Source: an uncultured Verrucomicrobiae bacterium (GTDB lineage: Bacteria; Verrucomicrobiota; Verrucomicrobiia; Limisphaerales; AAA164-E04). Taken from it: 64,000 bases of DNA. The notes under the pieces are model-generated. The model ran no database searches. It was not told the DNA's origin and worked only from the letters and a program-made list of their open reading frames with translations. The translations under genes were made by a program, and so were the position numbers. The stretch is taken from positions 1-64,000 of the forward strand of contig CALSPN010000021.1 in NCBI GenBank assembly GCA_943788245.1, read 5' to 3'. Shown here piece by piece: positions 1 through 64,000 of the stretch; positions within the stretch are counted from its first letter, which is position 1; every line of letters begins with the position of its first letter.

Positions 1-19
1 AAGGGAGTCACTGCGAGAA

Positions 20-1255
20 ATGTCAGAGCAAGCTATCGCTGTCGCGGATCTCGAACGGACCAGCGTTGCAGTGAGGGCTGAAACTGCTCGGCAACCTCAG
101 CGTGAGTCCGATGTCGATGAACACGCCTTTATGCGAGGGTTTCTGCGAGTGAGTTTTAAATTTGTTCTTCCACTCGCAGCTTTGATCACTCTGACAACAG
201 TGGCTCTCCAAGAGATTGTTTCAAAAGAACCTGCCCCGTTTCTGAAGATTTCAAAAGTAAGCAGTGCTTCTCATCTCCATACGGCCCTCGGTAAGATTGA
301 GGATCAACTGGAGATCAATATGCATGTCAGGGAAGGGGATACGGTTGAATCCAGATCCTGCGACTCATGGCTTGTTTTGCAGCTCGGGGATAAATCCCAC
401 ATTACCCTTGCAGGTCACAGTTATCTGCAAAACCTGGAGAAAGAGGAAGATTCGGTTCAATTACGGTTTTTGACCGGCAGTTTATGGGCAGAGTTTTCTC
501 AAGAAAAGGGAATGCAGTCTTTTACTATTCAAACCCCTACGTGCTCAATCGAATTACAAAACGCCCAGTTTGATCTGCACACGGAACGTTTTTTTACTCG
601 TCTTCGCGTCAACGATGGAACCGCCGTGGTGACGAGACTGTTGGATCAATCCCGAAGCGAAGTGCGTTCGGGTGAGCAAATTGAATGTAAGCTTGATGGT
701 GCTGCTGTCTTTGAATCGAATGAGCAGCCTCTTCCAGTCGACCACTGGCAGTGTCAGCTCCTTAAAGGTCCTGACATTTCTCTGGGCACAGTGCTCCCTT
801 CTTTCGAAAACGATTTTGCTAATATCAAGGCGGAACCTCTGCCCTGGAAGGTACGTCATGACAAGCATATCATGCTATACGCGGTCGCCCTTTCTGTCTC
901 CAGAAGCAGTGATCAACCTGTTTTACTGCAGCCGGGGTCGACTCTGCGATATTACGTGAGTTATGATGAGCCGGAACGTGTTAGATTCGGCTTCAGCACT
1001 CAGCGCATAGGGGGTATTTATGCAGGCAAGTTTGAAACAGATGTCCAGCCATCGCAGCTTGGTCCGGCAGGTGATATTCTAGAAATAGAATTAGACTTGG
1101 ACGCATTCTGGCCATTAAGTCCTCAACTTTCACCAAGACCGGAGGGACTTGAGGTTAGTGATATCTACGCATTGACCATCAAACATGATGCCGGGCTCAA
1201 GGTGCATCGTATTGAAATTATTCCGCCGAACAACGGTAGTTCGAATCTAGACTGA
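20..1255 (+). CDS. FecR-domain membrane protein with C-terminal beta-sandwich
   Basis: The 411-residue protein has a cytoplasmic N-terminus of about 45 residues, one membrane segment near residues 46-66 (FKFVLPLAALITLTTVAL) and a periplasmic FecR-type beta-rich domain at about 90-230, seen as GDKSHITLAGHSYLQNL followed by LRFLTGSLWAEF. The rest is a beta-rich tail. In FecR systems such a protein senses a periplasmic signal and controls an ECF sigma factor; in Verrucomicrobiota many stand-alone copies follow a sigma gene. Any such partner would lie upstream, outside the window. AAGGGAG sits 12 nt before the ATG and supports this start. The sensing role is inferred from the family only. Confidence 0.72.
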   Translation: MSEQAIAVADLERTSVAVRAETARQPQRESDVDEHAFMRGFLRVSFKFVLPLAALITLTTVALQEIVSKEPAPFLKISKVSSASHLHTALGKIEDQLEINMHVREGDTVESRSCDSWLVLQLGDKSHITLAGHSYLQNLEKEEDSVQLRFLTGSLWAEFSQEKGMQSFTIQTPTCSIELQNAQFDLHTERFFTRLRVNDGTAVVTRLLDQSRSEVRSGEQIECKLDGAAVFESNEQPLPVDHWQCQLLKGPDISLGTVLPSFENDFANIKAEPLPWKVRHDKHIMLYAVALSVSRSSDQPVLLQPGSTLRYYVSYDEPERVRFGFSTQRIGGIYAGKFETDVQPSQLGPAGDILEIELDLDAFWPLSPQLSPRPEGLEVSDIYALTIKHDAGLKVHRIEIIPPNNGSSNLD

Positions 1256-1285
1256 GAAATACCGCCGTTATATGTTAGAAATCAA

Positions 1286-2170
1286 CTAGCGATATTTATT
1301 CCAAACTTCGGGGACAGCGACCCACATCCCTGGCATTTTCGGATTGCTGTTCCAATTCTCCTGGACCCATACCTTCTCTTTCCTGATACGCTCGGCATGT
1401 CCGTCATAAAAAGCTATGTTGGCACCTTCATTATGTCGGTACATAGTGGGTCCTCCCGTGCCGGCATCCTTGTATTTCTGGACACTGCCTTGCTGGCCAA
1501 GCGCATCCCAACCCAAATTGTAGTCTGCACCTTTCCAGCGTGACCACCAATCCTGACCGTCGTGGAAAATAAGTTTTTCTGATGGGCTGCTGATACTGGC
1601 GAGTTTGTGTCCAGCATGATTTTTGCTCGCCAATGCCCAGCCTCGACCATCGGATGGAAACCAGTCTTCGAAGTTGTAACTGTAGCTGGCGAGTGTACCT
1701 CGGTTTTCTTCGTTGGATTGATTTGGATTGTTTGAAAAAGCATATTTTGCTGGATTTCGAATCTGCCTGTCGGCAGGGCAGCGATAATCAATCGGTGTTT
1801 GAACAATGGAGTTTGCATCTTTTGAGTAACCTATAATATCTCGGAAACTTTGGTTAGCCATCCAGATCTGAGTGTTTCCGTTACGATTGGCTGCGATCAA
1901 GGGGACCGCCTGATCATCATGGTCTGTTGCGTAAACCATGTTCGCGATTGAAAACTGGCGTAAATTATTGAGGCAGGCGGCTCCATGTGCTGTCCCCTTT
2001 GCTTTGGATAATGCAGGTAATAGCATTCCAGCCAAAATTGCAATAATGGCAATGACTACCAATAATTCGATCAATGTAAATCCTGCTTCACGGCTAAACA
2101 ATGCGGCACGGTGGCTTGTATTGTGAATGTATTTCATGGTCTCAAATATGGTGCTTGAAAACTGCACCAT
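1286..2170 (-). CDS. Pseudopilin-like protein (prepilin N-terminal methylation domain, H-X9-DG)
   Basis: The N-terminus carries a type IV prepilin signal, [25 protein letters not shown], with the glycine before the cleavage site, the mature F1 and the E5 all present. The C-terminus carries [12 protein letters not shown], which fits the H-X9-DG motif of the DUF1559-like pseudopilins that are abundant in Verrucomicrobiota and Planctomycetes. It is expected to be processed by a prepilin peptidase and held by its hydrophobic helix; its function is unknown. The internal ATG at 2137 (MKYIHNTS) is an equally plausible start, because the extra eleven residues only lengthen the leader. The gene is convergent with the FecR gene and has no obvious operon partner. 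Confidence 0.85.
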
Positions 2171-2200
2171 ACTTCAGTTTGAGATTTGTGGAAGACTAAT

Positions 2201-3657
2201 CTAGGCGGGTGCCTGTTTACGCACATTGAAGTCTATGCATCGTTTGGAAGTCGGAAACATCTTGTGAGGATTGCATCGTTGCTTCGGGTCAAAGACCGTT
2301 CGTACATCGATCATGGCTTTCAGGTCCGATGGAGTGAACTGTTTGACCATGAAATCGACTTTTTCAACTCCAATCCCGTGTTCGCCTGAGACACTTCCGC
2401 CAAGTTCCAGACATTTTTCAAGGATATCTTCTCCGGCTTGAATAGCTCGTTTTACCTGGTCGGGTTCTCTCTCATCAAATAGAATCAAGGGATGTATATT
2501 TCCGTCACCTGCATGAAATACATTGGGGATCCTTAGGTTTACCCGCTTGGAGCATGCCTGTATGAAATCCATGATTTCGGGAAGTTTGGATCTTGGTACC
2601 CACGCCGTCCTGAGTCAGGTAATTGGGACTGATCCTTCCGATTGCTCCAAAGGCTCTTTTGCGACATTTCCACAGTTGAGCCCTTTCTTCCTCAGATTGG
2701 GCCCGTCTGATTTCGCGTGCGCGGTTTTGCCTGCATATGGCCTCAATCATCGCTACCTGATTTTCCATGCCTGCTTCAGGGCCATCCAGCTCAATGATCA
2801 GTAAGGCCCCTGCATCCAAGGGAAACCCAAAATGATACGCTTCTTCAATAGCCCGGGTGATCAACTGATCCATCATTTCCAAAGCGCCGGGGACAATGCC
2901 TGCCTTGATGATGTCACTCACCGTTCGACTCGCTGATTCGACTGTTTCAAAAATACCGAGAAATGTTTGTAAGCATTCTGGCTTTGGTGTCAGTTTGACC
3001 AGGACCTCAGTGACGAGACCAAACATTCCCTCGCTGCCAATGGCAACGCCGCGCAGGTCAAGGCCTTCGTGATCCTCGCCCCCTTCCGGAGGACGTCCCC
3101 AGCCATATTTTTTCGCCATCGCTCAGAATCATCTCGAAACCGAGCACGTGATTTGTGGTAACACCGTATTTCAATGTGTGAGGTCCTCCGGAGTTGGTGG
3201 CGACGTTTCCGCCTATTGTGCACGCAAACTGACTGGATGGGTCTGGGGCGTAGAATAGTCCCAGTGACGCAACTTCTCGACTGATCCATGCATTGACGCA
3301 TCCTGCCTCGACCAGTGCTCTCCCATTTTCTTGGTCCACTTCCAGAATCTTCTGCATGCGAGACAGGCAGATCGTGATACCGCCATCTACCGCCAGCACG
3401 GCACCGCTCAAACTGGTACCTGCACCTCTTGGAATGAGGGGTAATTGATGTTCATGGCAAATCTTGATTACTTGCGCTGCTTCATCCGCAGAACCCGGGA
3501 GAACCACTGCCTGAGGAAGTTTCTTCTCAAGCGTGTAGGCATCGCATTCATAAACCATCAGTTTTTCAGGGTCGGTCAGCAGTGCTTCAGGTCCAACAAC
3601 GTCGCGCAGGGCCTTCTCCCAATGGGAACTCCCGTGTAGTTGAGGGGCGTGTTGCAT
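2201..3657 (-). CDS. glcD: FAD-linked oxidase, glycolate oxidase GlcD type (frame-disrupted)
   Basis: Three consecutive ORFs (3058-3657, 2505-3119, 2201-2572) together form one FAD-binding oxidoreductase of about 480 residues. The N-terminal piece has the FAD_binding_4 signature LPLIPRGAGTSLSGA and GGNVATNSGG; the middle piece continues with DLRGVAIGSEGMFGLVTEVL; the C-terminal piece has FHAGDGNIHP and GSVSGEHGIGVEK, typical of GlcD and D-lactate dehydrogenases. It would oxidise glycolate or D-lactate. Frame is lost in CCCC at 3097-3100 and in CCC at 2599-2601; removing one C at each site restores a continuous reading. Both sites look like homopolymer length errors. GlcE and GlcF partners are not seen nearby. 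Confidence 0.85.
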
Positions 3658-3808
3658 GGAGTAACTTTGGGATATAATTATAAATATGTCGAGAAATGGT
3701 AAAAAAACTCCAAACCGGCATGAATTAAGCTATAAATCCCATTATATCAGTTGTGATAATTTTGCTTTCAATGGTTGGGAGCAGAAGGTTGATCAATAGG
3801 AACCGCAT
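3658..3808. promoter_or_regulatory. Divergent promoter region between glcD-like and DUF1800 genes
   Basis: This AT-rich spacer separates two divergently oriented genes. It contains TATAATTATA at 3673-3682, a palindrome that offers a -10-like hexamer on both strands. For the minus-strand gene it would leave a very short leader. No convincing -35 element at standard spacing was found, so the assignment is tentative. Confidence 0.3.
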
Positions 3809-6800
3809 ATGAGATACAGAAGAAAACGGAGCGGCCTCGGCCTGCTGGCATTGGTTGTATTCTTGAGTCAGGGTGTTTCAGCTGCTGAACGACCGGTCAT
3901 AGAGGGTCTTCAGCTAGAAAATGGACAACTAACGATACAGGTGGATGTGCCTGATGGTTATGGGCATGTCCTTGTTGAATCCGGAAGCGATCTACGAGAT
4001 GAATTGCTGCATCCTTTGGTCTCTGGCGAGATTTTTGGTTATGCTGGAACAGCTACAATATCCATTCCAGAGCCAGGGCACACAACTTTTCTTAAAATCC
4101 AAGCAGGCATTGAAACAAACCCTCCCTTGGCTACCTACACGGGGGGAAACTATTTTTATTTTGAAGCGGATCTGCCAGGAGGTGGGCCACTGAGTCAATC
4201 ACAAGCGGCCAATCACGCCCTGAACCGACTTGCCTATGGGCCAACTCCTTCTGACGCTGCATGGATTGATGAGGTTGGATTGGATGCTTTTATTGATGCC
4301 CAATTACATCCGGAAACGATCAGTGATGAGCGAAATGCAAATCTGACTGGTTCAAATCGATCGTTATTTCACGAGTACCGGCCAGGCCTTGATACAAAAA
4401 TGATAGCCGATGGGGACCTGTGGTATTTACGAAAAGGCAATATCGCTCCACCGGCCGATTGGAATCAATTGGACCACAAGATTACGGACGACACGGGCTG
4501 GAGTTTAGTTCGTTCTGGTTTTGGTTACTCCAACAATGGTAATGAGAGAGATTATTTCCGCTTCGAACTGTCCGACATGAGACGTATTGAGGAAGGAGAG
4601 GATGCTCGTCCAGGCTATTTAAGTTTTTTTGTGCGTCGTGAATTTGATGTTTCAGATCCATCTGAAGTGGGAGGTTTATTTCTCAATATGATTTATGATG
4701 ATGGATTCGTGGCATACTTAAATGGAGAGGAAGTGGCGCGCGCCAATATGGGAGATTTGATTCGGCCCAATTATCGTTCAAAGTCAGTAAGGTCTGCAGA
4801 TGGTGACCCGGATTTCGGGCTTTTCGAAATCACTGAATCCAAAGATCTACTTGTAGCAGGTACAAACGTTCTGGCGATTCAACTTCATAATACCAGTATC
4901 ACAAGCTCTGATGCCATTCTTGCACCAGAGCTTATCCACCGTGATTTTTACCCCGGCAGGGAGTATGACCGAATCAATGACATAGATTCTCTCCAGAAGT
5001 TAATCCATGCCCAAGGCATGTTCAGCAAGAAACAACTTCAAGCGGTGATGGGGGAATTCTGGGAAAATCATTTTACGACCGATTACGACAAGACAGCTGA
5101 GTATCTGGATGACCTGGAGGACTCGCTCGGTGACAATGCCATGTTCGAGCAGCAAGCCGAGCAAGAGGCAGCACATGTTGAATTTAAAGAATATGAGTTT
5201 TTCCGCGATCACGCTTTTGATGCTTTCGGGGACTTATTACTTTACAGTGCGACCAGTCCTTCCATGTTGATATACTTGGACAATGTTATTAATGAAGTCG
5301 GTGAAGCCAATGAAAACTATGCACGTGAAATATTAGAGCTTTTCGCGTTTGGTGTTGATAACCGTTACACCCAAACAGACATTGAGGAATTATCTCGGTG
5401 TTTTACTGGTTGGCAGATTCGAAAAGTAAGGGCTGATAAGACTCAGGGATTTCCAGAATCCGCCTTGAATCCCCCTACACAGCCAAGTACCGGTTTCTTT
5501 GATCTTCCAATTGTCGATATAGGTTCAGGTTGGCGCTACTTCAAGGGAATGCGAGAGCCTGTTCGTTATCGAGAAGGTCTGGCACCTGAATGGACTAGGG
5601 TTGGCTTTGACGACACTAATTGGCTCAAAGGGGCAACCGGTATTGGCTATGGCGACGAAGACGACAATACCGTTCTTCAAGACATGCGCAGAAGGAATGA
5701 ACAAAAAGGGTATTCCAGCGTTTTCCTGAGGCGTCATTTTACTCTGCCCGCGGGCACAGAGATCAGCGATTTGGTGTTGTCCATCGATTACGACGATGGT
5801 TTTGTTGCTTATATCAATGGAAAAGAGGTAGGACGAAGTGCCAGCATGTCCGATACTGGAACACCTCCAAGATTTAATGAAACAGCTTCTCAAAATCATG
5901 AAGCGGGTGGTGAACCTGACGATATAAGCCTTGCTCGCTACGAGAGATTTTTCAACCCTTTTCCAGAGACCAATGTGCTTTCCATACAAGGGCATAATGT
6001 AAACTTTACCAGCTCTGATTTTTCTGTCCTACCGCGTTTGGTGAGCAGGAGTGTTACTCAGGAAAGCATCGAACCGGGAGATCCCAATGGACAATGGGCT
6101 TTTCGCTTCAATCCAGCTGATCATGACTATACTGCCAAGATACTTTTTGAGGGCACCGAGTGGGAAATGCGCATACCAGATGATCGGCAAGGCGTCGAGG
6201 GTCTGAATGATGCTCTTGATGTCATCAAAATGATGGCGAATCATCCTTCCACCCGTGAGTTTATCTGTGTCAAATTGGTGAATAAATTTGTGGCCGATAA
6301 AATCACCCTCCGCACATACAAGGATGGTTCTGCTCCTTCGCACTTATCAGACGTTGTCGATCGTGCCATCGATGCATGGCAGCAGGCTGAACCGATCGGA
6401 CATATTGGAACCGTACTAGCTGCCATATTTGATCGGTCAGACGTTTCCAACCCATTTTGGACGCAATCCGTTTACCAAGCAAAGGTCAAGACTCCTGTTG
6501 AATACATCAATAGTCTGGGGCGGGCAATGGAGTGGGGAGTCATGCTGGATGATTTACCTGAAATCAGTGAAGACATGGGGATGCATTTTTTTACGCGCGA
6601 CGATCCTGACGGATGGTCCGAGTATGGATTTGATTGGGTAAACACGGGAGCCATTTTGGAGCGATTGAACTTTGCCACTCGATTAACACGACACAACAAT
6701 AACAAATACCTTCGAAGCTGGTCGATTCGGCGGTATTTAAGATTGCATGACATAGAGACCGCAGAAGAAATAATAGATCATTTTGATCAATTATTATTCA

Positions 6801-6964
6801 ACGGTTCCCTATCGAAGGACACACGTGATTTGATCCTTAATTTCGCTCGAACTGCAGAGAACGGCAGACGAACCGTACTTAGTCCGGAAAGAAATGATTA
6901 CCTGTCCAGGGTAGGGGAACTGATCGGACTTATTCTTGCCATACCGGAAATGCACTATCAGTAA
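3809..6964 (+). CDS. Exported DUF1800 family protein with two inserted beta-sandwich modules
   Basis: This 1051-residue protein has a signal peptide (GLGLLALVVFLSQGVSAAE). DUF1800 blocks are visible in order: ANHALNRLAYGP near residue 133, MGEFWENHFTTDYD near 413, NYAREILELFAFGVDNRYT near 502 and HPSTREFICVKLVNKFVAD near 811. The DUF1800 fold is interrupted twice by similar beta-sandwich modules carrying DDGFVAYLNGEEVAR near 297 and DDGFVAYINGKEVGR near 660, so they look like an internal duplication. The family normally pairs with DUF1501, which follows 56 nt downstream. The function is unknown; export plus carbohydrate-binding-like modules suggest a surface or periplasmic role. TAGGAACC lies just before the start. 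Confidence 0.85.
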   Translation: MRYRRKRSGLGLLALVVFLSQGVSAAERPVIEGLQLENGQLTIQVDVPDGYGHVLVESGSDLRDELLHPLVSGEIFGYAGTATISIPEPGHTTFLKIQAGIETNPPLATYTGGNYFYFEADLPGGGPLSQSQAANHALNRLAYGPTPSDAAWIDEVGLDAFIDAQLHPETISDERNANLTGSNRSLFHEYRPGLDTKMIADGDLWYLRKGNIAPPADWNQLDHKITDDTGWSLVRSGFGYSNNGNERDYFRFELSDMRRIEEGEDARPGYLSFFVRREFDVSDPSEVGGLFLNMIYDDGFVAYLNGEEVARANMGDLIRPNYRSKSVRSADGDPDFGLFEITESKDLLVAGTNVLAIQLHNTSITSSDAILAPELIHRDFYPGREYDRINDIDSLQKLIHAQGMFSKKQLQAVMGEFWENHFTTDYDKTAEYLDDLEDSLGDNAMFEQQAEQEAAHVEFKEYEFFRDHAFDAFGDLLLYSATSPSMLIYLDNVINEVGEANENYAREILELFAFGVDNRYTQTDIEELSRCFTGWQIRKVRADKTQGFPESALNPPTQPSTGFFDLPIVDIGSGWRYFKGMREPVRYREGLAPEWTRVGFDDTNWLKGATGIGYGDEDDNTVLQDMRRRNEQKGYSSVFLRRHFTLPAGTEISDLVLSIDYDDGFVAYINGKEVGRSASMSDTGTPPRFNETASQNHEAGGEPDDISLARYERFFNPFPETNVLSIQGHNVNFTSSDFSVLPRLVSRSVTQESIEPGDPNGQWAFRFNPADHDYTAKILFEGTEWEMRIPDDRQGVEGLNDALDVIKMMANHPSTREFICVKLVNKFVADKITLRTYKDGSAPSHLSDVVDRAIDAWQQAEPIGHIGTVLAAIFDRSDVSNPFWTQSVYQAKVKTPVEYINSLGRAMEWGVMLDDLPEISEDMGMHFFTRDDPDGWSEYGFDWVNTGAILERLNFATRLTRHNNNKYLRSWSIRRYLRLHDIETAEEIIDHFDQLLFNGSLSKDTRDLILNFARTAENGRRTVLSPERNDYLSRVGELIGLILAIPEMHYQ

Positions 6965-7020
6965 GCTGCACAGCCTATCAATCCCTCAACTCAGACATAA
7001 CCTTTAAATACATTTTTAAA

Positions 7021-8385
7021 ATGCAAGTTTTCAACCGACGAAATTTCTTACGAACCAGCGCCCTGTCCTTTTCCTCGATTGGGCTCAACATGGTAACTCC
7101 CTCACTCTTTCAACGCCGACTAGAAGCTGCGGCGCTGCCAAAGGACCGCAAGATGATTTTTATCTTTTTGCAGGGAGGTAATGACGGCCTTAACACTCTC
7201 ATTCCTCGAGGCGATGCTGATTACAATACCGTTAACCGTCCGAGCTTGTATATCCCGGAAGACCGTGCCATTGATTCAGGAAATGGTTTTGCGCAGTTCC
7301 ATCCGGCATTAGAGCCCATGATGGAAATATACAACAATACCAAACTCAATGGTCAGGAAGGGGCTGGGAACATGGCCGTTTTGCACAGGGTCGGTTACGA
7401 TGGTCAATCGCGCTCTCACTTTGACAGTCAGCATTATTGGCAAAACGGAATCCCAGGGGATGCGGACACTGAAGAAGGATTTATATACCGCCATATCGAC
7501 GCCAATTTTGATTTGAATCATCCAGATAACTCATTTGTGGCAGCAGGGTTGAGTTCAAATCAATTGGTTGCGCTCAAGGGCCAGAACATGATTCCGAATT
7601 TCAGCAGGACACGTGACTTTACTTTTCCTGCAGGTAACAAGTTTCTCGGTACGCCTCCATCTTCACCTGGCTCAAAAGACGGTAAAGGATTGATGGGGCT
7701 ATATGGATTGTCACCCGATAAACCATTTAAGCCTTATGGAGGATTAGTACATGGTGCCGGGCAAACCTTGGGAAGAACGATGACCGTGGTGCAGGATGCA
7801 GTGTCCAAAGGAGATTATACACCTGAAAACGATGCTGTGTATCCAGATACTTCCATGGGGCGCAAACTCTCCGAAGCTGCGATGTTGTTAAAACGCACTC
7901 CAGCGAAAATCATTGGCTTACGGCGAGGCGGTTTTGATACTCATCAGCGTCAAGGGCAGATCAACGGGAGTCATGCTAACTTGCTGGGAGAATTAGCGCA
8001 GGGGATGCAGGCGTTGCATCGTGATTTACAATCTCAATGGGAAGACTTGCTGGTTGTTACCATGACGGAATTTGGTCGTACGTCCAAAGAGAACGGAAGT
8101 AACGGTACTGATCATGCTGAATCCAGTGTCATGTTTGTAGCGGGAGGAGGAGTCGAGGGGGGAGTTTATAACTGCGATCAGACAACATGGGAAGAGAACG
8201 CAATGTTCAGTGCCCGCAGCCGCTACTTGGGACGACGCACTGACTTCAGAGCTGCTTTCGGAGAGATCTTTCAGCGGCATTTTGGAGATGATCCAGCCAT
8301 GATGGATCAATTAATGCCAGGTTACTCCATCGCCCAGCTGGACAACCCCAATGATTTCAAATTCCTTAACTTTCTCAAAGCTTGA
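7021..8385 (+). CDS. DUF1501 family protein, Tat-exported
   Basis: The N-terminus RRNFLRTSALSFSS is a twin-arginine signal followed by a short hydrophobic stretch. The body matches DUF1501, an alkaline-phosphatase/sulfatase-fold family: IFIFLQGGNDGLNTLIPRGD near residue 45, GGFDTHQRQGQ near 300, and TEFGRTSKENGSNGTDH near 350, which holds the Asp/His expected of metal-binding ends of this fold. Length (454 aa) is typical. It directly follows the DUF1800 gene, as in many planctomycete and verrucomicrobial genomes, implying one transcription unit that ends at the hairpin at 8399-8433. The biochemical role is not established. Confidence 0.88.
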   Translation: MQVFNRRNFLRTSALSFSSIGLNMVTPSLFQRRLEAAALPKDRKMIFIFLQGGNDGLNTLIPRGDADYNTVNRPSLYIPEDRAIDSGNGFAQFHPALEPMMEIYNNTKLNGQEGAGNMAVLHRVGYDGQSRSHFDSQHYWQNGIPGDADTEEGFIYRHIDANFDLNHPDNSFVAAGLSSNQLVALKGQNMIPNFSRTRDFTFPAGNKFLGTPPSSPGSKDGKGLMGLYGLSPDKPFKPYGGLVHGAGQTLGRTMTVVQDAVSKGDYTPENDAVYPDTSMGRKLSEAAMLLKRTPAKIIGLRRGGFDTHQRQGQINGSHANLLGELAQGMQALHRDLQSQWEDLLVVTMTEFGRTSKENGSNGTDHAESSVMFVAGGGVEGGVYNCDQTTWEENAMFSARSRYLGRRTDFRAAFGEIFQRHFGDDPAMMDQLMPGYSIAQLDNPNDFKFLNFLKA

Positions 8386-8398
8386 GCGTGGATTAAAG

Positions 8399-8433
8399 AG
8401 CAGGGGTTTCATCTCAAAAAAGAAACCCCTGCT
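8399..8433 (+). terminator. Rho-independent-like terminator after DUF1501
   Basis: A perfect 12-bp stem, AGCAGGGGTTTC pairing with GAAACCCCTGCT across an 11-nt A-rich loop, begins 13 nt after the DUF1501 stop and is followed by ATTT. The U-tract is short, but stem strength and position support termination of the DUF1800-DUF1501 unit. Confidence 0.75.
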
Positions 8434-8686
8434 ATTTCCGAGGCCATGGTGACCTTACTTGTGAGATGACCTTTGATTGCCAGTGCGAAGTCTATCATTG
8501 GGGATTTTCGAGTTGACATCCAAGTTGCTTTCCTCCTTCATCCTCTCTCAATGATCATCAAATCTAGAGAGAGAAATTATCGGTATTGTCGCTCCAGGTG
8601 CCTTCACTAGAAGTTCCGGGCGGCATTCTCTCTATTTACGTTTCTTTCATTTCTCCCGTTTGCTTCAACCTTTGTATTTCAAAGCG

Positions 8687-10024
8687 ATGAGTATTTCTAT
8701 TATTTCCGGTTCCGTAACTTCTCCCAAGGGTTTCCTGGGGGCAGGAGTTTTTTGTGATGTAAAACGAATGGGTACTGGCAAGGGTTCCAACAAGGGGCGC
8801 AAATTGGATTTGGGTGTCATATACTCAAAGGCTCCCTGCGCAGCTGCCGGCATGTTTACGACCAATCAAATTTGTGCTGCTCCAGTTAAAGTCTGTGTTG
8901 ATCATCTGAAGATCGGCAAAGCTCGGGCTGTGGTTGTGAACTCGGGGAATGCCAATGCGTGTACGGGATCAAAAGGGCGCGAGGATGCGGAATCAATGTG
9001 TCGTCAAACGGCCAAGCATCTAGGCATTAAAACGTCCGAGGTCTTTGTGGCTTCCACTGGTCGGATTGGTCTACCGCTTCCGATGCCAAATATTCGTCGG
9101 GGTGTTGAGGCTGCATGCGGTCAATTGACGACTGAATCTGTGGGTGGGGATCAATTGGCCGAGGCTATCATGACCAGCGATACACATCCAAAACAATATG
9201 CGCTAGAGGTTAACTTGGGTGGCAAAAAAGTCACGATCGGTGGTGTCGCCAAAGGTGCAGGGATGATTCAGCCGGGGATGAGTCCAACTGGTAACAGACC
9301 TTACAGTATGCCCCTGCATGCCACCATGCTTTCGTTCATCACCACGGACGCTGCTATCAGCAAACCAACCTTACAGCGCTGCCTCACGGAGGCAGTTGCT
9401 TCGACTTTTAACCGAATCACAGTGGACGGTGATATGAGCACGAACGATACAGTACTGGTTTTAGCGAACGGATTGGCCGAAAATCAGACCATCAGGCATA
9501 CTGCAAAGGATGCCATCTCAAAATCCTCATTAACCTTGTTTCAACAAGCTCTGAATCTGGTTTGTTTTGCGCTTGCTAAAATGCTGGTTAAGGACGGCGA
9601 AGGTGTATCTCGGTTCGTCACTGTACGTGTGGCAGGTGCCAAAACTAATCAGCAAGCAGATGCAGCCGTTCGGTCTGTGGCCAACAGCTCGCTGGTAAAA
9701 ACCAGCTGGCTGGGTGGAGATCCCAATTGGGGAAGGATTATCGATGCGCTTGGTTATTCGGATGCCACCGTGGAAGAAAACAAAGTGGACATCGGCTACA
9801 GCGCAGCAGGTTCAAGTAAGATCCTGTATTCATTGAAGGCAGGCAAACCCACGCGCGTCACCTTTGAGCGACTTTGTAGAGCCGTGGCTGACCCTGAATT
9901 TGATTTGCATGTCAATTTAAACCTAGGGAAAGGCAAAGCCGTCATGTATGCGAGTGATTTAACTGAGGAATATGTTGAGTTCAATAAGGGGGATGTGACT
10001 GACCCTGCTTCATTGGGGGGATAA
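8687..10024 (+). CDS. argJ: Bifunctional glutamate N-acetyltransferase/ornithine acetyltransferase ArgJ
   Basis: ArgJ recycles the acetyl group from N-acetylornithine to glutamate in the cyclic arginine pathway. Family landmarks are AGMFTTNQICAAPV, VVNSGNANACTG, the autocleavage region with ATMLSFITTDAAIS (the Thr before Met-Leu should become the new N-terminus of the beta chain), and RITVDGDMSTNDTV. A 13-residue stretch (SPTGNRPYSMPLH) separates the usual G-M from the ATML cleavage site, longer than in typical ArgJ. The ORF track starts at TTG 8660; the ATG at 8687 (MSISII) aligns better with family N-termini. It heads argJ-argB-argD-argF, with argB 10 nt downstream. No argC is visible. Confidence 0.93.
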   Translation: MSISIISGSVTSPKGFLGAGVFCDVKRMGTGKGSNKGRKLDLGVIYSKAPCAAAGMFTTNQICAAPVKVCVDHLKIGKARAVVVNSGNANACTGSKGREDAESMCRQTAKHLGIKTSEVFVASTGRIGLPLPMPNIRRGVEAACGQLTTESVGGDQLAEAIMTSDTHPKQYALEVNLGGKKVTIGGVAKGAGMIQPGMSPTGNRPYSMPLHATMLSFITTDAAISKPTLQRCLTEAVASTFNRITVDGDMSTNDTVLVLANGLAENQTIRHTAKDAISKSSLTLFQQALNLVCFALAKMLVKDGEGVSRFVTVRVAGAKTNQQADAAVRSVANSSLVKTSWLGGDPNWGRIIDALGYSDATVEENKVDIGYSAAGSSKILYSLKAGKPTRVTFERLCRAVADPEFDLHVNLNLGKGKAVMYASDLTEEYVEFNKGDVTDPASLGG

Positions 10025-10034
10025 AACGATTGTC

Positions 10035-10913
10035 ATGGAACATCTAATTAACAAGGCAACTGTGCTCCTAGAAGCGCTTCCTTACATTCAAAAATTCAAT
10101 GGGGCTACTTTTGTTGTCAAATACGGAGGAAGTTTCATGGATTCGCCAGACGAATCCGTACGTCAAGGCGTGGCTCGTGACGTCGTATTTCTAGAGGCGG
10201 TAGAAATCAACCCAGTTGTCGTTCATGGAGGAGGCAAGGCAATTTCGAGAGCCATGAAGGCAGAGGGGCTCTTGCCCAGGTTCGAACAGGGCCATCGAGT
10301 AACCGATGAGAAAGCCGTTCAACTCGTCCACGAAGTTTTATCGCATCAAATCAACCCTGAAATAGTCAAAACTATCAATGCACTGGGTGGAGTCGCTCGG
10401 GGTTTCTCTGGTACCGAAATTTTCAAGTGTCACAGAAAATTGGTGGATGGGCCGGATGGGGATCAAATCGACATCGGCTACGTTGGAGAGGTTGTAGAAG
10501 TGAATACCAAACCACTCCTGGAATGCATTGCCAATGGAGTGACGCCAGTCATCAGTCCCACAGCGATTGGAGAGGATGGGCATATTCACAATTGCAATGC
10601 CGATATTGCGGCGGCAGTAACGGCCACCTCATTGAAGGCAAAGCGCTTGGTATTCATGAGCGATGTTCCTGGTCTTTTGCAGGACCCTGAAAACCCAGAC
10701 TCACTGATCTCGCATCTGAGAGTTCAAGATGTTGCCGTGTTAAAACAAAAAGGCATCATTGGGGCCGGAATGATTCCCAAAGTGGATAGCGCGACAAAGG
10801 CCATTGAAGCCGGTGTGGATAAAGTATCCTTCGTGGATGGTAGAGTGAATCATTCAGTTTTGCTTGAAATATTTACTGATCAAGGGGTTGGGACTGAAAT
10901 AGTGTTGCGTTAA
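10035..10913 (+). CDS. argB: Acetylglutamate kinase ArgB
   Basis: The 292-residue protein is an amino-acid kinase that phosphorylates N-acetylglutamate in arginine synthesis. It shows FVVKYGGSFMDS near the start (nucleotide-binding lysine and glycine loop), NPVVVHGGGKAISRAMK near residues 58-74, the substrate-site stretch HNCNADIAAAVTATSLKAK near 186-204, and MSDVPGLL followed by GIIGAGMIPKVDSA. Length and motif order are normal. It begins 10 nt after argJ, preceded by a G-rich run that can serve as ribosome-binding site. Arginine feedback inhibition, common in organisms using ArgJ, cannot be judged from the sequence alone. Confidence 0.95.
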   Translation: MEHLINKATVLLEALPYIQKFNGATFVVKYGGSFMDSPDESVRQGVARDVVFLEAVEINPVVVHGGGKAISRAMKAEGLLPRFEQGHRVTDEKAVQLVHEVLSHQINPEIVKTINALGGVARGFSGTEIFKCHRKLVDGPDGDQIDIGYVGEVVEVNTKPLLECIANGVTPVISPTAIGEDGHIHNCNADIAAAVTATSLKAKRLVFMSDVPGLLQDPENPDSLISHLRVQDVAVLKQKGIIGAGMIPKVDSATKAIEAGVDKVSFVDGRVNHSVLLEIFTDQGVGTEIVLR

Positions 10914-10959
10914 TTTAACGGAATCAACGGATTAACGAGGTTTTCCCCAAAAATACAAG

Positions 10960-12243
10960 ATGAATCATAACAAAACAACATCAGCATCGATCAGTGAAAC
11001 AAATCATGCGGTACAATCTTTGTTTAACGATTACGTTGTGCCCACGTACGGTCGGTTTCCTTTGACTATTGAACGGGGTGAAGGAAGTCAGGTATGGGAT
11101 GTTGATGGACGTCGTTACCTCGATATGGGGGGAGGCATAGCCGTCAATGCTCTTGGGCATTCACATCCTGAATTGGTGGAGACGATTTCAAATCAGGCTG
11201 CTACTCTGATCCACTGCTGCAATTTGTACCATCAGCCTTTGCAAGGTCAACTGGCGCGTGCTCTGGTGGATAGAATAGGATCAGGGAAATGCTTTTTTGC
11301 GAACAGTGGTGCTGAAGCCAATGAAGGTATGTTCAAGCTTGCAAGAAAGTACGGCCATGAGGAAGGCAGGTACGAGATCCTGACTTGCATGCAATCTTTT
11401 CATGGACGAACCATGGCGTGTATTGCTGCGACCGGGCAGGAAAAAGTAAAACAGGGATTTTCCCCGATGATGCCTGGGTTTCGTCATGTGCCCTTCAATA
11501 ATCTCGAAGCCATGGAAAAGGCAATCAGTCCTTCCACCGTCGCCATCATGATCGAGGGCATTCAGGGTGAAGGGGGTATCTGTTCTGCCGATCCTTCCTA
11601 TTTGAGAGGGCTACGGTCTTTGTGTGATAAGCACCGCTTATTGTTACTCTGGGATGGAGTTCAATGCGGTCATTATCGTACAGGGGCTTTCCAAAGTTAT
11701 TCATCAATCCTAGGCGATGAGGAAAATGAATCTTCATTTTTACCAGATGCGATCTCCATGGCGAAGTCTATAGGAGGAGGATTTCCTTTTGGCGCTTTCT
11801 GGGTAAGAGAACCATATCAAGATATTCTGGGGCCAGGGACCCACGGGACCACATTTGGTGGAAACCCTCTGGGTTGTTCAGTTGCATTGAAAATCCTGGA
11901 AATCATTGAAAGAGATCAGCTGGAGCAAAATGCAGTTAAAATGGGATGTTTGCTTGCGAACAAATTAAAAGGTTTGGCAGAAAAATACCCTGGTTTGATT
12001 CAGGGTATTCGAGGGATGGGGCTGATGATTGGTATTGTTTTTAATCCGGATATATCGGCCTTGGCGGATGACCCACGTCCTGTTTCTCTTCAGATGGTGG
12101 AAAGGCTTCACTCCCGCGGAATGCTCACCATTCCTTCGGGAATTCAGGTCGTGCGGTTTTTGCCCGCACTCAACATCACTTCAGCTGAAGTAAAGGAGGC
12201 ATTATCCATTTTAAACGACACTTTAGAATCAATTGAATCATGA
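10960..12243 (+). CDS. argD: Acetylornithine aminotransferase ArgD
   Basis: This is a class III PLP aminotransferase of 427 residues converting N-acetylglutamate semialdehyde to N-acetylornithine. It has GGGIAVNALGHSHPELV, CFFANSGAEANEGMFKLARKYG, SFHGRTMACIAATGQ and the PLP lysine in SMAKSIGGGFPFGA (about K269). The pyridine-nitrogen aspartate is in LWDGVQCGHYRTG (D232), but the usual D-E-V-Q reads D-G-V-Q, so the conserved glutamate is glycine 233 here. A single A-to-G change in GAA would give this codon, so it could be a base error. Its stop overlaps the argF start by ATGA, indicating translational coupling. Confidence 0.92.
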   Translation: MNHNKTTSASISETNHAVQSLFNDYVVPTYGRFPLTIERGEGSQVWDVDGRRYLDMGGGIAVNALGHSHPELVETISNQAATLIHCCNLYHQPLQGQLARALVDRIGSGKCFFANSGAEANEGMFKLARKYGHEEGRYEILTCMQSFHGRTMACIAATGQEKVKQGFSPMMPGFRHVPFNNLEAMEKAISPSTVAIMIEGIQGEGGICSADPSYLRGLRSLCDKHRLLLLWDGVQCGHYRTGAFQSYSSILGDEENESSFLPDAISMAKSIGGGFPFGAFWVREPYQDILGPGTHGTTFGGNPLGCSVALKILEIIERDQLEQNAVKMGCLLANKLKGLAEKYPGLIQGIRGMGLMIGIVFNPDISALADDPRPVSLQMVERLHSRGMLTIPSGIQVVRFLPALNITSAEVKEALSILNDTLESIES

Positions 12244-13136
12244 AACATTTCCTGAGTCTTGAAGAACAAAGGATCGAGGATTTCGAAGCAATCCTTGATT
12301 TAGCAGATAAACTGAAAGCGGAACGACCCAATACAACATTCCGCCCATTGGCCAATCAAACGTGGGCCATGATTTTCTCTAAATCATCAACGCGAACACG
12401 AGTTTCTTTCGAAGTCGGGGTGAGAGAATTAGGTGGTCAGGTTATTTTCCTTACTGCTAATGACATGCAGTTGGGGAGGGGAGAGCCCATCAAGGACACT
12501 GCTCGTGTGTTGGGCCGCATGGTGCATGGTGCGATCATCCGAACCTATGCTCATCAGGATGTCGTTGATTTTGCGGCATACAGCATGATCCCAACCGTCA
12601 ATGCGCTGACTGACCACGCGCATCCATGTCAGATAGTTGCCGACTTGATGACTATCCGAGAAAAGCTGGGTTCCATCAAAGGAAAGGTAGTGACATTCGT
12701 TGGCGACGGTGCCTGCAATGTTGCAACCTCCTGGGTGTTTGCCTCAATCAAGCTAGGTTTTGAGCTACGCATTGCTTCGCCGAAAGCTTTTTTTCCGGCG
12801 AAAGATCTCATTGAGAAGACTGGTTCCAACGTGATCGTTACCCAGGACCTTGAAGCTGCTGTGGAAGGCAGTGATGTTCTGTACACCGACGTATGGGTCT
12901 CCATGGGGAAGGAAGAAGAGTCGAAAAGCCGACTTGAAATGTTTAAAGGCTACCAGATAAATACTCCATTGATGGCGAAAGCGAACCCGAATGCTTTGTT
13001 AATGCATTGTTTGCCAGCATATCGCGGTAAAGAAGTGAGTGAGGAAGCTTTAGAAGAGCATTCTACGACTATTTTTGATCAAGCCGAGAACCGATTGCAT
13101 GCGCAGAAAGCCATTATGTCGTGGCTTGTTGAATAG
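12240..13136 (+). CDS. argF: Ornithine carbamoyltransferase ArgF
   Basis: The 298-residue protein joins carbamoyl phosphate and ornithine to give citrulline. The carbamoyl-phosphate site STRTR is at residues 50-54 in SKSSTRTRVSFEVGV, followed by LTDHAHPCQIVADLMT (HPCQ motif), the ornithine-loop-like DVWVSMGKEEE and the C-terminal HCLPAYRG. All catalytic motifs are intact. Start ATG overlaps the argD stop (ATGA), so it is the last gene of the argJBDF operon. The next gene is 71 nt away, a region with no clear terminator. Aspartate carbamoyltransferase is excluded by the DHAHPCQ and HCLP motifs. Confidence 0.95.
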   Translation: MKHFLSLEEQRIEDFEAILDLADKLKAERPNTTFRPLANQTWAMIFSKSSTRTRVSFEVGVRELGGQVIFLTANDMQLGRGEPIKDTARVLGRMVHGAIIRTYAHQDVVDFAAYSMIPTVNALTDHAHPCQIVADLMTIREKLGSIKGKVVTFVGDGACNVATSWVFASIKLGFELRIASPKAFFPAKDLIEKTGSNVIVTQDLEAAVEGSDVLYTDVWVSMGKEEESKSRLEMFKGYQINTPLMAKANPNALLMHCLPAYRGKEVSEEALEEHSTTIFDQAENRLHAQKAIMSWLVE

Positions 13137-13207
13137 ACTATACCTAAAAAAAACTCAGGAGTTAAAAGCCCTTGAAGATAGGCTGTATCTAACGCAATAT
13201 ACCTTTT

Positions 13208-13828
13208 ATGCACTGTAAAACCTTCATTTTTGCGATTTACTTTTGCACTGTTTCGGTGGGGACAGGCTTGCAAGCTCAGGATTCAAATCTCAAAAACACC
13301 ATCTTTCTACTTCAACAGGAAACTGAAGAACGCTATCGCAAATTGCGAGCTGAAATCGATGATGCTCAGACAGCTAATTTATCCCTCATGCAGAGGATGC
13401 AGGCGCTTGAGAAGGAAAATCGTTCTTTGAGACGTGAAGTCGCAAAGATTCCGAAATCTCCTGTTTCCGAATCGGATTTAGCGAAACTTTCGGAAGCACT
13501 CATAGATCGCATTAAGACAGTAGACAAAAAGCGAGCTGGTGATAACAAGGCTTTGGTGAATCAGATCAAGGATCTTGTCACAGCGGTGAATAAACTGAGC
13601 ATCAAAGCAGTTGCAACACCTTTAAAGCCTGCCAAGCCGCAGCGGGTCCCCAAAAAGATAGCGGAAGTCACCATCGAGCCCAATTACACGATTTCGGCCA
13701 TTGCTGAGGCTTACCGACTGGAGGGTGTCAATGTTACCATTGCTGAGATTTTGGAAGCAAATCCACAAATCACTGATCCCAGAAAAATCAAAGTGGGGGA
13801 CGTGATTATCATCCCTATCGAGTGGTGA
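13208..13828 (+). CDS. Exported coiled-coil protein with C-terminal LysM domain
   Basis: The 206-residue protein begins with a signal peptide (FIFAIYFCTVSVGTGLQAQ). Residues about 30-80 are charged heptad-like coiled coil (EERYRKLRAEIDDAQ, MQRMQALEKENRSLRREV). A Lys/Pro linker leads to a C-terminal LysM module at about 153-206, recognised by YTISAIAEAYRLEGVNVTIAEILEANPQI and KIKVGDVIIIPIEW. LysM binds peptidoglycan, so the protein probably sits at the cell wall in the periplasm. It may be transcribed with the following small membrane protein. No enzymatic domain is visible. Confidence 0.8.
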   Translation: MHCKTFIFAIYFCTVSVGTGLQAQDSNLKNTIFLLQQETEERYRKLRAEIDDAQTANLSLMQRMQALEKENRSLRREVAKIPKSPVSESDLAKLSEALIDRIKTVDKKRAGDNKALVNQIKDLVTAVNKLSIKAVATPLKPAKPQRVPKKIAEVTIEPNYTISAIAEAYRLEGVNVTIAEILEANPQITDPRKIKVGDVIIIPIEW

Positions 13829-13885
13829 ATAACAGTTTTTGTGCTTTGATGCAGTTTTGGCACTGAGTGAGTTGGGGATTTGATC

Positions 13886-14251
13886 ATGGTTTATTTACTC
13901 TACTCTGCTGGAGCTATTATCTGTTGCGTAGTCATTGGGATCACACTTTGTGCAACGGTCAATTACAGACTGAAATCGAGCCATCTTGTTATTTATTGCC
14001 TCGGTATTCCTGTGAGGCAATTTGCACTCAAGGATATGACCTCCATCTCGAAGCGCCGCAGGTTTCGAGGTGAGTTCTGGGTAAATACCCTGGCCTTAAA
14101 ACATCGCAAATTAGTGATCAGGCGTGAGCGTGGATTGTTCAGGGAATTGATCATCACTCCGCGTTACCGATATGCCTTTCGCAAACAACTGGAGGAAGCA
14201 GTTGAAGAGGTGAGATCACAGTCCTTGATTGTTGAAAATGAAGATAGCTGA
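13886..14251 (+). CDS. Small membrane protein of unknown function
   Basis: About 121 residues with one N-terminal membrane segment (LYSAGAIICCVVIGITLCATV) followed by a basic, beta-rich soluble part with VIYCLGIPVRQFALKDMTSI and KHRKLVIRRERGLFRELIITP. The pattern resembles small bacterial PH-like membrane proteins, but I cannot assign a family with confidence. The ORF track uses TTG at 13880; the ATG two codons later lies 9 nt after a GGGG run and is preferred. It starts 57 nt after the LysM gene on the same strand and could be cotranscribed. Confidence 0.6.
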   Translation: MVYLLYSAGAIICCVVIGITLCATVNYRLKSSHLVIYCLGIPVRQFALKDMTSISKRRRFRGEFWVNTLALKHRKLVIRRERGLFRELIITPRYRYAFRKQLEEAVEEVRSQSLIVENEDS

Positions 14252-14789
14252 CCTTTTTTCCCTTTTTGTTTTGGTGACGACTTATCAAGACACGGATGCA
14301 GTCAATGATGACCAACCCTATACTGTTTCAATGGTAACAAACACTGTCAGTAATTGTCCTCTGGATGCTTTCATCCGTGCATATTCATAGAACGGCCTTC
14401 GCGTAGTATAAGGACGTTCTCTAGATTGAGATGTAAAGCCGTTTTGAATGGAGTAAACCCGTCTATTGCAAAAATGAATTCTTCTTTGATTTTGACGCAA
14501 AGAGGGGGCAGTATGACATCAGTCTTTCCAGCAGGGCTATTCCTTCAATATTTGTCCGTATCATGCCTTCATATTATTGAAACGGTTCATTCACTCTTCA
14601 GCGATGGCATCCTACATACGGTGCTGGACGCTATCAAAATTTATAAGTTTCCACATCGAGCAGGCGTTTTTTTTGATCATTGACACCTTCCCTCAAACTG
14701 AGGCTGCCATTTTCTTGATCATCCGCTTTTAACATATTAGATTAATTCCACGTGCACCTGACATTTGATTTAATCGAAGAACTGTATAC
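14252..14789. other. Intergenic region, no recognised gene
   Basis: About 540 nt with no protein I recognise. A 109-codon plus-strand ORF (14354-14683) has an implausible Cys/Ser/His-rich composition. The stretch may hold the recQ promoter and possibly a decayed gene. Confidence 0.5.
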
Positions 14790-16976
14790 ATGACTCACAA
14801 CGATTCGTCTCTGGCTGCGCTGCTCAAAGAGCATTTTGGGTTTGAACAATTCCGCCCCTTACAAAAAGAAATTATTCGGTCCGTTCTTGAAGGCAAGGAA
14901 ACATTTGCCCTTCTTCCCACAGGGGGAGGGAAGTCACTTTGCTATCAATTGCCTGCATTAACCGACGAGGGATTGACTCTTGTTGTTTCTCCTCTCATCG
15001 CATTGATGAAAGATCAGGTTGATGGTTTGAACGCGGCCGGGATTCCCGCTACTTTTCTCAATTCATCTCTTTCTCGTCCCGAAGCTGCCGAGCGTATGCG
15101 AGGTTTGTGGGGAGGGACCTATAAGCTCCTTTATGTGGCGCCAGAACGCCTGATGATACCTGATTTTCTGAGTAATCTGGATCAATGGAATGTGAATCGG
15201 TTTGCCGTTGATGAGGCTCATTGTATCAGCGAGTGGGGACATGATTTTCGCCCGGAGTACCGGAAATTGGGAGCATTGAGACAGCGATTCCCCAAAGCTC
15301 AATTCCTCGCACTAACAGCTACAGCCACGCCGCGCGTCAGAGATGACATCATCAAGGGCTTGCACTTCAGTGAGCCACAAACATTTGTTGGCAGTTTCAA
15401 TCGCCCAAACCTGTCCTACAGTGTGAGGCCAAGACAAGATGGAGATGGTCTGGCGCTCGCTTTGACTCGGAGACACAAGGGCGAGAGTGGTATTGTCTAT
15501 TGTTTCAGTAGAGCAGCCACTGAGAATCTCGCACGTTTTCTTAAAGACAATGGGGTCAGCTGTAAACCGTATCATGCGGGACTCTCTGATGAGGAGCGTC
15601 GTCAGACACAAGAGGATTTCATTAAAGACAATGTCGATGTGATCTGTGCCACGGTTGCATTTGGAATGGGAATCGATAAACCCAATGTGAGATTTGTCAT
15701 GCATTATCACCTTCCCAGAAACATCGAAGGTTATTATCAGGAAACAGGCAGGGCAGGGCGCGATGGACTTCCCAGCGAATGTGTTTTGCTCTTCAGCGCG
15801 AGCGATGAAATTAAGTACCGGCGTCTTTGGGAGGATAAGGCAAGTGAACAAGAGCGCAAAGTAGCTATTGACCAATTACTTGCCATGAGTCATTTCGCTG
15901 AAAGTGCGGATTGTCGACGTGCTGGTTTACTCAACTATTTCGATGAACATTTCGACGAAATTCCTTGTGGCGGATGCGACAATTGTCTCAGTCCACGCTC
16001 AAAAATGGACGGCACAGTCATTGCGCAGAAACTGATGTCCTGCGTATTCCGTGTCAGGGAGCACAGTGGTTTTTCAGTAGGATTGAGGCATTTGATTGAG
16101 GTCTTGACCGGAGCCAATACGGAAAAAATACGGCAATGGGGGCATCAGGCCTTGAGTACTTACGGAATAGGTAAGGAATATTCACGGGATGCATGGATGC
16201 ATTTTGGTCGAGAACTCATGCGCAAAGGCCTCTTGAATCAAGATGCTGAGCAATACAATACCATTCAAATGACCGAGAGGGGAAATCAGTTCCTCAAAGG
16301 GAAAGAGACCATTGCCCTGACCGAGCGGCCGGTTAAACCAGATGCGGCCATTGCGAGGACCCTTGCATCAGGTGATGAATATGATCATGGGCTGTTCGAA
16401 ACCATTCGTGGCCTGAGGAAGCAGTTGGCCGATGAGCAAGGAGTACCCGCCTACACTATATTCTCTGATGTTGCCTTGCGCCAGATGGCCGCGTACTATC
16501 CCGTCGATCTTCAATCATTCAGCAAGATTTCAGGTGTTGGTAGAGTGAAACTGGACTCCTACGGCCCCTCCTTTGTTGAAACGATTAAGACATTCTTGGA
16601 TGCCAACCCTCGACAGAATTACAACCACCCGCAACCGGACTCCAAGCCTGTTCGTGAGCGCGATGCTTCCAGACCCGGTGAAACCGTCTTCAAAACAGTC
16701 AGGATGTTCAACGATGGGCTGGACCTTCATTCGATTGCTCAAACCAGAGAGATTGGCATCCAAACGGTGGAACAGCATCTGGCAAAGGCGGTGATCGCAG
16801 ATCTCGAATTACGGGATCACGCTTGGTTCACGCAGGAGGAAGCTGATACCATGGAAAAAGCCTTCACTGAACTTGGTGATGATCGACTGGCTCCCGTAAG
16901 AGAATCCCTGAATGAATCGGTGACTTATCTGCAACTTCAAATTTACCGAGCCATGCGAAGGAAAACTTCAAAATAA
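14790..16976 (+). CDS. recQ: ATP-dependent DNA helicase RecQ
   Basis: This 728-residue 3'-5' helicase works in recombination and replication-fork repair. Motifs in order: LPTGGGKSLCYQLPA (Walker A, residues 44-49), DEAH at 141-144 in AVDEAHCISEWGHDFRPEY with the RecQ aromatic loop, LTATATPRVRDDI, FGMGIDKPNVRFVMHYHLP and QETGRAGRDG (motif VI). A zinc-binding cluster (CRRAGLLNYF, then CGGCDNC) and winged helix follow, then an HRDC domain at about 525-610 and a C-terminal helix-turn-helix module (FNDGLDLHSIAQTREIGIQTVEQHL) found in long RecQ proteins. The gene stands alone. All catalytic residues appear intact. Confidence 0.97.
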   Translation: MTHNDSSLAALLKEHFGFEQFRPLQKEIIRSVLEGKETFALLPTGGGKSLCYQLPALTDEGLTLVVSPLIALMKDQVDGLNAAGIPATFLNSSLSRPEAAERMRGLWGGTYKLLYVAPERLMIPDFLSNLDQWNVNRFAVDEAHCISEWGHDFRPEYRKLGALRQRFPKAQFLALTATATPRVRDDIIKGLHFSEPQTFVGSFNRPNLSYSVRPRQDGDGLALALTRRHKGESGIVYCFSRAATENLARFLKDNGVSCKPYHAGLSDEERRQTQEDFIKDNVDVICATVAFGMGIDKPNVRFVMHYHLPRNIEGYYQETGRAGRDGLPSECVLLFSASDEIKYRRLWEDKASEQERKVAIDQLLAMSHFAESADCRRAGLLNYFDEHFDEIPCGGCDNCLSPRSKMDGTVIAQKLMSCVFRVREHSGFSVGLRHLIEVLTGANTEKIRQWGHQALSTYGIGKEYSRDAWMHFGRELMRKGLLNQDAEQYNTIQMTERGNQFLKGKETIALTERPVKPDAAIARTLASGDEYDHGLFETIRGLRKQLADEQGVPAYTIFSDVALRQMAAYYPVDLQSFSKISGVGRVKLDSYGPSFVETIKTFLDANPRQNYNHPQPDSKPVRERDASRPGETVFKTVRMFNDGLDLHSIAQTREIGIQTVEQHLAKAVIADLELRDHAWFTQEEADTMEKAFTELGDDRLAPVRESLNESVTYLQLQIYRAMRRKTSK

Positions 16977-17395
16977 GCGCGACTTGCCTTATTCAAATTA
17001 GCTTTTGCGACACCCCTTGTTCGATAAAATAGCAATCGATCTCTTCCCATGGGATCCCTCTGCCAGTCAGGGGGTTCCCGTGGGAAGAGATCTCAAAGGT
17101 TGTCTTTCAGCGCTCTCGGATATGTCTTGCCTGACTGGGTATGGAATCTTATCAGCATGAGCACTTCTTTTGTGTGGGGGTATCCTATCCAATCTTCCAA
17201 TCCTTTGATTGAAGAGTGACAGTTTTCGGTGCGCTAAAATTTTTTATCCTATCAAGCAAGCGAAGTCCGGTTTTTTGAGGCAATTATTTGTTCCAGCAAA
17301 ACCTTGAAGAATGTTGGCTTTCCTAGCATAAACATGAAACTTGAGTGTTGCATGTCAGAGGTGCTCCATTTCCAAGAACATGAGCGGATATAAAG
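16977..17395. other. Intergenic region with long hairpin
   Basis: No protein is recognised in this stretch of about 420 nt. Apart from the hairpin at 17038-17092 it is AT-rich and unremarkable; it presumably contains the 3' end of recQ mRNA and the promoter for the next small gene. Confidence 0.5.
17038..17092. repeat. Long imperfect inverted repeat (recQ 3' hairpin)
   Basis: The outer arms GATCTCTTCCCA and TGGGAAGAGATC pair perfectly over 12 bp, and the interior continues with GGGATCCCTCTG against CAGGGGGTTCCC with one mismatch and wobble pairs. The result is a near-continuous stem of about 25 bp with a short loop, 61 nt after the recQ stop. There is no T-tract, so it may be an mRNA-stabilising or attenuating element rather than a classical terminator. 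No second copy was noticed. Confidence 0.6.
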
Positions 17396-17704
17396 ATGGA
17401 AACATATTTCAACAATCTCACGACTGATGAGGGGGGGCATAAACAGTTGCTTCAGGACATCAAGAACTTGATCGAGGAAGCTGAGGGTTTGATTAAAAAT
17501 ACAGCCGAGGATCTTCCTGAGAATTCGAAAAAGGAACTTCTGGAACGTCTCGAACGTCTGAAAAAATCAAGTTTGCGCATAGATCAACAGACATATGCAG
17601 GTGTAGAGGTTGTCGATCAGATTATTCGTCGATATCCGTATCAGTCCCTTGGCGTAGCGGCTCTTGGAGGCATGGTGCTGGGTATCATTCTCAACAAACG
17701 TTAG
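17396..17704 (+). CDS. ElaB/YqjD/DUF883-like small membrane-anchored protein
   Basis: The 102-residue protein has a charged helical N-terminal part (QDIKNLIEEAEGLIKNTAEDL, KELLERLERLKKSS) and a C-terminal membrane segment with glycine spacing, SLGVAALGGMVLGIILNKR. This is the layout of the ElaB/YqjD/DUF883 family, inner-membrane proteins that in E. coli bind ribosomes in stationary phase. That function is only inferred here. The PYQSLGVAAL motif before the membrane segment is characteristic. The gene is monocistronic between recQ and leuS; a stress or stationary-phase role would be expected but no promoter evidence was read. Confidence 0.75.
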   Translation: METYFNNLTTDEGGHKQLLQDIKNLIEEAEGLIKNTAEDLPENSKKELLERLERLKKSSLRIDQQTYAGVEVVDQIIRRYPYQSLGVAALGGMVLGIILNKR

Positions 17705-17851
17705 CTCCACAGTTTATGAGATTGGGCAGAACATCTGCGGTAATTGATAATTGTGGCTCCGTAGCTTCATTCACTCACACATAATTCTTGCCTATGGGGT
17801 CAATTTCCATTGTCCCTCTGATGAGAACTCAAGACACCAAGTAATTGCATC

Positions 17852-20533
17852 ATGCGAAAGCAGTATCCATTTGATATCATAGAACCAAAGCGCCAGCGAA
17901 TCTGGGATGAGACAGCAGCCTTCAAGGCCTGGAATCCAGGCGAAACCATCCCCAAAAACCATCCATTCGCTGAACGTCATGGATTAGCAGGGGAAGTGGC
18001 TGCCTCTCAACTACCACCCAAATACTACATCCTCGACATGTTTCCATACCCGTCTGGCTCCGGGCTGCATGTTGGGCACCCTGAGGGATATACCGCAACA
18101 GACATTCTAGCCAGGTACAAACGGTCCAGAGGTTTCAATGTGCTACATCCAATGGGATGGGATGCTTTTGGCCTTCCTGCGGAACAATACGCGATCAAGA
18201 CTGGTCAACATCCGCGTGTCACCACTGAAGCCAACATCAGTAATTTCAAAAGGCAGATCAAGTCACTCGGCTTCAGTTATGATTGGTCGCGAGAAGTGGA
18301 TACAACCGATTCGGATTATTTTTGCTGGACCCAATGGATATTTCTCAAGCTTTACCACTCGTGGTTTAACCAAGAGACAAATAAAGCTGAATCCATCGAA
18401 ACTCTGACGATACCGTCTGGGCTCGAAACAGAAGAAGCGCGGACCTCATACAAAGATGAACGACGACTTGCCTTTGTAGCAGAAGCACCCGTCAACTGGT
18501 GCCCGGAACTTGGAACGGTTCTCGCCAATGAAGAGGTTGTTGATGGCAAAAGTGAGGTCGGTGGCTTTCCGGTGGTCAGAAAGCCCATGCGCCAATGGAT
18601 GCTTCGTATTACCGCATTTGCAGGGAAATTATTGGATGGGCTCGATGAGATCGAGTGGAGCGATTCCTTGAAAGAAATGCAGCGTAACTGGATCGGGAAA
18701 TCCGAGGGAGCTGAAGTTCATTTCCAGGTTGCTGATGCGCAAGAGGTCATTACTGTGTTCACCACTCGCCCTGATACCCTGTTTGGGGCAACTTATATGG
18801 TGCTTGCACCCGAGCATGCTTTGGTTGATCAACTGGTTACTGAAGAACAGAAGGATGCGGTTGAGGAATACAGAACTTTTTCATCCCGGAAAAGTGATCT
18901 TGAACGCACTGAATTGGCAAAGGAAAAAACGGGTATCTTCATCGGGGCCTATGCCATCAACCCGGTCAACAAAGAGCGTATCCCCATCTGGATTGCCGAC
19001 TATGTTCTTTCAACATATGGTACCGGTGCCATCATGGCTGTACCTGCTCACGACTCAAGGGATTTGGAATTCGCTGAGAAATTCAACCTCCCGGTATTAA
19101 AGGTAGTTAAAGCGCCGGAAGGACAGGACTCCATCGGCTTTGTCGGTGAAGGTGTCAGTGTCAATTCTGATTTCCTCAATGACCTCCCAACCTGCGAGGC
19201 CAAACCAAAGATGATTGACTGGCTTTCCGAAAAGAAGGCCGGATCTCGTCGTACTAATTTTAAGCTCAGGGACTGGTTGTTCAGTCGCCAAAGATTCTGG
19301 GGGGAACCGTTTCCGATACTATGGAAAGACGGACAGCATCGAGCCGTTGGTGCTCATGAGCTGCCCGTCACGCCGCCTGATTTGAAAGATTTCAAGCCAA
19401 CGTCCGACGGTGAACCTCCACTGGCGCGTGCCGCTGAGTGGGCGAATCTGAAGGACGGTTCCATTCGTGAAACCAATACCATGCCGCAATGGGCCGGCAG
19501 TTGCTGGTATTATCTTCGCTACTTGGACGCCTCAAACAAGGGTATGTTTTGTGGTAAGGAGGCTGAGGCTTACTGGATGGGATCTGCGGATGAAACAGCC
19601 AACCCTGGCGTTGACCTTTACGTTGGTGGAACAGAGCATGCAGTATTGCACCTGCTCTACGCGCGCTTCTGGCACAAAGTTTTATATGACCTCGAATTAG
19701 TTTCTACAACGGAACCTTTCTTTAAACTGGTCAATCAGGGGATCATTCTTGGAGAAGACGGGCAGAAAATGTCCAAATCGCGGGGGAATGTGGTCAATCC
19801 GGATGAAATTGTCAGTGCATATGGAGCGGATGCGTTTCGTTTATATGAAATGTTCATGGGACCATTAGAAATGTCCAAGCCATGGAACACCAAGGGGGTT
19901 GAGGGTGTTTACCGTTTTCTTGGTCGCGTCTGGCGCATGATCGTTAATGAAGAGAGTGAGGTAGCCTTCGATCAAGCGTTGGCTGTTGATGCGCAGAAAG
20001 ACGAAGCCAACCTGAGCAAACTGACTTTAAACTCCACGATAAAATTTGATATTGAACCGACGCCGGATCAACTCAAGTCCCTGCATGCTTGCATAAAGAA
20101 GGTCACCGAGGATCTTGACGGGATGCGTTTCAACACTGCGATCTCTGCAATGATGGTTTTCGTTAACGAAGCTGTTAATTGGAAAGTTCGGCCGGCCGAA
20201 TGCATGCGCACGTTTCTGACCCTGCTGCAGCCATTCGCACCGCACCTTGCCGAGGAACTTCATGGAATGTTGCAGGAAGAAAATGCCGGAGTGATTGCCT
20301 ACCAGCCCTGGCCTGTATTCGACCCCGCTCTTTTGATTGAAGAGAGTGTTGAGATGCCCGTGCAGGTAAATGGGAAATTGCGAGATCGACTCAAGGTCTC
20401 AAGGGATGCAGACCGGCAGTCCATTGAAAAACTGGTATTAGCTTCCGAAAAAATCAAAGCCAACATCGAAGGTAAATCAATCAAGAAACTCATCGTGGTT
20501 CCGGGGAAATTGGTTAATATCGTTGTCAAATAA
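17852..20533 (+). CDS. leuS: Leucyl-tRNA synthetase
   Basis: This 893-residue class I synthetase charges tRNA-Leu. The HIGH motif is HVGH at residues 73-76 ([18 protein letters not shown]), the KMSKS loop at about 639-643 ([16 protein letters not shown]) is perfect, and the CP1 editing domain is present with [19 protein letters not shown] and [15 protein letters not shown]. The C-terminal anticodon-binding and tail domains ([13 protein letters not shown]) are complete. The reading frame is uninterrupted, in contrast to serS in this window. It is followed after 27 nt by an exported isomerase-like gene with no functional link. Confidence 0.97.
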
Positions 20534-20560
20534 ACCTGAGCAAAGATATAAGTTAAAATT

Positions 20561-21424
20561 ATGATGCATCGTAGAACTTTCCTAAATCGCACCCTGATTG
20601 CTGCTGCAGGTGCTGGCGCAACCTGGTTTGATGTTCCTTCCGTGATCGCGGATACACGTGAGCAGTCGCTTAAAAAATATGGAGGTTTCCCCATGGGAAT
20701 TCAGAGCTACTCATTGCGAGCTTTTGGTATCGACGGGGCACTTGAGAAAATAGAAGAATTGGAATTGCACTTTGTGGAATTATTCCGAATGCATTATCCC
20801 CCCATTCCGGATCCTCTTAAAATAGCGGAAATGAACGCCAAATTGAGAAAACATGATCTTTCAATCAGTGCTCATGGAGTTCAGTCATTCACCAAGGATC
20901 ATCAAAAAAATAAAGCATTTTTTGAGTTTGCCAAAAAAGCTGGCATCCGAAATATCAGTGCGAATCCGGAAAACGATTCCTTTGAAAGTCTCAATCGTTT
21001 GGTTGCCGAATATGATATTCGTATAGCGATCCATAATCATGGGCCAGGTGCACTTTACGATGCTCCATTGGATGCCTTGAAAGCTGTTGCAGGCTATGAC
21101 AAGCGCATAGGGTTTTGCGCTGATCTTGGGCATTACATCCGCTCAGGAGTTGATCCGGTTGAAGTGATATATCAGCTCGGTGACCGGCTGTATGGCGTCC
21201 ATCTTAAAGATTTTGCGGAGCAAAAGAAAAAAACGGAGGGAGTTATCATTGGTCGGGGTCACCTGGATGTGGAAGGTGTGTTCAAGGCATTGAAAAAAAT
21301 AGGTTTCCCTGCCGATGGAGCTCTTTCGCTCGAGTATGAAGAAAATCCAAAGGATCCCATGGAAGACATTCGAGCTTGCCTGAATGTTGCGGCCGAAGCT
21401 GCTCAACGAGCGGCTCGATCGTAG
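20561..21424 (+). CDS. Exported sugar phosphate isomerase/epimerase-like TIM barrel
   Basis: The 287-residue protein belongs to the xylose-isomerase-like TIM-barrel (AP endonuclease 2) family. An N-terminal HRRTFLNRTLIAAAGAGA segment looks like a Tat signal. Barrel landmarks are GIQSYSLRAFG, ELHFVELFRMHY, IAIHNHGPGALYD, GFCADLGHYIRSG, GVHLKDFAEQKKK and LSLEYEENP; the His, Asp and Glu residues in these are the expected metal ligands. Substrate is unknown; exported members are common in Verrucomicrobiota and Planctomycetes and are presumed to act on sugars or inositols. The gene ends at a hairpin terminator. Confidence 0.85.
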   Translation: MMHRRTFLNRTLIAAAGAGATWFDVPSVIADTREQSLKKYGGFPMGIQSYSLRAFGIDGALEKIEELELHFVELFRMHYPPIPDPLKIAEMNAKLRKHDLSISAHGVQSFTKDHQKNKAFFEFAKKAGIRNISANPENDSFESLNRLVAEYDIRIAIHNHGPGALYDAPLDALKAVAGYDKRIGFCADLGHYIRSGVDPVEVIYQLGDRLYGVHLKDFAEQKKKTEGVIIGRGHLDVEGVFKALKKIGFPADGALSLEYEENPKDPMEDIRACLNVAAEAAQRAARS

Positions 21425-21465
21425 TTCAAACGGTCTCCGACATGTCAGGCCTTTTTTGCTGTACC

Positions 21466-21488
21466 CCCCGCTTCCTTGAGAAGCGGGG
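21466..21488. terminator. Hairpin terminator between convergent genes
   Basis: CCCCGCTTC pairs with GAAGCGGGG across a 5-nt loop, 42 nt after the isomerase stop and 22 nt beyond the end of the convergent hydroxylase remnant. It may serve both strands. The T-tract is weak (TATTTG). Confidence 0.65.
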
Positions 21489-21510
21489 TATTTGCAAGGG
21501 CCTTTGAAAG

Positions 21511-21910
21511 TCACTTCAGAAGCGTGTTGTAAGGAGTTTTCACAGGGCGTGCAAAGTCCACGAGCAAGACGACCTTGAATCCATTCGTATCATTGCATAC
21601 CTCATGATCATAGGTATCACCAAATGGAAGACTCATGCCTTCTTCCCTGTGTTTGGTTTGAGTTCCAATTCTAATCCGACGCGCTGCGGATGTCCTTCCA
21701 CCCCTTTTCTATTTTTTGAGCCCACGAAAAAGTGGTGGATTCATAAATCGCGTTATCTCCAACAGATCCTCGTTTGGCAATAAATCCCTCAACTTTATCC
21801 GCAATGATGCTTCCTAGTTCAACACCTGCATGCCTGGGTGGCTTGAGCCGGTGGCTTCTGCTTGCCAATAGATCATCAAAATCGATACCTGCTTTTACTT
21901 TTGTGTTCAT
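21511..21910 (-). pseudogene. Aspartyl/asparaginyl beta-hydroxylase remnant with internal deletion
   Basis: The minus-strand ORF 21671-21910 gives a hydroxylase-like N-terminus: AIYESTTFSWAQKIEKGWKDIR matches the start of Asp/Asn beta-hydroxylase domains. In another frame, ending at 21511, I read RIGTQTKHREEG, FGDTYDHEVCNDTNGF and VVLLVDFARPVKTPYN, which is the C-terminal end of the same domain with the second iron-ligand histidine in DHEV. The central segment of roughly 70-90 residues with the first His ligand is missing, and the frame changes at the junction near 21671-21685. This is a decayed gene or a collapsed assembly. The family hydroxylates Asp/Asn side chains or lipid A (LpxO-like). 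Confidence 0.68.
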
Positions 21911-22142
21911 GCTGATTTTTTAGTTGATGATGTGGATCTTATCCGCTGGAATCATCACGTCAGCCAGTCTTAAGTGGTAATAAGCAGCAGAAAGATTGAC
22001 AAATTCTAACTGAATTCGGTGGAGCATATCTGATCATGCTTTGCCTAGCTATCATGCATCTTATTGCCCTATAAATGTCTCGCGATCACATGATCACGTT
22101 TTCAATGACTATTGCGAGCCCAGGTGCTCTGGAAATATAAAA

Positions 22143-23024
22143 ATGAGTATCCGATTGGAGATGATCCAGGTGGCACGACTTGCTCCTGAGCTTTTAGGTG
22201 ATGCCGCAGGGTTAGTGCGTTCCTTCATGATCAAACAGCTTCACGATAATGGAGGTTTCGTTGATCGCAAGGGGCATCCGGATCTTTATTACACTGTATT
22301 TGGATTGGATGGGCTGCAAAGCCTTGGTGCCTTGCCTGAGCCATCACGATGGCAACCTTTTCTTGAATCAAAATTGTCCATTGATGACTCAGATTTTGTG
22401 CATCTTTGTTGTTTGATTCGATGTCTATCGATTGTCCCAGAGAAGAGCCCTTTCAGAGATAAACTTCTAAAAAAACTCCTTGAATTCCAATGCGCAGATG
22501 GAGGTTTTCAACCTGAAAAAGATGCCGCGCATGGTACTGCTTATGGTGCATTTCTGGCTGTAGGTGCCTTTCAGGATTTAGGGGTGAACCTTCGTGCCTG
22601 TCAGGATGGGATCCTCGCATCACTCAACAATCTTCGGACACCTGATGGGGGGTGGGGAAATGATAGGCAGCAACGCTCTGCGGCAACCAATGCAACTGCA
22701 GCTGTCATGACCACTCTGCGCCAATTTGGAATGAACCCTGATTCTGAGGCAGTTCATTGGCTGGCCTCAAATTGTCATCCTATGGGGGGGTTTCTAGCCA
22801 GTCCATTGGCTCCTGTTCCGGATTTGCTCTCCACTGCGACGGCTTTGCATGCACTCTCTGGAGTTCAATATGAAATCGGTGAAGACATGCGAGAACGTTG
22901 CCTTGATTTCATAGATACCCTTTGGACAAATGTAGGTTCTTTCCACGGTCATTGGCATGAGGATGAACTGGATACCGAATATACATTTTACGGTCTCTTG
23001 GCCTTAGGGCATCTGAGCGTTTAA
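22143..23024 (+). CDS. Prenyltransferase/squalene-cyclase-fold (alpha/alpha barrel) protein
   Basis: About 293 residues from the ATG at 22143 (MSIRLEMIQVARL); the track start at TTG 22041 adds an unlikely Cys/His-rich leader. Repeated motifs DNGGFVDRKGHPDLYYTVFGLDGL, FQCADGGFQPEKDAAHGTAYG, RTPDGGWGNDRQQRSAATNATAAV and ELDTEYTFYGLLALGHL are those of the prenyltransferase beta-subunit/terpene-cyclase repeat family. The catalytic DXDD motif of squalene cyclases is absent, and I see no clear Zn-ligand triad of protein prenyltransferases, so the enzyme role is uncertain. It lies 44 nt upstream of a LarA-like gene on the same strand, suggesting cotranscription. Confidence 0.72.
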   Translation: MSIRLEMIQVARLAPELLGDAAGLVRSFMIKQLHDNGGFVDRKGHPDLYYTVFGLDGLQSLGALPEPSRWQPFLESKLSIDDSDFVHLCCLIRCLSIVPEKSPFRDKLLKKLLEFQCADGGFQPEKDAAHGTAYGAFLAVGAFQDLGVNLRACQDGILASLNNLRTPDGGWGNDRQQRSAATNATAAVMTTLRQFGMNPDSEAVHWLASNCHPMGGFLASPLAPVPDLLSTATALHALSGVQYEIGEDMRERCLDFIDTLWTNVGSFHGHWHEDELDTEYTFYGLLALGHLSV

Positions 23025-23068
23025 AATTTGAATTCGACTTTGCAGGTATTTCGTCGTCAAATTTGATC

Positions 23069-24364
23069 ATGTTCTCCGAATATCAGCCCAAGCTCCCTTT
23101 ACCTTCGATGTTTCCCTTGAAACAGGCTTTTCCGGGGAGAGCCGTTCCTTTGGACCTCAGTTCGGCTGTTAGTAATGCCATGGAACCACTCCAATTTCGT
23201 ATCAAATCAGGTATGCGCATTGGTTTAGCTGTTGGAAGTCGAGGTATATCGGGACTGAGCGTCATGGTTCAAGAGGTTGTCAACCAGTTAATTGCGTTTG
23301 GAGCAATGCCTGTGATTCTGCCTGCCATGGGAAGTCACGGAGGAGCAACTTCCGAAGGACAAGCTTCTGTGCTTGCGAGTTATGGTGTCGATGCACAATC
23401 CCTGGGTATCCCCATCGAATGTTCAATGGAGACTATTGCAGTGGCTGATTCGGAGTGGGGGACGCCTGTTTTCTGGAGTCGATCCGCTTCTCAATTGGAT
23501 GGGGTGCTGGTTCTCAATCGTATTAAGCCTCATACAGATTTCAAGGGTGGGCTGGGCAGTGGTATCTTGAAAATGCTTGTTGTAGGTCTGGGGAAGCGTG
23601 AAGGAGCCTCAGCGTTTCATCGAGCTGCGATACAATTTGGCTACGAAAACGTTCTTCGTCAGTATGCTTCCATTCTGATCGATAAAATGCCTGTGATAGG
23701 TGGATTGGGAATCATTGAGAATGCCTTGCATGAAACGGATCAGATCGCTTTTGTGCCTGTCGAAACCGCAATTGAAGATGAAGGCAGACTACTCGCCAAA
23801 GCCAAGGACTTAATGCCACGACTGCCTTTTGATGATCTAGATTTATTGATTGTGGATCGGATTGGGAAGGATATCAGTGGATCTGGCATGGATCCAAACA
23901 TTGTTGGCCGTGGAGTTCATGGTTTTTCCACTGATTTTTCACTGCAAAAGGATTTCCCTCGAATCAAGAGAATCATGGTGAGGAGTTTAACGCCAGATTC
24001 ACATGGAAATGCCATTGGGGTTGGTATGGCAGACTTTACCACCTCACGACTCGTAAAGAGCATGAACCCGAAGATTTCATTTGTGAATGCGGTTACCGCA
24101 ATGACCATGAATGGCGCCAAGGTGCCTATTCATTTTGAAGCGGACCAGGAAGTGATTCAGTGGGCCCTGAGTTCTTTAGTTGTCCCGGATACACGTCAAT
24201 CTAGGGTGTTAAGAATCAAGGATACGCTCCACCTTGATGTCATGGAAGCATCGGAACATCTACTACACGATGCAAGGAGCAACCCGCAAGTTACTCTGGA
24301 GGGAGGACCTGCGGTGATGGAATTTGATTCAAACGGAAACTTGATGGATCTTGGTGGAAGCTGA
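23069..24364 (+). CDS. LarA-like lactate racemase family protein (first copy)
   Basis: The protein of about 431 residues has the N-terminal LarA/DUF2088 signature PAMGSHGGATSEGQ followed by VLVLNRIKPHTDFKGGLGSGILKM and a C-terminal region with DRIGKDISGSGMDPNIVGRG. LarA of Lactiplantibacillus racemises lactate with a nickel-pincer nucleotide; relatives act on other 2-hydroxy acids. This copy is a divergent subfamily, so the substrate is unknown. No larB, larC or larE cofactor genes are in the window. Start is placed at ATG 23069 rather than the TTG two codons upstream. It follows the prenyltransferase-fold gene closely. Confidence 0.78.
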   Translation: MFSEYQPKLPLPSMFPLKQAFPGRAVPLDLSSAVSNAMEPLQFRIKSGMRIGLAVGSRGISGLSVMVQEVVNQLIAFGAMPVILPAMGSHGGATSEGQASVLASYGVDAQSLGIPIECSMETIAVADSEWGTPVFWSRSASQLDGVLVLNRIKPHTDFKGGLGSGILKMLVVGLGKREGASAFHRAAIQFGYENVLRQYASILIDKMPVIGGLGIIENALHETDQIAFVPVETAIEDEGRLLAKAKDLMPRLPFDDLDLLIVDRIGKDISGSGMDPNIVGRGVHGFSTDFSLQKDFPRIKRIMVRSLTPDSHGNAIGVGMADFTTSRLVKSMNPKISFVNAVTAMTMNGAKVPIHFEADQEVIQWALSSLVVPDTRQSRVLRIKDTLHLDVMEASEHLLHDARSNPQVTLEGGPAVMEFDSNGNLMDLGGS

Positions 24365-24403
24365 TTCCTGCACGGCTCTCATTGCATTCAGATGGCCATG
24401 CGC

Positions 24404-24952
24404 TCAAGGGTTAATCATGTTGTTCTTCCTGGCGAAATTGAACAATCCTCCTTCATCAATGACATTCCTGACATCTCCAAGAGGGTTGATGGAGTAGGTT
24501 TTTCCCGTGGCCTCTACTGTGACTGTCAGGGAGTCAAGATCTACGGATACAACATCTCCTGTTTTCAGTATATCACAGAGACGGTCTTGAGATTCACAAG
24601 GATAAAGCTCACCTGTTGCTACGCAGTTACGGAAGAAAATGCGGGCAAAGCTTTCAGCCAGAACCAGCTGGCACTCTGCTGCCCCCATTGCGATGGGTGC
24701 ATGTTCTCTGGAACTGCCACACCCGAAATTGCGGCCCCCGACGACAATGGGATACTTACTGTCCATTTCGCCATCCTCGACATAGCGTTCCGAATACAGA
24801 GAATCCGGTAAACCGCATAAAGCGTAACTGCCCAGTTTGTCATACTCCTCCTTTACGGTAGGAATCAAGTTCAAATACTGTGCAGGAATGATTTGATCAG
24901 TGTCGATGTTGTCTTTGACGACGTAAACGGATCCCGTAATAACCTTACTCAT
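24404..24952 (-). CDS. leuD: 3-isopropylmalate dehydratase small subunit
   Basis: LeuD is the swivelling small subunit that joins LeuC to isomerise isopropylmalate in leucine synthesis. The motifs NIDTDQIIPAQYLNL near the N-terminus and VVGGRNFGCGSSREHAPIAMGAA near the middle are diagnostic. The track start at 25006 adds 18 residues; MSKVITGSVYVVKD at 24952 fits the family. LeuC is not visible nearby. Bacteria with the short archaeal-type LeuD (about 170-180 residues) usually have a matching LeuC elsewhere, and this protein (182 aa) fits that type. It follows the S41 protease by about 50 nt on the same strand. Confidence 0.9.
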   Translation of the reverse strand: MSKVITGSVYVVKDNIDTDQIIPAQYLNLIPTVKEEYDKLGSYALCGLPDSLYSERYVEDGEMDSKYPIVVGGRNFGCGSSREHAPIAMGAAECQLVLAESFARIFFRNCVATGELYPCESQDRLCDILKTGDVVSVDLDSLTVTVEATGKTYSINPLGDVRNVIDEGGLFNFARKNNMINP

Positions 24953-25002
24953 ATGCGATTGCATTCTGCTAACATCGAGCGAATTTGGCAAACTTTTACT
25001 GA

Positions 25003-27216
25003 TCAATGATTGCTGGCCTGCGCTGATAGCTGTGCATTGTCAGTTTTATCGGCTTTATTCAATTCATCGATGTAATCTTTTAAAATTTCGATACTCTCGC
25101 GAGTGTAGGGATCGAGGCGTTTGTCCATTTCATCTTGATCATCGCCAACATACGAGTTTTCGTCTATTTCTGGAAGGCTCCCATCCTTGGGTTTCTCCTC
25201 TTCTTCATCCTCTTCGACATCGTAGTCCTCTTCGTTGTCACCGTTGAAAAGAAGCTTGGCCGGCTTTTCTCCCCGAACCTCATCCATCGTCAAACGAAAT
25301 ATTTTCAGACCTGGGTAACGTCTCGCTTTTCGCTCAGCATCACGTTTTTCAATTCTAGCCTTGTCCTCTTCTTTTTCAGGAGCGCGTTTTTCTTCGTTGA
25401 GACTCACGGTCTTGCGCTCCTTGGTCTCCTGATAGCGCTTGATGTCATCCATGATATACTGGAAATCCGTCACGGTTTTGATTCTCTCAGCCGAGGTTTT
25501 CTTCAATGTATCTACAGTGTCCCTCACACGATGCATGATTTCGTAGTCCGCGGGATCAATGGAATCAGGCTCCAGACTCTGGGGTAGGTGGGCCTCCCCC
25601 AATTCCATGTAATCATAGATGGATGGAAGGATGATGTCAGGGGTGACACCATTTCGCTGAGTCGTGCTGCCTTCGACTCTGTAAAATTTTGAGATTGTAT
25701 ATTTGAGCAAACCGCTCTCCTTTGGGGTATTCCGGATCTTGTTGAGTTCTACAAGTGTCTGCACGGTACCCTTTCCGTGCGTGGTTTTATCTCCCACAAT
25801 CAAGGCCCTGCCGTAATCCTGCAGGGCTGCAGCTGTGATCTCTGCTGCAGAGGCACTTAAATTGCTCACCATCACCACTAGAGGCCCATCATACACAGTG
25901 GACGGATCTTCATCCTTCAGAACCTGTTTTTGTTTGACGTAATTTTGCACCTGAACCACAGGTCCCTCGGGGAAAAACAGTCCGGTCAATTCAACCGCTT
26001 CCGGCAGTATACCCCCACCATTTCTTCGTAGGTCCAGAGCGACACCCTCAATGTCTTCCTTGCCGAGTCGCTTCAAGATGAGGGCGGTATCGGCGGCTAC
26101 GTTTTCGTAGTACTGAGGGACAGTCAGCACGGCCAAGCGTCTTTTCTTTCCCAACTCGGTGGGTAGTTCCACGATGCGGGCTTTGGCAAACTGTTCCTTC
26201 AGTTCGATTTTCTCACGCACGAGGGTCAATTCTCGTGTTTCCGACCCGTCCACCGACTTCGCTGGAATGATGGTGAGTTTGACTTTGCTCTTCAGTTTGC
26301 CTCGGATGAGTTGAACAACCTTATTCAATTTCATTTCCACCACATCCACAGGCTCGTCATCATCCTGAGCCACGGCAATGATTTTGTCTCCAGGCTTAAT
26401 TTTCTTGCTCTTATCTGCCGGCCCGCCAGGGACCAGACTGACTATCTGGCAATAACCCTCATTGCTCCTGAGTAGTGCCCCAATGCCAGTCAATTCGTTG
26501 TGGACGTTCTTAATATAGAAATCATCTGCAGTTGTGGGGCTCATGTAGTTTGAGTGCGGATCATAAGCATTGGACAATGCTGTGAGATAAATCTGTAAAA
26601 CCTCATCTGGCTCCAAAGTGATAAAGTCCTTGACCAAACGGTCATAGCGCTTTGACAAGCGCTCCTTGACTTCAGAAATTTCCTCTTTGCCAAGGCGTCC
26701 TTGTAAAAGATCGTATTTGATGCGCAAACGCCACAGCTCCCTTGCCTCACCTTCGGTCTTTGGCCATGGCTCCTCCGAGCGCTTGATCATGATTTCATCA
26801 TCAACATCGAACTTGTATTCTTGATCCAACAATTCTCCAATGACTTTCCGACGCTCTTGAATGCGTTCTTTGAACCGCTCGAAAATTTCGAAAGCCGGTG
26901 CTGCGTTGGGGACACGATTATTTTCCAATACACCGAATGTATAGTCATCAAGAAGATCCTGATATTTCTGGCGGAATTCATCCACGTCAGACTGGAGGAA
27001 GATCTGGTGGTTGAGGTCCAGAGAATCAAGGTAGTTATCGAAGAAAATGTTTGAAATATCATTGTCCAGCCACTTTTGGCGAAGGTGACTTTGACTCAAA
27101 ATATGGCCGACCACCTCGGTGATTTTCCCACTTTGCCGCATGCTCAGCTCCAGGGCCTGAGCATATGTCACCACCATTAAGAACAAGCAAAGCGCGATAC
27201 GAAATTTAGTCTTCAT
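25003..27216 (-). CDS. Carboxy-terminal processing protease (S41, Prc/Tsp-like)
   Basis: Start is taken at ATG 27216 (MKTKFRIALCLFLMVVTYAQA), giving a clean signal peptide. A long N-terminal Tsp-type region (DNDISNIFFDNYLDSLDLNHQIFL) is followed by a PDZ domain (IVSLVPGGPADKSKKIKPGDKIIAV), the S41 catalytic core with SNLSASAAEITAAAL holding the serine and DKTTHGKGTVQ holding the general-base lysine, and a C-terminal DUF3340-like part. The C-terminus has a strongly acidic run (DEEEEKPKD). Such periplasmic proteases degrade or trim secreted and lipoproteins. It is upstream of leuD on the same strand; any link is coincidental. Confidence 0.92.
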   Translation of the reverse strand: MKTKFRIALCLFLMVVTYAQALELSMRQSGKITEVVGHILSQSHLRQKWLDNDISNIFFDNYLDSLDLNHQIFLQSDVDEFRQKYQDLLDDYTFGVLENNRVPNAAPAFEIFERFKERIQERRKVIGELLDQEYKFDVDDEIMIKRSEEPWPKTEGEARELWRLRIKYDLLQGRLGKEEISEVKERLSKRYDRLVKDFITLEPDEVLQIYLTALSNAYDPHSNYMSPTTADDFYIKNVHNELTGIGALLRSNEGYCQIVSLVPGGPADKSKKIKPGDKIIAVAQDDDEPVDVVEMKLNKVVQLIRGKLKSKVKLTIIPAKSVDGSETRELTLVREKIELKEQFAKARIVELPTELGKKRRLAVLTVPQYYENVAADTALILKRLGKEDIEGVALDLRRNGGGILPEAVELTGLFFPEGPVVQVQNYVKQKQVLKDEDPSTVYDGPLVVMVSNLSASAAEITAAALQDYGRALIVGDKTTHGKGTVQTLVELNKIRNTPKESGLLKYTISKFYRVEGSTTQRNGVTPDIILPSIYDYMELGEAHLPQSLEPDSIDPADYEIMHRVRDTVDTLKKTSAERIKTVTDFQYIMDDIKRYQETKERKTVSLNEEKRAPEKEEDKARIEKRDAERKARRYPGLKIFRLTMDEVRGEKPAKLLFNGDNEEDYDVEEDEEEEKPKDGSLPEIDENSYVGDDQDEMDKRLDPYTRESIEILKDYIDELNKADKTDNAQLSAQASNH

Positions 27217-27384
27217 AGATATACACAATAGATTGCACTGATTCAGGCTAGTTTCAACAATGTTTCATTGATTTTTTCTTAGTTATAGCAAACAGTTTAA
27301 GCAATAGCTCCGCGATCCGATTAGTAAGGATGACGCTTGTGTTTTACCCCAAGGTGAATCTCAATCCGTCAGAGATCCATTGTA

Positions 27385-29851
27385 ATGACATATCAAGCAT
27401 CCAACCAAATCAAGCAATTGAAACAATGGCAGCGCTGGACATACCTGCTTCTTCTATTAACCATTTCCCATGGGGCTCATTTCTTGGAAGCTGCAAACTC
27501 GCTGACCTTTGGGCGCACGTTTGAATGTGATTTCAATCCTGGTTCAATGAATAACCTGCCACTTTTTCAATTAGAAAAAGAAAATGCTGAAGGATCACAA
27601 ATCGCAGGGGTGGTTCTGCTTCCAGAATTTTTACCCGGCATTGAAGGGCTTGCGCTGCGGTCTCGGGAACCGGCTGATGGAATGATTTTTGATTTACTTT
27701 CTGACGAGGGTGCAACCCTGCCCCTAGCAAGCGGAAGCATGCGTTTCTGGTTCAAGCCTGATTGGAGTTCAGGGGAAGGTCCCGGTGGTTACGGAACCTT
27801 GATGAGCTTTGGGAAATGGAAAGCGCCTCCGGGTATGAGTGGGTATTGGGGGCTCAGTCTGGATCCCAAAGGCGAACGTATCGCGTTTGGTGCTCAATCA
27901 GAAAATAAGGGGATGACCTTCATTGCGACTTCGGTTTCTTTCAAGAAGGATAATTGGTATGAAATTGTTTTAACATATGATGCCAATGCCACCTGGGTTT
28001 ATATCGATGGTAAGGCACATGGGCCAGGACAAGGTGTCTCGTTCATTCCTCCTGAATCAGCTCTTGAATCGACCGGGTTTGCCCTGGGCAATACGCCAGA
28101 AGGTCATCAACCAGTAAAAGGCTTGATTGATGGGTTTGAAACTTTCAATTACCCACTCAGCCAGGTGGAGCATCAGTTCAAACACTTCGCGGTGAGTGCT
28201 CAGGTCTCCAAGGAACCTCTGAGTATCCGTCTCCAATGGCCATCCTTCAAAGATCGAACCTATGAAGTCAATCGGCGTTTATCGACCCGCGAACTATGGG
28301 AACCTTTGCTCGATGATGTTCAAGGAATTGAACTGGTCGATTCTTCGTCTGATTTGATGGATGATCGAGTTTACGAATATTCAATAGCCCCCAAACAAAC
28401 CCAAGGAGGGATCCGTCAAATTGAAGTCGCAGCATACACACTCCCAAAGCACAACAGGGGTAAATTGCTTTTACTGGTTGATCAGACTCATTGGCGAGCA
28501 CTGGAAACCAATCTGAATCATTTCCTAGAAGATTTGCAGATGGATGGGTGGCAGGTTGTCATGGTGAAGGCTCCCAGACACTCAGATTCCAGATGGTCAC
28601 CTAATGTAAAGCGAATAGCCAAAGTCAAAGCATTGATCCAGGAGCACTTGGGAGCGCCTGTCAAGGGGTTGAAAATGGCTATTCTAATAGGGCATGTAGC
28701 TGTTCCCTATTCTGGTTACGTTGCATTAGATGGGCACACGCTTCGAGGGGATGATCATCGCGGCGCCTGGTCCTGTGATGCCTATTATGGTGATATAGAT
28801 GGAATTTGGCATGATAGTGCGGTGGATCACATCAACAGAACGCATGCTCCCGCGTCGAACATTCCGGGTGATGGTAAGTTTGATGAAAATCAATTGCCGA
28901 CACGGCTCGAAATAGCAATAGGCCGCATTGATTTTGCCAATCTGCCCAGTTTGAACAATGGAGTTTTGCGCAATCGATCGGTAAGAAAATTCCAAGATGG
29001 AGGTTGAGTTGATTCGTCAATATCTCAACAAAAACCATGCATTCAGGTTTGGCTCGCTTCATTTTGAGCCAGAAACACTGATCAAATCCCACTTGCCAGA
29101 CAATATGAGCCGATCCTTCAACCAATCTGCTATCGAAAAACGCTTCCAGATGGTTTGCGCTTGTCCCTGGCGAAATAAGGACAGGTGACGGTTTTCAGGA
29201 TACAGGTCGTAGTTTGTGGGCATTCATGGCTGGCCGCAGTGGGAGTGCCTCTTTTGCAAGTGGTATTCGTCGAACTCGCGATTTCAATCAACCCAATAAA
29301 AACCCCACGCTCTGCTTTCATGATGCTTTATTCTTCATGGCACGGGGATTGGAATGTTTCAGATGCATTCTTGCGCGCCTGTCTAGCTTCACTCGATACC
29401 GGCTTGGCAGCCATGAGTGGTTTAGTTGGTCCCTGGCATCTGCAGAGTCTAGGGCGAGGGGAATGTCTGGGGTTTGGTTATTTGCAGTCAGCTAACCAGA
29501 GCCCTCATAGCGCGACAAGAGCATTAGCTATTCTGGGGGACCCAACTTTAGGTAATTATTTCACTTCCCCTGTGAGTGGTTTAAAAGTGAGCTTGACGGA
29601 ATCGGAAAGGCGTTTGAACTGGAGTCTTCCCGAATTGAAGGAAATTGAGGGAGTTTATGTTTATCGATTGGACCGAGATCAAGACAGATACATGCTGCTA
29701 GATAGGCTCTCAACAGGAACGACCGAATGGTCTCTACCTGAAGATATGCCGCGGCGGCAGCGGTTCATGGTAAGAGTGGCACGATGGATACATAGTTCAA
29801 GTGGCGTTTTTTGCCCATCTAAGCCCGGGCGTGACTGTTGTTGTCGACTAA
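27385..29851 (+). CDS. LamG plus C25 gingipain-like surface protein (frame-disrupted)
   Basis: A signal peptide (YLLLLLTISHGAHFLEA) leads into a LamG/concanavalin-like domain at about 90-280 (FWFKPDWSSGEGPGGYGTLM, YIDGKAHGPGQG) and then a C25-peptidase-like domain with KMAILIGHVAVPYSGY and TRLEIAIGRIDFANLP. The first ORF ends at 29007; continuation is found in ORF 28997-29188 (VELIRQYLNKNHAF), the 29214 frame (LWAFMAGRSGSASFASGI) and ORF 29185-29889 (FMMLYSSWHGDWNVSDAFLRA, ALAILGDPTLGNYF). A final shift near 29805 gives the natural ending SPGVTVVVD at 29851. At least four length errors are needed. The family is a common verrucomicrobial surface protein of unproven proteolytic activity. Confidence 0.72.
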
Positions 29852-29928
29852 ATAGTGCGCAAAGAATACTACGCAATCTATCCCTCTAATCCATTGATTA
29901 AAGGGGATCAGAGTCATATCATTCCCAG

Positions 29929-31468
29929 ATGCCTTCTTTAAGACTTAATGATTATCTGTTCATAACTCTCCTTCTTGGAGGTCTCTCATTATTGGACTTA
30001 GGCGCAGGCAGCGATCGCCCCAATATTCTTTTTGCCATTTCGGATGATCAATCATTTCCTCATGCCTCTGTTTATGGTTCTAGATTTGTTAAAAAACACC
30101 CGCTTTTGATCGTATTGCGAATGAGGGAGTATTGTTTCAGCAGGCATTTTGCGCGGCACCCGGGTGCTCTCCGTCGAGGGCCAGTATTCTGACTGGCAGA
30201 AACATATGGCAAAATCGTGAAGCGGGAACACATGCCTCTAATTTTCCCGCTGATTTGAAAGTTTTTCACCCGTGCATTGGAACAGACAGGGGGGCTACCA
30301 GGTTGGTTATACAGGTAAAGCCTGGGGACCAGGCAATTCTGCGATCACAGGCTGGTCGCAGAACCCCGTTGGTAAAGTATATAATCAACATAAAATGGAT
30401 TCCCCTGCAGGTATTTCTGGAAATGATTACGCCAAAAAATTTCGAGACCTTTCTGAAGGATCAGCAAACATCCACCAAACCTTTCTTTTTTTGGTTTGGA
30501 GCCCATGAACCACATCGAGTTTATAAGGAAGGTGCTGGCGTAAAATCAGGTAAGCGCCTGAATGATGCGGAAGTGCCCACTTTCTTGCCGGATCATCCCT
30601 GTAGTACGCAATGATTTGCTCGATTACGCGGTTGAGATTGAATGGTTTGACTCTCATTTAGGACGCATGATTCGGCTTTTGGAGACTCTGGGGCAACTTG
30701 ACAATACCCTCATTATTGTCACGGCAGACAATGGAATGCCATTCCCCCCGAGCTAAAGCTAACCTCTACGAGTTTGGTATTCATGCGCCCATGGCCGTTC
30801 GATGTGGGGAAATGAGGTGAAAGGAGGGAGATCCATCGACGATCTAGTGAGTTTCATCGATTTGGCCCCAACCTTTCTTGAAGCTGCCGGAATGAAACCC
30901 TGGAAAGAAATAACAGGTAAAAGTTTCTTGGGGCTATTGAAAGGGCAAGGATCCGGAATCACAGATGAGTATCGTCGCTGGATACTTTCCGGTAGAGAAA
31001 GGCATACCCATGCCAGACCGGATAATTTAGGTTATCCCTCCCGTGCCATAAGGACTCACCGATACCCTCTATATCAGAAATTTCAATGCAGAGTTTATGG
31101 CCTGCTGGAGATGAATATCATGATATCGACGGCTGTCCCAGTAAGTTCATTGCTTGTAAACAACAGTAGCAAACCAGGCTTTCAAAAGTATTTTCAAGCT
31201 GCCGTTGGAAAACGGCCGATGGAAGAGTTATTCGATATTCTGCTAGATCCCGGCTGCATGCGTAACCTGGCTTCAAATCCAGGATATGAACAACATCGTA
31301 AACATCTGGCGCACCCTTTTGGAGCGTGAGCTAAAACGCCAGAGAGATCCACGCATTATCGATGGGGGGCAGGTGTTTGACAGTTACCCCAGATACTCAA
31401 GTATGCGCCCTCACCTTGGAGGATTTGCTGAGCGCGGAAAATATAATCCGGCATTTATTCAGAAATAA
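29929..31468 (+). CDS. Exported sulfatase, formylglycine type (heavily frame-disrupted)
   Basis: Successive fragments in all three frames spell one sulfatase of about 500 residues: [21 protein letters not shown] (metal-binding start), [18 protein letters not shown] (the C-S-P-S-R site whose Cys becomes formylglycine), [56 protein letters not shown] and [21 protein letters not shown]. It should hydrolyse a sulfate ester on a polysaccharide in the periplasm after signal-peptide export. At least five frame changes occur (near 30090, 30270, 30430, 30590 and 30755). The density exceeds that in neighbouring genes, so genuine decay cannot be excluded. Confidence 0.75.
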
Positions 31469-32157
31469 TTCGAGGCAATGTGATTGGAGTCAAGAGACGG
31501 GTAACTTTCAAAGCTTGCTTTGATATTTTGCACCACTCTTTCCTCAATGTTTGCAGCATTCAAAATGGCAGAAACCACGCAGATTCTTTGAGCACCCGCC
31601 TGAAGCACCTCGTCCAGATTATCCAAGTTGATGCCACCAATGCAAAACCAAGGGACAGAGACGTTTTTTGATGCCCATCTCACATACTCCAAAGTGACCG
31701 GATTTGCTGTTGGTTTTGTTGGTGTGGCAAAGACTGGACCGATGGCAATATAATCTGCTCCTGCACTGATAGCTTTCCTGGCTTGTTCCGGTGCATGGGT
31801 GCTCAATCCCAATCTAAGATCGGAACCAACGGTGCAAGCTTGCAGATCACGAACGTTCTTGTGCCCTCGCGTCAAAAAAACTCTTCCTGCCCCCTGATGC
31901 AAGAAGGCATCTGGAATCCGGGAGGCGACACACCAAGCTCATCATTAATCACCAAATGTACTCCTGCAGCAGAGGTGATAGGTTGGATTATTAATGCAGC
32001 TTTCAGGATGCTTTCTGAGCTTGCCTCTTTCATTCGGAGTTGGATGATATCCACCCCCGCCATTGCAAAGAGCTTTTGCCAGAGCCTCATAACTGCGACC
32101 TTGCCTGTAAGCTTCATCAATGAAGCCGTAAAGACGACAATCTTCCAGACTTCTCAT
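31459..32157 (-). CDS. thiE: Thiamine-phosphate synthase ThiE (frame-disrupted)
   Basis: ThiE couples the thiazole and pyrimidine moieties of thiamine. Reading 32157 downwards through three frames gives LYGFIDEAYRQGRSYEALAKAL, GVDIIQLRMKEASSESILKAA, VHLVINDELGV, then VGSDLRLGLSTHAPEQARKAISAGADYIAIGPVFATPTKP and CIGGINLDNLDEVLQAGAQRICVVSAIL, which is the whole family in order. The frame shifts near 32050 (GGGG-type run) and near 31920. The gene lies downstream of accC on the same strand, 50 nt away, and may be read through from the accB-accC unit. Its 3' end abuts the convergent sulfatase. Confidence 0.85.
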
Positions 32158-32207
32158 CGAAGTGAACTCATTTTGACTCCATTCATTGAAATCTTACTTA
32201 GCCTTCA

Positions 32208-33594
32208 CTAAGCCTTGACTTCAATCAATTCTCGACCACCACCACCAAGGAGTTGGGCTATGAAATTGGTTGTGTAAACACCACGGCGAAAATCAGGGTC
32301 CTGTAAAATAGCTTGCTGAAATGGGACTGTCGTCTTGATGCCTGAAATCATACATTCAGACAGTGCTCGACTCATCTTGTTCATCGCGTCACGGCGGTCC
32401 TTGCCGTATGCGATCAGTTTTCCGATCATGGAATCGTAATGAGGTGGGATGGTGTAACCGGCATAAACGTGAGAGTCCAATCTGATTCCTCTTCCTCCAG
32501 GGGCATAAAACATGTCTATGCGACCTGGGGATGGACGAAAATCATCAAATGGGTCCTCTGCATTGATCCTGCATTCAACCGCATGTCCGGTCAGCTTAAC
32601 GTCACCCTGTGAAATGCGTAGCGGCTCACCCATGGCAATCAGGATTTGTTGCTGGACGAGATCTATACCAGTGACTTCCTCCGTCACAGGATGTTCTACC
32701 TGGATGCGCTTATTGACCTCCAAAAAATAAAATTTGCCCTTTTCATCGACCACGAACTCAACAGTGCCAGCATTGGTGTATTTGGCTGCCTCTCCAATTT
32801 TTACAGCCGCGCGACTCATCTTTTTTCGAAGATCGCGGAATTGCTTTAGATCAAGGAAAGGGGAAGGTGTTTCCTCGATCAGTTTCTGATTACGACGTTG
32901 AATTGAGCAATCACGTTCGCCGAGATGAATGATTTTTCCTCTGCCATCACCAAGGATCTGATACTCAATATGGCGAGGGTTTTCGATGAATTTTTCTATG
33001 TAAACCCCTGAGTTGCCAAATGCTTTTTCTGCTTCTGCTCTTGCTGTGCGATATCCCTTGAGGAGTGATATATCATTATGAACCACACGCATGCCTTTTC
33101 CTCCCACCACCAGCGACGGCCTTGATGAGCACGGGATAACCTATTTTTTTGACAATTTCCAGAGCTTCCTGTTCGTTGTCAACCAGGCCGTCTGAGCCAG
33201 GCGGTGGTTGAACCCCGGCTTTTTTTGCCAAATTACGACTCACTGCCTTGTCTTCCAATGCGTTCATGGCCTGAGGGGAGGGGCCGATGAAGCGAATGTT
33301 GCAGCTTTCGCAGACTTCTGCAAAGTGAGCGTTCTCAGATAAAAAGCCGTATCCTGGATGGATGGCGTCAACATCCGCTATTTCAGCGGCACTGATGATA
33401 CGATCAATTCGTAGATAGCTCTCATGACTTGGGCTTCGGCCGATGCAAGATGGCTTCGTCAGCCATTTGCACATGCATGGAATTGTGATCAGCCTCGGAA
33501 TACACCGCGACAGATTTATGTTCAGTTCCTTGCAGGCACGGATAATACGAACAGCTATCTCTCCACGATTAGCGACCAGAATCTTTTCAAACAT
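32208..33594 (-). CDS. accC: Acetyl-CoA carboxylase biotin carboxylase subunit (frame-disrupted)
   Basis: AccC carboxylates biotin on AccB in the first step of fatty-acid synthesis. The N-terminal ORF 33076-33594 starts MFEKILVANRGEIAVRIIRAC and contains DAIHPGYGFLSENAHFAEVC; the C-terminal ORF 32208-33110 has EKFIENPRHIEYQILGD, GERDCSIQRRNQKLIEETPS and EVNKRIQVEHPVTEEVTG. The split is near 33100 at the glycine-rich ATP loop. A second, hidden problem is a compensated shift of about 70 nt near 33445-33510: the other frame reads KSVAVYSEADHNSMHVQMAD, the normal family sequence, while the stated frame is nonsense. Three single-base errors explain everything. The usual Q-V-E-H-P site reads N-K-R-I-Q-V-E-H-P. 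Confidence 0.92.
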
Positions 33595-33659
33595 GGGTGG
33601 TTCTTAATGGAATTACCGCTCTACATTCGATAGTTACCCGAAAGTAAAAATTTTTTGTA

Positions 33660-34170
33660 TTATTGAGGGAGGGGTGAAATCAGTTGGGTTTTAACTTTGA
33701 ACAGTGCTTGCCCGAATTCCACCGGTCTGGCGTTCTCCACCAGAAGCTCAGTGATCACGCCACTCTTCTCAGCCTTGATTTCGTTCATAACCTTCATGGC
33801 CTCCACTATGCATACAACGGTGTCCGCGGTGACTCTAGTTCCCACCTCCACATAAGCTGGCGAGTCAGGCGAGGGTGAATCATAAAATGTTCCGATCATT
33901 GGCGAGCAGATATCCAGATCATTGGAAGTTTTTGGTTCGAGGATTCTCGGCCTGAACCTTTGGAGTCGCTGCTTGCGCTGTCGGCTGTGTTGGTGGTAGC
34001 GCATGGGAAACCGAAGGTGAAATCAAGTATGGCCCCTCCTCTGAGGCAGATCCAGTGTTGCCTAGGCCACGTTTCAACTTGATTTTAAACTCTTCCTTCT
34101 CCATTTCGAATTCCGAAATGGAATTCTTCTTCATTAAATCGACTATTGCTTTGATATCCTTTAAATCCAC
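33660..34170 (-). CDS. accB: Biotin carboxyl carrier protein AccB (frame-disrupted)
   Basis: ORF 33919-34170 supplies the N-terminal helix ([24 protein letters not shown]) and a Pro/Ala-rich linker. ORF 33660-34004 supplies the biotinyl domain with [22 protein letters not shown] and the biotinylation site [18 protein letters not shown], in which the lysine of EAMK is modified. The frame changes in the linker near 33930-33950. This is the carrier for AccC, encoded 65 nt downstream, and the accB-accC order is universal. Length after correction is normal at about 168 residues. Confidence 0.92.
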
Positions 34171-34442
34171 GTCGGACTCCTGGTTAAAGTCTCGTCAAAG
34201 ATCGGCCTTTCTTCACAGCTTCATATGAAAAAAGCAGCGACCTAAGATGGTACTGCTCCGATCTACGTTCAAGTGTAGGTCACACACTAAAGTTACTGAT
34301 GGCCTGCGTCAAGTGGAAGCTCGATAATCCCCAGTTTATCTGCATGTTCTGATGAAGGCCCAATCACGACAAAATCGGCCAACAGAAGTTTTCATCTGAT
34401 CGCCGACTCCATTGCTTGGTGAGTGATTGAACTACATTCTTC

Positions 34443-35534
34443 TTACGCAGAGACCTTTGCCCTTTCTTCCGTCTGGCCGACTGGAAAGATCACCGGCGCA
34501 TTCTGCTTGTCCATCATGCGCTTCAAACGGTTCAATGCAATATTCTGCAACTGCCGGATTCTTTCCCGGGTGACTCCAAATTCCTGCCCGACTTCTTCAA
34601 GTGTTCGTTCTTTTTCGCCATCCAGACCAAAACGGTAGCGTAGGATCCTCGACTCCCTTGCGTTTAATTTCGACAGCAGCTGTGTCAGCAAGCCCAGAGA
34701 TGTCTGAAGTTCGAGCTCTCCATATGGGTGGTCTGCATTCTCGTCTGCCACCCTTTCCTCAAGACGGGTGCTATCTTCATCACCCACAGTATCATCCAGA
34801 GAGACTGGGCGCGCGGAAGCCCGCCTCATGAGTGCCACGCGACTTGGAGCGATTCCTAGCTCTCCTGCTATCTCCTCGTCGGATGGTTCTCTCCCCAAAG
34901 CCTCCTGTAGCCGCATGGACACATTACGCAGCTTGGCTATTTTCTCCACCAGATGTATGGGTAAGCCTTATTGTCTTGGACTGATTACTCAAACTCCTCT
35001 TGATAGCCTGTTTGATCCACCACGAACCATAGGTCGAGAATTTAGCTCCTTTTGTGGGATCAAATTTATCCACAGCCTTCATGAGACCAATGTTTCCTTC
35101 GTTGATGAGGTCAAGCAACGGCAGGCCAAATCCTTCGTAATCCCGCGCTATCTTAACCACCAATCTGAGATTTGCCCGTATCATCCTCTCGCGAGCTTGT
35201 TCATCTCCTTGCTTGATGAGACCGGCCAGCTCCGCCTCCTCTTTAACAGTCAGCAGGTTTTCTTCAGCTATCTCCCTCAGGTACAATGCGAATGTACGAC
35301 CTCAAGGGCTGGATATCCGCTGCCTTGGGTTCCAGTGTAGTCTCTCTGCGTGAACAGTCACTTTCGCTTCAGCAGTCGAGCGGGTCTGCCGCATTTTGCC
35401 ACTCACGCTGCGCGCCCGAGTCCTTGGTTCTGGAGCTTTTGCCGCTGCCCTGCTTCAACATTTGCTGAGGGTTTGCACTTGATGAGCGTCTGGCTCTGAT
35501 TTTTGGATGTTTTCTTGCTCGTTGCTAATTTCAT
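34443..35534 (-). CDS. RpoD/RpoS-like sigma-70 factor without region 1.1 (frame-disrupted)
   Basis: Two ORFs (34924-35286 and 34443-34949) encode regions 1.2 to 4 of a sigma-70 factor: [64 protein letters not shown] (region 2, promoter melting and -10 binding), then [27 protein letters not shown] (region 3) and [31 protein letters not shown] (region 4.2, -35 binding). A single extra base near 34965 separates them; deleting it restores [11 protein letters not shown]. An extra T near 35287 hides YIRMYLREI. The likely real start is ATG 35534 ([13 protein letters not shown]) behind GTGAGGATTCT, with further shifts in the low-complexity N-terminus. Confidence 0.85.
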
Positions 35535-35967
35535 AGAATCCTCACTCTCCTTCGATTTTCCGAAACCTGCTATTCTAGGATGACTTCGGTCGGCCTATTT
35601 GTGTTTCATCTCTTTTTAAGCCGGGCCTGCCCAGCTTCCACAATCCTCAGTTTACAACCCCTTCACACCTTCAACATCTACTCAAGGTGAAGGAAATGTC
35701 CAGTAAAAAAGTAGACAAAAGTCGAACACAAAAGCCACTGAAGACATTTCGAAATGTCTATACATTTTGTTTAGGTAAATATCTGTCTTGTTGACTGACC
35801 TCAACAGCGCCATGAAAACAACTCGATTCTTTCGTCTTAAATGGTTGTGCAGGGAATTCAATAATACAGCTTGGCTCACGCCAGTATTCAGTCCTGAATA
35901 ATCAGGGTATTTGATTTTCTCAATGCTGGATTCTACGGGGCTTTTGAGTTTCAATGCCCTCCTACGT
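35535..35967. promoter_or_regulatory. Divergent regulatory region with 18-bp palindrome
   Basis: This 430-nt region separates the sigma factor (minus) from a LarA-like gene (plus). It contains a perfect 18-bp palindrome, AGACATTTCGAAATGTCT, at 35742-35759 and a nearby half-site copy GGAAATGTCC around 35690. The symmetry is that expected of a dimeric repressor operator. The 90-codon minus ORF 35682-35954 has no protein-like character and is not taken as a gene. Confidence 0.45.
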
Positions 35968-37237
35968 ATGAATATTGACTTAGCTTATGGAGAGGGAAAG
36001 CTTCCGCTGGAATTGCCTGAAGATCGCACGACGGTGATCGAGCCTCGTTTCTCCGAAGGGATCGCAGATGAAAAAGCTTCGGTATTGAATGCCCTGGATC
36101 ATCCGATAGGCAGACGCCTCACTCGCAGAGAATCTGCGTCCAGAAGACAAGGTTTGCATCCTTTTCACGGACCTTACCCGAGCCACGCCAAACGAACGCA
36201 TCATTCCATGGTTGCTCGAATATCTGGGGGACCATCCAAGGGAGAACATTACACTGCTGAACCAATTGGGAACGCATCGACCGAATACCAGAGATGAGTT
36301 GATTAAAATGCTCACACCAGAGGTGGTTGACGGGTATCGAGTCATTAATCATAATTGCGAGGATCCATCTCAGTTGATGCAACTAGGGCAGACAAGTTCG
36401 GGTGTGCCTGCATTACTCAACAAACATGCGGTTGAGGCCGATCTCCGGATCGTAACCGGATTCATCGAACCGCATTTCTTTGCAGGATTCAGTGGTGGCC
36501 CCAAGGGAATAATGCCGGGGGTGGCTGGGCTCGAGACCGTGATGAGTAACCATGGTGTAACTCATATAGGAGATCAAAGAGCGACCTTTGGTAACACGGA
36601 TGGTAACCCGCTTTGGGAAGAGTTGCGTGACATAGCGCTCAGAGCCGGGCCTAGTTTCCTTTTGAATGTGACACTCAATCATGATCGCGACATTACAGCT
36701 GTTTTTGCGGGTGATTTAATCGAAGCGCACCGTGCGGGATGCGCGCAGGTTAAAGCAACCGCCATGCAAGCTGTCGATGGGCTGTTTGACATCGTTGTGA
36801 CCACAAACAGTGGTTATCCTCTGGATTTGAATCTGTATCAGGGAGTCAAAGGGATGAGTGCTGGCGCACGTATCCTCAAAGATGGCGGATTACTGATCCT
36901 TGCATGTGAGTGTCGAGAAGGTGTACCTTTTCAAAGTCCGCTGGACAAATTGCTTCGAAGTGCCAGCAGTCCTGCTGAAATTTTGACCATGCTCAGCACA
37001 CCCGGATTTGTGCGTCCTGAGCAATGGCAGGCTCAAATTCAGGCTCTGATCCAAGCACGTGCAGAGGTAAGGGTGTATAGTTCACTGGACGATTCCACAC
37101 TCGCTGCCGCTCATCTGCAGTCTTGCGATGATATACAGCAAACAGTCATCAATCGACTTGCTGAGCTGGGCAGCGAGGCTCGTGTTGCTGTTTTGCCGCA
37201 AGGCCCCCTGACGATTCCCTACCTCTGCGAGCAATAA
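35968..37237 (+). CDS. LarA-like nickel-dependent lactate racemase family protein (second copy, one frameshift)
   Basis: The N-terminus is in ORF 35911-36297 from ATG 35968 (MNIDLAYGEGKLPLELPED); the body is ORF 36212-37237. Between them the third frame reads SLAENLRPEDKVCILFTDLTRATPNERIIPWLLEYLG, so one indel near 36105-36112 splits the gene. LarA signatures are GTHRPNTRDELIKML, TGFIEPHFFAGFSGGPKGIMPG (metal-ligand and lysine region) and GYPLDLNLYQGVKGMSAG. It is closer to canonical LarA than the copy at 23069 and should act on a 2-hydroxy acid with a nickel-pincer cofactor. Substrate is unknown; it lies divergent from the sigma factor. Confidence 0.82.
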
Positions 37238-37305
37238 ATATTTTTTCAGTAACTTACTCACAATGAAACTGAGTCTGGGTTATCCCTCATTCAACATACC
37301 TCAGA

Positions 37306-37351
37306 ATCATGATCAATAGTTTTGATGCTCATCACAACTATTGATCATGAT
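37306..37351. repeat. Perfect 16-bp inverted repeat with extended hairpin
   Basis: ATCATGATCAATAGTT pairs perfectly with AACTATTGATCATGAT, and after one mismatch the stem continues with TGATG/CATCA around a 2-nt loop, for 21 pairs in all. It lies between the LarA-like and PQQ genes, 69 nt after the former. No T-tract follows, so a plain intrinsic terminator is unlikely; a regulatory hairpin or operator is possible. Confidence 0.6.
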
Positions 37352-37422
37352 GGAAGGTGCCATCGGTAATCCGGTCCTCCCTTCTTTGTTGCCAGTGATG
37401 TCTCAGCAGGTAGGATTCCTTC

Positions 37423-38631
37423 ATGACTCTTGCAAAGATACTCACTCTGCTGTTGATCTGTCCGTTCGTATTGACGGCCGATGATTGGAAACAGTTTCGG
37501 GGACCGTCTGCCACCGGGCTTGCATCGGATCAAGGTATACCAGCTCGCTTGAATGAAGGTCACATTTTGTGGCGCACCTCACTCCCAGGCCGCGGACTGT
37601 CCAGTCCCATTATCGTTGGTAATCAGGTGTTCATCAGTGCCGCTGAAGGCAATGAACAGGACAGGTTAGTAGTCCTGTGCTTCAACGCTCAAACCGGATT
37701 GGAAGAATGGCGCCGTTCTTTTTGGGCAACTGGGCGAACCATGTGTCACGAAAAAACCTGCGTTGCAGCGCCAACCCCAGTCAGCGATGGTGATCACCTA
37801 GTTGCCGTCTTTTCCTCCAATGATGTTGTCTGTCTGGACTTGAAAGGTAACCTGCAGTGGCTTAGAGGATTGACCATTGATTATCCCAATGCTTCAAACA
37901 GTCTTGGAATGGCCAGCAGTCCCTTGATCCTGGATGGTGTATTGGTAGCTCAAATCGAAAACGACAGCCAGTCCTTGGCATTGGGAATTGATATGACCGA
38001 TGGTTCGAACAAGTGGTCCATTGCCAGGCCCAAAGGAGCCAATTGGACATCGCCCATCCCTTGGACGCATGCGATCAAGCCTGCTGTTGCTCTTCAATCT
38101 GGCAAAGGAGTTCATTTGGTGGATGTTCACACCGGCGCCGTTCTCTCGGAATATCTTGGTGGTGCGGCTACCATTCCTTCTAGCGTTCTGGTTGGTTCGA
38201 TGTTACTGGCGCCTTCTCATGGGATCAGCGCGCTTGACTTATCTTCTGATCTGTCGGAGATCCCACTGCTTTGGCGCTCGCGCGCCTTGAGTCCTGCGAC
38301 AGCCAGTCCAATGGTTATGGACAATGCTGTATTTGTTGTTAATCGAGCCGGCGTGCTTACTCGAGGCAGTCTTGAGGGGGGGCGACGGGAATGGCAATTG
38401 AGGCTTAAAGGGCCATTCAGCGCATCTGCAGTTGGATTTGGGACGGTTCAATACTGGGTTAATGAAAAAGGTTTGCTTCAAGTTGTGGATGTGGCTCAAG
38501 ACGAAGGCGCCGTCGTCAGTCAGCTTGATCTTGGCCAACAGGTTCTTGGTACTCCATCTATTGCGAATGGAGGTCTTTACATTCGAAGTGACAGTACTCT
38601 TTGGAAAATAGGAAAAGCGCCTATCCTGTGA
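37423..38631 (+). CDS. Exported PQQ-like beta-propeller repeat protein
   Basis: The 402-residue protein has a signal peptide (ILTLLLICPFVLTADD) followed by WKQFRGPSATGLASDQGIPARL, the standard opening of PVC-superphylum PQQ-binding-like propellers. Propeller blades are marked by VLCFNAQTGLEEWRR, VVCLDLKGNLQWLRG, ALGIDMTDGSNKW and LWKIGKAPIL. These proteins resemble BamB or quinoprotein dehydrogenase domains, but the PQQ ligands are generally absent, and the role is usually unknown; many act with polysaccharide or sulfatase systems. AGGTAGGA about 12 nt before the ATG supports the start. The gene appears monocistronic. Confidence 0.82.
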   Translation: MTLAKILTLLLICPFVLTADDWKQFRGPSATGLASDQGIPARLNEGHILWRTSLPGRGLSSPIIVGNQVFISAAEGNEQDRLVVLCFNAQTGLEEWRRSFWATGRTMCHEKTCVAAPTPVSDGDHLVAVFSSNDVVCLDLKGNLQWLRGLTIDYPNASNSLGMASSPLILDGVLVAQIENDSQSLALGIDMTDGSNKWSIARPKGANWTSPIPWTHAIKPAVALQSGKGVHLVDVHTGAVLSEYLGGAATIPSSVLVGSMLLAPSHGISALDLSSDLSEIPLLWRSRALSPATASPMVMDNAVFVVNRAGVLTRGSLEGGRREWQLRLKGPFSASAVGFGTVQYWVNEKGLLQVVDVAQDEGAVVSQLDLGQQVLGTPSIANGGLYIRSDSTLWKIGKAPIL

Positions 38632-38798
38632 TCAGGTCAATTGAATCGTTATATCCAGCATGAAATCACCTGTTTTATCGTTGCGGTGTGCATCCGCAAG
38701 TCGCTTTACGTTACCTCCGCAGCCAATTTCTTGAATGAGAAGGGTTGTTATTCCTCTCAAATTTGCATGAAATCTGCTCATCTTTGTTCGGTAACAAG

Positions 38799-41501
38799 AT
38801 GGACTCTTTAACGATTATGGAAAAATGGATAATGTTGGCGCGCGCGAGATTCCGCCTGATGGCTTGGGGTATCTTGGGTTGTGCCTGGCTTTTGATTTGG
38901 GACGCTGATGTTCAGGCGCAAGCCTTGATGAAATTCGAATTGAAAACACCTGAGGCCAGGACCTATTGGGTTGAGCAAACAACCGATATGCTTGGCCCTG
39001 CACTCAAAGCACCAAGTCGCACTCTTGAGTTGCGAAAAACCCCTTCAGATCTTCATGGATCCATCATAGATCATCGACTGATTGTTCATCTTGCTGAGGC
39101 TGTCTCGATTGATGGATTCATCAAGCCATGGGGACTTGAACTGCTGCAATCCCTGCATTTTCCGGGCGTGCATGTCCTCGCAGCCAGTTCACCCTTCCAG
39201 GCCATGACTATCGCCGATGCATGGGCAAACATGCCGGAGGTGCTGGCTTGTTATCCAGTTGAACAAAAACCAATGAAACTCAAAAACCGTTTCGCCCCAA
39301 GGCCCAATGATCCCTTCTTCTCCAATCAATGGTATCTTGAACAGAGGAATACGATCAATTTTTTGAGTGAAGGAGGGGATATCAATATTCGATCAGCCTG
39401 GCCCATATCTCGAGGTCAGGGTGTGCACATTGCGGTTGTCGATACAGGTGTGGATCAAGATCATCCTGATCTGGCACTGGCACTCAACAGCGACTTCAAT
39501 AGAAATTTTATTACGGGCGCTCAAGATGGAAATCCGGTTTCACAAACTTTCTTTCACGGTACGGCTGTTAGTGGCTTGATAGCTGCATCCTCTGGAAATA
39601 ATGAGGGTATAGCAGGCGTTGCCCCGCTGGCGTCACTCTCCAGTTGGGTGATTTTTGGGTTTGGGGGTAATATTGCGGATTCACTTCAACTCTCAGAGAT
39701 GTATGAAACTTCCAACGATCAAATCGCTGTTCAAAATCATAGTTGGGGCAATGCTTATCCGGAGCAATCGGGGCCTTCATTTCTTGAACGACTAAGCTTA
39801 TCCAACGCTTTTCACAAGGGGCGTTCTGGCAGGGGGATTGTCATGGTGCGCGCAGGTGGAAACGACCGTACCTCGGGAGATTTTCACCCGGGACTTGGTG
39901 ATGTCAATGACGATGGTTACACCTCCATGCATCAGGTAATTGCAGTTGCTGCAACGCGTCGAGACGGCAGGGCAACCTCTTATTCGAATTGGGGGGCGTC
40001 CATTCTGGTAGCCGCTCCGGGAGGCGAAGTACGTGACGGATTGTTCACAACGGATGTAATGGGTGATGGTGGATTTAACATGGACACGGATTCGATTGGT
40101 GATGGTGATTATATTTCCAACGAGGTTGGTTTCATCGGAACCAGTGCGGCTGCTCCGCTGATTTCAGGATTGTCGGGACTTGTATTGTCGGTTAACCCTG
40201 AATTTTCCGTTCGAGATGTGCAGCAGATTGTCCTTGCTTCGGCGCGGCATGTTTTTCTCGATGATCCAGACATGGCTGGCAATGGTGCAGGTTTCAAGCA
40301 CAGTCACCACGTTGGGTTTGGCATTCCTGACGCCGGGGAAGCTTTAAGGCTGGCGCAAAACTGGATACCTCGCGACGAGCTCAGCATCGTTTCTCGCGAA
40401 AGTAAACTGAGCAAGGTTGTCCCTGATCACGGACTTCGATTGAAGGTCCAGGGAAAGACAGTACCAGATGATTTAAAGGATATTCCTGCTTCCACCACCA
40501 TGGGAATTCAACCAGATGAACCAACAGGATTTTTCCCCATGAGTTTTCAAGGGCGGGGGATTGATCCGATTACTGACGATCTTACAGGCAAAGGCGCCAT
40601 CATTCGCCGTGGCACCACCACATTTCATGAAAAGATCATTAATGCTGCCAACGCTGGAGCCTCCTTTGCTGTGATTTACAATAATCAAAATGAGGATGAA
40701 TTGATACGAATGGCTGGAACTGAATACACACCGTTACCCGCTTATTTCATTGCTCGGGAGCAAGGGGAGCCACTTTCCGTGCTGGTTGAATCGGACCCAA
40801 CGGTCCGCATGCAACTTGAAATGAATTCTGCTGATTATTCTTTCAACGTCAGCGAGACTTTGATTTGTGAGCATGTCGAACTGGTGGTGGACGCAGATCA
40901 TCCCAGTCGCGGCCAGCTGCGTATCGTGATTCAATCCCCAAGCGGAACTAGAAGCGTATTGCAGCGACTCAACTTTGACGATTCGCAAGGGCCCATCCAT
41001 TGGGCTTATCGCACAACAAGACATTTCTTTGAACCCTCTGCAGGTGTCTGGAAAGTGAGCATCACTGACCAGGATGAAAACCAGATCGGAGCTATTCGTT
41101 CCCTGAATCTGAACATTCTAGGCACTGAAATTATCGATAGTGATTCCGATGGGCTGGATGATGAATGGGAAATGACTCAGTTTGGGAATCTTGCATCAAC
41201 GGCGAAGGAAGATCCTGATGATGATGGTGCTCAAAATGCACGCGAGCAGCTTCTTGGTACCTCTCCTTTGATCTCTGATCTTAATCTTGAAATGAATCTT
41301 GATTTCCTTGACAAAGAACGCATCCGGCTTTCCTGGCAAAGCCGTCCCAATCGTCTCTACGAAGTAATTTCTCTGCAACTGAATGGTAACAGCCCAGATT
41401 CCATTGGAACCGTGCGCAGCCAGTCTTATCGATCAGAATGGGTAGTGAAATTAGATAAGAAATTCCAAAAATTCTTTCAAGTCATCGAGCGGGCTGAATA
41501 A
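38799..41501 (+). CDS. Exported S8 subtilisin/kexin-like protease with PA and P domains
   Basis: The protease of about 900 residues carries a signal peptide (LMAWGILGCAWLLIWDADVQAQA). Counted from the track start at 38745, the catalytic Asp is D233 in IAVVDTGVDQDHPDL, His is H271 in FFHGTAVSGLIA, and Ser is S467 in GTSAAAPLISGLSG. A PA-like insert follows (GAIIRRGTTTFHEKIINAANAGAS) and then a proprotein-convertase P domain (ELVVDADHPSRGQLRIVIQSPSGT). Near the C-terminus, DSDSDGLDDEWE and DPDDDGAQNAREQLL form calcium-binding thrombospondin type 3 repeats. It is likely a secreted protease. Start is uncertain; ATG 38799 and 38817 are both better than 38745. Confidence 0.9.
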   Translation: MDSLTIMEKWIMLARARFRLMAWGILGCAWLLIWDADVQAQALMKFELKTPEARTYWVEQTTDMLGPALKAPSRTLELRKTPSDLHGSIIDHRLIVHLAEAVSIDGFIKPWGLELLQSLHFPGVHVLAASSPFQAMTIADAWANMPEVLACYPVEQKPMKLKNRFAPRPNDPFFSNQWYLEQRNTINFLSEGGDINIRSAWPISRGQGVHIAVVDTGVDQDHPDLALALNSDFNRNFITGAQDGNPVSQTFFHGTAVSGLIAASSGNNEGIAGVAPLASLSSWVIFGFGGNIADSLQLSEMYETSNDQIAVQNHSWGNAYPEQSGPSFLERLSLSNAFHKGRSGRGIVMVRAGGNDRTSGDFHPGLGDVNDDGYTSMHQVIAVAATRRDGRATSYSNWGASILVAAPGGEVRDGLFTTDVMGDGGFNMDTDSIGDGDYISNEVGFIGTSAAAPLISGLSGLVLSVNPEFSVRDVQQIVLASARHVFLDDPDMAGNGAGFKHSHHVGFGIPDAGEALRLAQNWIPRDELSIVSRESKLSKVVPDHGLRLKVQGKTVPDDLKDIPASTTMGIQPDEPTGFFPMSFQGRGIDPITDDLTGKGAIIRRGTTTFHEKIINAANAGASFAVIYNNQNEDELIRMAGTEYTPLPAYFIAREQGEPLSVLVESDPTVRMQLEMNSADYSFNVSETLICEHVELVVDADHPSRGQLRIVIQSPSGTRSVLQRLNFDDSQGPIHWAYRTTRHFFEPSAGVWKVSITDQDENQIGAIRSLNLNILGTEIIDSDSDGLDDEWEMTQFGNLASTAKEDPDDDGAQNAREQLLGTSPLISDLNLEMNLDFLDKERIRLSWQSRPNRLYEVISLQLNGNSPDSIGTVRSQSYRSEWVVKLDKKFQKFFQVIERAE

Positions 41502-41511
41502 TCGTAAATTC

Positions 41512-42453
41512 TTAAATGAAGGCCCTCCAATCAAAGGGGCGTCCTCCAGTCAAAGCCATTCGCCAGGCCCACACAATCATGGTAGCCAAAAGGAGACTGC
41601 ACAAAAAATTCAAACGCCATGCGTGCAGCTCTTTTTCCGGAATAAGACTCAACAATGCTCCCAGGGAAAGCCCGCACACAAAACCCCCAAGATGTGCTGC
41701 GATATCACTATCAGGCGATAAACCCCAAAATGAAAACAGGATACAGACGGCTAGGATACCTCCAAGGATCATGCGTCCGGCTTGTCGATGTGTTTTCAGT
41801 AGATGAAACGCATGGGGGCCCAGCATTCCCAAAGCGCCCATCACCATTCCTGAGGCCCCCAGTCCGCGGTAGGGAGCTTCATGAACCCATAACCCAAAAA
41901 AGTTTCCCCATACCCCGCACACGAATGCCGCAAGCAATCCCGGGCCGGCTCCAAAACGTCCCATGGCAAGCCCCAAGACGGTGAGACCCGTGGATGCATT
42001 GGATGCAAGATGGCCAATGTCAGCATGAAGCATGACTGCAGTGACAGTCTGCCACCAGGCGCCTTGTGTCAAAACTTCCTGACTCTTCAGCATACCTGCT
42101 AGTTGGACCTGAGGGCGGTATTCCCATCCGATCCAAGCAAAAATGCACAATACCAGACACCAGAGCAAGGCGGCCCCATGAAATGTGAATCCACTTGCGG
42201 GAATAGGCTTTTGCCACGACCAGCGTTTGTTTTCGCTTTGGTAACGCCTTATCGCGTCCTCTGCCCTGTGAAGATCACGTTGATGGACTTTTAAACCATA
42301 GGGAGCCTGGCCTTCAGGAAAGGATTGAATCTCTGTGGGGATCTTTTGACTGGTAAGAACCAAGCTCCAGTCCATGACCTGTTTTCGATGTGCTGCGGGG
42401 ATGATGCACCAATCAGGGGCTGTTGATGGAAGATCTTGTAAATCCTGGCTCAT
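41512..42453 (-). CDS. Rhomboid family intramembrane serine protease
   Basis: The 313-residue protein has six or so hydrophobic segments. Rhomboid motifs are LHADIGHLASNASTG (the H-x(3)-N half), the serine in YRGLGASGMVMGALGMLGP and the histidine in DSDIAAHLGGFVCGLSLG, giving the Ser-His dyad. The N-terminal 100 residues are soluble with IPTEIQSFPEGQAPYGLKVHQRDLHRAEDAI, similar to a DUF2007-type domain sometimes fused to rhomboids. Substrate is unknown. It is convergent with the S8 protease with a 10-nt gap between stops. Confidence 0.88.
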   Translation of the reverse strand: MSQDLQDLPSTAPDWCIIPAAHRKQVMDWSLVLTSQKIPTEIQSFPEGQAPYGLKVHQRDLHRAEDAIRRYQSENKRWSWQKPIPASGFTFHGAALLWCLVLCIFAWIGWEYRPQVQLAGMLKSQEVLTQGAWWQTVTAVMLHADIGHLASNASTGLTVLGLAMGRFGAGPGLLAAFVCGVWGNFFGLWVHEAPYRGLGASGMVMGALGMLGPHAFHLLKTHRQAGRMILGGILAVCILFSFWGLSPDSDIAAHLGGFVCGLSLGALLSLIPEKELHAWRLNFLCSLLLATMIVWAWRMALTGGRPFDWRAFI

Positions 42454-42552
42454 TGGTTTTCACATTGATTACTGGGACTGAATCTTCTTTAGTGAATCCG
42501 TCAAAGATCAAAACCAAGTCTCAAGACCACAAATTGCAATTGAATAAAGCAT

Positions 42553-43536
42553 ATGTCCACAAGAATTCGATGGGGAATAATAGGAACCGGACGCATTGCC
42601 GGTGAATTTGCTGAAGGATTACAGCAGATCGAAACAGCCGAGTTACGATCAGTGGCTTCGCGCAGGCAGGAAACAGCAGATGCATTTGCGCACAAGTTTG
42701 GAGCTGCCCATGCCTACCCGGACTATCAGCGATTAGCGGAGGATCCGGAAGTGGATGTGGTTTATGTTGCTACCCCTCATTCGTTGCATTGTGAAAATAC
42801 CCTTCTTTGTCTCAAAGCGGGAAAAGCGGTCATTTGCGAAAAACCCTTTGCGGTGAATGGTGGGCAGGTCGCAAAAATGATCAATGTCGCTCAAAATCAA
42901 GATTGCTTTTTAATGGAAGCCATGTGGATGAGATTCATTCCGCTCATCCGTGAAGCCAGACGTCTGATTTCATCTGAAGCCATTGGCGACGTGCGCATGA
43001 TTCAGGCGGATTTCGGCTTTAGAGTGCCTTTCAATCCACAAGGCAGGCTCTTTGATGTTTCCCTGGCTGGAGGGGCTTTACTTGATGTTGGAATCTACCC
43101 ATTGGCTTTTTCAGCCATGTTCATGGGCGAGCCAAAGGAGATTGTGAGTCTTCCCGCTTTAGGCGAAACAGGAGTGGATGAGCAATCGGCATACGTTCTT
43201 CGTCATGAAGAAGGGCAGTTGAGTGTTTTGTCATCTGCTATTCGCACACACACTTCTCAGTCAGCCTGGATCTATGGCACAAAAGGTCGCATACACTTCC
43301 ATACACATTTTTGGAAAGCACAGGAAATGACCTTATTTGTTGATGGCTGTGAGCCTGAAGTGGTATCGATGCCATTCTCTGGAAACGGTTATCAATTCGA
43401 AGCTCAAGAGGTGATGAATTGTATCCATGCCGGTAAGTTGGAAAGCGATATCATGCCACACTCTGAAAGTGTTGCATTGATGCGGACCATGGATCGCATT
43501 CGTGATCAGTGGGGCCTGAAATACCCAATGGAATAA
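42553..43536 (+). CDS. Gfo/Idh/MocA family oxidoreductase
   Basis: The 327-residue protein has the N-terminal NAD(P)-binding Rossmann motif GIIGTGRIAGEFAEGL, the linker VYVATPHSLHCENTLLCLKAGKAVICEKPFAV with the conserved E-K-P, and the C-terminal domain with GGALLDVGIYPLAF, whose D-x-G-x-Y/H pattern is typical of dihydrodiol-dehydrogenase-like members. It should oxidise or reduce a sugar or similar polyol in the cytoplasm; the substrate is not predictable. It is convergent with the amidohydrolase, 4 nt between ends, and no sugar operon surrounds it. Confidence 0.88.
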   Translation: MSTRIRWGIIGTGRIAGEFAEGLQQIETAELRSVASRRQETADAFAHKFGAAHAYPDYQRLAEDPEVDVVYVATPHSLHCENTLLCLKAGKAVICEKPFAVNGGQVAKMINVAQNQDCFLMEAMWMRFIPLIREARRLISSEAIGDVRMIQADFGFRVPFNPQGRLFDVSLAGGALLDVGIYPLAFSAMFMGEPKEIVSLPALGETGVDEQSAYVLRHEEGQLSVLSSAIRTHTSQSAWIYGTKGRIHFHTHFWKAQEMTLFVDGCEPEVVSMPFSGNGYQFEAQEVMNCIHAGKLESDIMPHSESVALMRTMDRIRDQWGLKYPME

Positions 43537-43540
43537 GTGA

Positions 43541-44866
43541 CTAGTTTTCGGTATGCTTGCGCGGCCTGTTGCGGTATTTTTCATAAAGCCTCGTATGCCG
43601 ACTGCTCAGCGATACAGGTTTGCCCTGGATCCACATGTGGGTTACCTGGGCTCGAATATCCAGCAGCTCTCCATTCAGGGCAATCAGAGAGGCTTCTTTG
43701 CCTGTTTCAATGGAACCAAGAACCTTCTCCAATCCAAGCAACTGTGCGGGATGGATAGTCAAACCTTTGATTGCCATGTTTTTATCAAGGCCAAATGCAA
43801 CAGCCTGGGCGGCTGAGTTAGGAAGGTTCCTTACTGCCGATGCGGCGAATCGGTTGGAGCCCTCACTGAAAATTACTTGTACGCCTGCATCAACCAACAC
43901 TTTGGGCGCTTTGAACTGAACATCATAGGGAGCCACATCCTGTTGAGGGAGTGTGAAAGTATGTTCGTAAATGACCGGGATCTCATTTCTGGCAAGCAAG
44001 TCTGCAAGCATCCATGCATCCCTGCCTCCTACCAGGACCATGGAATATTTTTCTTCCATTGACCATTCAACAGCCGATTTAATTTGACGCTTTTCGTTGG
44101 CATGAATGAACAGAGGGATATCCCCCTTCACCCATGCGCGAGTGGATTCCCAGTTAGGCACTGCCAGTGTCGAATCATCGGCATCCTTGCGACGAACATA
44201 AGCTTTGGCTGATTCAAAGAATTCAGTGATCTGTGCGATTTGTGTTTTTCTTTCCTTCGCCTGTTCCTTGGGGTTTTTCCAACTGGAAAAGTTATGGGAT
44301 AGAGCTTTTGGAGTATGGTTCAAGCTCATTGACGGCCAAAAAAGATGCAAACCTGCTGCAGGGCGAATCATTAGATCCTCAATGGTCCAGCCATCCAACT
44401 GAATGACACTCGATTGACCGCTGAGCCTTCCTCCCAACGGAATTGGCTGAGCGTGTGTGATCCCGTTTGCGCGCGCTACGGGAATCAGTTCTGAGTCAGG
44501 ATTGATAGCGCGCCAGGAAAGGATCTCGGGCGTCCATTGGCCAACCTCCGTAGTATCCAATGTGGACCGTACGGCATTGATTTCCAATAATCCCAAAGTC
44601 GTTGTCATGGCAATCATTCCGGGATAGAGGTGTTTTCCCTCAAGGTCAATGACCTGGTCTGCGGGAGTGTCAATAGAACGAGCGACCAGGGAGATCCTAT
44701 TGTTTTCGATCAAGACATCACCTTGCTCCATGTCCCCCATGGTGATCGTGTGAACGGTGCCATTCTTGAGCAGTATGGACTCTGCTAAAGTGCTGGCAGC
44801 GTTGTTGAAAGCCAACAATGAGAGCAACAGGGATGGTTTCAGTATGCGAATGAGTCCTTGTTTCAT
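43541..44866 (-). CDS. Exported amidohydrolase-like protein lacking HxH motif
   Basis: Start is placed at ATG 44866 (MKQGLIRILKPSLLLSLLAFNNAASTLAES), a signal peptide; the track start is TTG. The fold is the metal-dependent amidohydrolase family (ILLKNGTVHTITMGDMEQGDVLIENNRI, EGKHLYPGMIAMTTTLGLLEI, SIETGKEASLIALNGELL). At the place where active members have D-x-H-x-H, it reads AMTTTLGL, so both first-strand ligands are absent. Only scattered His residues (FIHANEK, IYEHTFTL) remain. Members of this exported subgroup often come in tandem pairs, as here, with a two-domain partner 61 nt upstream. Activity and substrate are unknown. Confidence 0.82.
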   Translation of the reverse strand: MKQGLIRILKPSLLLSLLAFNNAASTLAESILLKNGTVHTITMGDMEQGDVLIENNRISLVARSIDTPADQVIDLEGKHLYPGMIAMTTTLGLLEINAVRSTLDTTEVGQWTPEILSWRAINPDSELIPVARANGITHAQPIPLGGRLSGQSSVIQLDGWTIEDLMIRPAAGLHLFWPSMSLNHTPKALSHNFSSWKNPKEQAKERKTQIAQITEFFESAKAYVRRKDADDSTLAVPNWESTRAWVKGDIPLFIHANEKRQIKSAVEWSMEEKYSMVLVGGRDAWMLADLLARNEIPVIYEHTFTLPQQDVAPYDVQFKAPKVLVDAGVQVIFSEGSNRFAASAVRNLPNSAAQAVAFGLDKNMAIKGLTIHPAQLLGLEKVLGSIETGKEASLIALNGELLDIRAQVTHMWIQGKPVSLSSRHTRLYEKYRNRPRKHTEN

Positions 44867-44927
44867 AATGAGTGAGATCAATCAGATGGTATGAGAAAAA
44901 TGAGTCAACTTTGCTTTGAGAATGGAA

Positions 44928-47792
44928 TCAATCATCGCAATGTAAAATGCGTCCTTCGTTCTGCTTTTCCAAGGCAAGGTTGAAGAAATGTCTCCACTTT
45001 TGCTCCATTTCTTCTTCGGACTCGGTCGATTCATTCTGATAGCCAGCTTCCTTTTTGACTTTTTCAAGCAGCTTGGCCTTTTCGCCTGTGCGCAACTTGG
45101 TGCGCTCCTTATCTGTATAGAGATCGAAGTATTTTACACCTTCAATCCATGTTTCCAGACAAGTGCTCCTTGAATCGAGTGGTGAACCTGACCAGAGAAC
45201 GAAATCGGCGTGTTTGCCTTTCTCGAGTGATCCCACCAGATGATCGATGCGAAGTTGTTGAGCAGGATATCGAGTCACAAAATTAAGGGCTTCCTCAGGA
45301 GGCGTATTGCCATATTTGACAGCCTTGGCTGCTTCAAGGTTCATCCTGCGAGCGAGATCGCTGTCGTCAGAATTGAAAGAAACGAGTGCCCCGCGTTCGT
45401 GCATCAATGAACCTGCATAGGGGATGGCATCAATGACCTCAAATTTGTAAGCCCACCAATCGGTAAAGCACGAGGCCCCTGCACCATGCTCAGCAATTTC
45501 ATCGGCTATTTTATAACCTTCCAATACATGTTGAAGTGTTCCAACCTGAACACCGAAACGTTCCATGACTCGTAAAAAAACAAGGATTTCATCTTGCCTG
45601 TAGGAGTGACAATGAATCCATCGCTTGCCTTCAAGAATTTCTACCAGGCAGTCCATTTCAAGATCACGTTTGGGGCGCGCACCGTGTCCAGACTTAAACC
45701 TGCTCCATGCCTGCTGGTAATGTTGTGCGGCTGTGAAACGGTTTTCATAAAATACTGGAACTCCCATTCGGGATTGTGGGAATCGAGTCTTTTTATTATC
45801 TCCCCAGTTGGATTGTTTTACATTTTCGCCCAAGGCGAATTTGATTCCTCCAGGTGCTTCCTTGAACATTAAACCATCGGGACCTTCACCCCATTTCAAT
45901 TTGATAATAGCATTTTGCCCTCCTATGGGGTTGGCTGAACCGTGAAGGAGGTTTGCAATCGTGAGGCCTCCTGCCAATTGATAATAAATGTTGTCCGTCT
46001 CGGAATTTATGACGTCTTCAATCCTGACCATGGCTGTGGATGGCATGGTTCCCTCGTTGACTCCCCCCATGATCATACTGTGTGAGTGGGCATCGATCAG
46101 GCCCGGTGTCAGGTGTTTCCCTGTAGCATCAATGACAAGGCAACTACCAAGATCCGACTCGGGTAGTTCAAGATTCTTTCCAACTTCAATGATATGTCCA
46201 TGCTGAATGAGTAAATCGCCTCGTTCAAGGATCCCCATGAATGAACTGGTCCAAAGTGTTGCATTTTTTATGAGCAAGGTGTCGGGCCTCTGCTTTGAGG
46301 GGTGATCCTCCAGAGGTGAGCGGGCAAATCGCTTGCTGTATTCTGTGTTGATGTCCTTTTTCTTATTTTCGTCTTTCGAATTTTTATCTTGGTCTGATTC
46401 GAATTGATTATTGGGATAGCGCCTGCCTTGAACCCAGGTGGATTCAATTGGGTTTTTGGGTGTGAAATAATCCTCTCCCTTGACAATCGTGAAATTAGCC
46501 AATTTGCCTGCCACCAAAGTTCCCATGGATTCAGACAGTCCGCAAAGTTCTGCAGGGACAGTTGTTAAAGCCGCAATTGCAGTTTGTTTGGGAAGCCCGC
46601 GATCAATGGCTTGTTTCAACTTTTCTCGGAATTTTTTTTGATCGTTCAAGGAATACAGGGTGAGTGCGAGTTGATGGCCTTGAGAGGCCAACAATGCAGG
46701 TGTTTCTGGTGCCCAATCCCAGTTGCGCAGCAAATCCAAACTGACCGCCTCCCAATCGTCATCTTCAGGAAGTTTGGGAATCTCCGGGAAATTGACAGGA
46801 ACAATCATCGGGGCTTCTATTTGCTTTATCAAATCCGGCCTGCGCCACTCCTGACCTGTTGCAATTATTCCATATCGCACTCCAAAAACTTCCATGAGAC
46901 TCGATGCCCGGGATGCCATCAGGACGCTTCCGGGTTCAATCAGGACTCGAGTTTTTCCACCGATTACAGGTTCAAGGGCCTTCAGCGAAGGATTATAAAC
47001 CTGCGAAGTATTCTGTGAAGGATTGCGAGTAAAGTCCTGAGCCTCCAGCAATGTCTGTCTGATGGCGCTGATGACTCCCATCAACGATTTGGGATACTCA
47101 TTCGCTTTGCCATCGCGACTAGTGAATACGATGTGTTGCAGACCCTCATTACTTTGTATCAGTTCATTGGGCGATGCTTCCCCGGTCAAGGAAACCGCGC
47201 CTTTGCCACGGAAAATACCTTTGGATGGACTCAGATGTACTGCTGTAAACCCAAGGTTCCTCAAACCTTCACGATGACCGGATTTGAAAGCCCAATCATC
47301 CAGTACACTGTACTCGGGATGAACGGTTGAAAGCGAAGAGCCGGGCCCCATGTCACCAGGATCGAGCTCATCGCCAGGCATGCCGTAGAAATTCCAGTGG
47401 CCGCTTGCTTTGTGGTCTGCATCATGATCCTCTGCAGTCGTGCGCGTTGTCATGACGGGTGAACCGTCAGGTGAGATCACGTAATAGGGGTCAATAAAAC
47501 CGGGGTAAATGGTGTATCCCTTCAGATCCCATATTCTGCTTCCGCTTGCTGCTTCCTTTGATGGAGACACTGAAACTACCTTCCCATTGTTGATAACAAG
47601 CGTTGCGTTTGTGACCGTCAGACTGGGCGAGACGATGACATTGGCTCCCACAAAAGAATGAAAACCCTGAGGCCTTGGTGGATGGCCCGGGGGGGCGACA
47701 GCGGGCCGGTTATCGTTGGCGTATGTAATTAAGCTGGAGCAAAAGGCAAGTCCTGTCAGGATGGCCTGCCATCGGTTTGAATTCGGTTTCAT
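44928..47792 (-). CDS. Exported double-domain amidohydrolase
   Basis: The 954-residue protein has a signal peptide (AILTGLAFCSSLITYAND). The N-terminal half is a degenerate amidohydrolase domain, with GYTIYPGFIDPYYVISPD replacing the usual D-x-H-x-H and SMGTLVAGKLANFTIVKG at its end. A Lys/Asp/Asn-rich linker leads to a complete C-terminal domain: HLTPGLIDAHSHSMIMGG (metal-binding HxH), KRWIHCHSYRQDEIL, VGTLQHVLEGYKIADEIAEHG, SFNSDDSDLARRMNLEA and SLEKGKHADFVLWSG. The second half should be the active, imidazolonepropionase-like hydrolase, and the first half may be structural. It is the upstream member of a tandem with the 44866 gene. Confidence 0.85.
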   Translation of the reverse strand: MKPNSNRWQAILTGLAFCSSLITYANDNRPAVAPPGHPPRPQGFHSFVGANVIVSPSLTVTNATLVINNGKVVSVSPSKEAASGSRIWDLKGYTIYPGFIDPYYVISPDGSPVMTTRTTAEDHDADHKASGHWNFYGMPGDELDPGDMGPGSSLSTVHPEYSVLDDWAFKSGHREGLRNLGFTAVHLSPSKGIFRGKGAVSLTGEASPNELIQSNEGLQHIVFTSRDGKANEYPKSLMGVISAIRQTLLEAQDFTRNPSQNTSQVYNPSLKALEPVIGGKTRVLIEPGSVLMASRASSLMEVFGVRYGIIATGQEWRRPDLIKQIEAPMIVPVNFPEIPKLPEDDDWEAVSLDLLRNWDWAPETPALLASQGHQLALTLYSLNDQKKFREKLKQAIDRGLPKQTAIAALTTVPAELCGLSESMGTLVAGKLANFTIVKGEDYFTPKNPIESTWVQGRRYPNNQFESDQDKNSKDENKKKDINTEYSKRFARSPLEDHPSKQRPDTLLIKNATLWTSSFMGILERGDLLIQHGHIIEVGKNLELPESDLGSCLVIDATGKHLTPGLIDAHSHSMIMGGVNEGTMPSTAMVRIEDVINSETDNIYYQLAGGLTIANLLHGSANPIGGQNAIIKLKWGEGPDGLMFKEAPGGIKFALGENVKQSNWGDNKKTRFPQSRMGVPVFYENRFTAAQHYQQAWSRFKSGHGARPKRDLEMDCLVEILEGKRWIHCHSYRQDEILVFLRVMERFGVQVGTLQHVLEGYKIADEIAEHGAGASCFTDWWAYKFEVIDAIPYAGSLMHERGALVSFNSDDSDLARRMNLEAAKAVKYGNTPPEEALNFVTRYPAQQLRIDHLVGSLEKGKHADFVLWSGSPLDSRSTCLETWIEGVKYFDLYTDKERTKLRTGEKAKLLEKVKKEAGYQNESTESEEEMEQKWRHFFNLALEKQNEGRILHCDD

Positions 47793-47960
47793 GAAAGCAA
47801 ATCCCGGTTTGAGTGGGTTTCGTAAATCATGAATGATTTATCCTCTTACGCCAAACCTTTTGGCTTTCGATTTTTGGTGAAGAATGCGATCAAGCTTTTT
47901 GCTCCAAGAACATGATATCCGTGATTGAATACGGTAGGTAATCTGAGGTAGGACTCATCC

Positions 47961-48428
47961 ATGCATATTGTTCTGGTAGAGCCTGAAATTCCACCGAATA
48001 CAGGTAACGTTGCGCGCCTCTGTGCGGCGACAGGTAGTGAGCTACACTTAATTGAACCACTCGGTTTTCAACTGGAAGATAAACATCTCAAGCGCGCTGG
48101 TATGGATTATTGGAACCATGTAAACTGGCGTAAATGGTCTCATTGGTCTGCATTCATTGAGCATTTAAATGCTTCATCCAAGCTTTGGCTTGTCGAGTCA
48201 GACGGCCCCAAAAGTTATGCAAACGTTGATTATGGTCCTGACGATTACCTTGTATTCGGAAGAGAAACAGCAGGCCTTCCCTCTGAATTAGTTCAGCAAT
48301 ATCAAGACCAATGGTTGCGTATTCCGATGATGAACAAGGAAGCCCGTTCATTGAATCTTTCAAATTCTGTGGCCATTGTCCTTTATGAAGCTTTGAGACA
48401 ACTTGGTTTTCAAGATGAAGTGCGCTGA
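47961..48428 (+). CDS. trmL: tRNA (cytidine(34)-2'-O)-methyltransferase TrmL
   Basis: The 155-residue SpoU/SPOUT methyltransferase modifies the wobble nucleotide of tRNA-Leu isoacceptors. Motifs are MHIVLVEPEIPPNTGNVARLCAATG at the N-terminus, YLVFGRETAGLP and the SAM-binding knot MNKEARSLNLSNSVAIVLYEALRQ at the C-terminus. Length is typical of the single-domain TrmL. GAGGTAGGA lies shortly before the ATG. It is convergent with the sulfatase gene at 48440, 11 nt between stops. Confidence 0.93.
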   Translation: MHIVLVEPEIPPNTGNVARLCAATGSELHLIEPLGFQLEDKHLKRAGMDYWNHVNWRKWSHWSAFIEHLNASSKLWLVESDGPKSYANVDYGPDDYLVFGRETAGLPSELVQQYQDQWLRIPMMNKEARSLNLSNSVAIVLYEALRQLGFQDEVR

Positions 48429-48439
48429 TGGCTCAGGGG

Positions 48440-49907
48440 CTACTCATACTTGTATTTGACCACCCAGGGATCACCACTTGCTTCCTGAAACGCCCTGAGC
48501 CGATCCTGCAGATTTATCAAGGTGCGTTCAAATTCAGGGTTAGATGCCAGATTCTCTATTTCAGCAGGATCTGCTTCCATATTGTAAAGCTCATGGCGCG
48601 GTCTTTGTATGTAGTCGCCGATGCGGCGTTTCCCATAGAGACCATCCATGCCGTCTTTGACCGCCGCCTGCCAGGTCGGAGCTTCATATAGATCTGATGC
48701 AAAAGGGTAGGGGAGTTGATGTGCCAGATTGAGGGTGTATTTGAATTGTCTGGTTCGGATCACACGCATGGGATAATACATGGTGATTTCATGGAAAGTG
48801 TGAGAGGCAAAAACATAATCCCATTCCAGTGCTTTTTCCTTTTCGAGTATGGACAAAAAGGACCGGCCATGAAAGGCATACGGAGCCCTCTCACCGCGAC
48901 TGTTGTTATGCTCAAGTCTGGAAAGGTCTATTCCGGCAAAGTCCAACAAGGTTGGAGTCAAGTCAGTCCATGAGACCATGGCATCCGTGGCGATACCCCT
49001 TTTGGATTGATCTGGACTGCGGACAATCAAGGGCAGGCGCATGCCAGGTTCATAGAGCGTCGTCTTGGCACCGGGAAATGCAATGCCGTTGTCTGACAGG
49101 TAAAGTATCAGGGTGTTTTCATATTGATCGGCTTCTTTCAAGATCTGTACTAGCCTGCCAAGCCCCTGATCTATTCTTGACACACTCTGGTAATATTGCG
49201 CCAGTTCCGCACGGCATTCCGGTGAATCCGGAAGGTAGTCCGGGACGAGCACTTCTTGCGGATCGTAAATAAGCTCTTTAACTCCCTCATAAGTCTGATT
49301 GTTCCCAAAACGATTGGGTTTGTAGGGGAGCTCATTGGCATACCCGCCACCTCTGTGGGGATCTGAAGTACAGAAATACAGAAAAAATGGTCTGCTTTTG
49401 TCTTTGTTGATGAAGGGTTGGCATTTCTCCGCCATACTTACCGGATTCCTTGAACCACCTTGATTGCCGGTAAGGTGTTGGTCGAACGGATAGATTTCTT
49501 CCGGTGCCACGTGGTACTTCCCGATGCGGGCTGTTCGATATCCCGCTTTGGATAGCCAGGTTGGCAGACTGACAACGGAATCTTTGGTGTGGAATCGATG
49601 GTAGCTGTGTTGATGCCCGTATTGACCATTCGCATGATTATGCAATCCAGTGAGGATTACGGAGCGACTGGCCGCTGCAGCTTGCTGTCGTGCAAAATGC
49701 ATAATCAAATCGGGTGCCATCCTTTGCCAACGCATCAAGATGTGGTGTTTGAATGGCGGCGTTCCCGTAGCATCCCGCATCCCTTGCCTTGGTCATCCAC
49801 TACAAACATGACAATGTTGCGCGCGAGTTTGACATCTTCCTGAGCACTCAGGGAAAGCGCCAGCAAGAACAACAGAAGACAAGCGTTTTTTTAATTGTTG
49901 ATTTCAT
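48440..49907 (-). CDS. Exported sulfatase, formylglycine type (frame-disrupted N-terminus)
   Basis: The 446-codon ORF covers most of the enzyme: YRTARIGKYHVAPEEIYPFD, PFFLYFCTSDPHRGGG, NTLILYLSDNGIAFPGAKTTLYEPG and MVSWTDLTPTLLDFAGIDL. The first 230 nt need three corrections. From ATG 49907 the intended protein reads a signal (ACLLLFLLALSLSAQED), IVMFVVDDQGKDAGCYGN and AFCTTASCSASRSVILTG, so the Cys of C-S-A-S-R is the formylglycine precursor. The errors are a missing A in the A-tract near 49880, an extra G near 49765 and an extra G near 49670. It is a periplasmic enzyme desulfating polysaccharides or similar substrates, like the sulfatase at 29929. Confidence 0.85.
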
Positions 49908-50232
49908 GAGATTAAAGAGACTGGGTGATTTGTTTCAGATTTTTAACAGAAGCCTATTAGTGAAGGGGAGGTTTTCGTTGCTGCCTTCGCTTGGTCATGA
50001 TTTTTGAGCAGCTTTTCATTATCTTGATCTGTATGGTTAACGCGCCGAGAAATTGTGCTGCAGCACTGAAGTTTAAGTCCTTAAATGTTAGCTTCTGCGG
50101 TGTGACCCACAAGGGTTTTTTAGTCCATATACGAGCAGGGTATGTTTCCATTCCTGTAACTGACTGATTCAGCTTTGACGGAATTGTATGACCATTACAA
50201 ACTTTCAATAAAGCCCATTGCGATCGAATATC
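49908..50232. other. Intergenic region, no recognised gene
   Basis: About 325 nt between the sulfatase start and the citrate synthase remnant. ORF 49957-50259 (minus) has no family likeness and overlaps the remnant. The region presumably holds divergent promoters. Confidence 0.4.
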
Positions 50233-50465
50233 ATGGAATCCAAAGCGACCCATTCGCATTGGAGATCAGAGTCACGAATACCCAACGATGGTTGGCACTG
50301 AAGATGAGTATGCCATTGATGCGCGAAACTTGCGCGCTGACAGTGGATTGATCACATACGATCAGAGGTATGGCAAATCATCCTCATCAGGAAATTCATC
50401 GCCCGCGCCAAATCCATGCTGACGCATCAGAACGTGCCTATCTCCGCCTGGTAAAACGTCCTTAA
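50233..50465 (+). pseudogene. gltA: Citrate synthase remnant with internal deletion
   Basis: From ATG 50233 the sequence reads MESKAT, then after a shift near 50255 IGDQSHEYPTMVGTEDEYAI and DARNLRADSGLITYDQRYG, which is the N-terminal segment of type II citrate synthase. Directly at GGTATGGCAAA the frame changes and the sequence becomes MANHPHQEIHRPRQIHADAS and ERAYLRLVKRP before TAA at 50463, which is the C-terminal RPRQ-type ending. The 300-plus residues between, including all catalytic His and Asp, are missing. The two halves lie in normal order, so this is one gene with a large interior deletion, either real or from assembly. No full ORF track entry covers it. Confidence 0.72.
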
Positions 50466-50862
50466 TCCTGACCCTGGGAGTCAGGTGTCTGAATATCTCG
50501 TCCCGTTGCCTGGAGAATGCTTTCTTTGAATGCTTCGGGGCTCACGTCTTTGGGAATTGCTTTGCATGTTTTTTTCGAATCCAGGGAAATTCCACAAATT
50601 AGGGAAGTCTCGGCACTGTTGGGGTTTGACAGACTGGATGCTGCATTTGTCATCCTCCAAAAAAATGCATGAACCGTTGGATTGATCCTGAAGAGCTAAC
50701 CCCTTTCGGGACTGGTTCAACCTTGTGAATTGCTGAATAAATGTATTTTCATCCTGTTCAAGAAATGCAGCGATGCGGGTTGATTTCATCCTCCGAAAGC
50801 TTGACCTGGCCCGGCCAGCGGCAACAGGCAGTGCAGCGTTGACATTCAAAAAAAATGGGCAT
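50462..50862 (-). CDS. YkgJ family CxxCxxCC cluster protein (frame-disrupted)
   Basis: From ATG 50862 the corrected frame begins MPIFFECQRCTACCRWPGQVKLSEDEI, a YkgJ/UPF0153 cysteine cluster that binds zinc or iron-sulfur. It continues with RIAAFLEQDENTFIQQFTRL, CIFLEDDKCSIQSVKPQQCRDFPNLWNFPGFE and, after the second break, KTCKAIPKDVSPEAFKESILQ. Two extra bases explain the splits: a C in CCC near 50780 and an A in A7 near 50575. ORFs 50481-50867 and 50462-50653 are its pieces. The stop overlaps that of the convergent citrate synthase remnant by two bases. Function of the family is not established. Confidence 0.78.
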
Positions 50863-50890
50863 TTCAAGATTTGGTCAAATCCGTTGCTCC

Positions 50891-51921
50891 CTAATCCAAA
50901 CTTATCTCAATGTTTGCTTCCCTCTTCAGCTTGTGGAGGTATTCAGGTAAAAGTTTCTCAACATTTTCAGCTTCCAATTGCAACTTGATACGCTCGGAAA
51001 CTTCAGGGAAAGGCTGGTATTCCTTGGGAAACTTTTTCATCAACTTGACAACATGGTAGCCAGTTCCGGTCTTGATCACAGTAGACACCTGTCCCTCTTG
51101 GAGAGCGAACACGGCTTCCTCCAACGTTGGGTTATTACTTCCTTTTGCTATGGTAACCTGTCCCTGATTTGCTTTCGTTACGGCATCTTCAGAATAAGTT
51201 TCTACCAGTTTGATGAAATCTTCCCCAGAGCTTGCTTTTTTTTGGGCTTCTTTTGCCCCTGGTCAGTCGCTTTGTTTTCTCGGTTGAGGATAGCGGTTCT
51301 CCTGTCCAATTTGCTTCTCGCCGGAATGTAAAATATTTCGAAGTTCGGCACGCTCGGGGAATGGCAAACACCTCCTTGTTGACGTCGTAAAATGCACGCG
51401 CTTTTTCGCTGGTCACGATGAAGTTGGCTTTTAAATCAGCATCGATAACCTCTTTGACGATGGCTTGTTCAGTGACTTGGTCCTTGAAATATTCCAAGTC
51501 CATTCCTGTTGAGAGCAGCTGTCTCTCGAATGTCTCCCTCGAAGGGGTGTTGCTGTATCAAATCTTCAAGGAAAGATTTTGCATTCAATTTGCCTCTCCT
51601 TTTTTGCTCCTGGGTTGCCTTGTTCAAGAGGATTTTCGTCGTAATTAACTTATCCAGTATCTGGGCTTCAACTTCATCGTTCAGGTGAGGTGGTATGGGG
51701 TTTCCCTGTGAGACTCGGTTCGCTTTCGTTGTGATGATCGCCTTGTCGAGTTCAGAGCGATTGATTTCCAGATCCTTGCCGGTGGCGACGATGTCATTAC
51801 TGAAAAGATCTGAAAGATTATTGGTTTTGAGCGCGCTTGATTGAGCCTCAAGAGGCTGGTAGCCGTTTAACAGAGTTGAAATCAGGCAATAAAACAATAG
51901 ATTGGATGCCTTCAGCTTCAT
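50891..51921 (-). CDS. SurA-like periplasmic chaperone/peptidyl-prolyl isomerase (frame-disrupted)
   Basis: ORF 51469-51921 begins with a signal peptide (ASNLLFYCLISTLLNGYQPLEA) and a SurA-N-like helical segment (LNDEVEAQILDKLITTKILL). ORF 51189-51503 continues (MDLEYFKDQVTEQAIVKEV). The end, ORF 50891-51124, has the parvulin core EAVFALQEGQVSTVIKTGTGYHVVKLMKK. Between them other frames supply ARVPNFEIFYIPARSKLDRRT and IKLVETYSEDAVTKANQGQ. An extra C in CCCC near 51543 is one of at least three errors. The enzyme would assist outer-membrane protein folding. Its ATG overlaps the serA stop (ATGA), so the two are translationally coupled. Confidence 0.8.
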
Positions 51922-53519
51922 GAGAGTTTTATAATGCGAATACTGCTGATATCCTCATCCCTTTGAATTTCATCCAGTATGGTGTTTTCCGGGATGCTGT
52001 CCAAGTTCAGGACTGTCAATGCGTGGCCACCTTCGCGGTCTCGGTGCAAGCTCATGTTGGCAATGTTGATTTGGTGTTTTGCCAGAATACCCCCCAAGTG
52101 GCCGACAATACCGGGACGGTCCCTGTTGGTAATCAGACAAAGCACCCCCTTTGGGTCGATTTCAACAGGTTGACTATCCAGGCGAACGATACGTGGTTTC
52201 ATTTGAGCGCCAAAGAAAGTTCCGCCGGCAGATGATTTTTCTTCGCCTTTAAATGCAGCGACGTGAAGCCACTCGTTAAAATCGGTTTCCTCATTGGATT
52301 TGACCAGTTCAACAACGATACCCAGCGATTTTGCCATGGCTTTGGCATTGATTTGATTGACGTCCGCTCCACCTGCACTGGCCAGAAAACCGGTCAGGAT
52401 AAATCGCGCAATCGGATCACTTGGCATTTCCGTGGCTTTACCTCCGAAGGTAATGACCAGTCGATCGTTTTGTTGAGGAGCCAATTGTGAAACAAGCCGG
52501 CCAAGTTTTTGTCCCAAAGTTAAGTATGGTTTGACCTTGGCATAAGTCTTTGCATCCAGGCTGGGCATATTCACGGCATTCTGGATGGCTCCTGTCAAAA
52601 GATAGGAACTAATGGATTCACCGATTTCAATGCCAACGTTTTGTTGAGCCTCCTGCGTGCTTGCTCCCAGGTGAGGTGTCGTAATGATTTCAGGTATTTC
52701 CCTGAATGGGTGGTTCGCGTCCAGGGGTTCCTTGCTGTAAACATCGATCGCGGCCCCCGCAATGATACCGGATTTAACTGCCTCAACCAGGTCCTCCTCC
52801 TGCACAATGCCGCCGCGTGCACAATTGAGAATACGCATCCCTTTTTTCATTTTTGCGAAGGCATCTTCATTGATCATGCCACGAGTCTCATCCGTCATTG
52901 GCATGTGGACAGTGATGAAATCGGCCTTTGCATAAATCGCGTCTAAGGTGGCAATTTCGACTTGAATGGCTTTCGCTCTGGAAGGGGAAAGGTATGGGTC
53001 AAAAGCAAGCACGTGCATCCCAAATGCCTGAGCTCGCTTTGCGACCTCAGTGCCAATTCGACCCAGTCCAAGAATGGCCAGTGTCTTGTTGTAAAGTTCG
53101 GTGCCGGAAAAGGCTTTACGGTTCCATTCCTTGTTGGACATGGACATGTGAGCCTGAGGTATCTTTCTTGCCAGGGCCATCAACATGGCAAAGGTCAGTT
53201 CGGCGGTTGAGATCGTATTACCGCCAGGCGTGTTCATTACGACAATGCCGCGTTGAGTCGCAGACTCAACATCTACATTATCGACTCCAACACCCGCGCG
53301 TCCAACTACTTTCAGGCAAGGCGAATGCTCGATGACCTTGGCCGTAATTTTGGTCTCTGATCGAACCACGTAGGCGCTGACATCACCCGCCATTGAAATG
53401 AGCTCGTCCTCACTGGGCCGTTTTTCGAGGACAACGACCTCGAGTTCAGATTGCTTTTGGAAATATTCGATTCCCTTTGCTGAGATTGGATCGCAGATCA
53501 ATACTTTCATCTTTTTCAA
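51918..53519 (-). CDS. serA: D-3-phosphoglycerate dehydrogenase
   Basis: SerA starts serine synthesis by oxidising 3-phosphoglycerate with NAD. The 533-residue long form shows VVGRAGVGVDNVDVESATQRGI, the NAD motif TLAILGLGRIGTEVAKRA near residues 147-164, the catalytic region LNCARGGIVQEEDLVEAV, and the His of TTPHLGASTQEAQ. An ASB domain at about 320-450 and a C-terminal ACT domain (CLITNRDRPGIVGHLGGILAKHQINIANMSLHRDREGG) complete it, suggesting serine feedback control. The frame is intact. ATG 53510 (MKVLICD) is an alternative start. The overlap with surA is 4 nt. Confidence 0.95.
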   Translation of the reverse strand: MKKMKVLICDPISAKGIEYFQKQSELEVVVLEKRPSEDELISMAGDVSAYVVRSETKITAKVIEHSPCLKVVGRAGVGVDNVDVESATQRGIVVMNTPGGNTISTAELTFAMLMALARKIPQAHMSMSNKEWNRKAFSGTELYNKTLAILGLGRIGTEVAKRAQAFGMHVLAFDPYLSPSRAKAIQVEIATLDAIYAKADFITVHMPMTDETRGMINEDAFAKMKKGMRILNCARGGIVQEEDLVEAVKSGIIAGAAIDVYSKEPLDANHPFREIPEIITTPHLGASTQEAQQNVGIEIGESISSYLLTGAIQNAVNMPSLDAKTYAKVKPYLTLGQKLGRLVSQLAPQQNDRLVITFGGKATEMPSDPIARFILTGFLASAGGADVNQINAKAMAKSLGIVVELVKSNEETDFNEWLHVAAFKGEEKSSAGGTFFGAQMKPRIVRLDSQPVEIDPKGVLCLITNRDRPGIVGHLGGILAKHQINIANMSLHRDREGGHALTVLNLDSIPENTILDEIQRDEDISSIRIIKLS

Positions 53520-53627
53520 AGGCCACTCAATCTAGGCAAACCGCCCTGACAGGTCAAACCTGTAAAATACAATTGAATTGGTAAGTTCGTGTTGCCATGG
53601 TTTTCTCAGGCTGGCTAACCTTGCGGC

Positions 53628-53792
53628 ATGGATCGCAGTAAAGATCCCAAAATGGATCAAGCTTCCATTTGCTTTGGGCAGGATGCAATGCTTGCCCACG
53701 CTGGTAGCATGCTGTTGAAAGTGAATTCACAGTCAGGACTCATTTTCGGTTGTTATGAAGAAAACCGGCAGGAAAACCTTTTGATCGCTTAG
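53628..53792 (+). CDS. Possible small protein upstream of NifS-like gene
   Basis: A 54-codon ORF, missing from the track because of its length, reads MDRSKDPKMDQASICFGQDA and continues in a protein-like way to QENLLIA, stopping 6 nt before the NifS-like ATG. No family was recognised. It could be a short coupled peptide or the trace of a longer, frame-broken gene. It occupies most of the 279-nt spacer after serA, which otherwise shows nothing. Confidence 0.3.
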   Translation: MDRSKDPKMDQASICFGQDAMLAHAGSMLLKVNSQSGLIFGCYEENRQENLLIA

Positions 53793-53798
53793 AAAAAG

Positions 53799-55031
53799 AT
53801 GAATCGTACTAACCTGGATGCCCAATCGAGTACGCCTCCTGCTCCCGAGGTCATTGAGGCAATGCGACCTTACTTATCAGGAAATTTCGCTGCTGCAGCA
53901 TCCGCTCATTATTCTGGTAAACAAGTCCGCAAAGCGATTGAAAGAGCTAGAGAGCAGATCGCCGCTGCCATCAGTGCCTCTGATGTGGAGGAAATTATCC
54001 TTACAGGGTCTGGGACTGAGGCCAATAATCTTGCAATCAAGGGTATCCTTGCCGCTCGAAAACCATTTGGTAATCATGTCATAAGCACCCCTTTAGACCA
54101 TCCTTCTGTCTGGTTTTCTATTCAGTCGATGATTTCACAAGGCTTTGAGCATGGAGTTTGGGAAGTGGACGGAGTGGGGCGCCTGCCAGGTATTGAATCT
54201 CTTGGAGAAAAACTTCGACAGGATACAATCCTGGCTTCAGTGCCAGTTTCAACCCCAGAATTAGGAATCGTTCAACCGATTCATCCAATCTCTGAATGGT
54301 TAGAAAGAGAGGGCATTGCGCTGATGCTGGACGCCACTACTGCTGGCGGTTGGACACCTTTGGATGTCGCCACGTTGAAACCTTCGCTCATGAGCCTTTC
54401 GCCTCATCGATTTCATGGTCCTAAAGGAGTTGGTGTTCTCTACAAACGGCGAGGTGTTAGCCTTGTGCCATTGATACATGGTGGTAACCAAGAATTCGGT
54501 TTGCGCGCTGGAACTGAAAATGTAGCTAGTATTGTGGGCGCGGGGAAGGCATTTGAGCTGATGTCGGGAATCCTTGATGAACGCATTGAAAACGCATGCA
54601 AGCTGCAAACTTTTCTGCTCAGGGAGATTAAAACGAAAATTCCATCCACGGGTATCATTGGGCCTGCGCCAGGAAAGGATCGCTTGAGCAATCAACTCAA
54701 CATCGTCTTTGAGGGTGTCGAAGGCGAAGCACTCATGCTGATGACCAATGTCAGGGGGCTTGATTGCCACACTGGAATCTCATGTGTGAATCGTCACATG
54801 GAGAGTAATCGAATACCCGAAGCTACGGGATTGCCTGATGACTTGTTTCGAAGCAGTCTTCTGCTGTCATGGCATGAGGAACATACCATGGCAGACCTGC
54901 GTGGGGCGGTTGAGATCATCGCAGCGTGCGTTGGTAAGTTGCGTGAAATGTCCCCTGTATGGAACAATCTACAGCGTGGTCGCATGCCTTCGCGCTTGAG
55001 CTTGCTGCCAGAAACCGTGAAGTCTTCTTAG
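53799..55031 (+). CDS. NifS/IscS-fold class V aminotransferase-like protein lacking PLP lysine
   Basis: The 410-residue protein aligns along the whole cysteine desulfurase family: ILTGSGTEANNLAIKG, STPLDHPSVWF (the conserved His), MLDATTAGGWTPLDV (the conserved Asp), SPHRFHGPKGVGVLYKRRG and GGNQEFGLRAGTENVA. The residue that should be the Schiff-base lysine in S-x-H-K-x-x-G-P-K-G is arginine 204 (CGA). The usual V-N-N-E-x-G reads V-S-T-P-E-L-G, and the D-x-x-Q glutamine is also changed. A cysteine is present near the catalytic loop (TGISCVN, C329). It may be a pseudoenzyme or a non-PLP derivative. No iscU or sufE gene is adjacent. Confidence 0.75.
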   Translation: MNRTNLDAQSSTPPAPEVIEAMRPYLSGNFAAAASAHYSGKQVRKAIERAREQIAAAISASDVEEIILTGSGTEANNLAIKGILAARKPFGNHVISTPLDHPSVWFSIQSMISQGFEHGVWEVDGVGRLPGIESLGEKLRQDTILASVPVSTPELGIVQPIHPISEWLEREGIALMLDATTAGGWTPLDVATLKPSLMSLSPHRFHGPKGVGVLYKRRGVSLVPLIHGGNQEFGLRAGTENVASIVGAGKAFELMSGILDERIENACKLQTFLLREIKTKIPSTGIIGPAPGKDRLSNQLNIVFEGVEGEALMLMTNVRGLDCHTGISCVNRHMESNRIPEATGLPDDLFRSSLLLSWHEEHTMADLRGAVEIIAACVGKLREMSPVWNNLQRGRMPSRLSLLPETVKSS

Positions 55032-55120
55032 CGTTCCCTGTCTTGAATGGAAGAGTGTTTGAAGTTGTGGCTTTGATGCCAATGCATTAAATTTCATCCC
55101 AGTTGCAGCAACAAAATACC

Positions 55121-56311
55121 ATGAAACGTTATTTAACCGACAGCGCTTGCGCATCATTAGCCTTCTTTTGTTCCTTGTTATTTTACTGGCCCCTGTTCGC
55201 AGCTGATGACTCGATAGATTCGGCACGTATCCTGATGAAGGCAGGGGATAATGCCGCCCAGATTCGTTCAGCAATCAAGAAGGTGCCCTCCGAGTATCGC
55301 GAAGGTTTGAGTTTTCTGCTGAATTACATGCCAGAGCGTGATTTGCAGCAGCTTTCATCCGATTATCTGTTGGGAAATGTTCAATACGCTTACAAAGCAT
55401 GGGAAGAATCCCCCTGGAAGGATCAGATTTCCAAAGACTTGTTTTTCAATAATATTCTTCCGTATGTGAGCATTAATGAAAGGCGTGATAATTGGAGACA
55501 GTCTTTCTATGAAAAATTTAAACCCTTGATTGAAGGGATTGATTCACCGGGACTTGCAGCAGCCACTCTTAACCAGAAAATATTCCCACTCCTGAAAGTA
55601 AAATATTCGACCAAGCGAAAAAAGGCGGACCAGAGTCCTTTCGAATCAATGGAATCTGGCTTAGCCTCTTGCACAGGGCTCTCCATCATGCTCATTGACG
55701 CCTGCAGAGCTGTGGGGATTCCCGCCAGATTTGTGGGGACGCCTTTGTGGTCTGATGGAAGTGGAAATCATTCCTGGGTTGAGGTCTATGATCAGGGCTG
55801 GCATTTCACCGGGGCTGCGGAACCTGCAGGTGATGCCCTGGACAAGGCATGGTTTATAGGACGTGCAGCCAAGGCGCAACGAGACAGTCAGCCTCATGCG
55901 ATTTATGCGGTTTCATTTCGTCACACGCCCCAACCATTTCCCATGGTATGGAAACGAGGTGCTGATTATGTGCACTCGGTGAACGTGACGGATCGTTACA
56001 CCCAGTTGGGGCAATCGTTGCCTCCAGGTCACGTTAACCTGATGTTTCGCATCTTCGATGGCGGATCGGGTGATCGATGTTCTGCTCCTTTGACAATTAA
56101 GCAATCAGACGGGGATGTTATTTTCCAAGGTAAATCAAAAGACGAACGCTTTGATGCGAACGATCACCTGACGGTTGCAGTTCCAGAGGGAGAAACTTTT
56201 CACCTTAGTATCCCCTCCAAATCAGGGATGCCCCTTACCAGAATCATCAAGGCAGAATCAGGCGGTCAGTTGATTGAACTTGAGTTGCCTTCTGGAAAAG
56301 ATTCCAGATAA
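55121..56311 (+). CDS. Exported transglutaminase-like cysteine protease-fold protein
   Basis: Starting at ATG 55121 (MKRYLTDSACASLAFFCSLLFYWPLFA), a signal peptide precedes a helical region and a transglutaminase core. The core has SGLASCTGLSIMLIDACRAVGIPARFVGTPLW with Cys about residue 184 and GNHSWVEVYDQGWHFTGAAEP with His about 217. The C-terminal part is a beta-rich domain (PPGHVNLMFRIFDGGSGDRCSAPL). The ORF track TTG start at 55103 adds only six residues. It is followed 10 nt later by an exported esterase-like gene, so the pair is probably an operon acting on an extracellular or periplasmic substrate. Cross-linking versus proteolysis cannot be decided. Confidence 0.82.
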   Translation: MKRYLTDSACASLAFFCSLLFYWPLFAADDSIDSARILMKAGDNAAQIRSAIKKVPSEYREGLSFLLNYMPERDLQQLSSDYLLGNVQYAYKAWEESPWKDQISKDLFFNNILPYVSINERRDNWRQSFYEKFKPLIEGIDSPGLAAATLNQKIFPLLKVKYSTKRKKADQSPFESMESGLASCTGLSIMLIDACRAVGIPARFVGTPLWSDGSGNHSWVEVYDQGWHFTGAAEPAGDALDKAWFIGRAAKAQRDSQPHAIYAVSFRHTPQPFPMVWKRGADYVHSVNVTDRYTQLGQSLPPGHVNLMFRIFDGGSGDRCSAPLTIKQSDGDVIFQGKSKDERFDANDHLTVAVPEGETFHLSIPSKSGMPLTRIIKAESGGQLIELELPSGKDSR

Positions 56312-56321
56312 CGCGATAGTC

Positions 56322-57585
56322 ATGAATATTTATCCTCAACAAGGACGGCTGACGCCTTTTTTCTTTTGCTGCGTGCTTCAGCTTTGCATTGGTTTCAAAT
56401 CCATTGCTCAATCTCCTGATATCCTCAGATCAAGAGAGGTAGTGACTGAATTGGCTGCATTGCTTGAATCGACTCATTTGTCCACTGCATTGACTGAGCT
56501 ATCCTTTGCTTCCACGCCTCTCACCAAGTCGGACAGCCTTAGAGCTGGTGAATTGCTGGTAAGATCTTTCAAGGCTCAGTTAAAGATTGAGAGAGCTTCT
56601 GAAATGGCAGCTCAAACGCTCAAACACGATGGGTTCGAATTGCCCTTTTTTACAAAGATATGCGGCGATAAACCTGAAGGCGGGCGGAGTCTTTATATTT
56701 CCATGCATGGTGGAGGTGGGGCACCTCCCAAAGTCAATGACCGCCAATGGGAGAACCAAAAAAAAACTCTATTTATTGGATGAAGGTGTTTATGTGGCAC
56801 CTCGAGCACCAACGGATACCTGGAATCTCTGGCATCAAGGACATATTGATCCTCTGTTTGAGCGTTTGATTCAAAATATGGTGGTGTTTCACGACGTGAA
56901 CCCTGATCGGGTTTTCCTGATGGGCTACTCTGCTGGTGGTGATGGTGTTTATCAATTAGCTCCTCGCATGGCTGACTATTTTGCTGCGGCGGCAATGATG
57001 GCTGGGCACCCCAATGAAACGGTTCCCGACGGTTTAAGGAATTTGCCTTTCTCTCTTTTCATGGGAGGTAAAGATACTGCCTATAAACGCAATCAAATCG
57101 CTTCAGAATGGAAAGAAAAACTGAGGCAATTACAAATCAAAGATTCCGAAGGATATCCTCACTGGGTAAAGATTTTTCCTGATCACGGTCATTGGATGCA
57201 AAAGGAAGACGCTGCTGCCATTCCGTGGATGCATCAATTTACGCGTAACAAATATCCAGACCGTGTCGTCTGGAAGCAGGATGATGTCTTGCATAACCGT
57301 TTCTATTGGTTGCGTTTGTCAACAGGGGATGCAAAGGCCCGATCTTTGAATATTGTCTCAATGAAAGGCCAGATTATTGAAGTCGAAACCGTAGAAGCTG
57401 AAAAGATGACGATCCTTCTCAATGATATGATGTTGAATCTGGACCAACCTCTATCGGTTGTTGCAAATGGTAAAACGCTTTTCAAAGGGCGTCCTGACCG
57501 CACGGTTGCTAACTTGATCACATCTCTACTGGAACGGGGTGACCCCGGATATTTGTTTAGCAGTAAAATCGATTTGAATTTTTAG
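56322..57585 (+). CDS. Exported alpha/beta hydrolase (esterase-like, one frameshift)
   Basis: ATG 56322 (MNIYPQQGRLTPFFFCCVLQLCIGFKSIAQ) begins a signal peptide. The first ORF contributes SLYISMHGGGGAPPKVNDRQWENQ (oxyanion-hole region). An extra A in the A9 run near 56758-56766 breaks the frame; the second ORF, read after it, gives LLDEGVYVAPRAPTDTWNLWHQGHIDPLFERL, the nucleophile elbow FLMGYSAGGDGVYQLAPRMADYF and the histidine in FPDHGHWMQKED. It resembles polyhydroxybutyrate-depolymerase-like or phospholipase/carboxylesterase enzymes. It is in an operon with the transglutaminase. The substrate is unknown. Confidence 0.8.
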
Positions 57586-58080
57586 ACACGGGTCAATTTT
57601 TGATCGAATGCCATGAATAATTGGCTGAGCACGATTATTTACTGAAGCGTGTATTTGCTGCTGAACTAACAGCTACACCCCGCGCTTCATTCTCAATTTG
57701 AATTTCTACCAGATTCTCGATAAGTCGTTGAGAAGTAAACGTCTACGCGTGATGCGATATGAAAGATGAAACGCGACCTGCCGATACTTATTTTCAATGA
57801 CAGAAAACTTGTTGAAGACCGTGTCGATATCTCACCCTCTATTCCAAATCACGCAGTAAAATAATTCACGCATTGATCCGGTAGAGCCCATCTCGACCGA
57901 GTCGCGCTGTCCTGATAATTTGCGTGCATAAAAGGAGTAGTTTCTTTATCGGCCAGCACAGGCCACAGTGCTGAGTTAGGAAGATTCTTTTTCTCTCATC
58001 ATGGATCCCAACAAAGCATGCATGTGCAGAGGGTAAGTTCCCTCAGGTTTAATCTTGCTCATGACACAAATACCGATGAC
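57586..58080. other. Intergenic region, possible decayed sequence
   Basis: About 500 nt with no assigned gene. On the minus strand, broken readings such as MSKIKPEGTYPLHMHALLG and LPNSALWPVLADKETTPF look somewhat protein-like in adjoining frames, so a decayed gene is possible, but no family could be named. Confidence 0.35.
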
Positions 58081-58107
58081 AAAAAAGCGCGGAGTAATCC
58101 GCGCTTT
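58081..58107 (-). terminator. Intrinsic terminator of the LRR gene
   Basis: On the minus strand AAAGCGCGGA pairs with TCCGCGCTTT over a 4-nt loop and runs into six T residues, 28 nt after the LRR gene stop. This is a textbook Rho-independent terminator. Confidence 0.9.
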
Positions 58108-58135
58108 GGTTTAAATTTGCTCTGTATACGGAGAA

Positions 58136-59002
58136 TTAATATTGAACTCGAACGCCGTATTCCTTGAGTTTTTCAACCTGACTCTTTCGAATACGGTTGC
58201 CCTTGAGATAGGCCTTCAGGAAAGGTGCAAATCGTTTTTCACCTTCAGAATCGACACGGGTCATGGTGATCAACGGGCTGATGTCCTGCACTTTATTGTA
58301 TTCAAGAAACAGAAAATTCAAGTTGTTCAATCCATCCAGAGGAACCAGGTCGTAGATGTCATTACCATCCAGCGAAAGCGAGCTAAGCCACTTCAAATTA
58401 TTGATGCCTTCAATGGATTCAACTTGATTTACGCTGAGGTGAAGAGACGAAAGCTTCGGCAGATCCAGGATAGGGTAAATATATTCAATCCGGTTGTATC
58501 CAAGATAAAGAGCCGACATGTTTTTCAATCCTGACAGAGGGCTCAGATCATTGACTTTGTTATGAGACATTTCAATATACTGGAGTGCAGGGGTTTTTGC
58601 CAGAGCGGATATATTTGAAATATCATTGTTGGATAGATCCAGTGATTGCAAGCGTTTGAGTCCGGCTAATTGAGAAATATCCGTGATCTGATTACCTGCA
58701 AGATCAAGAAGTGCCAGACTCTTGCAATGCTCAAGTCCTGTCAGGTCGCGGATGTTCTTACCTCTTCCCTTGATCGTTGAGACATCGATCAAATCTTCAA
58801 TTGTGATTGGCTCATCCGTATTTCTTTTTTCATAAACGGAATGGCGTACTACCTCCTCAAGATTCTTGTCCTTGAATGCAGAAACCGCCGGGGTCTTTTC
58901 TTCTTTTGCTTCAGCCTCACTGTCTTGAGCATGAGACCAAGTCATTGGCGCCACGGCAACCAGAAGTGTCATCAACCATGAATTTAAACGTTTGGACGTC
59001 AT
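58136..59002 (-). CDS. Exported leucine-rich repeat protein
   Basis: Starting at ATG 59002 (MTSKRLNSWLMTLLVAVAPMTWSHAQ), a signal peptide precedes a short acidic spacer and about eight 22-residue internalin-type leucine-rich repeats, such as LALLDLAGNQITDISQLAGL, LQSLDLSNNDISNISALAK and MSALYLGYNRIEYIYPIL. LRR solenoids bind other proteins; this one would do so in the periplasm or at the surface. The track start at 59131 adds a Cys/Phe-rich leader that looks untranslated. The stop is followed by a strong terminator, so it is the end of its transcript. No partner is apparent. Confidence 0.88.
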   Translation of the reverse strand: MTSKRLNSWLMTLLVAVAPMTWSHAQDSEAEAKEEKTPAVSAFKDKNLEEVVRHSVYEKRNTDEPITIEDLIDVSTIKGRGKNIRDLTGLEHCKSLALLDLAGNQITDISQLAGLKRLQSLDLSNNDISNISALAKTPALQYIEMSHNKVNDLSPLSGLKNMSALYLGYNRIEYIYPILDLPKLSSLHLSVNQVESIEGINNLKWLSSLSLDGNDIYDLVPLDGLNNLNFLFLEYNKVQDISPLITMTRVDSEGEKRFAPFLKAYLKGNRIRKSQVEKLKEYGVRVQY

Positions 59003-59451
59003 ATTTGCTGTATCTATATGTTTGGAAACTTCTTGCATTAAAACCGGAAGAGCTGTCGATACGCAATCCAAATCCGTGGAAAAAATATCAAAGAATTTAT
59101 AAAAACAGTTCCATGAAGGCTGCCTCTGCATCCCTTTTATATCTCGCTTGGCAAATGGAGTTGGGTTTTTAGAAATGCCCCTCTTTCCAATTAAAATTAA
59201 TCCTTAACAATCTTCATGAAACAAATGTCATCAAAGAAATGGATGGTAGCTTTACACCATGTTGGATGACCAAGATGGAATGTTCATCCCGATGAATCAG
59301 CCCAGGGGAAGTTCACAGAATAAGCGGCTTTCAGGTCGAGGAGGAAACAAGGCGCCTGATTTTCCATCCAATCCAGTAGTCAAGGAGCCTTTCAACCGAA
59401 AGGCCCATTAAACTCAGGGGCTATTGATTCTCCCGGCGTGGGGCTCATTTT
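59003..59451. other. Intergenic region with a short unassigned ORF
   Basis: About 450 nt between the LRR gene start and the ferredoxin end. A 50-codon plus-strand ORF at 59259-59411 (MLDDQDGMFIPMNQPRG) has a plausible composition but no recognised family or clear ribosome-binding site, so I do not call it a gene. Confidence 0.35.
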
Positions 59452-60047
59452 CTATGCAGGAGAAGATACTACCTTTTCTGGTGGATACCAATGGAGTGCC
59501 TTGGGTGTTGCTTCGCAGTAATACACACAAAGTCCGCACCCCACGCAGGCTTCTTCATCGAGGGAAGGAAAATTGTCCTTCATCTTGATAGCCTGAACAT
59601 CCGATGGGCAATACATCACGCAGGTGTCGCAAAAAATACCATCGGTATTGAGGCATGCGTCCTGCTCTAGCCAGACTTTACCTATGGCTTTGACTTTTCC
59701 GCTGTCTGGCATGCTCAAGGCATCTGAAGGGCAGGCATGGATACAATCCATGGTTGAACACCAATGACAGGGGTTCTGGTTTAATTTTAAAACAGGAGTC
59801 CCCTCCGCATCACCAGTTAAAGGGCCCTGTTATTTGAATGATGTCAAAAGGACAAGCGTTCATGCAGGCATGACAGCGCGTGCAGGTTTCGAGAAATAAT
59901 GATTCATCCTCCAGAGCGCCCGGTGGCCTGACAAATGTATTCGGCTGTACTCCTTTTTTAAGTTCCTTTGAAGCCTCTCCCCATGCCGTCGCCAAGTCCC
60001 TGACTCGAAGGCGAAACAGATTACGTCTGGAAAAATTTGTCGCTCAT
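59452..60047 (-). CDS. Polyferredoxin, NapG/MauM-type (frame-disrupted)
   Basis: Corrected from ATG 60047, the protein begins MSDKFSRRNLFRLRVRDLAT (an extra T in T5 near 60035 breaks this) and continues as ORF 59810-59995 with CTRCHACMNACPFDIIQI. A further extra base near 59820 separates it from ORF 59452-59751; the intervening frame supplies GDAEGTPVLKLNQNPCHWCSTMDCIHACP. The remainder has FCDTCVMYCPSDVQAIKMK and ACVGCGLCVYYCEATPKAL. Cysteines therefore support about four 4Fe-4S clusters. The Arg-Arg N-terminus resembles a Tat signal but lacks a clear hydrophobic core. It should carry electrons for a respiratory or maturation system that is not in the window. Confidence 0.8.
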
Positions 60048-60366
60048 GGTTCCATTGAGACCGGTCACCTTTCATCGATTGACTGGCAACCGACCATAGA
60101 GCGCAGTCGTGCTCTATGGAAAGCTTCAAAATCTGAGGATGCATTCACAAGGTAACGATTTGTAGGTCACCTAAGCTGGGGTAGGGACAAGTCGATCACG
60201 GTCTTGCCTCATTCCGAGAGCATGCGTGCCATGTCCGGATACGTCCAATGAATGCACTAACAATAGCGTGGAGGATGGCCTTTGTTTTTTAGTTGTGGGT
60301 CCGTCCTTTTATTCAAAGCATGCGATTCTTGCTATACGGATGCGGCTTTGTTTATAAACTACCCTT
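60048..60366. other. Intergenic region with short hairpin
   Basis: About 320 nt upstream of both the ferredoxin (minus) and serS (plus). It contains a perfect 9-bp hairpin, CCATAGAGC/GCTCTATGG, at 60094-60119, which might be a leader or operator element. No gene was recognised. Confidence 0.4.
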
Positions 60367-61684
<1,318 letters not shown>

Positions 61685-61738
61685 TTTGTTCCTAGCCCTG
61701 TTGCCCATCTTTTTCAGTTTCACTCACACAATTTCATC

Positions 61739-63185
61739 ATGACAATCATGCAAGTTAGTGGGGAATGTTTTCCCTATTCGAAAACGGGAGGACTTGCCGA
61801 CATGGTGGGTGCACTTTCAAAAGCCCTGGCAGTGGAGAGGAACTCAGGTTCAGGTCGTGACGCCGTTGTACCGCGGCATAGCCAGGAAATTCAAGGAAAT
61901 CCAGCCTATGGATTGGGCTCTTGACCTGGAAATGGGGACAAGGTGGTTTCCGGCAAATTATATACATTAAATCCGCAACCAAATCTCACCATTTACTTTA
62001 TCGAACAACCCGATTACTTCGATCGTCCGGGGATTTATGGTGAAAAGAGTGAGGATTATGAAGATAATTCAGAGCGTTTTCTGTTTTTTTCCAAAGCTGC
62101 AACCAACCTTGCACGTTACCTGACTGATGCACCCGATATCGTCCACGCTCATGACTGGCAGGCAGGAATGGTCCCAGCGATGATTCAACATCAGCATATG
62201 CGTGGAGGCTGGTATCCAGCCCCAACAACATGCTTTACTATTCATAATTTGGCTTATCAGGGGAATTTCCCCTCAGATTCATTCAGTTATACCAATCTTC
62301 CCAGCGATTATTTTGGGCCTCATGGAGTGGAGTTTTACAAACAAGTGAGCTTCCTCAAGTCAGGTTTGATTTTTGCAGATCAATTGACAACGGTCAGCCC
62401 AAAATATGCGAAGGAAATATTAACAGAAGAATTTGCCTGTGGCATGGGAGGCGTACTCAATGCTCGTGCAGAGAGTCTTTGCGGTATATTAAATGGAGTG
62501 GACTACGAGGATTGGAACACCCTTCAGAATCCGAATCTGGATGCTACTTACACGGTGGGTAAAATGGACGGAAAAGCGCTGCAAAAGAAAAAATCTGCAG
62601 ACCATGTTGGGGCTTCCCTGTGAACCGAACGTACCCTTGCTGGGATTGGTGGGGCGATTGGTTGATCAAAAAGGGATGGACCTTCTCTTGCCAGCGCTTC
62701 ATGCAACATTGGATCGCCGTTTCCAATTCGTGCTGCTCGGAAGTGGAATGCCATTTTATCAGGAAGGGTTCAAACGGCTTGCAAGGGACTATCCTGATCA
62801 GGTGGCAGTGACTATTGGATATGATAATTCTCTGGCTCACAAAATAGAGGCCGCCTCCGATTTCTTTGTGATGCCTTCCAAATTCGAGCCTTGTGGATTA
62901 AACCAACTCTACAGCTTGAAATATGGAAGTGTCCCCATTGTTCGAGCTGTTGGTGGCTTGGATGATTCGATTATCGGATTGAGCGAATCCGCTAATGTCG
63001 CAACAGGGATCAAATTCAATGATTATGCAGTCACTGCCTTGGAAGCTGCTCTCAACGAAGCTTTTGATCTTTTTGAGGATCAGGAAAGTTACAAAAAAAT
63101 CCGCAAGAATGGCATGCTCAAGGACTTCTCATGGGAACGTACTTCTCTTGAATACCTGGATCTCTACGACAGCTTGTTACAGTAG
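61739..63185 (+). CDS. glgA: Glycogen synthase (frame-disrupted)
   Basis: GlgA extends alpha-1,4-glucan using ADP-glucose. The N-terminus MTIMQVSGECFPYSKTGGLADMVG holds the K-T-G-G-L sugar-nucleotide loop. ORF 61943-62623 gives IVHAHDWQAGMVPAMI, TCFTIHNLAYQGNFP and LTTVSPKYAKEILTEEF. ORF 62493-63185 gives GLVGRLVDQKGMDLLLPAL, DFFVMPSKFEPCGLNQLYSLKYGSVPIVRAVGGLDDSI, the acceptor E-x-x-G motif. Frame changes occur near 61850, 61920 and 62600, and sequence between the second and third pieces appears to be missing around 62560-62620 (the GT5 middle is short), so a small deletion is also possible. The gene follows serS by 54 nt. Confidence 0.85.
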
Positions 63186-63242
63186 CGTGAAGTTCTTGGT
63201 TCAGGGGGTGATTGAAACTGCAGTAACCATTTATGATGACCT

Positions 63243-63839
63243 TCAGTTATCAACCGAGGGTGCTTCCTGAGGTTTCGAAGGTGCAATGCCTGATTGTGGA
63301 TCACTGAGTTTTGAAGAAGACGATGCAGGAACATTTTCTCGTTTCCAATCTTTGTTCTGGTTTGGATTCCCTCGTTTTTGACGGAAAATCCCGCCTTTAG
63401 AAGAGTCCCGATGACCTTCACCCCTCCCTGGGCCATTGCCAAATCCCCGCCTTGACCCTCCTGGTCCCTGATTCCGGCGGTTTTTCATTAATGCTTCAAA
63501 TTGAGTCGCCTGTTGTTCGGTCAGATGCCCTTTGATTTCCGAGTTTACCTGAGAGAACTCTTCGGCAATTTTTGGATGCATCTTTTGCATCAAGGCGTCC
63601 ATACGTTGCTGACTGCTCCTGAGTATCTGAGTGATATTGGTCTTTTGTGTGTCGGTAAGGTCGAGTCTGCTTCCAAAGCGTTGAATGAAATCATTCATCC
63701 TTGGTCCGCGTGGCATCGGATCTCTTCGAGTTTGTGGGCGGTCCTTGGTGGGTCTCAGATCATTTAAAAACGTTCCGGTGATCAGCCCTGCGGTGTAGAT
63801 GACCAGAGTTGCGATGATGATTTTCCAGGAACTTACCAT
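63243..63839 (-). CDS. Spy/CpxP-like LTxxQ periplasmic protein
   Basis: The 198-residue protein has an N-terminal membrane anchor (WKIIIATLVIYTAGLITGTFL) and a helical periplasmic region with two LTxxQ-type motifs, LDLTDTQKTNITQILRSSQ and GHLTEQQATQFEALMKNR. A low-complexity Gly/Arg/Ser-rich tail follows (GGSRRGFGNGPGRGEGHRD). This matches the Spy/CpxP or CnrX-like heavy-metal sensor group. In Verrucomicrobiota these genes usually follow an ECF sigma factor and a small membrane protein, and here an upstream ORF overlaps it by 7 nt. The sensing role is inferred. Confidence 0.8.
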   Translation of the reverse strand: MVSSWKIIIATLVIYTAGLITGTFLNDLRPTKDRPQTRRDPMPRGPRMNDFIQRFGSRLDLTDTQKTNITQILRSSQQRMDALMQKMHPKIAEEFSQVNSEIKGHLTEQQATQFEALMKNRRNQGPGGSRRGFGNGPGRGEGHRDSSKGGIFRQKRGNPNQNKDWKRENVPASSSSKLSDPQSGIAPSKPQEAPSVDN

Positions 63840-64000
63840 GATTCCTCCAACGCCTGGAATGGCTGGGTCATCGTATACTGGAGTTCAGAAGCCAGTGCAT
63901 CAGAGGATGCGTTGGCGTCTGTTGTAGTGGAAAGAGTTGCCCAGGTAGTGATGAGGAGCATTACTGCGACACATGGGACAGCTGCTTTCCATAGTCCAAG
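63833..64000 (-). CDS. Partial membrane protein upstream of Spy-like gene
   Basis: The last 55 codons of a minus-strand gene enter from the right edge, reading LGLWKAAVPCVAVMLLITTW and ending QALEESW before TAA. A single hydrophobic segment and a short periplasmic tail are visible. The stop overlaps the Spy-like ATG by 7 nt, indicating coupled translation. It may be an anti-sigma or small regulator, but only the C-terminus is available. Confidence 0.5.
   Translation of the reverse strand, partial: LGLWKAAVPCVAVMLLITTWATLSTTTDANASSDALASELQYTMTQPFQALEESW

Follow-up and report, generated by a model that had tools for sequence, protein, structure and literature searches.

The window, by which the whole 64,000 nt stretch analyzed here is meant, contains on its forward strand a gene whose product has the fold of the cysteine desulfurases IscS and NifS, with an arginine in place of the lysine that holds pyridoxal phosphate (PLP). 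This gene is divergent from serA, and the same head-to-head order is found at three other loci (L111, L112 and L128), being retained across two genera. The features referred to in this work are given below; residue numbers are those of the window protein, and residue counts refer to a comparison of 52 lysine-less and 66 canonical sequences (118 in total).

51918-53519, minus strand: serA (D-3-phosphoglycerate dehydrogenase), divergent neighbour, assigned by Pfam and given as context only.
53799-55031, plus strand: IscS/NifS-fold protein of 410 aa, lysine-less ("H-R family"); intact ORF, Aminotran_5 and NifS models, AlphaFold2 model and PDB matches.
54249-54266, plus strand: loop STPELG, residues 151-156, at the position of ANNEIG in canonical IscS (alignment).
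54339-54341, plus strand: T181, at the position of IscS Gln183 (Q in 66/66 canonical and 0/52 lysine-less sequences).
54408-54410, plus strand: codon CGA within SPHRFHGPKG, encoding R204 where IscS has the PLP lysine K206 (alignment; identical codon in the sibling).
54783-54785, plus strand: C329, the loop cysteine, invariant in 118/118 sequences (Cys328 of IscS, Cys321 of Archaeoglobus fulgidus IscS).
54861-54863, plus strand: L355, at the position of IscS Arg356, which binds the substrate carboxylate (R in 66/66 canonical and 1/52 lysine-less sequences).

The protein was assigned by fold and by sequence to the IscS/NifS type I cysteine desulfurases (aminotransferase class-V), profile searches giving 161.8 bits against Aminotran_5 and 304 bits against the NifS model TIGR03402, the latter score lying under the equivalog cut-off of 530.75. 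Its AlphaFold2 model (pLDDT 90) matched NFS1, IscS and A. fulgidus IscS in the PDB. With canonical IscS, NifS and NFS1 it shares the fold, D178, H101, H203, the loop cysteine and a C-terminal LRxMSPxW tail, whereas the catalytic lysine, glutamine and arginine are gone and the NNExG loop is altered. A sequence-only reading of this DNA had described the SPHRFHGPKG motif with R204 encoded by CGA, a changed V-N-N-E-x-G loop and glutamine, and the retention of an aspartate, a histidine and a cysteine near position 329, all of which was borne out by the intact ORF and the alignment. That reading had also argued against a single base error, and sequencing error or strain variation at R204 is indeed ruled out, since the sibling orthologue from the same genus (L002, 94% identical) has CGA at the same site and H-R is common to the family.

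Compared with the sibling genome (L111), the window has numerous insertions of one base elsewhere (at 49672-50192, 50575-51543, 56758 and 60453-61834), which disrupt several genes, among them serS, one of SurA type and one resembling an esterase. SufB on contig C51 is likewise split, and all of this has the appearance of indel errors from assembly or sequencing. None of the one-base insertions of the assembly relative to the sibling is located within 53799-55031. An in-frame TGA pair in another NifS-like gene of this genome was discarded as a candidate feature: the ORF there ends normally, and the alignment had presumably overrun the gene. The H-R gene is also not a SufS, as the suf operon on contig C51, which further encodes a NifU_N protein, has its own SufS with H-K, while the H-R gene is on contig C21.

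In IscS, the lysine forms the internal aldimine, the glutamine contacts PLP and the arginine binds the substrate carboxylate. None of these three residues is found in the window protein (R204, T181 and L355, the last being a catalytic loss that the sequence-only reading did not mention), and the loop cysteine that carries the persulfide is present as C329. All three residues are kept in each of the 66 canonical homologues, and 49 of the 52 lysine-less proteins have none of them, the exceptions being two with the lysine alone and one with the arginine alone. No new conserved lysine that could substitute for the lost one was found in the H-R family alignment; K209 (of GPKG) was considered and ruled out, being present in canonical enzymes too and missing from several "orphans" (members whose IscU partner is lacking). 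Members linked to IscU retain T73, H101, D178, H203, T239 and most phosphate-binding residues in the alignment, so that PLP may still be bound non-covalently and a PLP function is possible in these members. The PLP-pocket residues decay in the orphans, and C329 persists in every one of them. The most divergent orphans are L026 (genome G007) and L183 (G005); L026 also has alanine in place of the PLP-stacking histidine H101 and no GTE motif, the loop cysteine being retained.

A search of 58 relatives recovered an orthologue group with identities of 36-94%, nearly all of its members having H-R; among 40 aligned family members, the lysine site is occupied by arginine in 38 and by lysine in two. 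A phylum-wide sample included just two genomes from the window's order; in a separate sample of 196 genomes from that order, a DNA pattern for PHRFxGPxG matched in 66. Outside the order, the pattern gave three matches in the phylum-wide sample, of which one (L176 in G379) is a confirmed family member and two (in G215 and G273) yielded no corresponding protein. Named records with the H-R motif are Verrucomicrobia, one of them a Limisphaerales bacterium. The H-R family is monophyletic with a support of 100/100 when the trees are computed from alignments stripped of the trait columns, and this support is unchanged whether the column of position 355 is in or out. On the sequences compared, H-R is a trait of one protein family, common to many families of the order, and not an accident. 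The sequence-only reading had proposed a search for H-R among Verrucomicrobiota orthologues, with H-K in close orthologues as the sign of an error or a strain variant; that objection fails because H-R recurs in orthologues from many of the order's families, and the two family members in which H-K is back (L009 in G021 and L013 in G022) are nevertheless without the glutamine and the substrate-binding arginine.

A "true IscU" was defined as a protein scoring above 144 bits against NifU_N. By this measure true IscU is present in 11 of the 58 relatives and adjoins the H-R family gene in 10 of these 11; in G030 it lies on the same contig as the H-R gene, 68 kb off. The SufB/SufD core is absent from ten IscU-bearing genomes, in each of which IscU still has its three cysteines and its LPPVK motif, and from G019 (57% complete); it is present in the remaining 47 genomes, among which only G029 has a true IscU. 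G029 is unique among the 58 in having SUF together with an IscU beside the family gene (L141), and Cys37 of that IscU is lost (AAAFGDVM). An out-of-sample set of 42 further genomes, chosen with the H-R motif as the sole selection criterion, has IscU in 18 of 20 SUF-minus genomes versus 1 of 22 SUF-plus genomes (Fisher p = 1e-8, a value which overstates the evidence because close relatives are not independent), located at most about 2 kb from the H-R motif in 18 of 19 cases. In this set, G561 alone combines SUF with an IscU of full score next to the H-R gene. With both sets pooled, iscU is located beside the iscS-like gene in 28 of the 30 genomes with true IscU. Among relatives and H-R-bearing genomes, SUF and true IscU are therefore near mutually exclusive.

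HscB, searched with the HscB_C profile, is absent in 57 of the 58 relatives. A Mrp/ApbC-type Fe-S carrier adjoins the H-R gene in several loci, where neighbouring genes were called from named homologues only, because calling the longest ORFs had produced antisense artefacts where loci are GC-rich. A canonical IscS with lysine, glutamine and arginine, unlinked to the H-R gene, was confirmed in four SUF-minus genomes (G015, G021, G041 and G050). In many members of the order, IscU and the H-R gene are part of the only cluster-building system found.

Lysine-less IscS genes beside IscU are also found outside this family, with N-Q in Dehalococcoidia, H-Q in Nitrospirae, and D-L, D-Q and N-D, the last in a Methanophagales archaeon; the hosts of these groups also include Geothermincola and a Bacillota MAG. 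The loci concerned are L040, L048, L050, L053 and L063 (N-Q), L084, L086, L092 and L108 (H-Q), L064 (D-L), L041 (D-Q) and L078 (N-D). The glutamine and the arginine are lost in all of these proteins. The H-R family and the bacterial lysine-less groups share one side of a branch (100/98, in a tree built without the trait columns), and an AU p of 0.30 was obtained for the placement of the archaeal N-D sequence, which may lie within this assemblage or outside it; the lysine losses, the archaeal one included, may accordingly have one origin or more than one.

The nearest studied protein is the archaeal IscS of A. fulgidus (PDB 4EB5, 4EB7 and 4HVK, with 4R5F being its D199K mutant), which reportedly has no desulfurase activity and contributes one of its cysteines as a ligand of the IscU-bound cluster (PMC7585200), Cys321 being that ligand in an inactive (IscS-IscU)2 complex (PMC9769115). 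The window protein resembles it in the joint loss of PLP lysine, glutamine and substrate arginine with retention of the loop cysteine, in its modelled structure (TM-scores of 0.86-0.87 when normalized to query length and 0.94-0.95 when normalized to target length), and in being encoded with IscU in the IscU-bearing relatives. It differs in having arginine rather than aspartate at the lysine site, and in that no true IscU turned up in the window genome. Judged by its sequence and genetic context, the window protein would work like A. fulgidus IscS. A second comparison is the minimal ISC system (MIS, MisS-MisU), to which the IscU-bearing relatives correspond in having an IscS-like protein and IscU, without HscB. 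The cysteine desulfurase of MIS is described as active (PMC12192291, PMC11559095), whereas the H-R family is without the desulfurase residues, and the window genome does not match the MIS pair because the IscU half was not found there.

The sequence-only reading had left open a pseudoenzyme scaffold or a differently used fold. The pseudoenzyme is favoured, because lysine, glutamine and arginine are lost jointly, the loop cysteine is kept and IscU adjoins the gene in relatives. We consider it probable that the window protein belongs to the IscS branch but is dead as a desulfurase, and that it derives from a lysine-less IscS that serves as the cysteine-bearing partner of the IscU scaffold in a minimal, MIS-like ISC system. 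In the IscU-bearing relatives, an H-R dimer would dock IscU, and the invariant loop cysteine (C329 here) would serve the forming cluster, either as a ligand or by relaying persulfide. Any binding of PLP would be non-covalent. Sulfur would come from elsewhere, either as sulfide, a route with a precedent in IscS-deficient E. coli (PMC13015791), or from a separate lysine-containing desulfurase acting in trans. We infer the inactivity as a desulfurase, the role of the cysteine and the source of sulfur for the H-R family as a whole. A wider proposition, for and against which we see the balance as even, is that a sizeable part of the order builds its Fe-S clusters on IscU with a desulfurase-dead IscS and neither SUF nor HscB, and belongs in this respect to an older lysine-less IscS-IscU clade of bacteria (Dehalococcoidia, Nitrospirae and others), the sulfur being sulfide or the product of a trans desulfurase.

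In IscS dimers the other subunit provides one PLP-phosphate contact. The occurrence of canonical IscS, unlinked, in some of the same genomes, and the conservation in IscU-linked members of the threonine that makes this cross-subunit contact, could be read as signs of a heterodimer, in which the H-R protein would pair with the canonical lysine-containing IscS, regulating it or placing it on IscU, and the complex would be active. We hold this to be improbable, as the H-R gene was never seen linked to a canonical iscS and as the IscS of A. fulgidus forms an inactive homodimeric (IscS-IscU)2 complex (PMC9769115). Somewhat less probable still is a PLP enzyme that catalyzes another reaction, with Arg204 or another residue replacing the lysine and the loss of glutamine and arginine reflecting a different substrate. 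The largely kept PLP pocket of IscU-linked members and the conservation of R204 itself would fit such an enzyme. However, glutamine, leucine or aspartate at the lysine site of the other groups accompanies the same losses of glutamine and arginine, a pattern more in keeping with loss than with a single new chemistry, and the decay of the pocket in orphans around a constant C329, with no new conserved lysine, also speaks against it.

The window protein is best described as an orphan whose partner is lacking, because its genome has SUF and no true IscU was found in it (79% complete), the NifU_N protein of the suf operon being the only one present; this NifU_N-type scaffold is possibly its present partner. 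The distance from the family base averages 1.30 for orphans versus 0.62 for IscU-linked members (p = 0.0003), and is 1.80 for the window protein. With dN/dS relative to the sibling at 0.15, well below 1 though above the values of serA (0.06) and trmL (0.09), the H-R gene in the window genome is under purifying selection. That the gene is a functionless leftover of an ISC system replaced by SUF, as the presence of SUF, the apparent lack of IscU, the long orphan branches and the IscU without Cys37 in G029, which has both systems, might be taken to indicate, is as unlikely as another reaction, given the intact ORF, this dN/dS, the invariance of Cys329 in all orphans and the conservation of the serA neighbourhood in two genera. 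The preferred account for this member is that of a fast-evolving, retained orphan, its present role being uncertain and the weakest part of that account.

In the open-access papers found, lysine-less IscS is described from archaea only (A. fulgidus and IscS1 of Methanosarcina), although an earlier report of a bacterial family is possible. The bacterial family described here shares this triple loss at the active site, is linked to IscU and hardly ever occurs with both IscU and SUF in one genome. Annotation of such genes by homology as "cysteine desulfurase" would mislead models of sulfur metabolism, and a role of IscS besides sulfur supply becomes directly testable in bacteria.
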